From: a virus
Virus record (IMG/VR): IMGVR_UViG_3300011253_001008
Span: 1 to 37,701 of that record
Length of the DNA: 37,701 nt
Direction: 5' to 3' (one strand)
The notes beneath the pieces were generated by a model. The model searched no databases, had not been told where the DNA came from, and saw nothing but the letters and a program-made list of their open reading frames with translations. Below, piece after piece: positions 1 to 37,701 of this stretch. Made by a program: the position numbers and the translations under genes. Positions within the stretch are counted from its first letter, which is position 1. Each line of letters opens with the position of its first letter.

Positions 1-27
1 CACATTGAGAGTTTTTTTATTTCCGCC

Positions 28-507
28 ATGTCTGAAAATCCTAAAGATCCGTTTGATGTGGACCTGTTTGGGGCACCGGCGGAACAGATCAAAGATCGCT
101 GGGGCCGCCCAAGTTTCCGAAAAACACCGGAAAATCAACGGCTTGTAGCGATGTTGCGCGGCGCGGGTTGGACGCAAGGCCGGATCGCGGCCTATATCGG
201 CACCTCGGAAAAGACTTTGCGCAAGAATTTTTCCCGTGAGTTGACCGCGGGCGCAGATCTCATTGAGGGCGATGCCCTGGCGGTTCTGCTCACCAAAATG
301 CGCCAGGGCAACAACGTGGCCACCAAAATGGTGCTTGAGGCGCTGGAAAAAGGCCGCGCCAAGCTGCCCCAGGGCGCGCAAGCCGCGGCCCAGGATGAGG
401 ATGAGGATGAGGCGGCCCCGGTGCTGGGCAAAAAGGCACGGCTCAAGCAAGAGGCCCAGAAACCAAAGGGATCTTGGGGCTTTATGGAAAAGGGCCGCCC
501 TAACTAA
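28..507 (+). CDS. terS: Terminase small subunit
   Basis: This 159-residue protein should recognise the packaging site and load the large terminase on DNA. Residues about 49-70 (WTQGRIAAYIGTSEKTLRKN) form a helix-turn-helix of the kind seen in phage small terminases. The C-terminal third is charged, with an acidic run (DEDEDE) and then basic residues, as expected for oligomerisation and contact with the large subunit. The stop overlaps the large-subunit start (TAATG at 505-509), so the two are translationally coupled. An HNH nuclease lies at the other end of the window, the usual partner just upstream of terS in a circular map. The ribosome site is weak. The family call rests on the HTH, the size and the position. 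Confidence 0.85.
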   Translation: MSENPKDPFDVDLFGAPAEQIKDRWGRPSFRKTPENQRLVAMLRGAGWTQGRIAAYIGTSEKTLRKNFSRELTAGADLIEGDALAVLLTKMRQGNNVATKMVLEALEKGRAKLPQGAQAAAQDEDEDEAAPVLGKKARLKQEAQKPKGSWGFMEKGRPN

Positions 508-2228
508 TGCCTTTCGACTTTTCCTGCACCGATTGGGAAGATCGGTTGCGGGCAGGTGAGGCACCCATGCCGGTTTTGCCGCTGGATGAGCCTCTGGCCG
601 ATTATGTGGCCGAGATCTTTGACCAGTTGCGGATCCCCGATGTGCCCGGCCAGCCCACCATGGGCGAAAGTGGCGCGGGCTGGTTCCGCGATATTATCCG
701 CGCGGCCTTTGCCGCCACCGATACCGCCACCGGCGCGCTTTTGGTGCGCGAGGTGTTTTGTCTGGTGCCCAAGAAAAACGGCAAAACCACTTACACCGCG
801 GCCCTGGGGATCACCGCGCTCTTACTCAATGAGATCCCCGGCGCTGAGTTGCTGATTATTTCCGCCACCCAGAAGGCGGCCGAGACCTGTTTTAACCAGG
901 CCAGGGGGATCATCCTGGCTGATGTGCCGCCCGAGGGGGGCGGTGATCCGTACCTGGTGGAGCGTTTCCAGATTAAGGACCACAAATCCGAGATCTATGA
1001 CCGCAAAACCGGGGCCACCCTCAAGGTCAAAAGCTTTGATGTAAAAGTGGTCACCGGCACCATTCCGCTTTTGGCGATTGTGGACGAATTGCACCTTTTG
1101 GGATCCATGGCCCGCGCGCAAAAAGTGCTGGCCCAGATCCGCGGCGGCATGATCACCCGGGAAAACTCGCTTTTGGTGTTTATCACCACCCAATCGGATG
1201 AGCCGCCCGCCGGGGTGTTTGCCAGTGAGTTGACCTATGCGCGCGGGGTGCGCGATGGCGAAATAAAGGAAAGCAACACCCTAGTGTGCCTCTATGAGTT
1301 CCCCGAGGCCATGCAAATTGATGAGGAAAAGCCCTGGCTGGATCCGGCCAACTGGGCCATGGTTTTGCCCAATCTCGGGGCCTCTATTTCCCTGCCTCGC
1401 TTGCAAGCTTTGTATCGCCAAGAGGCGTCAAAAGGCAAAGCGGCCCTCATTTTGTGGGCCTCGCAACACCTCAACATCCAAATTGGTCTGGCGCTGCATA
1501 ACAACCGCTGGATTGGTGTGGATTACTGGATGGCCGCCACCCAATCGGATCTGGATCTGGATGAGATCCTGGCCACGTCCGATTGCATTGTGGGCGGGGT
1601 GGATGGCGGCGGGCTGGATGATTTGATGGGCGTGGCCTTGATCGGCCGCTGCAAAGAAACCCGGCGCTGGCGCGGATGGGCGCGCGCCTGGGCGCAAGAG
1701 ATCGCGCTGGAACGGCGCAAAGAGATTGCCCCGCTTTTGGAGGGCTTTGAGGCCGATGGGGATCTGGTGATCTGCTCGGATCCCACCGAGGATCTGCACG
1801 GGGCCGCGGATCTCTTTGAGCGGGTGTCTGATGCGGGGCTTTTGCCCGCCCAATATGGGATCGGTTTGGACCCTTACGGGATCACCGCCCTAACGGATGA
1901 ATTGCGCGCCCGCGGGCTTGAGGAAACGCTTGTTTCCGTAGGGCAGGGCGCACGGCTTTCCCCGGCAATCTGGGGGCTTGAGCGCAAATTACAGGATGGC
2001 ACGTTTAAACACTGCGGCCAGCCTCTTTTAAATTGGTGCGTTTCCAACGCGCGATCCGAGCAACGCGGCAACGCGGTGCTGATCAACAAGGCAATCTCGG
2101 GAAAAGGCAAGATTGATCCGCTTATTGCGATCCTCAACGCCTTTGAACTGATGAGCCGCAACCCCGAGGTGACCAAAGCCGTGGTTTCACCTTGGGAAAA
2201 TCCAGATTTCCGCCTGGCGGCGGAATAG
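507..2228 (+). CDS. terL: Terminase large subunit (ATPase/nuclease)
   Basis: This is the packaging motor that cuts concatemers and pumps DNA into proheads. The N-terminal ATPase has a Walker A-like PKKNGKTT at residues about 88-95 and a Walker B IVDELH at about 191-196. The C-terminal RNase-H-like nuclease starts near residue 360 with GGVDGGGLDDLMG, where the Asp should bind metal. A second acidic segment, ICSDPTEDL, lies near residue 425. At 573 residues it is the normal length for HK97-type large terminases. The start overlaps the terS stop by one base, and the portal gene follows after 11 bases. Confidence 0.95.
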   Translation: MPFDFSCTDWEDRLRAGEAPMPVLPLDEPLADYVAEIFDQLRIPDVPGQPTMGESGAGWFRDIIRAAFAATDTATGALLVREVFCLVPKKNGKTTYTAALGITALLLNEIPGAELLIISATQKAAETCFNQARGIILADVPPEGGGDPYLVERFQIKDHKSEIYDRKTGATLKVKSFDVKVVTGTIPLLAIVDELHLLGSMARAQKVLAQIRGGMITRENSLLVFITTQSDEPPAGVFASELTYARGVRDGEIKESNTLVCLYEFPEAMQIDEEKPWLDPANWAMVLPNLGASISLPRLQALYRQEASKGKAALILWASQHLNIQIGLALHNNRWIGVDYWMAATQSDLDLDEILATSDCIVGGVDGGGLDDLMGVALIGRCKETRRWRGWARAWAQEIALERRKEIAPLLEGFEADGDLVICSDPTEDLHGAADLFERVSDAGLLPAQYGIGLDPYGITALTDELRARGLEETLVSVGQGARLSPAIWGLERKLQDGTFKHCGQPLLNWCVSNARSEQRGNAVLINKAISGKGKIDPLIAILNAFELMSRNPEVTKAVVSPWENPDFRLAAE

Positions 2229-2239
2229 CAGGGGGCCAA

Positions 2240-3526
2240 ATGATCCGCAATTTTCTACGCCGCAAAGACCGCCACCCCGATGCGGTGGCCGCAATTGAGC
2301 CTGAGGTGATCCCCGAGGCCCGCGCCGCCCAGACCATTGGCCAGATGGCTCAATCTGATCCGCGGATCATTGAGATCTTTGGCGGTGCTTTGGCCGGTGT
2401 GGATGGGCAACCTGTGACCATTGAGCGGGCTTTGCAAGTGCCCGCGATCTTTGGAGCTGTGCGGTTTTTGTCTGACACAATGGCGGCCCTGCCCATGCAG
2501 GTGGGCCAGGTGGAGGGCAACCGCATTGCGCCGGATCCTGATCACCCGATGGCAGATCTTTTGAACGTGGCCCCAAACCCTGAATTGACCGCCTTTGATT
2601 GGCGGCAAGGCGAGTTTGTGAGTTTCTTCACCCAGGGCCGCGCGGTGAGTTTCATTGAGCGCAACAAGCGCGACAAAGTGATAAATTTTTGGCCGGTGAA
2701 TGTGAATAATCTACGGGTTGAGCGGCGCAAAGGGCGGCGGCTTTATCACTACACTGAAAACGGCGACAGCGTGACATATAGCGCCGCGGATGTGCTGGAT
2801 CTGGTGTTTATGCCGGGCGCGGATGGGCTTTCGGCCCGTTCCCCGATCTTTAACAACGCCTCAACCATTGGCCTAGCCCTGGCGGTGAGCGCCTATGGTG
2901 CCCGGTTCTTTAAGAATGGTGGGATCCCGCCCTTTGCCTTGCAAGGCCCCTTTCAATCCCCCGGCGCTCTGGACCGCTCTGCGGATGATATGCGCCGCGC
3001 GGTGGAACGATCTGCGGCGGGCGAAAGCAACACCATTTCTGTGCCCGATGGCCATGAGATCAAGGCCCTGGGTGTGGATCCTGAAAAGATGCAGATGGTG
3101 GAGGTCAAGAAATTCTTGATTGAGGAATTTGCCCGGATTTACAACATCCCGCCGGTGTTTTTGCAAGATCTGAGCAATGGTTTGGTGAGCAACACCGAGC
3201 AGCAAGATTTGAACCTGATCAAGCATACATTGATGCCGCTGGCGGTGAAATATGAGCAGCAAACCAATCTCAAACTCTTTGGCCGGGCGCGGCGCGGCGA
3301 CAATGCCCGCTCTGATTTTAACGCGCTATCGCGCGGGGATCTGAAATCACGGGCTGAGGCCATCGCCCGCCAGATCCATTCCGGCCAGATCACGCCAGAT
3401 GAGGCGCGCCTGGATGATGGCCGCCCCAATATGCCCGGCGGCAACCAACTTTATATCCAGGGCGCAACCGTGCCCCTGGTCAACTCTGGAAAAGATGAGG
3501 GAACTGGCAATGAACAAGAAAGCTGA
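2240..3526 (+). CDS. Portal protein
   Basis: This 428-residue protein forms the dodecameric ring at the capsid vertex through which DNA is packaged and ejected (HK97-type Phage_portal family). I chose the ATG at 2240, giving MIRNFLRRKD, because AGGGGG lies just before it. An in-frame ATG at 2192 would overlap the large-terminase end by 37 bases. Supporting motifs are ALQVPAIFGAVRFLSDTMAALP near the N-terminus (shown here in part), LSARSPIF in the middle and FLIEEFARIYNIPPVFLQD near residue 300. All are typical of the family. The 3' end overlaps the start of the protease gene by 17 bases. Confidence 0.93.
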   Translation: MIRNFLRRKDRHPDAVAAIEPEVIPEARAAQTIGQMAQSDPRIIEIFGGALAGVDGQPVTIERALQVPAIFGAVRFLSDTMAALPMQVGQVEGNRIAPDPDHPMADLLNVAPNPELTAFDWRQGEFVSFFTQGRAVSFIERNKRDKVINFWPVNVNNLRVERRKGRRLYHYTENGDSVTYSAADVLDLVFMPGADGLSARSPIFNNASTIGLALAVSAYGARFFKNGGIPPFALQGPFQSPGALDRSADDMRRAVERSAAGESNTISVPDGHEIKALGVDPEKMQMVEVKKFLIEEFARIYNIPPVFLQDLSNGLVSNTEQQDLNLIKHTLMPLAVKYEQQTNLKLFGRARRGDNARSDFNALSRGDLKSRAEAIARQIHSGQITPDEARLDDGRPNMPGGNQLYIQGATVPLVNSGKDEGTGNEQES

Positions 3527-4088
3527 GACCCGCGGCGGCCACCCGGCCGAGTTCCGCGAGGATGAGGCCACCGGCCTGGTGGGGGTGCGCGGCCATGCCG
3601 TGGTTTATGATGAATGGGCCGACATTGGCGGCTGGTTTGAGGAACGCATTGCCCCCGGCGCGCTGGATAACGTGCTGGGTGATGATGTTGTGTTTCTAGT
3701 CAACCATGAGGGCTTGCCCCTGGCGCGCAATGGATCGGGCACCCTGAAATTATCCACCGATGCCCGCGGTGTGATTGCAGAAACAGATCTGGACCCTTCG
3801 GATCCTGACGTGGCCCGGGTGATCCCGAAAATGCGCCGCGGGGATCTGGATAAAATGTCTTTTGCGTTCCGCGTGGCCCGTGAGGAATGGGATGAAACCG
3901 GCGAGATCCCGAAACGGACCATTCTGGAAGTCTCTGAGTTTATCGACGTGTCAATCGTCACCCATCCCGCTTACGGCGGCACCGATATTGGCCTGCGAAG
4001 CCTTGAGGCGCACCGCACCGCCGCGGGCAACACCCGCGCCGCCACCGCTACCCGCCGGATGCGGATGGGCTTGGCTCTGACGACCTAA
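3510..4088 (+). CDS. Prohead maturation protease (HK97 gp4 / U35 type)
   Basis: This 192-residue serine protease should remove the scaffold-like N-terminal domain of the major capsid protein during head maturation. The family's catalytic His is visible in VNHEG (H66) and the Ser in KMSFAF (S117). The stretch EFIDVSIVTHPAYGGTDIGL is also typical. The start at 3510 (MNKKAETRGG) is preceded by GAGG at the right distance. A longer reading frame from 3399 would be mostly overlap with the portal and is unlikely. The capsid gene is the next gene but is separated by two hairpins, one a strong terminator. Confidence 0.93.
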   Translation: MNKKAETRGGHPAEFREDEATGLVGVRGHAVVYDEWADIGGWFEERIAPGALDNVLGDDVVFLVNHEGLPLARNGSGTLKLSTDARGVIAETDLDPSDPDVARVIPKMRRGDLDKMSFAFRVAREEWDETGEIPKRTILEVSEFIDVSIVTHPAYGGTDIGLRSLEAHRTAAGNTRAATATRRMRMGLALTT

Positions 4089-4104
4089 ACCACCCCCTGA
4101 CATA

Positions 4105-4123
4105 GCGGGCCGATCTGGCCCGC
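4105..4123 (+). terminator. GC-rich hairpin after the protease gene
   Basis: GCGGGCC (4105-4111) and GGCCCGC (4117-4123) form a 7-bp perfect stem with a GATCT loop, starting 16 bases past the protease stop. It has no T-run of its own. It may act with the stronger terminator 30 bases downstream, as an RNA-processing or 3'-end stabilising structure. Confidence 0.45.
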
Positions 4124-4156
4124 CCGAGATCTTGCGCCCGCGCGCAAGTGAGTGAC

Positions 4157-4184
4157 CCCGCGCCCCCTGGCGCGGGTTTTTTTT
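4157..4184 (+). terminator. Intrinsic terminator upstream of the major capsid gene
   Basis: CCCGCGCC (4157-4164) pairs perfectly with GGCGCGGG (4169-4176) around a CCCT loop and is followed by eight T residues (4177-4184). This is a textbook rho-independent terminator placed inside the late operon, 26 bases before the capsid start. It should stop or reduce transcription from the packaging genes. That implies either a promoter inside the 4185-4209 gap or upstream sequence, or antitermination. Confidence 0.85.
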
Positions 4185-4209
4185 GACCTATGACATATGA
4201 GGAAAACCA

Positions 4210-5496
4210 ATGTCTAAGACACCTAAGGAACTGCGCGCGGCCCGCGCTACAATCGTGGCCAACGCCCGCTCGAAAATGGATGAGATCAAGGACGACACGC
4301 CAGAAGCGCGCGCCGCCGAGATTGAGGGCGAATTTGACCGCATGATGGAAGATGCGGCCAAGCTGGAACGCCAGGCCACCCGCCTGGAAAACCTTGAGGC
4401 GGCCGAGCGCAGCTTGAACGCTGGCGATGATCGCCGCCCCCAGGGCGAGGACACCAACGCCCGCGGCGGTGCGCCTGAGGGCCAGGAAGTTTCCCACCGG
4501 GATGCTTTCCATGCCTATCTGCGTAATGCGGGCCAAGTGTTTGCAATGGATCCCGAGGCGCGCGCGGTTTTGCAGCGCCATGCCTCTGAGTTCAGCGCCG
4601 AGCAGCGCGCCCAGATCGCGGGCACAAACACTTCGGGCGGCTATCTGGTGCCAGATGAGCAAATGGCGGCGATTGTCAAAGCTATGGCGGCCTGGGGGCC
4701 GATGTATGCTGATGATTTCTGCACCGTGATCAAAACCGATGGCGGCGGCACCCTGCCGATCCCAACAGTTGACGATACCGGCAAAACCGCCGAGGCCACC
4801 GCAACCGAGGGCGCAACGCTTACGGATGATGGCGGCAAAGATGTGGAATTTGGCCGCAAAGATCTCGGGGATTACATGATTGATACGGAATGGCTGCGCC
4901 TTTCCATTCAATTTATTACCGGCTCTTATGAAAATGCCGAGCGGTTGATCGCTGATCTGCTGGGCGAACGCCTGGGCAAAAAGGCCAACGCTTGGCTGAC
5001 CACCGGCACCGGCACCAGCCAACCGCAAGGCATTGTGACCGGATCGGCGGCGGGCAAAACCCTGGCGTCAATTGCTGCAATCACCTCGGATGAACTGGTG
5101 GATCTGGTGCATTCGGTGGATCCAGCCTACCGCGGCGCGCCAAAATTCCGCGCGATGTTCAACGACAACACCCATTTGGCATTGAACAAGCTGAAAGATG
5201 GCCAGGGCAATTATCTGCTGACCAATGAGGGCGGCGGTGATGAGGTGCTGCGGATCGGGGCCACCAAGGTCAAGTTTGCGATCAACCAAGCCATGGCCGA
5301 CATTGGCGCAAATGCCAAACCCATTGTGCTGGGCGATTTTGGCAAATTCTATGTGCGCAAGATCGGCAACCCGATTGTGGGCGCGATCCAGGATAAAGAC
5401 TTTTTCCCGGGTTTCGGCATGGCCGGTTTTGCCCGCCTGGATGGTGTTGTGGGTGACACCCGCGCGATCAAACACGCGGTTTGCCCCGCGTCCTAA
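4210..5496 (+). CDS. Major capsid protein (HK97 gp5-like)
   Basis: This 428-residue protein forms the icosahedral shell. Residues 1 to about 100 are helical and charged (coiled-coil-like), matching the scaffolding delta domain that the protease removes. The HK97-fold body begins near AGTNTSGGYLVPDE, where the GGYLVP motif is characteristic of the family, and ends in GFARLDGVVGDTRAIKHAV. The spacing of LLGERLGKKANAWLTTGTGT and NDNTHLALNKLKD also fits. The ATG at 4210 is preceded by ATGAGGAAAACCA, which holds a GAGG ribosome site. Terminator-like hairpins flank the gene on both sides, so it may be transcribed as its own unit. Confidence 0.96.
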   Translation: MSKTPKELRAARATIVANARSKMDEIKDDTPEARAAEIEGEFDRMMEDAAKLERQATRLENLEAAERSLNAGDDRRPQGEDTNARGGAPEGQEVSHRDAFHAYLRNAGQVFAMDPEARAVLQRHASEFSAEQRAQIAGTNTSGGYLVPDEQMAAIVKAMAAWGPMYADDFCTVIKTDGGGTLPIPTVDDTGKTAEATATEGATLTDDGGKDVEFGRKDLGDYMIDTEWLRLSIQFITGSYENAERLIADLLGERLGKKANAWLTTGTGTSQPQGIVTGSAAGKTLASIAAITSDELVDLVHSVDPAYRGAPKFRAMFNDNTHLALNKLKDGQGNYLLTNEGGGDEVLRIGATKVKFAINQAMADIGANAKPIVLGDFGKFYVRKIGNPIVGAIQDKDFFPGFGMAGFARLDGVVGDTRAIKHAVCPAS

Positions 5497-5516
5497 TCCT
5501 TAACTGGATCTCTTGG

Positions 5517-5540
5517 GGGCGGCTTTCGGGCCGCCCTTTT
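5517..5540 (+). terminator. Terminator-like hairpin after the capsid gene
   Basis: GGGCGGC (5517-5523) pairs with GCCGCCC (5530-5536) around a TTTCGG loop and is followed by TTTT then CCC. The short T-run makes this a weaker terminator than the one before the gene, possibly allowing partial read-through to the connector genes. Confidence 0.7.
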
Positions 5541-5569
5541 CCCATATCTGCCCTTGAAAGGGGATCGAA

Positions 5570-5986
5570 ATGACAAAAGTTAAGGTGAAATTGTTGGTTC
5601 CGCGCTCTGGCCCGATGGGCGCGCAAAACCGCGGCGATACCGTGGAAGTTGGTGCCGCTGAGGCCAAACGCATGTTGGCCGCGGGCCAGGTTGAACCCTT
5701 GAGCGGTGCCGCTGAAAAGGCCGTTGCCGCGCTGGATGCCAAGGCCGAAAAGGCCAGCAAACCCACAAAGGCCCAAAAAGCCGCCGCAAAGCGCGCCGAG
5801 GATGCCGCCGCCGCTGAGGCCGCAAAGGCCGCTGAGGATGCCGCCGCCGCTGAGGCCGCAAAGGTCGCTGAGGATGCCGCCGCCGCTGAGGCCGCAAAGG
5901 TCGCTGAGGATGCCGCCGCCGCTGAGGCCGCAAAGGCCGCCGAGGATGCCGCCGCCGCTGAGGCCAGCAAAGACGCTGAGGCATAA
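5570..5986 (+). CDS. Small virion-region protein with Ala/Glu-rich repeat tail
   Basis: This 138-residue protein of unknown function lies between the capsid and the first connector. Residues 1 to about 45 form a small domain (VKVKLLVPRSGP, then GDTVEVGAAEAKRMLAAGQV). The rest is a highly helical, low-complexity tail of a 12-residue unit, AEDAAAAEAAKA, repeated about five times. The N-terminal domain resembles the 58-residue protein at 7744-7920 in length, motif order and its ending 'AK..L..GqaE.v', so the two may be paralogues. A good AAAGG ribosome site precedes the ATG. It could be a head decoration or assembly factor, but I do not recognise a named family. Confidence 0.75.
   Translation: MTKVKVKLLVPRSGPMGAQNRGDTVEVGAAEAKRMLAAGQVEPLSGAAEKAVAALDAKAEKASKPTKAQKAAAKRAEDAAAAEAAKAAEDAAAAEAAKVAEDAAAAEAAKVAEDAAAAEAAKAAEDAAAAEASKDAEA
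5797..5980 (+). repeat. 36-bp tandem repeat, about five copies, in coding sequence
   Basis: The unit begins GAGGATGCCGCCGCCGCTGA and is 36 bp (12 codons) long, with near-identical copies differing mainly by GCC versus GTC and GCT versus GCC. The last copy is partly diverged (GCCAGCAAAGAC). Copies this similar at the DNA level suggest recent expansion by slippage or unequal exchange. Confidence 0.9.
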
Positions 5987-5991
5987 GCGCC

Positions 5992-6576
5992 ATGTGGAGC
6001 CAGGTGAGCGTTAAAACCCCGCCAGCAACCTTGCCGGTGTTGGTTGCCGATCTCAAGGCGCGGTTGCGCATTGAGGGCGATGATGAAAACACCCTTTTGG
6101 CGTCACTCTTGCGTGAGGCCGCCGCTATGGTGGATGGCCCCGCCGGGATTGGCGTGGCGCTTTTGGCGCAAACCTGGACCCTGGCCCCGCCGCGCTTTGC
6201 GGCCGAGATACTTTTGCCAGGCTGGCCGGTGACCGGCGTGGCCGAAGTGCGCTATCTGGATGCCGCCGGTGATTGGCAAGTGGTGGATCCGGCGGTGTAT
6301 CGCCTGGCCGCCACCCCCGAGCCTGCGCGCCTGGCGCTCAACCCGGGCCAATCCTGGCCCAGCGTTCCCACCGGCCCCGGCCGGATCCAGATTGATTACA
6401 CCCTTGGGGCCGCCACCCGCGCGGATCTGGATGCAAGCCTGGTCACCGCCCTTTGCCTCATGGCGGGGCATTACTACGAAAACCGCGAGGCCGCTGCGCC
6501 TGGCCGCGGCATGGCTGAGATCCCCCTGGGGGCAAGCGCCATCCTGGCCCGGCACCGCCGCGGATCGGTGGCCTAA
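5992..6576 (+). CDS. Head-tail connector (gp6-like)
   Basis: This 194-residue protein matches the phage gp6-like head-tail connector family, which forms the ring below the portal. The N-terminus (LPVLVADLKARLRIEGDDEN, then LLREAAAMVDGPAG) is the conserved helical part that follows the pattern 'DLK..LRI..d.eD..L..ll..A'. The middle holds the usual beta-rich insertion, and the C-terminus (LCLMAGHYYENREA) is the conserved helix with a characteristic HYYENRE. It overlaps the next gene by one base (TAATG). Confidence 0.85.
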   Translation: MWSQVSVKTPPATLPVLVADLKARLRIEGDDENTLLASLLREAAAMVDGPAGIGVALLAQTWTLAPPRFAAEILLPGWPVTGVAEVRYLDAAGDWQVVDPAVYRLAATPEPARLALNPGQSWPSVPTGPGRIQIDYTLGAATRADLDASLVTALCLMAGHYYENREAAAPGRGMAEIPLGASAILARHRRGSVA

Positions 6577-6920
6577 TGGCCCAGGCGGGGAAATTCAGAG
6601 ACCGGGCGCGATTTGAGCGCCAGGCGGTGGGTGATGCGGATGCCGATGGCAACCCGGTGGCCGATGCTTGGGATCATGTTTGCACCCTTTGGGGGGATCT
6701 GCGCGAAACCCCCGGCCGTGAGGTGATTGCGGCGGGCGGCCAAGAGGCCAGCGCCACCGGCACCTTGCGCCTGCGCGCCAGCACCCAATCGCGGGCGATC
6801 ACCGCGGCGGATCGCGTCCAGATCCGCGGTGCTTATTGGTCCATTGTGGGCCTGCCCACCCAGGTGGATGCGCGCGGCACTGTGATTGAGTTCCGTTTGA
6901 GCAAAGGCGGTGCGATGTGA
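6576..6920 (+). CDS. Head closure / head-tail joining protein
   Basis: This 114-residue protein fits the Phage_H_T_join (SPP1 gp16-like) family, a beta-barrel that closes the head below the connector. Evidence is the opening GKFRDRARFERQA, the central W-x-DLRETPGREV pattern, and a C-terminal YWSIVGLPTQVDARGTVIE, where 'I.G.p..D.....i.i.c' is typical. It overlaps both neighbours (TAATG upstream, GTGA downstream), which fits co-translation of the connector set. Confidence 0.85.
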   Translation: MAQAGKFRDRARFERQAVGDADADGNPVADAWDHVCTLWGDLRETPGREVIAAGGQEASATGTLRLRASTQSRAITAADRVQIRGAYWSIVGLPTQVDARGTVIEFRLSKGGAM

Positions 6921-7330
6921 ATGAGAAAAAGGCTATCAGGCGCGCCCTGATTGCGGCGCTCAAGGCCGATGTGGACGTGGCGGCCCTGGTGGGTGGCCGG
7001 ATCTATTCAAACGTGCCTGACACCCGCGTTTATCCATATCTGCGCTTTGGCCCAATCCAATCGGTTGAGGATGATGCCGAGGGCCTGCGCTCTTTTGAGG
7101 TGAATGTGCAAATTGATGCCTTTTCCCGCGCCGAGGGCGTGGTGGAGGTTGAGGATCTACTGGCCGCCGCCCGCGCCGCGATCCACAAGGTGGATCTCAC
7201 CCTTGCGGGGGATTACCGGCTGATTGTGGGCCGGGTGGTGTCGGATCGGCAATTCAGCCAACGCGATGGCGAAACGGCCCAGGGGATCTTGACCTATGAG
7301 GCCGATATTCAAGAGGGGCCTTGCGCCTAA
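6917..7330 (+). CDS. Tail completion protein (DUF3168)
   Basis: This 137-residue protein is DUF3168-like, the tail terminator placed between neck and tail tube. Motifs are an N-terminal helix (RRALIAALKADVDVAALVGGRI), DTRVYPYLRFGP, and a beta-strand block VNVQIDAFSR. The start is GTG at 6917 within a GTGA overlap. The ATG four bases later is out of frame, so GTG is the only sensible start. In most relatives this gene follows the HK97-gp10-like gene, but here it precedes it. Confidence 0.82.
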   Translation: MNEKKAIRRALIAALKADVDVAALVGGRIYSNVPDTRVYPYLRFGPIQSVEDDAEGLRSFEVNVQIDAFSRAEGVVEVEDLLAAARAAIHKVDLTLAGDYRLIVGRVVSDRQFSQRDGETAQGILTYEADIQEGPCA

Positions 7331-7333
7331 ATC

Positions 7334-7747
7334 ATGGTCCAGGGTTTGGCCGAGTTTCAACGCCGCTGGGGGGCAATCCCTGACGCGGTGCGGATCAATG
7401 TGCGCGCCGCCATGGAAAACGCGGCCGAGGATCTGGTGCAAGAGATTTGGCAATATGCCCCCTTTGATGAGGGCACCCTGGCCAATTCCATAGGCTGGAC
7501 CTGGGGCGATGCCCCGGCGGGCACCCTGGTTTTAGGCACTGCATCCTCGGGCAAAGAATATGGCGCGCTGCGGATCACCATTTACGTGGGCGGCGGTGAT
7601 GCCTTTCACGCCCCTTTTATCGAATTTGGCACCGAGAAAATGCCCGCCCAGCCGTTCTTTTTCCCGGTGTGGCGCGCCCGGCGCAAGAAAATCCGCGCGC
7701 GGATCGCCGCGGCCATGAGGAAAGCAATAAGGGACGCAATCCGATGA
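7334..7747 (+). CDS. Neck protein, HK97 gp10-like
   Basis: This 137-residue protein is of the HK97-gp10-like family that sits at the head-tail interface. The family signature appears as APFDEGTLANSIGW (P-x-D-x-G-x-L-x-x-S), then YVGGGDAFHAPFIEFGTEKM and PFFFPVW, where 'fiEfGT....p.PFl.Pa' is diagnostic. The C-terminus is a basic helix. It overlaps the following small gene by four bases (ATGA). Confidence 0.88.
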   Translation: MVQGLAEFQRRWGAIPDAVRINVRAAMENAAEDLVQEIWQYAPFDEGTLANSIGWTWGDAPAGTLVLGTASSGKEYGALRITIYVGGGDAFHAPFIEFGTEKMPAQPFFFPVWRARRKKIRARIAAAMRKAIRDAIR

Positions 7748-7920
7748 AACTACGCGCTTTGAAAGATCTGCATGTGCGGATCACGTCCGGCCGCTCTGTG
7801 AGCCATGCCGCCGGAACTGAGTTCTCTGCAAAATCTGTGACCGCTAAGGCGCTGATTAAGCAGGGCGATGCGGAGGCCGTGGTGGCCGATGCCAACCCAA
7901 CAGACCCAAAGGAGACTTAA
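7744..7920 (+). CDS. Small protein of unknown function in the tail region
   Basis: This 58-residue protein (MKLRALKDLHVRITSGRSVS...) starts at the ATG in an ATGA overlap with the neck gene. Its last codons carry AAAGGAG, the ribosome site of the tail tube gene. It looks like the N-terminal domain of the 5570-5986 product: a strand pair, a 'Gtef' turn, then an 'AK.L...GdAE.V' helix. I know no function for it. Its place just before the tube gene is shared by small beta proteins in other siphophages. Confidence 0.7.
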   Translation: MKLRALKDLHVRITSGRSVSHAAGTEFSAKSVTAKALIKQGDAEAVVADANPTDPKET

Positions 7921-7923
7921 AAC

Positions 7924-8370
7924 ATGGGAACGGGAAATCAAACCACCCGGCTGGTGATCCAGCTTGGTAATGGGGCAACCCCCACAGAAGTTTTTGCGCA
8001 TACCTGCGGCGCAAACACCTTTGGGATCACGCTCACCAACAATCTGGGCGAGGATACGGTGCTGGATTGTGACAACCCGCTGGATCTGCCTGCGGTGATT
8101 GTGCGCCACCTGGAAAGCCAAGACACCAGCGTGACAATTGCCGGGACCGTGACCACCGAGGCATGGCCCACCTGGCTGGCCTGGGCGGATACTGGCGCGG
8201 CGAAAAATATCAAGCTTTTGCTGGATGAAAGCGCCGCCAACAATGGCGGGTTTTGGACCTTGCCCGCGTTCTGCCAAACCATGGAATTGAATAAAGAGGG
8301 ATCCGGCAAGGTGAAATTCACCGCCAGCATTGCCGCCGCTGGTGCCCGGGTTTGGACTGACGCCAGCTAA
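7924..8370 (+). CDS. Major tail tube protein
   Basis: This 148-residue protein sits where the tail tube protein belongs, between the neck genes and the tail assembly chaperone. It has the beta-rich composition and the wrap-around pattern 'TFGITLTNNLGEDTVLD' then 'TVTIAGTVTTEAWPTWL' (paraphrased by parts) found in the Phage_tail_2/GTA-like tube family. A strong AAAGGAG ribosome site lies 8-9 bases before the ATG, consistent with high expression. It overlaps the next gene by one base. Confidence 0.82.
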   Translation: MGTGNQTTRLVIQLGNGATPTEVFAHTCGANTFGITLTNNLGEDTVLDCDNPLDLPAVIVRHLESQDTSVTIAGTVTTEAWPTWLAWADTGAAKNIKLLLDESAANNGGFWTLPAFCQTMELNKEGSGKVKFTASIAAAGARVWTDAS

Positions 8371-8918
8371 TGGATGTTGTGATCCGAGAATGGGCCGGAA
8401 AGGATAGATCTTTCCGGCTCAACTTTGGCGCGGTTCTGGATCTGGAACAGGCGCTAGGGGGGGAAGGGATCGGCCATGTGTTTATCCGCGTGGCCAGCGG
8501 CAAGTTTCGCGCCCTGGATATTTATTGCGTGCTGAAGTTCGCCTTGATCGGCGGCGGCATGGCGATCATGGACGCCAAGCGGCTGGCGGATGAGCATTTT
8601 GACCGCAAGCCATACCTGGAAAACGCCAGCCTGGCGGGGGATATTCTCACCGCTTTGATGGCCGGGGTGGAGCCGGATCCAGACGCGGATCCCGAGGCCC
8701 GCACCGGCGAAGTGCCGCCGCCTTACAAGTTCTCTGAGGTGAGCCAGATTTGCCGTGAGTTTCATATCAGCCCGGTGGAATTGCGTGAAATGCGCTACTC
8801 CGATTTCACCAACATGATGCGCGGCTATGTGGCGGCCAAAGGCAGTGATGCCCCATCCCACATCAGTGAGGATGAGTTTGCCGATATTCTCAACAGATAT
8901 GAGCCTGAGGTGCCTTAA
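8370..8918 (+). CDS. Tail assembly chaperone (GTA gp11-like), extended form
   Basis: This 182-residue protein lies between tube and tape measure. The first half (FRLNFGAVLDLEQALG, then VFIRVASGKFRALDI) matches the GTA gp11-type tail assembly chaperone. After an acidic linker (DPDADPEARTGE) the second half (EVSQICREFHISPVELREMR, then YSDFTNMMRGY) resembles the separate small GTA chaperone that many phages make from the next frame. Here both parts are in one continuous frame, so no frameshift is needed. I did not find a clear slippery heptamer. It overlaps the tape measure start (TAATG). Confidence 0.8.
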   Translation: MDVVIREWAGKDRSFRLNFGAVLDLEQALGGEGIGHVFIRVASGKFRALDIYCVLKFALIGGGMAIMDAKRLADEHFDRKPYLENASLAGDILTALMAGVEPDPDADPEARTGEVPPPYKFSEVSQICREFHISPVELREMRYSDFTNMMRGYVAAKGSDAPSHISEDEFADILNRYEPEVP

Positions 8919-10948
8919 TGACCGATAGCGTGGAAAGCCGCCTGGTTCTCAATATGGAGGCCAGCCTGGCCAAGTTTGAGAAACAGCTTGCCAAGGGGAT
9001 GCAGGCGGGCACCCGCACCGCGGTGGGCCTGGAAAAGAAGTTTGCCAATTCCAATAAGCGGATCCAGCAAACCAGCGACAGCGCCGCAAAGGGGATCGGC
9101 CGCCTCACGCAAATGTCTGGCCGCGGCCGGTTTGTGCTGCAAAACACCGCCAACCAGGTGGGGGATATTGCGGTGCAGATGGGATCGGGCACCACGGCCG
9201 CGCGCGCCCTCGGGCAACAGTTGCCGCAACTCTTTGGCGGCTTTGGCGTCCTGGGCGGTGCCCTGGGCACCCTGGCCCCTTTGCTGGGCACGGTGGCCGC
9301 GCTGGGGATCCCCCTGGCCGCCGCCTTTCTTATGACTGGCAAGGAAAGCTTGGATCTGGATGAAAAACTCCAGGGCCTCGCCAAAAGCTTGGACAATCTG
9401 CGCGCGGCCGAAAGTGCCTTGGCGCAAAGCCCCAGCGATCTCATGGATAAATATGGGGCCTTGGCAAGCCGGGCCTCAGAACTGTTTGAGATCCAGCACA
9501 AAATGGCGGCCCTGGCGGCCAAGGCCGATCTGGATACCGTCACCCGGGGCATTGCTGACGAAATGGGTGTGGCTGGTGTGATGGGGGTGGATCCTGACGC
9601 CCTGCGCGTGGCCACCGAAACGGTTAAGGCGCTGGGGGCCGAGATCCGCGCGCTCAACAGCAAAGACGCCTCGCAAATGAGCGATAGCGCCTTGGCGCAA
9701 AACTTGCGCCAGATTGAGGCGCTGGGGGAAAAGCGCGATTTGATTAAGGGGCTGGCCAAAGGCTTTGATGATCTGGGCGATATGCTGGGGATCACCGAGG
9801 CCCAGGCTAGGGAAGTTGCGGCCCGATTTGCCGAAGTGGGCCAGGCCGATGGCGCACAAGCCCAAGCTGAGGCGATGCTGGCACTGGCCCAGCACATCCA
9901 GGCCGTGAGCGGCAATCTGGTGGATGCTGAGGATGAGGGCCGCGCGCTTTATGATCAATTGGTGCTGGCCGTGCAATCGGCTTTTGAGTTTGCCGGGATT
10001 GATATGTCCGCAAACCTCAACGCCGCCGCCCAGGCCGCCCGCACATTCACCGGCGAGTTGCAAAACGCCCTGGTGGCCAAGCGCGCTTTGGCGGTTGATG
10101 CGGCCACGGGTGGAAATCCAGATTTCTTTGATCCGCGCAATGAAAGCGGCACCGCGGGCCGGGTGAAACGTGAGCGCGGTGTGCCCGCCCAAAACCGCCC
10201 AGGTTACAAGCCCCCGAAAGCCAAAAGTGGCGGCGGCGGCGGTGGATCTAAATCCAACCCGCGCATGGATGAGGCCAAGCGGCTTTTCCAGGAAACCCGC
10301 ACCGAGGCGGAGAAATATGCCCTTGAGGTGGAGCGGATCAACGCGCTGCACCGCGAGTTCCCTGAGATCATTTCGGGCGAGGTAAAAGATCGGGCGCTGG
10401 ATGTGCTTGAGGATGGGTTTAAAGGGATCTCTGCGGCGGCCGATACGCTTGAGGCCAGCCTGGAAGATCTCTTTGTGAGCATTCTGTCTGGATCTGCCTC
10501 TGCCTCGGATGCCCTGGGCAACCTGGCCCAGCAATTGGGAAACATGGCGCTCAAGGCGGCATTTAGCGGCTTGTTTGGGGATATTGGTGACGGGATTGCA
10601 TCCTTTTTCTCTACCAAGAAACGGGCCAGCGGCGGCGGTGCCCGCGCCGGATCCCCCTATATGGTCAATGAAGGCACCCCCCGATCCGAGATCTTTGTGC
10701 CCTCTGCCAATGGCGCGGTTTTGACCGTGGGCCAGGCGCAATCGGCGCTGGCGGGCATGTCGCGCGGCGGCGATGCAGGCGGGCTTTCGGTGAATTTTGC
10801 CCCCAGCATTGATGCCCGCGGGGCCGATCAAGCGGCCGTGTCTCGCCTTGAGGCCAGCTTGCAAGATCTCGCCAGTTCTTTGCCCGCAAAGATCCATGAC
10901 ACCCTGCGCCGCGCGCGCAACCATAGGACGGATAAAGCATGGCGCTAA
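8918..10948 (+). CDS. Tail tape measure protein
   Basis: This 676-residue protein sets tail length. It is the second-longest gene, immediately downstream of the chaperone. The N-terminal 60 residues are helical (LAKFEKQLAKGMQAGTRTAV), followed by the lambda-like segment NTANQVGDIAVQMGSGTTAA. A hydrophobic block, FGVLGGALGTLAPLLGTVAA, near residues 105-130 probably inserts in the membrane during DNA injection. The C-terminus contains GSASASDALGNLAQQLGNMA, GDGIASFF and the phrase PYMVNEGTPRSEIFVPSANG, a common end of alphaproteobacterial tape measures. A length of 676 residues predicts a tail of about 100 nm by the usual 0.15 nm per residue. Confidence 0.92.
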   Translation: MTDSVESRLVLNMEASLAKFEKQLAKGMQAGTRTAVGLEKKFANSNKRIQQTSDSAAKGIGRLTQMSGRGRFVLQNTANQVGDIAVQMGSGTTAARALGQQLPQLFGGFGVLGGALGTLAPLLGTVAALGIPLAAAFLMTGKESLDLDEKLQGLAKSLDNLRAAESALAQSPSDLMDKYGALASRASELFEIQHKMAALAAKADLDTVTRGIADEMGVAGVMGVDPDALRVATETVKALGAEIRALNSKDASQMSDSALAQNLRQIEALGEKRDLIKGLAKGFDDLGDMLGITEAQAREVAARFAEVGQADGAQAQAEAMLALAQHIQAVSGNLVDAEDEGRALYDQLVLAVQSAFEFAGIDMSANLNAAAQAARTFTGELQNALVAKRALAVDAATGGNPDFFDPRNESGTAGRVKRERGVPAQNRPGYKPPKAKSGGGGGGSKSNPRMDEAKRLFQETRTEAEKYALEVERINALHREFPEIISGEVKDRALDVLEDGFKGISAAADTLEASLEDLFVSILSGSASASDALGNLAQQLGNMALKAAFSGLFGDIGDGIASFFSTKKRASGGGARAGSPYMVNEGTPRSEIFVPSANGAVLTVGQAQSALAGMSRGGDAGGLSVNFAPSIDARGADQAAVSRLEASLQDLASSLPAKIHDTLRRARNHRTDKAWR

Positions 10949-11565
10949 CTTTCCCTCGAAACATGACCGCGGGCCGGTGCTGGCACCAGGCGGATTTCCA
11001 GATCCATGAGATCCAGGAATTGGCCCGGGAAGCCTCGGGCGCAATCCAGGGCCGAGATCTGGCCGATCCAATCTGGCGGATTGAGTTTCAATCTGTGCAG
11101 TTGGATGGCTATGCGGCTGATGATCTCTTGGCCGACTTTGAAACCCTTGGCGGTGTGCTGCGGAGTTTTTATGCAAGCCCGTTTCTGCGCCCTGCGCCCC
11201 GCACCCGCCTGGCCGAGGCGCTCACCGGCGTGAGCGTCAATACAATCCGCGCGGATCGGCGCGCCCTGCGCCTAACGGGCTTGCCCGCCAGCTTTGAAAT
11301 GAGCGCGGGCGATTTTGTCTCAATCGCAACCGCCACCGGCAAGGCATTGCACCGCCTGGCGCGCGGCGGTGTGGCCGATGGTGCCGGCCTTTCCCCTGAG
11401 TTGGAATTGTCGAATTTCCTGCGCCCTGATGTGGCCGTGGCCCAGGCCGTGACCTTGATAGATCCGCCCGCTGAGTTCCGGCTTTTGCCGGGCAGTTTGC
11501 GCAAGGTGCCTGCGGGGCCGCGGCGCTGGCGGGTGTCATTTTCTGCCGTAGAGGATCCAAGCTGA
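10939..11565 (+). CDS. Tail-tip protein (distal-tail position)
   Basis: This 208-residue protein follows the tape measure directly, where the distal tail protein normally sits. It is mostly beta-sheet by composition, with a middle segment DADRRALRLTGLPASFEMSA (approximate) and an end RRWRVSFSAVEDPS that looks like a closing strand of a tail beta-domain. The start overlaps the tape measure end by 10 bases. I recognise no named family with confidence, so the role is inferred from position. Confidence 0.65.
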   Translation: MALTFPRNMTAGRCWHQADFQIHEIQELAREASGAIQGRDLADPIWRIEFQSVQLDGYAADDLLADFETLGGVLRSFYASPFLRPAPRTRLAEALTGVSVNTIRADRRALRLTGLPASFEMSAGDFVSIATATGKALHRLARGGVADGAGLSPELELSNFLRPDVAVAQAVTLIDPPAEFRLLPGSLRKVPAGPRRWRVSFSAVEDPS

Positions 11566-12185
11566 TGCGCGATATTGAACCAGCAATGCAAGCCGGGCTT
11601 GAGGCCGGTGAGGTGACGTTTCGGGATTTCCTTTGGTTTGTGCCGCGCAACCGATCCACCGGCCTGGATGAGCCAATGGGGTTCTGGTCCGGCCTGGGCA
11701 CCTTATCGGCCGAGGTGATCAACCCCGCCACCGGATCCCCGGTGACCCGGGTTTGGAATGGTGGCGGCAATGTCATTTCTATGGGCGCGGTGCCGCTCAC
11801 CATGGGCCTCACGGTGCAAACCGCCGAGATCCATTTGAGCAGCGTGGCCGCGGCGGTGGAAACCCTGGTGCGCACCCACCACGTCAAGCGCGCGCCGGTG
11901 CAAGTGTTTCGCGGCGTTCTGGACCCGGCCACCCGCTTGCTCACCGCGCCCGCGGTGCCGCGCTTTGTGGGCTTTGTGGATGATTATTCTTTTGACACCC
12001 CGGCCGATGGCCAGCCCGGCGGCGTGATGTTGGAGGCGGTGAGCCATACCCAGGAATTGACCCGCTCAAACGCCGCCAAGAGATCGGATGCCGATCAACG
12101 GCGCAGATCCGCAACGGATGGCTTTTATCGCCATGCCGCGGTGGTGGGCACCTGGAAAATCTTTTGGGGCCAGGAGGCCGAATAA
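11565..12185 (+). CDS. Tail-tip / baseplate hub-region protein
   Basis: This 206-residue protein lies between the distal-tail-like protein and the giant tip protein, the position of the lambda L/K-type hub proteins or of DUF2163-like proteins. The C-terminus (KRSDADQRRRSATDGFYRHA then WKIFWGQ) is a motif I associate with tail proteins of alphaproteobacterial and Mu-like phages. It has no Cys ligands or NlpC catalytic triad that I can see, so it is not the usual iron-sulfur or peptidase hub component. Confidence 0.62.
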   Translation: MRDIEPAMQAGLEAGEVTFRDFLWFVPRNRSTGLDEPMGFWSGLGTLSAEVINPATGSPVTRVWNGGGNVISMGAVPLTMGLTVQTAEIHLSSVAAAVETLVRTHHVKRAPVQVFRGVLDPATRLLTAPAVPRFVGFVDDYSFDTPADGQPGGVMLEAVSHTQELTRSNAAKRSDADQRRRSATDGFYRHAAVVGTWKIFWGQEAE

Positions 12186-12188
12186 ACT

Positions 12189-15100
12189 ATGCCATTTTTT
12201 GCAGCTCTCGTTGCCGCGGTTAAAACCTTTGCGGCGGCGGCGTCCGCTTGGATTGGTGCGGCCAGCGCCACCCAGTTGTTTTTCGCCCGCCTGGCGGTGG
12301 GCATGGTTCTCAATGTCCTGGCCCGCGCCCTTATGGGGGATGGCGATCAACGCCGCGCCGGGATCACCGGCAAGATCGAGCAGGGGGCCGATTTGCCCCG
12401 CGCCTTTATCTTAGGGCTTTACGCCACCGCCGGATCCCTGGTCTACCGGGCCACCTGGGGATCCTCGGGCGGCACCCCAAACGCCTTTTATACCCGCGTC
12501 ACGGTGCTATCAGATTTGCCGATTAAAAGTGTTGAGCAGCTTTGGATTGACGGGACGCTTTGCACCATTGATTGGGAAAATCCAGACACCGAATTGGGCC
12601 GCGGCTTTCCGGTGGTGGAATATAGCGAAACCCGCACCGAGCAACGCATGGTGCGCGATGATATTACCGAGGAAATCACCTGGGTGGATGAGGAAATCAC
12701 CGAGGTTTATGCCTGGTTCAAATACTATGATGGCACCCAAACCGAGGCAGATAGTTTCCTCACCAGCCAAGTGACCACCCCAGAACGGCCTTGGGATGCC
12801 ACCGAGGTGGGCACCGGGGTGGCCTATGCGGTTATGACCTTCCGCATTAACCCCGATATGTTTTTGGGTTTCCCCCAAGTGATCTTTGCTATTGATGGGT
12901 GCCAGATCCCCGATCCTGATAGCGGGGTGGCGGGCAATGCCGATCACATCCCGCTGGCCCAGATCCATTACATCCTGTCTGGCATTTCCTACGGCGGCCA
13001 ATGGTTCTATGGCCCCCAGGCGGGCGGCGCGGGCTTGATGGTTGATGCAGAATGGGGCGCTGAAATCGCAAAGTGTAAAGCGCCCGTGCCCGGCGCAGAT
13101 CTCATGTCTGATCCTGAGAAAACCGCCGCCTTTGGATCCACCACGGTGCCGCCACGTTACCGATCCGGCCTTGAGGTCAAGGTGGATACCGAGATAGCCG
13201 AGACCATTGAGGATCTGATTTCTGCCTGCAATGGCCGCATTGGCGAGGTGGCCGGGCGCTACCGCGTCCAGGTGGGGGATCCCGGCACCGCGGTGGTGTC
13301 AATTTCCGATGGCGATCTGCTCACCAACAAAGCTCATAGCTATTCCGAATTTCTGCCCCTGGCCGAAACCATTAACGGGGTGACCGCCAGTTATCCCGAG
13401 CCTTCTGAGGTGTGGCAAAACCAGGACGCCCCGCCTTACTATGTGCCCGGGCTTGAGGCTGAGGATGGCGGGCGGCGGCTCACCACCCAGGTGGATCTGC
13501 GCGCGGTGCCCTACAAAGAGCAAGTGCAACGCCTGATGAAATCGGCCGTTGAGGAGGCCCGCCGGGCTGAGGTCCACAACATCACGGTGCCGCCGCGTTA
13601 CTTTGGCCTTGAGCCGGGTGATTACATTGATTGGACCAGCGCCCGCAACGCCTACACCGATAAGCTTTTCCGCGTGGATGGGGTGGTGGATCTGCCCTCT
13701 GGGGATCTTATGCTGGATGTGACCGGCGTGGATCCGGCCGATTATGGCTGGTCCGCGGCCAGCGATTATGTGGCCCCGCCTCAGGCGGGCACCCTGGCCC
13801 CGGCCATCGCCGCGGGGGCCATCTCTAGCTGGTCGGTTGAGCCGGTGAAGCTGAAAGATAGCAATGGCATTGCGCGCATTGCGGCGCTTGGGATGTTTTG
13901 GCAAATCGCGGATGCGGTGTCTGGCCTGTCTTATGAGGTGCGCTTGCCGGGATCCGATACCCTGGTGGCCCATGGGTTTGTGCCTGAGGTTGAGACCGGC
14001 GGCGCGGTGATCTCGGGCGGCATTTTGCCCAATACCGCCTATGAGGTGCGCGCGCGCTTTATCTTCACCAGTGGCCGCCGCTCGGATTGGACCGGCTGGA
14101 CCGCCGCCACCAGTCCCCAGGTGGTGGATGGTGCGCGGGCGGTGGCGCTCACCGCCAGTGAGTTCTTTATCAAATATGACGCGGCCGGGGCCAACCCGGT
14201 GCCGGGCACCACCACCCTGACCGCGGATCCGATCAACGCGCTAGGCGTTCCACATTATGAGTTTTTTGTGAATGGGGTGAGCGCGCAAGCGGGCACCAGC
14301 GCCAGCTTTGATTACACCTTGCCCGCGGCCCTCGCCAGCCTGCCGGTAAATATCCGCGTGGATCTGCGTGAGGATGGCGGATCTGGTGATGTGCTGGCCA
14401 GCGATCTTGTGCAGATCTTTGGCGCGGCGGCTGGGAGTTCTGCGCTTTTGGGGCTTTTGTCTAACGTGGCCCATGTTGTGCCCGCGGCCGCGGATGGAAC
14501 CAGCCCGGTCATGTCTGGATCGGGCACCCAGATCCAGGTTTTTGATGGTGCGGCGGCGCTGACTTATGACGGGACCGGCACCACCGAGGGCAAATATACG
14601 GTTTCGGCCGCGGCCCATTCTGGCACGGTGACGCCTGGCGCGGTGTCTCTGGATGGCAGCGCGGCCGCGGTGGCCGATCATACCGGGTTTAGCAGTGATG
14701 CGGCCGTGGTGCGCTATACCGTGACCGGCGTGGTGGGCGGCCAGGCGTTTACCCTTTTTCTGGATCAATCCTTGAGTAAGGCCAAGGCGGGCGCGGGCGG
14801 CACCAACGGCACCAACGGCACCAATGGCACCAACGGCACCAACGGGACAAATGGCACCAACGGTTCGGATGCGATCAACATTGTGATCAACCCCGGCGCG
14901 GTGGCCCTGCCTGCCTCAAGTTTTGGTGTGGTGTCCAGTTATGCCGGATCGGGGTGCAAGATCTCGGTGGAGCATGGCAATTCTGCGCTCAATTTCACCA
15001 CGGCGGGATCGGTGACCAATGGCCAGTGGCGGATCTCTGGCGTGGCCGTTTACACCGATGGATCCGCGTCCACAGACATTACACCGGGCGCGCGCTCTGA

Positions 15101-16079
15101 TAGCGGCAATGATGCTTTGGTGGCCAATCATTCGGCCATGGCAAACGGTGTGGACGTGGTTTTGATCACCTATTTTATTCAATACCGCACCGCCGCGGGC
15201 GTTTATGGCACCTTGTCAATCTCGCAAACCGTGAGCAAGGCCAAAGCCGGTGCCTCGGTGACCGGCCCGCGCGGCGCGGGCCGCTGGCACATTGATGTGG
15301 ATAGCGTCAATTACGCCTCTGGCACCGATGGGCGCTTGCCTCTGACAACAGGTGACGCGCAAAAGGCATGGGATGATGGGGTGGGGCCGCAACCGGCCAG
15401 TGCCACCGCCGGGGATCAAGCCTGGTTCTACAAGGGCACCCTTGCCTCACCAAATGCGCAAAGTGTCTGGATTTTCAACGGATCCTCTTGGGAAAAGCAA
15501 ACCGAGGTGATTGATGGCAACCTCTTGGTGTCTGGCACGGGCACCTTTGACAAGCTGGTGGTTGACAGCGGCGTATTCCAAAATGACGGGCAGGGCGGCT
15601 TGTCTATCATTGGGGGCAGTATCACCGATTATGACGCCCAGCTTAACACCTCGGGGAGTTCACTTACCACGGTGGGGTCATGGGTGGATATTGATGATTG
15701 GACCTTTGCAGTAAGTGATGTGGGCAAACTGATTGCCCGGGTGCATTGCTCTGCCACGTTCAACAAAGCCGGTGGTAACGATCCAGCGGCGGAATTTGTG
15801 GATTACTGGATGCGCCTTGAGGCGGCGGTGCCGGGTGAGGGAACGCAAGGCGTGATCACGCAGCTCAGTTGCGTATTGGCAACGCCAAACAGCAGTAGTT
15901 TCGGCACCCAAAATGATCACACCCTGGTTTTGCCGCCCGATTGGTTTAGCGCCAGATCGGCCGGGAACGCCACCTTTACCTTGAGCGCGCGAATCAACAG
16001 CCGTGATAGCGTGGGGATCAACAATTCTGGCCTCACATTTGGCAGGCCATATATTGAGGTATTTGAGTTAAAGCGGTGA
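12189..16079 (+). CDS. Tail-tip / host-specificity protein (J-like)
   Basis: This 1296-residue protein is the largest in the window and almost certainly forms the tail tip that contacts the receptor. Residues about 1-55 are hydrophobic helices (FFAALVAAVKTFAAAAS, then LFFARLAVGMVLNVLARALM), as in many tip proteins. Residues about 420-520 match a Phage-tail_3-like domain (YFGLEPGDYIDW, LFRVDGVVDLPSGDL). After fibronectin-like regions come two related domains of about 110-130 residues, each ending SKAKAGA, separated by a (Gly-Thr-Asn)7 stretch. The C-terminal 150 residues form a fibre-head-like domain. The duplicated domains and GTN linker suggest the receptor-facing part evolves quickly. Confidence 0.9.
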   Translation: MPFFAALVAAVKTFAAAASAWIGAASATQLFFARLAVGMVLNVLARALMGDGDQRRAGITGKIEQGADLPRAFILGLYATAGSLVYRATWGSSGGTPNAFYTRVTVLSDLPIKSVEQLWIDGTLCTIDWENPDTELGRGFPVVEYSETRTEQRMVRDDITEEITWVDEEITEVYAWFKYYDGTQTEADSFLTSQVTTPERPWDATEVGTGVAYAVMTFRINPDMFLGFPQVIFAIDGCQIPDPDSGVAGNADHIPLAQIHYILSGISYGGQWFYGPQAGGAGLMVDAEWGAEIAKCKAPVPGADLMSDPEKTAAFGSTTVPPRYRSGLEVKVDTEIAETIEDLISACNGRIGEVAGRYRVQVGDPGTAVVSISDGDLLTNKAHSYSEFLPLAETINGVTASYPEPSEVWQNQDAPPYYVPGLEAEDGGRRLTTQVDLRAVPYKEQVQRLMKSAVEEARRAEVHNITVPPRYFGLEPGDYIDWTSARNAYTDKLFRVDGVVDLPSGDLMLDVTGVDPADYGWSAASDYVAPPQAGTLAPAIAAGAISSWSVEPVKLKDSNGIARIAALGMFWQIADAVSGLSYEVRLPGSDTLVAHGFVPEVETGGAVISGGILPNTAYEVRARFIFTSGRRSDWTGWTAATSPQVVDGARAVALTASEFFIKYDAAGANPVPGTTTLTADPINALGVPHYEFFVNGVSAQAGTSASFDYTLPAALASLPVNIRVDLREDGGSGDVLASDLVQIFGAAAGSSALLGLLSNVAHVVPAAADGTSPVMSGSGTQIQVFDGAAALTYDGTGTTEGKYTVSAAAHSGTVTPGAVSLDGSAAAVADHTGFSSDAAVVRYTVTGVVGGQAFTLFLDQSLSKAKAGAGGTNGTNGTNGTNGTNGTNGTNGSDAINIVINPGAVALPASSFGVVSSYAGSGCKISVEHGNSALNFTTAGSVTNGQWRISGVAVYTDGSASTDITPGARSDSGNDALVANHSAMANGVDVVLITYFIQYRTAAGVYGTLSISQTVSKAKAGASVTGPRGAGRWHIDVDSVNYASGTDGRLPLTTGDAQKAWDDGVGPQPASATAGDQAWFYKGTLASPNAQSVWIFNGSSWEKQTEVIDGNLLVSGTGTFDKLVVDSGVFQNDGQGGLSIIGGSITDYDAQLNTSGSSLTTVGSWVDIDDWTFAVSDVGKLIARVHCSATFNKAGGNDPAAEFVDYWMRLEAAVPGEGTQGVITQLSCVLATPNSSSFGTQNDHTLVLPPDWFSARSAGNATFTLSARINSRDSVGINNSGLTFGRPYIEVFELKR
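14800..14867 (+). repeat. 9-bp GGCACCAAC tandem repeat encoding (Gly-Thr-Asn)n
   Basis: About seven copies of GGCACCAAC or close variants (AATGGC, GGGACAAAT) encode a collagen-like Gly-X-Y run between two related domains of the tip protein. Such runs form trimeric stalks or flexible linkers in phage fibres and are prone to slippage. Confidence 0.9.
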
Positions 16080-16139
16080 GCCGCGCCGGGGTAAATCCGC
16101 CCGGCCCGCCACCTAATCTAAAGCGCCTAATGTCACCCC

Positions 16140-16156
16140 CGAGGTGACGTGCGCGC
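16140..16156. other. Small inverted repeat upstream of lysis genes
   Basis: GTCACC and GGTGAC form a 6-bp stem around CCCGA. No T-run follows. It lies between the tip gene and the lysis cassette and could mark the 3' end of the late mRNA or a regulatory site. CTAATGTCACC immediately before it also occurs just before the terminator at 25092. Confidence 0.35.
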
Positions 16157-16162
16157 AATTGG

Positions 16163-16176
16163 CACATTATAAAGTG
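16163..16176. promoter_or_regulatory. Operator-like palindrome before the lysis cassette
   Basis: CACATTATAAAGTG is one of five similar 14-bp palindromes (consensus CACATTWWAATGTG), the others being in the immunity region and before 20770. It lies 42 bases upstream of the holin start and contains TATAA at its centre, so a bound repressor would cover a -10 region. It probably binds the XRE repressor or the Cro-like protein. Confidence 0.55.
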
Positions 16177-16217
16177 CAGATAACACGCAAAACGTGCATA
16201 GCAATGGAGATCTGAAT

Positions 16218-16694
16218 GTGGGCGACCGAATAAAGGATTTGGGTGAAATGCTGGGCTGGTTGCATTCCGATGCAGGCGCGGCCGCTTTTGCCGGTGCGGC
16301 CGGGGGGCTGGTGCGCTGGCTCACCCTGCGCGAAAGCTGGCGCGATGGGCTTTTGAGCCTGGTGGTGGGATCTGTCTGCGCCATCTATCTGGGGCCAATT
16401 GTTGAGCCATTGCTTGAGCCTTGGATTGGCCGGATCTCGCCAGGCCAGGATGCCAGCGGTTTTTCCTCATTTGTGGTGGGTATCGGCGGGATCGGTATTG
16501 CCGGGATCCTCATCGACATTATGAAATCCTTTGCGGGCCGGTTGCGCGCGGGCAAAGGCAACCCCGGCACCCCCAGCGACCCAGACCGCCATGGCGGTGG
16601 GTTTCCCCCATATGGCCCCTATCAGGGCCGCCCCTATGAGGGCCGCCGCGGCGACGATTACCCCGGCCAAGGCGGGGGTGATTATGGATCATAA
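16218..16694 (+). CDS. Holin-like membrane protein
   Basis: This 158-residue protein has two to three hydrophobic segments: DAGAAAFAGAAGGLVRWL, LLSLVVGSVCAIYLGPIV and FSSFVVGIGGIGIAGILI. It ends in a soluble Pro/Gly/Tyr-rich tail with DPDRHGGGFPPYGPYQG. It is the first gene of the lysis block, followed by a small membrane protein, the endolysin and a spanin candidate, so a holin role is likely. The start is GTG at 16218 with GGAG eight bases upstream. A GTG at 16194 is in frame but has no ribosome site. Confidence 0.75.
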   Translation: MGDRIKDLGEMLGWLHSDAGAAAFAGAAGGLVRWLTLRESWRDGLLSLVVGSVCAIYLGPIVEPLLEPWIGRISPGQDASGFSSFVVGIGGIGIAGILIDIMKSFAGRLRAGKGNPGTPSDPDRHGGGFPPYGPYQGRPYEGRRGDDYPGQGGGDYGS

Positions 16695-16797
16695 ACACCG
16701 GACGCTCAAACAATCGCTCACCCGTGAGGTGCGGTTTTATCTTTATGCCGTGATCATCATGGCCCTTTGGCTGGCCGCCCTATGGTGCTTTGAATGA
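16684..16797 (+). CDS. Small single-pass membrane protein (possible antiholin)
   Basis: This 37-residue protein has a basic N-terminus (MDHKHRTLKQSLTREVR) and one transmembrane helix (FYLYAVIIMALWLAALWCF). It overlaps the holin end by 11 bases and the endolysin start by four (ATGA). Its place between holin and endolysin suggests a second holin or an antiholin. It is too short for a family assignment. Confidence 0.65.
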   Translation: MDHKHRTLKQSLTREVRFYLYAVIIMALWLAALWCFE

Positions 16798-17591
16798 GCC
16801 GCCAGGACCACCACCGCGCGGCGGTGAGAATAGCGCAAGAGGTGCTGGCCAAGGCGGCCGGATACCGCGGGGCCATTGATGGTCTGGTGGGCGCTCAATC
16901 CCTGGCCGCGGCGGCCCGTTTGGATCTGCGCCAAGCCTCTATTTTCCCGCCAATCCGCCGGGTGATTGCGGGCGCGCAATTGGCGCTGGCGGGCGCGGGC
17001 CACAACCCAGGCCCAATTGATGGCTTTATGGGCCAGCAAACCGAAGCGGCCGCGGCCGCCTATCTTGGCCCGGCCTGGGCGCGGGCGGATGATCTGCCCG
17101 GCCCCCGATCCATTGCTTATCCCTACGGCACCGAGAGATCGGTGGCGCAACGCTTTGGCCTGCCTGGCAACCGGCACTGCACCGCCGGCCGGGTTAAGGT
17201 GCCTTGGCAGATGTTTGCCGCTTGGGATACCGCGGCGCGGATCCCCGAGATCCGTTGCCATGCCGCCTTGGCCCCATCCCTGCGCCGGATCCTTGAGCAA
17301 GTGGCGGATGAGCATAACCCGCGTGAGATCCGCGATCTGGGCCTGCACCTCTATGGCGGGTGTTATAACAAGCGCCGCAAGCGCGGCGGCGGGGCCTGGT
17401 CTATGCATTCCTTTGGGATTGCCCTGGATTGGGATCCGTTGCGCAACCGCCTGCGCTGGGATGGGGGCCGCGCCCGCCTGGCCAAGCCCGATGCCGCCCG
17501 GTTCTGGGCCGCTTGGGAGAAAGAGGGCTGGACCAGCCTGGGCCGCGCCCGCGATTTTGACTGGATGCACGTCCAGGCGGTGGGCATTTGA
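16794..17591 (+). CDS. Endolysin, M15-type peptidase with peptidoglycan-binding repeats
   Basis: This 265-residue enzyme should cut peptide bonds in host peptidoglycan at the end of infection. The C-terminal domain has the M15 (VanY/L-Ala-D-Glu peptidase) zinc motif: H205 in SMHSFGIALDWD, D212 and D214 in the same run, and H259 in DFDWMHVQ. The N-terminal 95 residues hold two peptidoglycan-binding-like repeats (GYRGAIDGLVGAQSLAAAAR and HNPGPIDGFMGQQTEAAAAA). The modular order of binding domain first and catalytic domain last fits Gram-negative phage endolysins. There is no signal peptide, so release depends on the holin. Confidence 0.92.
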   Translation: MSRQDHHRAAVRIAQEVLAKAAGYRGAIDGLVGAQSLAAAARLDLRQASIFPPIRRVIAGAQLALAGAGHNPGPIDGFMGQQTEAAAAAYLGPAWARADDLPGPRSIAYPYGTERSVAQRFGLPGNRHCTAGRVKVPWQMFAAWDTAARIPEIRCHAALAPSLRRILEQVADEHNPREIRDLGLHLYGGCYNKRRKRGGGAWSMHSFGIALDWDPLRNRLRWDGGRARLAKPDAARFWAAWEKEGWTSLGRARDFDWMHVQAVGI

Positions 17592-17971
17592 TGCGCGGCG
17601 TGATCCTGACCTGGTGCGCGCTTTCCGTCCTGGCCATGCTGGCCGGATGTAGCCCGGCGGCCAAGCTGGCGGCCCAGGCCGTGAGCGGCGGCGCGCCCGA
17701 TGTGGCCGCCAATGTGGTGGTGGGCAAAGAGGCCAGCCAGACCCTTGGCCAAACCATTAACCGCCGCCCCCAAGCCCGCGACATTGCCGCGCAAACCGTG
17801 CGCCAATCGGCCGATCAAAACCGCGTGGCCGCGGATCGGGTGGAGAGTGTTGTGGTTAATGAGGGGCCAAGCCTCTGGATGATGATTTTGGTGGCCTTGC
17901 TGGTGCCCAGCCCCGTGCAATGGGCGCAGGGCTTTGCGGTGCGCCTTTGGAAACGATTGGGATTTATCTGA
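17591..17971 (+). CDS. Lipoprotein, candidate unimolecular spanin
   Basis: This 126-residue protein has a lipoprotein signal with lipobox LAGC (Cys20) at the N-terminus and one C-terminal transmembrane helix (LWMMILVALLVP region, residues about 95-112). In between is a soluble Ala/Gln/Arg-rich helix. An N-terminal outer-membrane lipid anchor plus a C-terminal inner-membrane helix is the layout of u-spanins such as T1 gp11, which fuse the two membranes in the last lysis step. It follows the endolysin with a TGATG overlap. No separate Rz/Rz1 pair is seen. The function is inferred from topology and position. Confidence 0.65.
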   Translation: MRGVILTWCALSVLAMLAGCSPAAKLAAQAVSGGAPDVAANVVVGKEASQTLGQTINRRPQARDIAAQTVRQSADQNRVAADRVESVVVNEGPSLWMMILVALLVPSPVQWAQGFAVRLWKRLGFI

Positions 17972-19215
17972 TGTTGACGGACAAACAGCGAGAAACCCTG
18001 CGCTTGCACAATGATGAGGGCTTGAGTTTTGCCGAGATCGCCAAGCGCCTGGGCGTTGCAAAACAGACAATTTCACAGCGTTACAAGGTGGCCACCCAAA
18101 AGCTGGCCGACAAAAAGGCCAGCCTGGATCCCGGGGTGCATAAAACCCTGGCGGGCCTGGGCATGGGCGATATGGCGGGCCAGCATTCGGGCTGGGTGCA
18201 TAAGGAAAACCCAGATACTGGGGAATGGGCCAGCGTCTATTATTTCCTTGGTAAAGACGGTGCGCCCAATGAGGTGGATCTTGAGGAAATGGTGGGCCGG
18301 GCCATCGCCCGCGCCACTGAGGGGATCCAGGCCCCGCCCAATCCCCTTTCCCCCGCTGGCCTCGGGGATCACTTGCTGGTGGTTGATATTGCGGATCTGC
18401 ACATTGGCAAGCTTTGCGTCAAATCAGAAACCGGCTTTCACTATGACCGGGCCGAGGCCCTGCGCCGCGGCCGCCACGGCTTGCGCGCGCTTTTGACCCG
18501 TGCCCAGGTGATCGGGGTGGCGCACATCCTCTTTGTGATCGGCAATGATGTTGTGCATATCGACAACCCCCGCGGCGAAACCACCTCAGGCACCCCTCAG
18601 GATACCGATGGCACCCAGGCGGTTATGTTTGATGATGCCCTGGCGTTCTACACCGCTTGCATTGAGGAATGCCGCGCGGTGGCCCCGGTGTCCATTCTCT
18701 ATTGCCCCTCAAATCACGATTGGTTCACCGGGTTCACTTTGGCCCGAGCCTTGCGCGCGATCTATGCGGATGCCGATGGGGTGGAGGCCAGTGAATATGC
18801 CACCAGCCATAGGCACCGCAAATACTTTGCATTTGAGCGCAACTTGATCGGTTTCACCCACCACGATGGTGCAAAGGAAAAGGATCTGCCCGATCTCATG
18901 GCGCTGGAATGTATTGGGCACCTGGACAAGCGCCCGCGGCGCTATTGGTATCTGCACCATATGCATCACAAGATCCGCAAGCGCGGCCGCGCCTCTGAGC
19001 GCCGCCAGGTGGAAAAGGATCACATTGGGTTTACGGTGATCCAGGGCAAGGCCGGTTTGACCGAAACCACCGCCCCCGAGATTGAGGTGGTGCGATCCCC
19101 CAGCCCACCCGATGGCTGGCATGATCGTAATGGCTACGTGAACGCCCAGGCGGTGGAGTGTTTCTTGCACCACCCGGCCGATGGCCAGGTGGCCCGCTTT
19201 ACCGAGTGGTTTTGA
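17971..19215 (+). CDS. HTH-fused metallophosphatase
   Basis: This 414-residue protein starts at the ATG in a TGATG overlap with the spanin gene. Residues about 1-50 hold a sigma-like helix-turn-helix (GLSFAEIAKRLGVAKQTISQ). The rest is a calcineurin-type metallophosphoesterase: DIADLHIG (D-x-H), GNDVVH, PSNHDW (the N-H-D motif), FTHHDGAK and LHHMHH supply the usual metal ligands. Phage members of this family are annotated as DNA or RNA phosphoesterases of unknown substrate. Placement next to SSB and a nucleotide kinase suggests work on nucleic acid. The DNA-binding domain is an unusual addition. Confidence 0.8.
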   Translation: MLTDKQRETLRLHNDEGLSFAEIAKRLGVAKQTISQRYKVATQKLADKKASLDPGVHKTLAGLGMGDMAGQHSGWVHKENPDTGEWASVYYFLGKDGAPNEVDLEEMVGRAIARATEGIQAPPNPLSPAGLGDHLLVVDIADLHIGKLCVKSETGFHYDRAEALRRGRHGLRALLTRAQVIGVAHILFVIGNDVVHIDNPRGETTSGTPQDTDGTQAVMFDDALAFYTACIEECRAVAPVSILYCPSNHDWFTGFTLARALRAIYADADGVEASEYATSHRHRKYFAFERNLIGFTHHDGAKEKDLPDLMALECIGHLDKRPRRYWYLHHMHHKIRKRGRASERRQVEKDHIGFTVIQGKAGLTETTAPEIEVVRSPSPPDGWHDRNGYVNAQAVECFLHHPADGQVARFTEWF

Positions 19216-19451
19216 TGCCCGGCCAGGCGCGGCTCTGGTCCGCATTTGAGGCCCTGGCCAACGTGGCCTTTGGGCTGGGTGTGGCCTTCTGCGCCAATCT
19301 TATCATTTTGCCCGCCTTTGGCCTGCCCGTTGATCTGGGCCAGGCGGCGGGGATTTCTGCGGCTTTCACGGCCGTTTCATTGGCGCGCTCTTATGTGCTG
19401 CGCCGGATCTTTAACGCGATTGAGCGGAGAAAATATGTCGAGTGTGAATAA
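19215..19451 (+). CDS. Small membrane protein (DUF7220-like)
   Basis: This 78-residue protein has two transmembrane helices ([20 protein letters not shown] and [18 protein letters not shown]) and the ending [12 protein letters not shown], which matches a small phage membrane family that I know as DUF7220. It overlaps the metallophosphatase stop (TGATG) and runs 17 bases into the SSB gene. The role is unknown. Confidence 0.7.
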
Positions 19452-19896
19452 AGTCATTTTGGTGGGTAACCTGGGGCGGGATCCTGAGGTGCGCACCTTT
19501 TCCAATGGCGGCCGGGTGGTCAATTTGCGGATTGCCACATCCCAAAAGTGGCGGGATCGCAACAGCGGAGAAACCCGGGAACGCACGGAATGGCATAGCG
19601 TGGCGATCTTTGCCGATAAGCTGGGCGAACTGGCGGAAAAGTATTTGCGCAAAGGATCCAAGGTCTACCTTGAGGGCGCACTGGAAACCCGCAAGTGGCA
19701 AGATCAATCGGGCAATGACCGTTATAGCACCGAGGTGGTGTTGCGACCCTATAGCGGCCAGATTGTGTTTCTGGATCGCAACCCGCAAGGCGGCCAGGAT
19801 GGCGGCCAAAGCGGCGGATCTGGTGGTGGCCAGGGCGGTGGATATGATGGCGGATCTGGCGGCGGCGGTGATCTGGATGATGAGATCCCGTTTTGA
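19435..19896 (+). CDS. ssb: Single-stranded DNA-binding protein
   Basis: This 153-residue SSB coats single-stranded DNA during replication. Residues about 1-112 are an OB fold ([51 protein letters not shown]). A Gly/Gln-rich linker follows, then the acidic tip DLDDEIPF that binds partner proteins. The ATG at 19435 has GGAG upstream. It lies far from the primase and helicase, on the other side of the attP candidate, so in a prophage it would be near one end. Confidence 0.95.
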
Positions 19897-20405
19897 TGGC
19901 GCGGATCCCCGGCCTTGAGGGCGCGCGCCCGCAACTCTTGGTGATCGGCCATGGGCGGCACGGCAAAGACACCGCGGCCGAGATCCTGGCGGATCTCTGC
20001 GGTTTGCGCTTTGTCTCAAGTTCTGAGTTTGCCGCTCAAAAGGCGGTGTTTCCGCTTGTCTCGGATCTTTATGAGGATTGGCGCGCCGCCTATGCGGATC
20101 GCCATGCCCACCGGGAACTTTGGTATCACGCAATCCGCGCTTACAATCTGCGCCCTGGGCCAAGCCTGGCCGAGCAGATCTTGGCGGGCCATGAGATTTA
20201 CACCGGCATGAGATCGCGGGCCGAGTTTGAGCAATCCCGCAAGATCTTTAACCGGGTGATCTGGATTGACCGCTCGGAGAAAGAGCCGCCCGAGCCTGAG
20301 GGATCTATGGAGTTGTGCGCCGCGGATGCCGATTGGGTGGTGGATAACAACGGATGTTTGACCTACCTGCGCGGCCAGATCCTTGAGGGGCTTGAGCGCC
20401 CCTAA
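19896..20405 (+). CDS. Deoxynucleoside monophosphate kinase-like protein
   Basis: This 169-residue P-loop protein has a Walker A GHGRHGKDT (residues about 18-26), the G-x4-GKDT form seen in phage dNMP kinases and adenylate-kinase-like proteins. The segments YTGMRSRAEFEQSRK and IWIDRSEK match the usual 'tGmR...E' and 'i.i.r' strands of that family. It would make dNDPs for phage DNA synthesis. The start overlaps the SSB stop (TGATG). It is the last gene before the attP region. Confidence 0.75.
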   Translation: MARIPGLEGARPQLLVIGHGRHGKDTAAEILADLCGLRFVSSSEFAAQKAVFPLVSDLYEDWRAAYADRHAHRELWYHAIRAYNLRPGPSLAEQILAGHEIYTGMRSRAEFEQSRKIFNRVIWIDRSEKEPPEPEGSMELCAADADWVVDNNGCLTYLRGQILEGLERP

Positions 20406-20427
20406 AAAGAACGGGACGGGAACGAAA

Positions 20428-20443
20428 TGCACCGATTTTGCAC
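20428..20443 (+). repeat. Left arm-type direct repeat
   Basis: TGCACCGATTTTGCAC is identical to 20682-20697. GCAC units recur 11 bp apart inside it, and a third (GCACG) follows at 20449, so sites fall on nearly the same helix face. This is the pattern expected for integrase N-terminal arm-binding sites. Confidence 0.65.
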
Positions 20444-20460
20444 ACAATGCACGTTTTTTT

Positions 20461-20490
20461 CCGGTAAATGCCGGTGAAATCCGGTGAAAA
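20461..20490 (+). repeat. Three 10-bp tandem repeats
   Basis: CCGGTAAATG, CCGGTGAAAT and CCGGTGAAAA lie head to tail, one helical turn each. Such phased short repeats in an attP arm are typical of excisionase binding. Confidence 0.6.
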
Positions 20491-20510
20491 CGTGGGAAAT
20501 CAAAGACTTA

Positions 20511-20538
20511 GGTTTTTTCGCATAATGTGGAAAAAACC
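20511..20538. terminator. A/T-rich inverted repeat, possible bidirectional terminator
   Basis: GGTTTTTTC (20511-20519) and GAAAAAACC (20530-20538) are perfect 9-bp arms around a 10-base loop. The T-run on either strand could end transcription arriving from the SSB/kinase operon. Confidence 0.45.
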
Positions 20539-20540
20539 CC

Positions 20541-20570
20541 TTGTAAATACAGGGGCTTACAAGGCATATG
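20541..20570 (+). promoter_or_regulatory. Candidate promoter reading into the tRNA-Ser half
   Basis: TTGTAA (20541-20546) and CATATG (20565-20570) are 18 bases apart, and the tRNA 5' end begins seven bases after the -10. Integration at the tRNA would join the host 3' half to this phage-borne 5' half, so the phage would need to supply a promoter. The same bases include the inverted repeat CCTTGTAA/TTACAAGG (20539-20564). Confidence 0.45.
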
Positions 20571-20577
20571 TGGCGGC

Positions 20578-20619
20578 GGAGATGTGGCCGAGTGGTCGAA
20601 GGCGCTCCCCTGCTAAGGG
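20578..20619 (+). other. 5' half of a tRNA-Ser(GCU) gene (attP core)
   Basis: The 42 bases read as acceptor strand GGAGATG, T8-G9, a D-arm GCCGAGTGGTCGAAGGC, the 5' anticodon stem CTCCC, the loop CTGCTAA (anticodon GCT) and GGG of the 3' stem. After that the match stops: the stem is not completed (GGGCC rather than GGGAG) and no variable arm or T-arm follows. It is therefore not a functional tRNA but an identity segment for site-specific recombination in the anticodon region. Confidence 0.85.
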
Positions 20620-20681
20620 CCGAGGAAAAGCCCGCTTTATCCAATCCATTCAATAGCTTATACCGCTTTCGCCAAGTGGGT

Positions 20682-20697
20682 TGCACCGATTTTGCAC
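20682..20697 (+). repeat. Right arm-type direct repeat
   Basis: This is the second exact copy of TGCACCGATTTTGCAC, 62 bases past the tRNA segment, again with GCACC units 11 bp apart. With the left copy it brackets the core. Confidence 0.65.
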
Positions 20698-20701
20698 CAG
20701 C

Positions 20702-20707
20702 TTGACA
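20702..20707 (+). promoter_or_regulatory. Consensus -35 element before the attP-side operon
   Basis: TTGACA is a perfect -35 hexamer 68 bases upstream of the first operon gene. No good -10 lies 16-18 bases downstream (CGCTGT), so the promoter may be weak or activated. The operator-like palindrome follows at 20737. Confidence 0.45.
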
Positions 20708-20736
20708 GGCGGTGGTTTTTTGTGCGCTGTGCAAAG

Positions 20737-20750
20737 CACGTTTAAATGTG
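20737..20750. promoter_or_regulatory. Operator-like palindrome before 20770
   Basis: CACGTTTAAATGTG, flanked by G and C, matches the 14-bp palindromes of the immunity region and lies 20 bases before the first gene of the attP-side operon. Repressor binding here would silence that operon in the prophage. Confidence 0.6.
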
Positions 20751-20769
20751 CTGCGCGAAAGGATGCCAC

Positions 20770-21042
20770 ATGCCTCTAGTCGAAACGGAATTTACCGCCA
20801 CCGCCCAAACCGGAACGCTTTCCGAATTTGGATCCATGAGCCTGGTGGAAAACCTGGCCAGTGCGGCCCTGGATGATGGCCGCACGGTTGAGATTTATCG
20901 AAGTTACAACACCGGGATGAGTTTTGAATTGCGCATTGAGGGTGAGGGTCGCACCATGAAAATCCCGCTCAAGCCGCTCTTGGAAAACGCCGTGGCGGTG
21001 TTTGCTGAAATGACCGCACCAGAGAAAGGCGGTGCGGCATGA
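20770..21042 (+). CDS. Unknown 90-residue protein, first gene of attP-side operon
   Basis: The protein is acidic and beta-rich, with LVENLASAALDDGRTVEIYR and RTMKIPLKPLLENAVAVFAE. I do not recognise it. AAAGGA lies six bases before the ATG at 20770. It overlaps the next gene by four bases (ATGA). The gene sits next to attP and so would be at one end of a prophage, a common place for cargo or exclusion genes. Confidence 0.7.
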   Translation: MPLVETEFTATAQTGTLSEFGSMSLVENLASAALDDGRTVEIYRSYNTGMSFELRIEGEGRTMKIPLKPLLENAVAVFAEMTAPEKGGAA

Positions 21043-21752
21043 GCGATGTAATCACTGTGATTGTCTACGGCCCAGCCGGTTGCGGTAAAACCACAAATGC
21101 CGAAGCCCTGCGCGCCAAATATGGGTGCGCCAAGGTGGTGGACGGGTTTTATCCGATGATCCCCAGCGCCACCTCTTTCCTCACCGATGGCGGCGATTAC
21201 CTCAACATTCACGCATTGCGCGGGGCTTTGATCCTCACCAATATGGATCCCGATGCCTTGGCCCCCTGGGCGCTCAAGCTTCACGCCATCGCCATCCCCT
21301 TTGCCTCTGCCATGCGGGGCCTGGATGATGCCCGCACCGCGCCCGAGGCAAAGCCCGCCTATCCAGCAAAAACCCTGGGCGAAATGCGCACCCTGCATTT
21401 GCAAAATGTAGTGGAAAACCGTGACGGGTTCCCGCGGCCAACTCTGCAAGATTTGCTGGATGAGTTGAGCGAAACCGCCCAGGAAACCACCAGCAAGGAT
21501 TGGTGGCCCGAGCAATCTTTAACCCTGCAATTGCTGGTGTGGCAAATCCAAGATCGCTTTGGCTATGGCGATAGTCATTTGCTGGATGTGTTTAACCGAG
21601 GCCGCAAAGCCGCCCCGGCCGATCCCATGCCATTGGATCCCCCGCCGGATGATCCGGCCCGCGATGCGGTTTTGGCGCGCCTGTCTTATCAAATGGATGA
21701 GTTTGCCGCCCGCCTGGATGCCCTTGAGAAAAGTGAGGCTTGCGCATGGTGA
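21039..21752 (+). CDS. P-loop NTPase of unknown role
   Basis: This 237-residue protein opens with strand VITVIVYGPAGCGKTT, a classic Walker A (residues about 10-17), followed by a short kinase-like core with LRGALILTNMDPDAL near residue 65, a possible Walker B position without the usual double acid. After about residue 85 the sequence is not kinase-like. It contains WWPEQSLTLQLLVWQIQDRF and ends in a short coiled coil (LSYQMDEFAARLDALEKSE). It may be a nucleotide kinase, an ATP-dependent switch or a defence-related ATPase. Nothing in the sequence decides between them. Confidence 0.75.
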   Translation: MSDVITVIVYGPAGCGKTTNAEALRAKYGCAKVVDGFYPMIPSATSFLTDGGDYLNIHALRGALILTNMDPDALAPWALKLHAIAIPFASAMRGLDDARTAPEAKPAYPAKTLGEMRTLHLQNVVENRDGFPRPTLQDLLDELSETAQETTSKDWWPEQSLTLQLLVWQIQDRFGYGDSHLLDVFNRGRKAAPADPMPLDPPPDDPARDAVLARLSYQMDEFAARLDALEKSEACAW

Positions 21753-22048
21753 ATGTTGCCCGGCTGATCGCCCCCGCTTTCGCCCTTGGCCTCTTGGCCA
21801 GCCCCGCCGCCGCCGCCAATTGCGGATCCACCTTGGACGTGTTTGCGGGCTTGGTTGCCAAATACAATGAGGCCCCGCGGGTGCAAGGTTTGACCGCCGG
21901 GGAAAACTGGATGCAAGTTTGGCTCAACCCCGTGACCGGATCTTGGACGGTGACCCTCACCGATGCCCGGGGCAAAACCTGCCTTTTGGCGGCCGGGAAA
22001 GGCGGGCTTGAGTTTCCACCCGCGGAACCTGAGGGGGTGGACGGATGA
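21746..22048 (+). CDS. Secreted (periplasmic) small protein
   Basis: This 100-residue protein begins with a signal peptide (MVNVARLIAPAFALGLLASP, cleavage likely after AAA) and continues with two conserved Cys, in NCGSTLDV and KTCLLAAG, which could form a disulfide. The motif WMQVWLNPVTGSWTVTLTD resembles small alphaproteobacterial phage-associated periplasmic proteins that I have no name for. Export to the periplasm from a prophage-end operon fits superinfection exclusion or envelope alteration, but this is inference. It overlaps its upstream neighbour by seven bases and the next gene by four. Confidence 0.7.
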   Translation: MVNVARLIAPAFALGLLASPAAAANCGSTLDVFAGLVAKYNEAPRVQGLTAGENWMQVWLNPVTGSWTVTLTDARGKTCLLAAGKGGLEFPPAEPEGVDG

Positions 22049-22767
22049 GCGCCCCCGAAATCACCACCGAGCAGCTTTGGAATGTGAAAACACCCCCGGG
22101 CATAGAGGCCATTGAGGCGGCCCTGGATGTTTATGATGCCCTTGAGGCGCTCAATGCGGTGCTGGATGCGGCGGGCACATTTGAGGCAATTGGCCCCTTA
22201 CGGCGGCCCTGGGCGTTCCGCCGCGCGCTGGAAACGGATCCGGCGATTGGGGCGGCCTGGGCTGAATTGGAGGCCCGCGCCCTTGAGGCGCGCCGGATCG
22301 GTTTGACCAAGGTGGGCGGCTGGCTTGCCCCGCCTGAATTTGACGCCGCCGGGCATATGCTCTTTGAAATGGCCGCCCCGATCACCCGCCAGCAAGTGGC
22401 CGCCCGAGAAAAAGGCGGCCCCATTGAAATGCTGGATCACGCCGCTGGCTTGGGCATGGTGGCCAAATATGGCGGCCGGATCCTGCACTGGTGCGATGAT
22501 GCCGAGGCCGGGGCCGCGGCGCTCAATGCTTATATGGATGCGCGCTTGCCGCCCCATGCTGAGGGCACCGGCTGGCACCTGGACGGGGAACGGCTCATGC
22601 CAAGTTCTGGCTTTGGCGAGATCTATGTGGGCTGGGGGCCAATGCGGCCGCGATTGTTTGCCCGCACCTTTGACGCCTGGATGGGCGCAAGCCCGCCCCC
22701 TGAGGCCCTGGCCCGTGTCACCGGCACCCGGCTGGCGGATGTGTTTACTGGGAAAGGCGGTGTTTGA
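22045..22767 (+). CDS. Unknown 240-residue protein
   Basis: I do not recognise this protein. The first 90 residues are acidic and helical (IEAIEAALDVYDALEALNAV). The middle contains MLDHAAGLGMVAKYGGRILHW, and the end has SGFGEIYVGWGPMRPRLF. It has no transmembrane segment or signal peptide. It is co-translated with both neighbours (ATGA upstream, TGATG downstream), so it should work with them. Confidence 0.7.
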   Translation: MSAPEITTEQLWNVKTPPGIEAIEAALDVYDALEALNAVLDAAGTFEAIGPLRRPWAFRRALETDPAIGAAWAELEARALEARRIGLTKVGGWLAPPEFDAAGHMLFEMAAPITRQQVAAREKGGPIEMLDHAAGLGMVAKYGGRILHWCDDAEAGAAALNAYMDARLPPHAEGTGWHLDGERLMPSSGFGEIYVGWGPMRPRLFARTFDAWMGASPPPEALARVTGTRLADVFTGKGGV

Positions 22768-23015
22768 TGAATTGCCCAGAACATTTAATTTTGGATCTGC
22801 GCTATCTGAGGATTTGGCACATTCAACGGGCTGATGTGCCGCGCCAGTATGTCACGCGGCGAGAAATTCTAAACCCTCTGAGGTATGAGATCATTTTGAA
22901 GGCACCAGGGAAATGGTGGTGCTGGAATGAAGATGCTTGGATGAACCGGGCCGCCTCTAACATCTGGTTCCGCCTATGGGGGTACCGGAAATACAAGCGA
23001 AAGGGCCGCAAATGA
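22767..23015 (+). CDS. Unknown small basic protein
   Basis: This 82-residue protein is Trp- and Arg-rich, with KAPGKWWCWNEDAWMNRAAS and the basic end GYRKYKRKGRK. I know no function for it. It starts in a TGATG overlap at 22767 and overlaps the next gene by four bases. The basic C-terminus could bind nucleic acid. Confidence 0.65.
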   Translation: MNCPEHLILDLRYLRIWHIQRADVPRQYVTRREILNPLRYEIILKAPGKWWCWNEDAWMNRAASNIWFRLWGYRKYKRKGRK

Positions 23016-23266
23016 GCAATATCACGCCAATCCGGCCCCGCTTGGCCACCCGCCAGATCTCGGGCTTTGTGCCCCCTGAGGGCTGGGTGCCTCTGGGCAC
23101 CGCGGATCTCACCGATCCCGAGGTGGAGGATTTCCTGGAAGGGATTGCCGCCGCTTATCGTGAGGATTTGAGCAGTTCTTTCCATGTCAAAGGGGCCGTG
23201 TTTGACACCCGCGCCTTTGCCGGGATCACCGTGATCCCCCGCGCCATTGAGGGGGTGATGCCGTGA
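23012..23266 (+). CDS. Unknown small protein
   Basis: This 84-residue protein has a polar N-terminus (MSNITPIRPRLATRQISGFV) and a central acidic helix (DPEVEDFLEGIAAAYRED). I do not recognise it. It is coupled to both neighbours by four-base overlaps (ATGA at its start, GTGA at its end). Confidence 0.65.
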   Translation: MSNITPIRPRLATRQISGFVPPEGWVPLGTADLTDPEVEDFLEGIAAAYREDLSSSFHVKGAVFDTRAFAGITVIPRAIEGVMP

Positions 23267-23493
23267 GCAATCCAGCCAGATCCCCCGAATTTAGCGCCCT
23301 GGAATTGGAGGCCATTGCTGGGTGCCTGAGAAACCAGGCGGCGCGGTTCCGCCGCTACGCCCAAGAGACCGCGCCAGGGGATGCCACACCTGCGGAATTG
23401 GCCGGTTATGAGATTATGGCCGTGGATCTCATGGCGCTGGCGGCAAAGGCGGATGGGCGGGATCTGCCCGGTGCAGCCCAAACGCGGCACTAA
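23263..23493 (+). CDS. Unknown small helical protein, last gene of attP-side operon
   Basis: This 76-residue, largely helical protein (LELEAIAGCLRNQAARFRRY, ELAGYEIMAVDLMALAAKAD) has a GTG start in a GTGA overlap, so it is translated with the gene before it. No family is recognised. The operon ends here, and a 116-base gap with lower GC precedes the next cassette. Confidence 0.65.
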   Translation: MSNPARSPEFSALELEAIAGCLRNQAARFRRYAQETAPGDATPAELAGYEIMAVDLMALAAKADGRDLPGAAQTRH

Positions 23494-23609
23494 TTTTCAA
23501 CGTGTCAACAATACCGGCACATTTTTCAACACCCTGTTTTCTATAGCGATAGGCCGAATTGATAACGCCATCGCAGAGGGCGGGGAAACAAAACAAAGGA
23601 CCGACTGAC
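23494..23609 (+). promoter_or_regulatory. Intergenic region before the small-gene cassette
   Basis: This AT-richer gap holds two copies of TTTTCAAC (23494-23501 and 23523-23530), a TATAGC -10-like element at 23542-23547 with a weak -35, and AAAGGA before the ATG at 23610. The direct repeats are candidate sites for the HTH protein encoded at the end of the cassette. Confidence 0.4.
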
Positions 23610-23894
23610 ATGAACCACATCCGAACATGGGCGCAGGGCCAGTTTGTTGATCATGCCCGATACCAATCTCTCGGAGAGACTTGGAAAGAGGGTCGGCGGC
23701 GTGAGGAAACGCACTTAGTGCGCCCCGGACCGACAGAAAATGCGATCTGCCACTGCCCCGACCCGCGCCATGCCAAGTGGATTGCTGACCGTCTCAATCT
23801 CGCCTCCAAGCTAGAGCAAATGACCTATGATTTTGCCACCGGAAAAACCGACGAGGCGGAGATCGTGAACTTCGTCCGCAGCAACATCGACTGA
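23610..23894 (+). CDS. Small cassette protein 1 (unknown)
   Basis: This 94-residue protein has a basic N-terminal half (GETWKEGRRREETHLVRPGP) and a C-terminal half NAICHCPDPRHAKWIADRLN then LEQMTYDFATGKTDEAEI. The second half resembles small plasmid and phage proteins that carry 'C.......A..IA..LN.A..L'. The function is unknown. AAAGGACCG is the leader motif. Asp is often GAC here, unlike the GAT-rich structural genes. Confidence 0.7.
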   Translation: MNHIRTWAQGQFVDHARYQSLGETWKEGRRREETHLVRPGPTENAICHCPDPRHAKWIADRLNLASKLEQMTYDFATGKTDEAEIVNFVRSNID

Positions 23895-23905
23895 AAGGAC
23901 CGATC

Positions 23906-24112
23906 ATGACCGATCTAACCGAAGAAGAGTTCACTAAACGGTTTACAGCACACGCATTGAAACAATGCGGCTTCACCCATTTCGATGATGGAACATCGGT
24001 TTCAGACTACTGCGCGGAAGTTGGGCCCTCGTACTGGAAAGACAAAAACTACAGCAGCGAAGGCCCTGAGACATGCGCGGAAGCGGACATGGATTATTGG
24101 GGCGAAGAGTAG
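23906..24112 (+). CDS. Small acidic cassette protein 2 (unknown)
   Basis: This 68-residue protein is strongly acidic, with TEEEFTKRFTAHALKQCGFT, DDGTSVSDYCAEVGPSYW and the end CAEADMDYWGEE. The leader TGAAAGGACCGATC includes the stop codon of the gene before it and the ribosome site. Small, very acidic proteins of this kind are frequent among phage anti-defence proteins that mimic DNA, but no homology shows that here. Confidence 0.68.
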   Translation: MTDLTEEEFTKRFTAHALKQCGFTHFDDGTSVSDYCAEVGPSYWKDKNYSSEGPETCAEADMDYWGEE

Positions 24113-24134
24113 AGCAACTGAAAGGACGGACCAA

Positions 24135-24530
24135 GTGTTAGACGTTTGCTGCAATGACCCTGATACAGGCAATTTCGACGGTAGAGCCTACGGCCTGTCA
24201 CTGGGCTGCATCGAACTTGAGCCGCGTCGAACTCCCCCACGATTTGTCCTGACAGACAAAGGCTTTCGCCTTGCTGGCAAGGAGTGGCCTGTCACTGCCA
24301 GCAAAGACTGGTACGGCAACTGGTGCTGGAACAGATACCGGATATCGGATGGTAAAACTGAGTATGCGGTGATGCTCGCGCGGTTCATGTTTTGGCTTAA
24401 AGGTCGCAAGCTGTTCACCTGCACGACTGGGCCCGATCCATTCTTCATGTGGTTCGATGATCGCTTCAAAGAGATGGAGTACAACGTGCCAAAACTGGCC
24501 GCTCTACTCGCCAAAGAAATTCATACCTGA
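24135..24530 (+). CDS. Cassette protein 3 (unknown)
   Basis: This 131-residue protein uses GTG at 24135, preceded by CTGAAAGGACGGACCAA, the same leader as its neighbours; longer in-frame starts would overlap the preceding gene. It is rich in aromatic residues (KDWYGNWCWNRYRISDG, MLARFMFWLKGRKLF, FFMWFDDRFKEMEY) and has several Cys. No family is recognised. Confidence 0.65.
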   Translation: MLDVCCNDPDTGNFDGRAYGLSLGCIELEPRRTPPRFVLTDKGFRLAGKEWPVTASKDWYGNWCWNRYRISDGKTEYAVMLARFMFWLKGRKLFTCTTGPDPFFMWFDDRFKEMEYNVPKLAALLAKEIHT

Positions 24531-24546
24531 AAAAGGACCGGATCGG

Positions 24547-24801
24547 ATGCGAACCACATTCCATGATTTCAAACGGGCAGATGGCTCCGAGGTCACAGTT
24601 GAATACGGCTTTTATGGCGGCTCTGAAACGACCTACTCCCCGCATTCCGGTGCGTGTGGCGGTGATGCGGCAGAAGTTGAGATAGTGACTGCGTTTGACG
24701 ACAACGGCGATGTCAAACTGACGGATGCAGAAGCCGAAACTGTCGAGGCGGAAATCCTTGAGAACCCACCAGAATGGGACGATCAGGACTATGATCTATG
24801 A
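24547..24801 (+). CDS. Small acidic cassette protein 4 (unknown)
   Basis: This 84-residue acidic protein has a beta-rich N-terminal half (VTVEYGFYGGSETTYSPHSG) and a helical acidic C-terminal half (TDAEAETVEAEILENPPEWD) ending DDQDYDL. The leader is TGAAAAAGGACCGGATCGG. The four-base overlap with the HTH gene that follows couples their translation, as in several anti-CRISPR/Aca pairs. Confidence 0.68.
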   Translation: MRTTFHDFKRADGSEVTVEYGFYGGSETTYSPHSGACGGDAAEVEIVTAFDDNGDVKLTDAEAETVEAEILENPPEWDDQDYDL

Positions 24802-25025
24802 ACTGGTTTGCCGCACATCGGCAGGACTGGATCGCCGACATGCTGGCCGTCTACGGCTTTATCAATCGGTTTCACCTACGCCGCAAATTCGGGATTTCCG
24901 CCGCGCAGGCCGCGATTGATTTCCGAGCCTTCAACGAGGCGAACCCAGATGCGATGCGTTACGACCCACGCAAGAAAATCTACTACGCCAAGGATGCGCC
25001 AAAGGTGCTCTTGGATAACACCTGA
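24798..25025 (+). CDS. HTH protein, candidate cassette regulator (Aca-like position)
   Basis: This 75-residue protein is mostly a winged-helix-like DNA-binding domain: DWIADMLAVYGFINRFHLRR then FGISAAQAAIDFRAFNEANP and RYDPRKKIYYA. The pattern resembles the N-terminal HTH of WYL regulators. It is the last full gene of the cassette and is co-translated with an acidic small protein (ATGA). A short HTH protein closing an operon of small unknown proteins is the hallmark of Aca regulators. The HTH is seen in the sequence; the autorepressor role is inferred. Confidence 0.7.
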   Translation: MNWFAAHRQDWIADMLAVYGFINRFHLRRKFGISAAQAAIDFRAFNEANPDAMRYDPRKKIYYAKDAPKVLLDNT

Positions 25026-25038
25026 AAAAGGACCGTTT

Positions 25039-25062
25039 ATGTGGCCGTTTGGCCCTGAATAG
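25039..25062 (+). CDS. Seven-codon mini-ORF with cassette leader
   Basis: ATGTGGCCGTTTGGCCCTGA encodes M-W-P-F-G-P-E followed by TAG. It carries the same TGAAAAAGGACCG leader as the four preceding genes. It may be the remnant of a deleted cassette gene, or a leader peptide. The shared leader is the only evidence for translation. Confidence 0.35.
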   Translation: MWPFGPE

Positions 25063-25091
25063 TCCCCACCCCCGATCTGCTAATGTCACCG

Positions 25092-25125
25092 CCCGCCCCT
25101 CAAAAGGGGGCGGGTTCTTGCTTTT
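25092..25125 (+). terminator. Terminator closing the small-gene cassette
   Basis: CCCGCCCC (25092-25099) pairs with GGGGCGGG (25107-25114) around a seven-base loop, followed by TTCTTGCTTTT. It separates the cassette from the virion gene downstream. Confidence 0.78.
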
Positions 25126-25160
25126 GGGCAAATCTGCCCACTAATGTGTGCGATGCACAC
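25124..25160. promoter_or_regulatory. Two palindromes before the virion gene at 25190
   Basis: TGGGCA and TGCCCA form a 6-bp stem around AATC (25125-25140). Right after it GTGTGCGATGCACAC (25146-25160) is a perfect palindrome with a three-base centre. The second shares GTGTGC/GCACAC halves with the operator family but has a different spacing, so it may be another regulator's site or a 5'-UTR structure. Confidence 0.4.
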
Positions 25161-25189
25161 CAATCAACCAGCGCTTAGGAGGCGTTCCC

Positions 25190-25570
25190 ATGTCAACAAC
25201 ACTTGAAACAATTGCCCGAAATGCCGCCCTCAACGCCACCGTGGCGCTGGTCAACGGCGGCACCATTGAATTGCAAACCGCCGGGGATGTGGAAGTGGCC
25301 ACCCTGGCCCTGGATGCCACCGCCTTTGCCGCGGCCTCAGGTGGTGCGGCCGTGGCCGCCGCGATCACCGCCGATGCCGCTTGCACCGGCACCACCGCGG
25401 GCGCACCGATCACCAAAGCGGTGTTTAAAACCTCTGGCGGCGCAAAGGTTTGGACCGTGAGCGTGAGCGCCACCGGCGGCGGCGGTGATATTGAATTGAA
25501 TAGCGTTATTCCGCCCGCCGGGATTGAGGTGGGCATTTCCGCTTACACCCATAGCCAGCCCGCAAGCTAA
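25190..25570 (+). CDS. Probable small virion protein (decoration/fibre-associated)
   Basis: This 126-residue protein is low in charge and rich in Ala, Gly, Thr and Val. It begins TTLETIARNAALNATVALVN and contains IELQTAGDVEVATLALDATAF, then a variable beta-rich part ending IPPAGIEVGISAYTHSQPAS. It resembles a small beta-sandwich family common in alphaproteobacterial phage structural modules ('R.AA.da...L...G...I.tg......ATl...dpaF..a..G...a..i....a...GTa'). TAGGAGG precedes the ATG at the best distance, and hairpins flank the gene, suggesting high, separate expression. The exact location in the virion is unknown. Confidence 0.65.
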   Translation: MSTTLETIARNAALNATVALVNGGTIELQTAGDVEVATLALDATAFAAASGGAAVAAAITADAACTGTTAGAPITKAVFKTSGGAKVWTVSVSATGGGGDIELNSVIPPAGIEVGISAYTHSQPAS

Positions 25571-25582
25571 CCCTGCGCCAGG

Positions 25583-25620
25583 TACATGATCGGCGCGGTG
25601 CAATCTGCGCCGATCATGTA
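25583..25620 (+). terminator. 14-bp perfect hairpin after the 25190 gene
   Basis: TACATGATCGGCGC (25583-25596) and GCGCCGATCATGTA (25607-25620) are perfect 14-base arms around a 10-base loop, followed by TTTCCCC. The T-run is short, so it may be a terminator, an RNA-stability element or both. Confidence 0.65.
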
Positions 25621-25669
25621 TTTCCCCACCCCGGCACCAGGTGCCAGATCCCCAAGCTGAGGCCCGCCC

Positions 25670-27004
25670 ATGTTTATCAACCGCGCAAAGCAAGAAACCG
25701 CAACCACGGGCACCGGCCCGATCACCTTAGGCACCGCGCCTTCTGGCTTTCAAACCTTTGCCGATGCCGGGGCGGTGGATGGCACCGCCTTGCCTTACGT
25801 GATTGAGGATCAAGGTGCCTGGGAAATTGGCCTGGCCACCCCCAGTGCCAGCGCCACAGTGCTGGCCCGCACCGTGATTGAGACCAGCAACCCAGGCAAT
25901 GCGGCCTTGAACCTGAGCGGCAATGCCGTGGTGTATTCTGGCCCCTCTGCGGCGGATTTTGCCCCGATCAATGACGCGGCCGCAAGCGCTTGGCAAACCT
26001 ATTCCTCAGATAAAATTGAGGTTCTGGTGGCGGCGCAAATTGCCGCGCGCAAGCTGGCCAATGAAGCCCTGAGCCATTCCAGCGGCGTGATCACTTTGGA
26101 CGTAATGGCCGGGGATGTTTTTGAGTTTGAGGCCGATGATTACAACCCGGGCGGTGTCACCGTTGTGGGGGCCACCAAAACGGTGGTGAACAATGACGCG
26201 GCTTTTGACTTGCCTGCCGGTTTGCTTGAGGGTGATGTTATTTTCTATTGCGGGATGGATTACCCTAGCACCCCAAACCCAACCGGCTACACAAGCCTTG
26301 CCACCCCATCAATTGGCGGCGGGATCACTGGCCGGGTGAGTTACAAAGTGATGGGGGCCATTCCTGACACTGAGATTACCGGCCTAAATGCATATCAGGG
26401 CGCGGCTCTGGCATTGCGCGGCGTAGATCCGGCGGTGCTTGACGCCGTGACCGCCGCTGCATCTGATACATCCACTGGCACAACAACCGATATTGACCCG
26501 GCGCAGATCACCACGGTGACGGATGCCGCCATGAGTTTGGTGGCGATCTTTTCGGAGATCGTAACCGGCAGCCAAAGCCAGGTGGAGGGGGCCGCGATCT
26601 CAGGTTATGCCGAAGGCGTGGCCGCCACCTATGAATTTAGTGCATCCTATCATTATGCCGCGGCATTCCACACCAAAGAGGTGGCAACGGCTGGCGCAGA
26701 AAACCCGCCCATTCTGAGCGGCGGCGGGCACCGCCTTTGGGCCACCCTCACGGTGCCGGTGCGCCCCGCGCCGCCCTCGGGCCAGGCGGCCTATACCTTG
26801 AGCCTCACCAATAAGCCCGCCAGCGGGGTGCGCCCGATCCTGGTTTATCTGGAAGTAAAGACCGCGGCCGGATCCTGGGATGTGTCCGATATTGACGAAT
26901 GGATCGGCGGCGCGCCGGATCTCAATGTGGTTGGGGTTCATGCGATTGAGATCCATGCAAACGCGGCCAAGACTAAGGCCGAATATAAGGGGTTGGTGGC
27001 GTGA
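25670..27004 (+). CDS. Tail fibre / virion structural protein
   Basis: This 444-residue protein opens with RAKQETATTGTGPITLGTAP and GFQTFADAGAVDGTALPYVI then GAWEIGLAT, an N-terminal domain shared by many phage fibre and virion proteins. The middle (residues about 150-350) is beta-rich and has PSTPNPTGYTSLATPSIGGG and TSTGTTTDIDPAQITTVTDA. The final third (VEVRPAPPSGQAAYTLSLTN region and after) is a separate beta-domain. It shares a GTGA overlap with the next gene, which may be its assembly partner. It is probably a receptor-contacting side fibre. Confidence 0.75.
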   Translation: MFINRAKQETATTGTGPITLGTAPSGFQTFADAGAVDGTALPYVIEDQGAWEIGLATPSASATVLARTVIETSNPGNAALNLSGNAVVYSGPSAADFAPINDAAASAWQTYSSDKIEVLVAAQIAARKLANEALSHSSGVITLDVMAGDVFEFEADDYNPGGVTVVGATKTVVNNDAAFDLPAGLLEGDVIFYCGMDYPSTPNPTGYTSLATPSIGGGITGRVSYKVMGAIPDTEITGLNAYQGAALALRGVDPAVLDAVTAAASDTSTGTTTDIDPAQITTVTDAAMSLVAIFSEIVTGSQSQVEGAAISGYAEGVAATYEFSASYHYAAAFHTKEVATAGAENPPILSGGGHRLWATLTVPVRPAPPSGQAAYTLSLTNKPASGVRPILVYLEVKTAAGSWDVSDIDEWIGGAPDLNVVGVHAIEIHANAAKTKAEYKGLVA

Positions 27005-27516
27005 CACATAATTGGACGTTTTGCCGGGTTGTGGATGGCGTTGTGGTTTATCCGTTTGATCTTTCGGATCTGGCCAAAGAGGGCGTGAGCGTGGGGCAAT
27101 CCGCGGATCCCCGCACCTTGGCGCGCTTCGGGGTTTATCATGTGCATTTGCAGGATCACCCCCCACCGGTGCCGGGCGTTGTTTTTGAGCGTGACGCCTT
27201 GCCGCACCTGGCGGGCGGGTTCTGGATGCTCGGATATACAGGCCGGGATCAAACCGCGGATGAGTTGGCGGATGAGCGGGTGCAAATGGTGGTTTCACGT
27301 TTGCAGGGCCGCCTGGCGCTGGGTGAGGAAATTTGCGGCCGCCTGGACGCTATTGCGGCCGATCCGAAAACCCATTGGAATATGCGTGAGGTGATCAACG
27401 GCGCGCCGATCTGGCGGCGTACTTCCCAAGAAATGGAGGTTCTTGGTTACGCGCTTGGATATACGCCCGAGCAAATGGACGCATTGTTTCGGGCCGCTCT
27501 GGCCATGGATGTTTGA
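27001..27516 (+). CDS. Fibre-linked protein (possible assembly factor)
   Basis: This 171-residue protein starts at GTG in a GTGA overlap with the fibre gene. It has a beta-rich first half (TFCRVVDGVVVYPFDLSDLA, HHPPPVPG region) like tail fibre assembly proteins, with NWTFCRVVDGVVVYPFDL resembling the 'v..g.V....' opening of that group. The second half is helical (LADERVQMVVSRLQGRLALG, EQMDALFRAALAM). The assignment depends on position and general form, not a clear motif. Confidence 0.55.
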   Translation: MTHNWTFCRVVDGVVVYPFDLSDLAKEGVSVGQSADPRTLARFGVYHVHLQDHPPPVPGVVFERDALPHLAGGFWMLGYTGRDQTADELADERVQMVVSRLQGRLALGEEICGRLDAIAADPKTHWNMREVINGAPIWRRTSQEMEVLGYALGYTPEQMDALFRAALAMDV

Positions 27517-27540
27517 TCTAACCCTTAGGAGGCCCGCAAT

Positions 27541-29082
27541 ATGACAGGTTTTGCCCCGTTTGGCGCTGCGGCCTTTGGTGATGAGGGCGGCGGCGGGTCT
27601 ATTGATGGCACCGGCGCTGGTACCCAGGCGGCGCAAACCGGCACCGGCACCGGCGCTGGCCGCCATACCGGCACCGGCACCGCGGCCAATCCAGGCCAAA
27701 GCGCGATCGGGGCAGGGCAGGGCACCGGCACCGGCGCGGGATCCGGCCTCACCCCGCCGCAATCCAGCACTGGCGCTGGCGCTGGCGTAGCCTCTGGCGC
27801 GGGATCCAGCGCCCAGACCGCTCAGACCGGCACCGGCGCGGGTGCGGTGCGCCTCACCTCAACCGGATCCGGCCTCAATCCCGCCCAGGCCGCCAGCGGC
27901 ACCGGCGGGGGCATTGTCTCGGGCGCGGGATCCAGCGCCCAAGCCGCTCAGACCGGCACCGGCGCAGGTGCGGCCCGCCTCACCTCAACCGGATCCGGCC
28001 TCAATCCCGCCCAGGCCGCCAGCGGCACCGGCGGGGGCATTGGCTCGGGCGCGGGATCCAGCGCCACCCCAGCCCAAACTGCGACCGGCACCGCCGCGGG
28101 CCTGGTGTCTGGCACCGGATCCGGCCTCACCCCAGCCGAGGCCGCCAGCGGCACCGGCGCGGGGCTTGCCTCGGGCGCGGGATCCAGCGCCACCGCGGCC
28201 CAAACCAGCACCGGCACCGGCGCTGGCCTGGTGTCTGGCGCGGGATCCGCCCTCACCGCCGCCCAGGATGCCAGTGGCACCGGCGCGGCCCGCCTCACCT
28301 TTACCGGATCTGGCTTCAATCCGGCCCAAACCGGCGCGGGCGCGGGCGCGGGCATTGCCTCGGGCGCGGGATCTGGCCTCACCCCGGCGCAGATGGGCAC
28401 CGGCACCGGCGGCGCGTTCCTTGCCGCGGCTGGTGAAAACCCGGCCCAGACCGGCACCGGCACCGGCGCGGCCCTGGCCTCGGGCGCGGGATCCGGCGCA
28501 AGCCCCGCTCAATCCGCCAGTGGTGCGGCCGTAGGTGTTGTCTCGGGGTCTGGATCCGGCACAACCCCGGCCCAGGATGCCAGTGGCACCGGCGCGGGGC
28601 GTCTTAATTTCGCGGGATCCGGCCTCACCCCGGCCCAGGTCGCAACCGGCACCGGCGGGGCGGCGGCCTCTGGCGCGGGATCCGGCACAAGCCCGGCTCA
28701 ATCCGCCAGCGGTGTGGCCGCGGGTGTTGTCTCTGGATCCGGATCCGGCCTCACCCTGGTGCAGATCGGCACCGGCACCGGCGCGGCCGTTCTTATTTTT
28801 GCCGGATCCGGCCTCAATCTGCCCCAGATCGGCATGGGCACCGGCGCGGGCCTGGTTTTTGGCACGGGCACGGGGATTTCCCCGGCGTTTCAGGCCCGGG
28901 GCTTTGGCACCCAGCCCAGCACCCGCCGCGTGGCAAGCCAAGGCAGCGCCAGCCAGGGCGCGCTTGGTGGTGCGGCGTCTGGCAATACAAGTTCTGGATC
29001 CTCGCCCGGCAATGCCGCCGGGGGATCTCATGGCGCCAACACCGCGGCCGGGGATCTAGGCCCCAATACCGCCGCGGCCTAA
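27541..29082 (+). CDS. Gly/Ala/Ser/Thr-rich protein with about twenty 21-residue repeats
   Basis: This 513-residue protein has a short head (MTGFAPFGAAAFGDEGGGG), then about 20 tandem units of 21 residues spanning residues about 20-455, and a different C-terminal tail rich in Ser/Gly/Asn (SGSSPGNAAGGSHGAN). The unit has the form GAGSGLTPAQ, a variable pair, then (S/T)GTGAG and a hydrophobic pair. One unit (starting AAGENPAQ) is two residues short. The regular hydrophobic and Gly positions suggest a glycine-rich solenoid or polyglycine-II-like shaft. TAGGAGG gives it a strong ribosome site. It is in the fibre module, so an adhesin or fibre tip is likely. I know no named family with this repeat. 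Confidence 0.7.
   Translation: MTGFAPFGAAAFGDEGGGGSIDGTGAGTQAAQTGTGTGAGRHTGTGTAANPGQSAIGAGQGTGTGAGSGLTPPQSSTGAGAGVASGAGSSAQTAQTGTGAGAVRLTSTGSGLNPAQAASGTGGGIVSGAGSSAQAAQTGTGAGAARLTSTGSGLNPAQAASGTGGGIGSGAGSSATPAQTATGTAAGLVSGTGSGLTPAEAASGTGAGLASGAGSSATAAQTSTGTGAGLVSGAGSALTAAQDASGTGAARLTFTGSGFNPAQTGAGAGAGIASGAGSGLTPAQMGTGTGGAFLAAAGENPAQTGTGTGAALASGAGSGASPAQSASGAAVGVVSGSGSGTTPAQDASGTGAGRLNFAGSGLTPAQVATGTGGAAASGAGSGTSPAQSASGVAAGVVSGSGSGLTLVQIGTGTGAAVLIFAGSGLNLPQIGMGTGAGLVFGTGTGISPAFQARGFGTQPSTRRVASQGSASQGALGGAASGNTSSGSSPGNAAGGSHGANTAAGDLGPNTAAA
27598..28905 (+). repeat. 63-bp tandem repeat array (21 codons), about 20 units
   Basis: Units share GCGGGATCCGGCCTCACCCC-like starts and ACCGGCACCGGCGCGGGC-like centres. 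Two neighbouring pairs (around 27810-27960 and 27930-28060) are almost identical, showing recent duplication of a two-unit block. The consistent GGATCC at the Gly-Ser codons puts a GATC in nearly every unit. Confidence 0.88.
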
Positions 29083-29097
29083 CAAGAGGATATTGAA

Positions 29098-29421
29098 ATG
29101 GGATTTTATATGGCCGAGGGTAACACCAGCCCAGCCCTTGAGCAAACTTTACGCGATGGCGCGGGCGGGGCGGTAAACCTCACCGGGGCCACAGTGGTGT
29201 TTCGGATGGTGCCGCTTGAGGGCGGGGATCCGGTGACCGGCACCGCCTCAATCCAATCGGCCGAGGGCGGGGTGGTGCGCTATCCTTGGGCGGCCGGTGA
29301 TACCGATCTGCCCGCCACCTACCGGGTTTTTTGGGATGTGACCTTTGCGGACCTTAGCACTGAGACATTTCCCAATTCGGCCCTGGCGGCCGAGTGGGTG
29401 GAGGTGGCCCCCACCGCATAG
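29098..29421 (+). CDS. BppU-like baseplate/fibre N-terminal domain protein
   Basis: This 107-residue protein matches the BppU N-terminal-type beta domain (ALEQTLRDGAGGAVNLTGAT, VVFRMVPLEG, YPWAAGDTDLPATYRVFWDV), which attaches receptor-binding parts to the tail. AGAGG lies before the ATG at 29098; an in-frame ATG at 29110 is possible. The last 103 bases overlap, on opposite strands, the 3' end of the integrase gene. Confidence 0.78.
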   Translation: MGFYMAEGNTSPALEQTLRDGAGGAVNLTGATVVFRMVPLEGGDPVTGTASIQSAEGGVVRYPWAAGDTDLPATYRVFWDVTFADLSTETFPNSALAAEWVEVAPTA

Positions 29422-30431
29422 GCTGGCCCCGCGCCGGTTTGGGTAAAATCCCACCCGTGCGCCATGAGGCGGGCGGATAGATCGGCCGGGGCAATCTTGC
29501 GGTATCGCTGCGCCATATCCGCCTTGCGCCAGCCCCCAAGATCCAAGAGCCCGCCAAAATCGCGGGTTTGGCTATAATACCAGGTGGCCCAGGTGTGGCG
29601 CAGAACATGCGGCGTCACATCTGCCCCAAGCCCCGCCAGATCTGCGGCCTTGCGAAACGCCCCCGAGATCTGGCCGCCACCATTTTCCCGAATTACATAT
29701 GCCCGCCCCTTTGGGGTGCGGCAAATTGGCCCCGCCTCAGGGATCCCGGCCGCGGCAATCATGTGCTGGGCGCGCCGGGGGAATTTGACCATGCGCGGGT
29801 GACCGTTTTTGGTGGCGGGCAAATATGCCTCACCCGTGGCCGGATAATAAAGCGCGGCGTCAATTGTGAGCGCCTCGCCCACCCGGCACCCACCCCCCAA
29901 GAGCATCCCCAGGACCGGCACCAGGTGCGGATCCGCGGCCGCTATAAGCCGCTCACTTTCCTCTGGGGTGAGCCAGCGGGTGCGCGCCACATCGCCCTTG
30001 CGGCGGCGGAATTTGCGGTAATGGGTGAGGCCCTCATCTGCGGCCAAGGTGACAACGGCCGAAACCGGCGTGATCAATTGCCGGTTGATGGTGGCGGCGC
30101 TGGCATTGGGGTAGATTTTGGCGGCCGCGCGATTAACTGCGGCATTGTCAACTTCCGCCAGGCGCATATCGGGACCAAAAAACCGGATGATTGGCCCGAG
30201 AAACCGCGCCTCCCCGCCGGTTTCCATATACGTGGCGGCGGCCTCTGCGAAGGTTATAAGGTGATCCCGGCCGTGGGCTTTGGCCGCGTGGATCTCATCG
30301 CTGCGGCGTTTGGCTATCGCCTCTGCCGTGGCGCGGTGGCCAGTGCCAGTGCTTTCATATATGCGTTGTCCCTGGACGGTGCCGCGGATGTAGTAATTGC
30401 CGCCTTTTTGCCGCCGGTGGAGTTTAAGCAT
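29319..30431 (-). CDS. int: Tyrosine-recombinase integrase
   Basis: This 370-residue protein should integrate the phage at the host attB. Residues 1-60 are an arm-binding/AP2-like region (GNYYIRGTVQGQRIYESTGT). Residues about 60-145 form the core-binding domain. The catalytic domain shows R183 in GGGCRVGEAL, K208 in ATKNGHPR, H275 and R278 in HVLRHT, and the nucleophile Y310 in AQRYRK. The usual second His is replaced by Trp (GGWRKADM), a known variant. The last ~45 residues, after AHGWDF, extend past the usual end and lie opposite the BppU-like gene. The start overlaps the xis frame by 118 bases. Confidence 0.95.
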   Translation of the reverse strand: MLKLHRRQKGGNYYIRGTVQGQRIYESTGTGHRATAEAIAKRRSDEIHAAKAHGRDHLITFAEAAATYMETGGEARFLGPIIRFFGPDMRLAEVDNAAVNRAAAKIYPNASAATINRQLITPVSAVVTLAADEGLTHYRKFRRRKGDVARTRWLTPEESERLIAAADPHLVPVLGMLLGGGCRVGEALTIDAALYYPATGEAYLPATKNGHPRMVKFPRRAQHMIAAAGIPEAGPICRTPKGRAYVIRENGGGQISGAFRKAADLAGLGADVTPHVLRHTWATWYYSQTRDFGGLLDLGGWRKADMAQRYRKIAPADLSARLMAHGWDFTQTGAGPAYAVGATSTHSAARAELGNVSVLRSAKVTSQKTR

Positions 30432-30631
30432 GGTTCTGCATCCTCTTTGACTGTGAAGGCGGCCAATAGATCCTCACGATTGTAAAGGATCCGCACCCGG
30501 CCCCGCACCCGCAAGGCGGGCAGCTTTTTCTCTGCGCGCAATTGGTCTAGTAAGCGCCGGGATGTTTGGATCCCGATTTGGCCAAGCCAGGCCACGGCTT
30601 GATCGGTGGAGAGGTGGGTGGCGCTGGTCAT
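30314..30631 (-). CDS. xis: Excisionase-like HTH protein
   Basis: This 105-residue protein begins MTSATHLSTDQAVAWLG and has a MerR-like winged helix (RRLLDQLRAEKKLPALRVRG then RILYNREDLLAAF) typical of excisionases and HTH_17 proteins. The domain ends near residue 65; the remaining ~40 residues are encoded by bases that also encode the integrase start in another frame and probably have no conserved role. It overlaps the upstream small gene by four bases (ATGA), so it is made together with the integrase. Confidence 0.75.
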   Translation of the reverse strand: MTSATHLSTDQAVAWLGQIGIQTSRRLLDQLRAEKKLPALRVRGRVRILYNREDLLAAFTVKEDAEPCLNSTGGKKAAITTSAAPSRDNAYMKALALATAPRQRR

Positions 30632-30873
30632 AGTCGCGCCCCTGCCTGGTTGAGCAGATCCAGGGCGGCCGCCTGGATGGTAGCCCCGAGGCCGATGATG
30701 TGCCCGCGCGGTGTCTTGATGTGAATAGAGGCAATGCGCAAAGCCGGATCGGGCTGGGCGTTTTGCTCGGGCGTGATGATGCGCCAGCCTAGGCGGCGGC
30801 CCATGGCCAGCACGATATTGGCCTGTGTTTCTGGGGGGCGGGTGCGGATCTCGCAAAGCGCCGCGGCGTTCAT
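30628..30873 (-). CDS. Small protein upstream of xis (unknown)
   Basis: This 81-residue protein (MNAAALCEIRTRPPETQANI..., ending LGATIQAAALDLLNQAGARL) starts at 30873 in an ATGA overlap with the gene before it. I do not recognise it. IVLAMGRRLGWRIITPEQNA suggests an alpha/beta fold. Similar small genes often sit between the promoter and xis in alphaproteobacterial phages. Confidence 0.65.
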   Translation of the reverse strand: MNAAALCEIRTRPPETQANIVLAMGRRLGWRIITPEQNAQPDPALRIASIHIKTPRGHIIGLGATIQAAALDLLNQAGARL

Positions 30874-30983
30874 AGCGCGCGGCCCAGGATATTGGCGAGG
30901 CAAGCCAGGCCGGTGAGAATTGTCGCGGCGCGGATGGCGCGCTCAAGGCCGCAATAGGCGCGGATGGGTGTGACGTGGGGCAT
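30870..30983 (-). CDS. 37-residue hydrophobic protein, first gene of the int operon
   Basis: The gene reads MPHVTPIRAYCGLERAIRAA followed by a hydrophobic segment TILTGLACLANILG and ends RAL. GGAG lies 10 bases before its ATG, and the stop overlaps the next ATG (ATGA), so it is very likely translated. The hydrophobic half may enter the membrane. The function is unknown. Confidence 0.55.
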   Translation of the reverse strand: MPHVTPIRAYCGLERAIRAATILTGLACLANILGRAL

Positions 30984-31018
30984 TGATGCAACTCCGTATG
31001 TGATGGGTGCCACCAATG

Positions 31019-31032
31019 CACACGATAATGTG
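31019..31032. promoter_or_regulatory. Operator-like palindrome before the int operon
   Basis: CACACGATAATGTG (with flanking G and C, a 16-bp near-palindrome) lies 36 bases upstream of the first leftward gene. Four bases away is TCAACAATAAATAT (31038-31051), whose perfect inverse copy flanks the operator at 31719. The minus strand has TTGACG (31041-31036) beside the operator. Repressor bound here would block int/xis. Confidence 0.65.
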
Positions 31033-31134
31033 CTGCGTCAACAATAAATATTATTTGCATTCTAACCGAGTCTCTGCCTACACGTATTGAGGGTTTTTAG
31101 AATTACCTATCTGACCTGCAAAAGAGAGGCCGTT

Positions 31135-31341
31135 ATGGATTTATTAGAACTGCATAAGACATTGGATCGCCAACTGGCGGGGGCGGATGAGGAAACCCTG
31201 ACCCGCGCCGCCGCCGCCATTGAGGGGGTTACAGATCGGGCTTTGTGTCAATCTCAATATTTACCGCCTCAAGCGCCTGCATTGCCAGATGCGCGGGCAA
31301 GCGATCAAGGGCTTTTGCCAGGCGCACATGGCCCGGGGTGA
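31135..31341 (+). CDS. Possible small rightward gene facing the repressor
   Basis: From the ATG at 31135 (AGAGAGG just upstream) the frame encodes 68 residues, MDLLELHKTLDRQLAGADEE then a run TLTRAAAAIEGV, then low-quality sequence antisense to the repressor gene. Only the first 32 codons lie outside the repressor. The ribosome site and helical start argue for it; the 113-base antisense overlap argues against it. Confidence 0.35.
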   Translation: MDLLELHKTLDRQLAGADEETLTRAAAAIEGVTDRALCQSQYLPPQAPALPDARASDQGLLPGAHGPG

Positions 31342-31573
31342 TGGCGTTGCGGCGATGCATGATGCCAATCGGCACATCCAGCACCTCACAGACCTTGAGC
31401 ATATTGGCGTAGGACAAAGAGGTGCGGCCCGCCACAAATTGGCTCACCGCGTTGCGGCTGAGATCCGCGCGGCGGGCCACCTCTGCAAGATTAAGGTTGC
31501 GGATGGCCGCGGCCAGGCGGATGTTTTCCCGGGATATGTCAATTGGTTCAAGCTTTGTAAGCTGATCAATCAT
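31229..31573 (-). CDS. XRE-family repressor (CI-like)
   Basis: This 114-residue protein has an XRE helix-turn-helix at residues about 20-50 (LAEVARRADLSRNAVSQFVA then SYANMLKVCEVLDV). The rest is a short tail with no S24 peptidase domain (no Ala-Gly cleavage site or Ser-Lys pair), so RecA-driven self-cleavage is unlikely and induction must work another way. I chose the start at 31573 because GAGGA lies seven bases upstream; an upstream ATG at 31642 would read through the operator-containing leader. It is divergent from the Cro-like gene. Confidence 0.82.
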   Translation of the reverse strand: MIDQLTKLEPIDISRENIRLAAAIRNLNLAEVARRADLSRNAVSQFVAGRTSLSYANMLKVCEVLDVPIGIMHRRNAITPGHVRLAKALDRLPAHLAMQALEAVNIEIDTKPDL

Positions 31574-31639
31574 GGGTGTTTCCTCGTTAATGTGCGCAAA
31601 TGTCGCAATCCGCGCGGTTTCAAATCTGCGCAAGGCTAT

Positions 31640-31653
31640 CACATTAAAATGTG
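31640..31653. promoter_or_regulatory. Operator-like palindrome, repressor side
   Basis: CACATTAAAATGTG is the most perfect member of the set (CACATT-AA-AATGTG), 67 bases upstream of the repressor start. It sits where the repressor's own -10 would be on the minus strand, so it probably mediates autoregulation. Confidence 0.65.
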
Positions 31654-31718
31654 TCTTTGTTGTGAAATATCAATCTTTGGGCCGATTTTCCACAAACAGC
31701 ATATTTATTGTTGATTAG

Positions 31719-31732
31719 CACATTATAGTGTG
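31719..31732. promoter_or_regulatory. Operator-like palindrome, Cro side
   Basis: CACATTATAGTGTG with flanking G and C lies 69 bases upstream of the Cro-like start. It contains TATAGT on the plus strand and TATAAT on the minus strand, so a bound protein would mask -10 elements in both directions. Confidence 0.65.
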
Positions 31733-31800
31733 CAACAGACTGGACCACACAAAATCTAGCGGCCCAAGAGGGCCAAATTATGTCCAGGAGGCCCAAATAA

Positions 31801-32061
31801 ATGTGCAAAGCCCACGTAATTGACCCTGAAAAGTTCCGAGATTGGCTGAGATCGGCGCTCAAGGCCCTGGATCTGAGCCAGGCGGATCTGCGCCGCGCCC
31901 TGGATCTGGGGCAAAACACCCTGGGCACGTTTTTGGCCACACCGGGCCGGGATATACGCCTTTCCCTCGCCAGCAAAATCACCCGGCACCTCACCGCCCT
32001 GGCCGCGGATCGGGGCCAGGCATTGCCCGCCATGACAGATCCGGCGGTGCATGATGAGTGA
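31801..32061 (+). CDS. Cro-like XRE DNA-binding protein
   Basis: This 86-residue protein starts 7 bases after AGGAGG and contains a helix-turn-helix (LDLSQADLRRALDLGQNTLG). It is the first gene rightward of the switch and opens the replication operon, the normal place of Cro. It should repress the CI-like gene and tune the lytic promoter by binding the same palindromes. It overlaps the next gene by 11 bases. Confidence 0.78.
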   Translation: MCKAHVIDPEKFRDWLRSALKALDLSQADLRRALDLGQNTLGTFLATPGRDIRLSLASKITRHLTALAADRGQALPAMTDPAVHDE

Positions 32062-32257
32062 TGTTATTGACCAAATGCCCGCACCGGTGCGCCGCCAGTT
32101 TGCAGATCTTGCCAGTGAGGTGGGATGTGATCCCGCCGCGCTCATTGTGCCGGTGATTGCCGCCTATCTGGTGCTTTACCGCGATGCCCGCGCGGCCCTT
32201 CCGAAAGATCCCTTGCATTCCCTGGCCGTGCAAGCCCGCAAAGGGGGCAGGGCATGA
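32051..32257 (+). CDS. Small protein in the replication operon (unknown)
   Basis: This 68-residue protein (DQMPAPVRRQFADLASEVGC, then AALIVPVIAAYLVLYRDARA) has a hydrophobic middle that may be one membrane helix. ATGATG offers two starts, 32051 and 32054. It overlaps both neighbours. No family is recognised. Confidence 0.65.
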   Translation: MMSDVIDQMPAPVRRQFADLASEVGCDPAALIVPVIAAYLVLYRDARAALPKDPLHSLAVQARKGGRA

Positions 32258-32478
32258 GCAATCAAGACGTGACCGATTACACCGCGCGGATTTCTGCCCG
32301 CGATGTGCGCCGCAATGGCCTATCGCCATTTTGTGCCCCCGCGTTCCGCCGGTGCTGCGGCGTTTGCGCACATTTCAGAGGCACATTGAACGGCCCCGCG
32401 GCCCCGTGCGGCAAATGGGATACGCAAGTGCGCCCCGATAAATCCGCGCGGTTCTGCAATGCCTGGACGCGCAAATGA
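32254..32478 (+). CDS. Cys-rich small protein (putative zinc-binding)
   Basis: This 74-residue protein carries five Cys in the second half and one in the first: FCAPAFRRCCGVCAHFRGTL, then PAAPCGKWD and RFCNAWTRK. CCGVC plus two later Cys could bind zinc. It overlaps both neighbours by four bases, so it is made with the primase. The role is unknown; it may bind DNA or a replication partner. Confidence 0.68.
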   Translation: MSNQDVTDYTARISARDVRRNGLSPFCAPAFRRCCGVCAHFRGTLNGPAAPCGKWDTQVRPDKSARFCNAWTRK

Positions 32479-33587
32479 GCCTGGCCCCTGACCCCCGCCT
32501 GGATCTGGCCAAGGCGATGCCGATCCTTGAGGCGGCCCACCGCCTGGGCCTGGATCTGCGCCGCGATGGTTTGGAGCATGTTGGCCCTTGCCCGGTGTGC
32601 GGCGGCCGTGACCGCTTTGCAATCAATCCTCAAATGGGGGTGTTTTTGTGCCGCCAGTGCCCCGATGCCCGCGGTGATGTGATTGCCTTGGTGCGCCATG
32701 TGCTGGCCTGCGATTTCAAGGGCGCGCTCACGTTCCTGGCCGGGGAAGGGGCGCCGGATGTGGATCCCGTAGAGCAAGCGCGCCGCCGCAAAGCCGCCGC
32801 CGCTGAGGCCAAGCGCCGCGCCGATTATGCCGCCGCCGCGCGCCGCCTATCCATTAAACAGGGCCGCCAGATCTTTGGCGATGCCTTGCCAGGCGCGGGC
32901 ACTGCGGCCGATGATTACCTGCGCGGCCGCGGGATCATTCTCACCGATTGGCCGCCATCCCTGCGCTTTGCGCCAAACCTGCCTTATCTCAAATCCTTGC
33001 GCGGTGGCCGCTCTGAGATCTTGCACCGCGGCCCGGCCCTGGTGGCGGGGATCCAGGCCCCCGGCGGCGGGATCACCGCGGCGCACCAGACCTGGATCAA
33101 CCCCGATTGCCCCGGCCAAAAGGCCGAGATCAAAGACCCGCAAACCGGCGAGGCCCTGCCCGCCAAGCTGGTGCGCGGATCCAAGAAAGGCGGCGCAATC
33201 CGCTTTGGCCCGCCCGATCCCGGCGGCGTTATGGTGATGGGCGAGGGCATTGAAACCACGCTTTCCGCCTGGATGGCCCGCGCCATCCCCGGGGCCACCT
33301 TCTGGGCCGGGGTGGATCTGGGCAATATGGCGGGCCGCCAGATCAAGGTGCCCGGCACCCGTCATTCGGGGATGCCGGATCTGGATGATGTTGACGCCTG
33401 GTGCCCGCCGCCCTGGGTGCGCCGCCTGGTGTTTGTGATGGATGGCGACAGCGACCCCAAGGCCACCCGCGCCAAACTTGAGGCCGGATTGCGCCGTGCC
33501 CAGGCCCGCGGATCTGTGACCGCGGCCGAGATCATAAAGGCCCCAGAAGGCCAGGATCTCAACGATATTTTGAGAGGCAAAACTTGA
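32475..33587 (+). CDS. Zinc-finger/TOPRIM DNA primase
   Basis: This 370-residue protein should make primers for phage replication. The N-terminal zinc finger has C39 and C42 in GPCPVCGGRDRF and C59 and C62 in FLCRQC, a CHC2-like finger without the His. The middle (residues about 130-230) is the conserved domain found between the finger and TOPRIM in P4/Toprim-type phage primases. TOPRIM shows E257 in VMGEGIETTLSA and the D-x-D motif in FVMDGDSDPKA (residues 323-327). It is followed at once by the helicase (ATGA overlap). Confidence 0.9.
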   Translation: MSLAPDPRLDLAKAMPILEAAHRLGLDLRRDGLEHVGPCPVCGGRDRFAINPQMGVFLCRQCPDARGDVIALVRHVLACDFKGALTFLAGEGAPDVDPVEQARRRKAAAAEAKRRADYAAAARRLSIKQGRQIFGDALPGAGTAADDYLRGRGIILTDWPPSLRFAPNLPYLKSLRGGRSEILHRGPALVAGIQAPGGGITAAHQTWINPDCPGQKAEIKDPQTGEALPAKLVRGSKKGGAIRFGPPDPGGVMVMGEGIETTLSAWMARAIPGATFWAGVDLGNMAGRQIKVPGTRHSGMPDLDDVDAWCPPPWVRRLVFVMDGDSDPKATRAKLEAGLRRAQARGSVTAAEIIKAPEGQDLNDILRGKT

Positions 33588-35407
33588 TGCAAGACTATGA
33601 CCCCAATGGGGTGGATGAGATCCGCGCGGCCTTTGATGCGGCCGAAACCGTGCCGCCTCTTGGTGCGGATGATCAGACCGATAACGCGGGCGATGCCCCG
33701 CATGATGATCGGCCGCCCCCAGATGTGGAGCCGGATCAACCCCCTGGCCCCGAGCATGAGGCCCGCCACCTTGAGGCCAATGACCACGGCAACGGTCGCC
33801 GGTTGATTGCCTATTTTGGCGAGGATCTGGCGCATGTGCCGCGCATGTCCTGGTTTGTTTGGGGGGGCACCCATTGGCGCGCGGATGAGGATGAAATCCT
33901 GGTGCGCCGCCGCGCCCAGGCGATTGGTGCCAAGATCCATGCCGAGGCGCTATTACTGGAATTGGAGCCTTATGAGTTGGAGGCGGTGCAACTGGCTGAT
34001 GAGACCCGCACCGAGTTCCGCAAGCTGCAATCGGCCAAGGGCAAGGGCAAAGAGTTGAGCGGTGAGGAACTGAGCCGCCTGGATACCCTGCGCGAGATCT
34101 CTGAGGTGGCGGCCGGGCACCGCAAGGCGCTTGCTGCGCGGCGGCGTGAGCATCGCAAACATGCCAAACAGACCGGCAACACCAGCCGGATCAAAAGCAT
34201 GTTGGTGGAGGCCACCACCTACGCCCATTGCCCCATGGAAAAGCTGGACGCCAACCCGCTCAAGCTGAATTGTGAAAGCGGCATTTTGACATTCACTCAA
34301 GATGAGGATCCCCATGCCGCCGCCTGGGGTGATGCCAGGAGATCCTGGCGGGTGGAGCAATCGCCCCATGATCGGGCGCAGTTTATGACCAAACTTGTGC
34401 GCGCGCCTTATGACCCCGGGGCAAAATGCCCGATATTCCTTGAGTTCCTGGATACCATTATGCCGGATCCCGAGATCCGCGCCTTTCTCAAGTGCTGGTT
34501 TGGCTACAACCTCACCGGCTTGGTGAATGAGCAAAAGCTGGCGTTCTTTTACGGCATGGGCCGCAATGGCAAATCCACCCTGGTGGATGTGATCGGCAAG
34601 ATCATGGCCGAATATTCCGCCACGTTGAATATTGAAAGTATCACGGGCAGCGACAGCGCCAAGGGATCCGAGGCCACCCCCGATCTGGTGTGCCTGCCCG
34701 GCGCGCGCTTTGTGCGCACCTCTGAGCCAGAGCAAGGCCAGAAGCTTAGGGAAAGCTTTATCAAAAAGATCACCGGCGGTGAGCCGTTCAAGATCCGGCG
34801 GATGCACAAGGAATTTGTGGAGATCTACCCAGAGTTCAAAATCACCATAGGCGGCAACCACCGGCCCGAGATCCGCGGCGGCGATGATGGGATCTGGCGG
34901 CGGATGATGCTGGTGCCTTTTGAGGTGCAGATTGCCAAGGAAAATGTGGATGCCGATCTGCCCAATAAGTTATGGGCCGAGCGCGCCGGGATCCTCACCT
35001 GGATGGTGGAGGGCGCGCTGGAATATCTCACCACCGGCCTGCCCGAGCCTGAGGCCATCCGCGCGGCAACCGAGGATTATCGCACCGAAAGCGATCCATT
35101 CCGCGAGTTTCTGCAAGAAGAATGTGAGATCACCGGCCTTGAGGGTGATCAGGAATTGTGCCGGGTGGTGCATGACGCCTTTAACGCTTGGCAGATCTCA
35201 CGCGGGGAAAGCGGCATGGGCAAACGCTGGATTTCCAACCGGTTCCTTGAGCGGGTGGGCGCAGTGCCCGGCAAAGAGGGCCAGACCTTTGGCCGCCACA
35301 AGAAATCCGATTGGTTCTATATCGGCCTCAAACTGCCCGCCGTGGCCAAGGATCGCATTGAGCAATTCCAGGCCCAGATCCAGCAAGCCGCCGCGCGCCG
35401 GGGCTGA
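33584..35407 (+). CDS. D5/P4-type SF3 replicative helicase
   Basis: This 607-residue protein is the C-terminal half of a phage/plasmid primase-helicase system. Residues 1-60 are acidic and disordered. The D5_N-like region leads into the helicase: Walker A YGMGRNGKSTLVD near residues 322-334, Walker B-like FVRTSEPEQG, motif C IGGNHRPEIRGGDDGIWRRM, and the arginine-rich end of that motif. The final 120 residues (DPFREFLQEECE, ESGMGKRWISNRFLER) are the usual winged-helix-like C-domain that may bind the iterons. It acts with the primase encoded just upstream. Confidence 0.92.
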   Translation: MMQDYDPNGVDEIRAAFDAAETVPPLGADDQTDNAGDAPHDDRPPPDVEPDQPPGPEHEARHLEANDHGNGRRLIAYFGEDLAHVPRMSWFVWGGTHWRADEDEILVRRRAQAIGAKIHAEALLLELEPYELEAVQLADETRTEFRKLQSAKGKGKELSGEELSRLDTLREISEVAAGHRKALAARRREHRKHAKQTGNTSRIKSMLVEATTYAHCPMEKLDANPLKLNCESGILTFTQDEDPHAAAWGDARRSWRVEQSPHDRAQFMTKLVRAPYDPGAKCPIFLEFLDTIMPDPEIRAFLKCWFGYNLTGLVNEQKLAFFYGMGRNGKSTLVDVIGKIMAEYSATLNIESITGSDSAKGSEATPDLVCLPGARFVRTSEPEQGQKLRESFIKKITGGEPFKIRRMHKEFVEIYPEFKITIGGNHRPEIRGGDDGIWRRMMLVPFEVQIAKENVDADLPNKLWAERAGILTWMVEGALEYLTTGLPEPEAIRAATEDYRTESDPFREFLQEECEITGLEGDQELCRVVHDAFNAWQISRGESGMGKRWISNRFLERVGAVPGKEGQTFGRHKKSDWFYIGLKLPAVAKDRIEQFQAQIQQAAARRG

Positions 35408-35410
35408 CCT

Positions 35411-35677
35411 ATGCCGCCCCGCGCTCACGCCTGCGATCTCTGCGGCGCGGCCAATGCCGCCTATGGGTTTCAACGCCCGGGCGGCCGCGCCGCTCAAAAG
35501 CCCGGCACCCGGCCGCTCTGGTCCTGCGGTGCGCCTGCCTGTCTGGACCAGGCCCGCGCCCGCGCCGCCGCGGCCACGCAATCCCCCTTTGCCAAGAAAC
35601 CCCCGGCCCAGCCCGCACCGCCTCGCCAGGGATCAATCGGGCCGGATACCAAAGGCCAGGCGCGGCTCTTTGACTGA
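35411..35677 (+). CDS. Small zinc-ribbon protein with a clamp-binding-like tail
   Basis: This 88-residue protein has a four-Cys ribbon (ACDLCGAANA and WSCGAPACLDQ), a Pro/Ala-rich linker and the last residues GQARLFD. Q-x-x-L-F at a free C-terminus matches the beta sliding-clamp binding pattern (QL(S/D)LF type). It follows the helicase by three bases. The codons for RQGSI contain a copy of the origin iteron (35627-35636). The function is inferred only from motifs. Confidence 0.68.
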   Translation: MPPRAHACDLCGAANAAYGFQRPGGRAAQKPGTRPLWSCGAPACLDQARARAAAATQSPFAKKPPAQPAPPRQGSIGPDTKGQARLFD

Positions 35678-35862
35678 GCGCCGCCTGGCCTTTCCCCCTT
35701 CCCCCGCACCCCCCCCTTACAATAAAAAGCCAGATTGATCCCTGCGAGGGATTAGAAAAGATCAATAATTTATCGCTAATCCCTGCGGCTTTTCGTTAGA
35801 TATGAAGGGCTTACGGGATGAAATGACTTATCAGGGATCAATGGGACCAATATTTCCAGGTG

Positions 35863-35868
35863 TATAAT
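35863..35868 (+). promoter_or_regulatory. Perfect -10 element inside the origin
   Basis: TATAAT within CAGGTGTATAATATATAAAG is a perfect -10 without a good -35 17 bases upstream. It could give a priming or activating transcript through the iterons or drive the mini-ORF at 35895. Confidence 0.4.
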
Positions 35869-35894
35869 ATATAAAGGGGGTTAGGGGATAGGAT

Positions 35895-35963
35895 ATGAAA
35901 GGCGCTTTATGTGTTATCTTTATATTATTGTTCCCTTTGTTCCCTGAAAGAATAGGAAAGTAA
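35895..35963 (+). CDS. 22-residue hydrophobic mini-ORF in the origin region
   Basis: The frame encodes MKGALCVIFILLFPLFPERI then GK and a TAA stop, with GGGGATAGG just before the ATG and a TATAAT 27 bases upstream. A basic start, a hydrophobic core and a short length recall type I toxins and small lysis or membrane peptides. It overlaps two iteron-like repeats (encoding LFPLFP), so the reading frame may be chance. Confidence 0.3.
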   Translation: MKGALCVIFILLFPLFPERIGK

Positions 35964-36129
35964 TAAAACCAATAGGTTAGCTTGGGAAATCCAGGGATTA
36001 ACCGCAAATTATTGATCCCAGATTGATCCCTGAGGATGGGTATTGATCCCTAAAATCAGAGTGGATCGAAATCAAACCACAAGATATGGTGGGTGCAAGA
36101 CGCAACTTCCACAACATAAGGTGTTTTGA

Positions 36130-36843
36130 ATGCTTCCCACATCCACCGGACAGATCCGCCGCGCGCTTGAGTTGATCAATATCCAAATCATCCACAGCGC
36201 CGCCAAGCCCCGCCAACGCCACGGTGATGGTGAGGGCGCGCGCGCCCCCGCCGCCCTGGCTCGCGCCCCCGTGGTGGCCCAGGTGATCACCCAGCCCGCC
36301 CCAGGCGGGCGCACAGTGCCGATCACGCCCTTGGGCTATAAGACCGCCCGCACATCCAGCTTGCCGCCCCTTATCGCGGCCCTGGATGAGCGCGACCCGC
36401 GCCGGATGGTGGTGCCCATGGTGGTCCATGCGGTGGAGCGGATCGGATCTCTGGCCCCTGGGGATCCGGCGGGCGGTGACATTAAGGGCGGCGTGAGTGA
36501 TGGCGGGGCAACCACCCGTGTCAAACATGCCGAGCGGTTGCGCCGGGTGGTGACCGCGGCCAACAGATGGCCAGAGGGAACGCCAACCAATGCAGAACCC
36601 CGGGTGATCATGGATGTGCAGCGCCAGGGCCGCAAACGCAAGAAAATAACGGCCGTGGCGGCGCTGGTGGCCGTGGTTGTGGATGGCAAAAACATGGGTG
36701 AGGTGCTGGCCCGGCATGGCTGGTCCACCCATTCAAAGCACCGCAAAGCCCTCGCCCTTGAGGTGCTGGCGGTGCTGGATGATGTGGCCGAGGCCCTGGG
36801 GATTGGGCGCTCTGAAAGTGATGGCGTTATCGCGGCCTCTTGA
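36130..36843 (+). CDS. Possible late transcription regulator (DUF6456-like C-terminus)
   Basis: This 237-residue protein has a C-terminal HTH-like region, VVDGKNMGEVLARHGWSTHS followed by a helix KALALEVLAVLDDVAEALG. That recalls DUF6456-type domains of alphaproteobacteria ('vL...GW.......l...L..aLd.l...'). The middle has a basic segment (QRQGRKRKKI), and the N-terminal 60 residues are Ala/Arg/Pro-rich. It lies after the origin and before the HNH and terminase genes, where many phages place a late-gene activator. The domain match is tentative. Confidence 0.6.
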   Translation: MLPTSTGQIRRALELINIQIIHSAAKPRQRHGDGEGARAPAALARAPVVAQVITQPAPGGRTVPITPLGYKTARTSSLPPLIAALDERDPRRMVVPMVVHAVERIGSLAPGDPAGGDIKGGVSDGGATTRVKHAERLRRVVTAANRWPEGTPTNAEPRVIMDVQRQGRKRKKITAVAALVAVVVDGKNMGEVLARHGWSTHSKHRKALALEVLAVLDDVAEALGIGRSESDGVIAAS

Positions 36844-36886
36844 CGCCAAATGTCTGCCCTAGATAGGTAGGTATCAACGGTGATGA

Positions 36887-36922
36887 ATTGCGCCCGCGGC
36901 CAGGAATGGCGGCGGGCGCAAG
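36887..36922 (+). other. Stable stem-loop before the 36941 gene
   Basis: TTGCGCCCGC and GCGGGCGCAA are perfect 10-base arms around about 14 bases that can themselves pair (GGCC/GGC). The CGGAGG ribosome site and ATG follow 10-20 bases later. There is no T-run, so it is more likely a 5'-UTR control structure than a terminator. Confidence 0.5.
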
Positions 36923-36940
36923 CATGTCGGAGGCTTTCCT

Positions 36941-37153
36941 ATGCGGCGCTATCTGCTCAACATCCTCATTGGCCTTGACCAGCTTGGCAATGCGATCCTG
37001 GGCGGCGATCCAGATGAGACCATTTCAAGCCGCTGCGCCAAGGCGGCTTATGGTTCTGGGTTCTGGCGTCTTGGCCAGATCCTTGAGGCCATAGACCCCG
37101 GCCACCTCGCCCGCACGGTTGAGCGTGATGAGGGCAAGGATCAGGTGCTTTAA
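36941..37153 (+). CDS. Small conserved phage protein
   Basis: This 70-residue protein reads MRRYLLNILIGLDQLGNAIL then GGDPDETISSR, an Ala/Lys segment, and AIDPGHLARTVERDEGK. The pattern 'LN.LiGGDPDETiSSR.AKa.......C..L..lD.~H...s.e.DEG' is one I recognise from many phages, always of unknown function and often near HNH/terminase genes. A good CGGAGG ribosome site precedes it. Confidence 0.75.
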   Translation: MRRYLLNILIGLDQLGNAILGGDPDETISSRCAKAAYGSGFWRLGQILEAIDPGHLARTVERDEGKDQVL

Positions 37154-37162
37154 CCCAGCCCG

Positions 37163-37570
37163 ATGGCTAACCTTAAATCAGCCCCGGCGCGCCTCGGGGG
37201 ATTGCCGCCGGTCCTGGGTGCGGCAAGTAAACAAGATGCCCAAAGGCAACGTGATCAGGCGCGTGATCAGAAACACAAATGGCGCAAGCTATACAGCACC
37301 AAACGCTGGCGCACCCTCCGCCTTGAGATCCTGGATCGGGATGGCTGGACGTGCCAGCAAACCGGCCAGTTGCTCACCGGCAAAGCGCCCGCGCCAAACA
37401 GCCCAGTGGTGGATCACATCATACCGCACCGCGGTGATCTAGCCCTGTTTTGGGATCCTGCAAACCTGCAAGCGGTGACCAAGGGTTACCACGACAGCGA
37501 AAAGCAACGCCAAGAGAAAAGCGGCCAGGATGCCCCCGCGATCAAGCGCAGGGGGTGGGTTGGTTTCTGA
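37163..37570 (+). CDS. HNH endonuclease
   Basis: This 135-residue nuclease has the HNH motif in VVDHIIPHRGD (first His), DPANLQAV (Asn) and KGYHDSEKQ (last His). Many family members carry two C-x-x-C zinc sites; here only one Cys remains (TCQQTGQLL), so the fold is probably stabilised differently. HNH proteins placed next to terS are needed for cos cleavage and DNA packaging in HK97-like phages. It is the last intact phage gene before the right edge. Confidence 0.9.
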   Translation: MANLKSAPARLGGLPPVLGAASKQDAQRQRDQARDQKHKWRKLYSTKRWRTLRLEILDRDGWTCQQTGQLLTGKAPAPNSPVVDHIIPHRGDLALFWDPANLQAVTKGYHDSEKQRQEKSGQDAPAIKRRGWVGF

Positions 37571-37604
37571 AACCGGCCAATCCGGCCCACCCACGTTCTC
37601 CGCC

Positions 37605-37701
37605 ATGGTCACCGCCTCTTCCAGCGTCGCCACCACTTTGGCGCCTTCCGCCTGAAAATCCGGCTGCCGGGTGATGACGATATTGGTACGGCCATCACCC
37701 G
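37605..37701 (-). pseudogene. folA: Fragment of a dihydrofolate reductase gene at the right edge
   Basis: Read leftwards from 37699 the frame gives GDGRTNIVITRQPDFQAEGA, then KVVATLEEAVTMAE, which follows the FolA pattern '(P)GRTNIVvTR...f.a.Ga.vv.sLeeAl..A'. After that the match stops: the frame runs on as ENVGGPDWPVSETN, with no 'vIGG' motif, into the antisense of the HNH gene. The fragment is cut by the window edge on one side and by an apparent junction near 37605 on the other. It fits no phage gene arrangement. Confidence 0.6.

Follow-up and report, generated by a model that had tools for sequence, protein, structure and literature searches.

The repressors CapW and BrxR, built of a wHTH, a WYL and a WCX domain, control CBASS, BREX and other defence islands (PMC9122588, PMC9122589, PMC9122601), and are a switch common to many bacterial immune systems. 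The ligand is proposed to bind at the WYL site, and in CapW the R32A mutant and the S42/Q45/S47 triple mutant identified residues needed for DNA binding (PMC9122588). In the full-length CapW/BrxR proteins, binding of single-stranded DNA relieves repression (PMC13373217). In the Aca families examined, inverted repeats in the core promoter are general (PMC9410906).

In this work, we have analysed a window of 37,701 bp, the whole of a virus record, in which a cassette of five small genes ends in a gene (gene 5) whose product resembles both kinds of regulator. Like CapW and BrxR, which are its only solved PDB relatives, gene 5 has the wHTH fold and the conserved Arg/Ser/Gln contacts. Unlike them, it is phage-borne, measures 75 aa instead of about 290, has neither the WYL sensor nor the WCX domain, stands beside no recognisable defence gene (the other cassette genes have no PADLOC match) and follows a probable promoter region that has no operator palindrome of about 20 bp above chance. 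Like Aca1 to Aca10 (PMC9410906), it is a short HTH protein of a phage, encoded last in a row of small co-directional genes, but it is of the CapW/BrxR type and in its relatives the gene lies mostly in mid-operon. Again unlike Aca operons, the cassette has no core-promoter palindrome of CapW/BrxR size and no Acr recognisable by Pfam, PHROGs, NCBIfam or PADLOC, although one unlisted in these four libraries may be present. The first-pass annotation had proposed an anti-CRISPR/Aca operon; the row of small genes with a terminal, co-translated HTH gene is there, whereas membership of an Aca family is not supported, no solved Aca being found among the PDB matches of gene 5 or of its 43-member profile. 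We therefore file gene 5 neither as an Aca nor as a CapW/BrxR protein proper; it is a reduced CapW/BrxR variant that may work like an Aca.

A foreign small-gene operon in a temperate phage

The record carries genes for a terminase, an HK97-type major head protein, a tape measure protein and an endolysin, and the head, tail and lysis genes together with the integrase and the primase-helicase (Table 1) identify a temperate tailed phage. The cassette (23610-25025) consists of five genes on the + strand, with the sizes and the single direction first described. Genes 2 and 4 code for very acidic proteins (pI 4.24, net charge -11, and pI 4.05, net charge -18), whereas gene 5 is basic (pI 9.69). The overlap between genes 4 and 5 bears out the co-translation of the terminal HTH gene with an acidic protein.

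Table 1. Features of the cassette and of the surrounding phage genome (window coordinates)
Feature	Position	Strand	Remark
Probable promoter region, intergenic, before the cassette	23494..23609	+	largest gap in the gene row
Short inverted repeat CTAT-AGCG-ATAG, candidate operator	23541..23552	.	weak, post hoc
Gene 1, 94 aa, phage early-region family	23610..23894	+	
Gene 2, 68 aa, acidic	23906..24112	+	integrase-side relatives in phage-like regions
Gene 3, 131 aa	24135..24530	+	GTG start; motifs CNDPD and DWYGNWCWN
Gene 4, 84 aa, very acidic orphan	24547..24801	+	leader; ATGA overlap with gene 5
Gene 5, 75 aa, stand-alone CapW/BrxR-type wHTH	24798..25025	+	without WYL/WCX
Fifth leader copy (AAAGGACCG) and 7-codon ORF (MWPFGPE)	25027..25061	+	
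Intrinsic terminator-like hairpin and T-run	25091..25125	+	closes the cassette
Tyrosine integrase	29319-30431	-	
Primase and D5-type helicase	32.5-35.4 kb		

The composition of the block differs from that of the phage. Its GAC:GAT ratio is 19:22, whereas the main genes of the phage have 77:346 (Fisher p = 1.4e-4). Scored by the codon usage of the phage, the block has a log-likelihood of -0.08 and the main genes have +0.13 to +0.38, a range that leaves out the likewise low ORF at 22764-23015. A leader, AAAGGAC[C/G]G (AAAGGACCG), precedes genes 1 to 4 and a 7-codon mini-ORF (25038-25061), and no further copy was found on either strand of the 37.7 kb; gene 5 has no leader of its own because it overlaps gene 4. 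The mini-ORF and the leader before it may be what is left of a sixth cassette gene, lost at the junction. The terminator-like hairpin stands in a region where such sites, taken as a whole, show no excess over shuffles. The deviant codon use, with its many GAC codons, and the distinct leaders had been reported at first pass, as had a probable separate acquisition of the block. The first two are borne out, and the last is supported by codon use, the private leader, the block's own terminator and relatives in unrelated phages. There is good support for viewing the cassette as an accessory operon of foreign origin that includes a stand-alone DNA-binding protein of the CapW/BrxR type.

The intergenic region before the cassette has a GC content of 47%, lower than the roughly 60% of most phage genes, and gave no match in a scan for the sigma70 consensus. 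The only inverted repeat there is of 4+4 nt, at 23541; its CTAT-N4-ATAG pattern is also found 5΄ of the HTH operon in L002, with a chance of about 0.006 in shuffles of that region for a pattern picked after looking. No palindrome of CapW/BrxR size (about 20 bp) in 23494-23609 exceeded chance (p about 0.98), and a palindrome search in 42 upstream regions of the stand-alone wHTH family showed no enrichment.

None of the five proteins had a significant match in Pfam, PHROGs, NCBIfam or PADLOC. The nearest relatives of the cassette genes are found in Alphaproteobacteria, mainly in elements of the Roseobacter group, and the conserved relatives of genes 1, 2, 3 and 5 mark these as real genes. The functions named for neighbours of the relatives of genes 1 to 4 are, where no library was scanned, our reading of the sequences. 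Gene 1 has relatives (61-70% identical) in the early regions of four phages: near NinB-like, HNH and cytosine-methylase genes in L007, near a beta clamp and a ParB-like gene in L008, 5΄ of an excisionase and an integrase in L009, and between the beta-clamp and ParA genes in Aurantimonas phage AmM-1. Gene 2 had no relative in the viral contigs and three in bacterial genomes (L021, L096, L097), each with an integrase close by; in L021 it lies in one row with a gene for a stand-alone wHTH protein, next to the integrase. Besides L018, nine viral relatives of gene 3 are known; they keep the invariant motifs CN.PD, KxW and GNWCWN, and their neighbours include a beta clamp and a RusA-like gene. Its AF2 model is confident (pLDDT 90.5) and found no analogue among PDB folds (best E 0.48). 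Gene 4 had no relative in the viral contigs, nor in 298 genomes, the latter in a search run with no positive control. The phage family to which gene 3 belongs, noted in L098, L099, L100, L101, L103, L104, L106 and L006, has the motifs CNDPDNG and KEWYGNWCWN.

The surroundings had been described as an operon on the attP side upstream and fibre genes downstream. The former claim finds no support: the putative fibre genes separate the cassette from the integrase, a gene of the - strand, and an attP was not identified. The latter is plausible for 25.2-29 kb, where the genes gave no family match. Relatives of the genes flanking the cassette, sought for an empty-site comparison, were not found, so an empty site cannot be demonstrated. 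A 513-aa ORF (27541-29082) with Gly/Ala/Thr/Ser-rich repeats (GTGTGAG...) codes for a putative repetitive surface protein. Just upstream of the cassette, the small ORF at 22764-23015 departs from the phage both in its codon use and in its GC (50%), and is possibly a second foreign gene. Further upstream, 17920-19215 codes for a DNA repair exonuclease family protein (PHROG 704) that adjoins the endolysin and has an N-terminal match to a sigma-factor-like HTH.

Gene 5 is a CapW/BrxR-type wHTH without the sensor

Compared alone with all PDB chains, gene 5 matched only CapW and BrxR (E 2e-4 to 0.94), and the 43-member profile reached CapW at 1.8e-17 and BrxR at about 1e-5. The 15 best PDB matches of its AF2 model (pLDDT 88.7) are all CapW or BrxR (TM 0.75-0.86), a result not independent of the sequence comparison, the model having been built from a largely overlapping alignment. 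Structure prediction, suggested at first pass as a check on the products, thus gave gene 5 the CapW/BrxR fold and left the gene 3 model with no PDB counterpart. All 43 members of the profile have Arg24, Ser34 and Gln37, which align with Arg32, Ser42 and Gln45 of Sm CapW; the fourth CapW residue, Ser47, is Ala39 in gene 5, so that three of the four are kept.

The WYL domain is missing, the 75-aa frame being bounded by a stop codon and the gene 4 overlap and having no WYL match, and so is the WCX domain, since in the model the protein stops after the wing and a short helix. CapW dimerises via domains that gene 5 lacks, and DNA binding by the 75-aa protein must therefore rest on other contacts. 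Judged by its anatomy, gene 5 would be a signal-blind repressor: with WYL and WCX missing, it should repress regardless of the single-stranded DNA signal. A role as an excisionase was considered and rejected, gene 5 lying 4 kb from the integrase and most of its relatives elsewhere; the sole hint of it is the integrase beside the wHTH gene in L012 and L021.

A scan of viral contigs with the gene 5 sequence alone gave no match, and an alignment query was needed. This query reached 65 viral loci, some of them near-duplicates, of which 64 code for stand-alone proteins and one for a protein of 272 aa that includes a WYL domain. The stand-alone proteins correspond to no family in Pfam or PHROGs, and the Pfam copy used also has no model for the wHTH of their full-length relatives. 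Bacterial genomes present the opposite picture: 298 genomes of the family to which the Roseobacter relative G001 belongs gave 69 profile matches in 60 genomes, with open frames of 266-373 aa in 65 of the 69, and two of the four short ones lie at contig ends. Among the proteins encoded next to 28 of the full-length regulators are a CBASS-type patatin effector, type I restriction, McrBC, GmrSD, GajB-like helicases and integrases. A tree of 78 domains, based on 69 columns and with several long branches, groups all the stand-alone proteins in a single clade (support 89). Going by these sequences, the phage form looks like an old lineage, separate from the sampled host proteins, and this clustering led us to reject a recent truncation of a host regulator.

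The neighbourhoods of the phage form are extremely varied. By gene calls made with a simple script, a same-strand gene precedes the stand-alone gene in 49 of 54 cases and overlaps it in 24, 4 nt being the commonest overlap, and the median length of the upstream neighbour is 89 aa; a same-strand gene follows in 43 of 55, which makes the usual position mid-operon. The association of the HTH gene with other small genes, which the first-pass annotation had proposed to search for, is seen in the small upstream neighbours, while the terminal position is not the rule. Among 111 near neighbours, Pfam recognised two Lar restriction-alleviation genes, one Dam and one C5 methylase, and three integrases, with many unknowns besides; the Lar and methylase numbers, taken as raw counts, would fit accessory cassettes in which anti-restriction genes occur.

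Possible roles of the operon

We propose that the block is an acquired accessory operon whose last gene codes for a repressor that is blind to ligand, with the cassette itself as its most likely target and host defence promoters as a possible one; we give this reading about an even chance. The block would have come from other temperate phages, its small genes drawn from early, replication or integrase-side clusters, most with their own ribosome-binding leader and with a terminator at the end. The last product would be a CapW/BrxR-type DNA-binding repressor cut down to its DNA-binding domain, which, as an Aca would, most likely restrains the cassette once it has been expressed early or during lysogeny. 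Genes 1 to 4 may have a short role at the start of infection, possibly in taking over the host or in counter-defence. We infer repression, its target and the function of these four genes. Several points count against this reading: neither the promoter region nor the upstream regions of the family show a CapW/BrxR-size palindrome beyond chance, the family gene is usually in mid-operon, Ser47 of CapW is replaced by Ala39, and the domains through which CapW dimerises are missing. In a second reading, possible and still on the unlikely side, the cassette is an ordinary early-gene module with no defence role, gene 5 being a Cro-like or timing regulator and genes 1 to 4 helpers of replication or integration. 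The company kept by the relatives of gene 1 (beta-clamp, ParB, NinB-like, excisionase and integrase genes), gene 2 (integrases) and gene 3 (beta-clamp and RusA-like genes) would suit such a module, as would the very diverse neighbours of the wHTH family. The block is, however, foreign in composition and lies away from the phage's primase-helicase and repressor region, which argues that it is not the core switch of this phage.

A classical anti-CRISPR operon, in which one or more of genes 1 to 4 inhibit CRISPR-Cas or another defence and gene 5 is the Aca, appears unlikely. The small genes, two of them very acidic, the basic terminal HTH gene co-translated with an acidic one, and the two Lar-type genes and the Dam and C5 methylases among the 111 neighbours speak for it. 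Nevertheless, Pfam, PHROGs, NCBIfam and PADLOC provide no link to a known inhibitor, the relatives of genes 1 to 3 lie in generic early regions, the promoter has no palindrome of repressor size, and Lar and methylase genes are common in phages. It is also doubtful that gene 5 acts in trans, occupying CapW/BrxR-type operators of the host and silencing defence islands during infection with no release by single-stranded DNA. Here the DNA-contact residues common with CapW and the loss of the sensor domains would fit, as would the presence in 60 of the 298 related genomes of a match, nearly always full-length, and the defence genes near the 28 regulators (CBASS-type patatin, type I restriction, GajB-like, McrBC and GmrSD). 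On the other side, the clade of stand-alone proteins, apart from the sampled host proteins (support 89 on 69 columns), indicates that these are not recent host copies. Improbable as we consider it, the general form of this idea would be a widespread, unnamed phage family of WYL-less CapW/BrxR proteins acting as signal-blind repressors of host defence islands. If true, CBASS, BREX or restriction genes would be silenced at transcription just when infection should activate them. Our literature searches found no report of a phage family that keeps only the DNA-binding half of CapW/BrxR, and the stand-alone family offers a direct test of phage control of immunity at the level of transcription. Its gene is also a marker for finding variable small-gene cassettes in phages.

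Related gene rows

The cassette can be compared with the Phaeobacter phage-plasmids pP18_f and pP24_g (L003, L004) and with the phages L028 and L029, where a stand-alone wHTH protein, 70-73% identical, likewise lies within rows of small genes with a repeated leader. These differ from the cassette in their leader (CCCCTTTGATGGAGA) and in the companions of the wHTH gene, which are Dam-type and cytosine methylases and a MazG-like gene; relatives of genes 1 to 4 were not seen in these four rows. The rows are variable, with CCCCTTTGATGGAGA before many of their genes, and look like a modular cassette array. A gene row of another phage, L025 (83% identity), holds two stand-alone CapW-type wHTH paralogues (L025:1327-1554 and L025:2334-2546). 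The second copy has a changed recognition helix, with Ser at the position of Gln37, which suggests, as far as sequence can tell, different DNA targets. The two Phaeobacter phage-plasmids also carry a LuxR/LuxI-type quorum-sensing pair (L003:35217-36450 and L004:36275-37508), annotated as an autoinducer-binding protein and an acyl-homoserine-lactone synthase.
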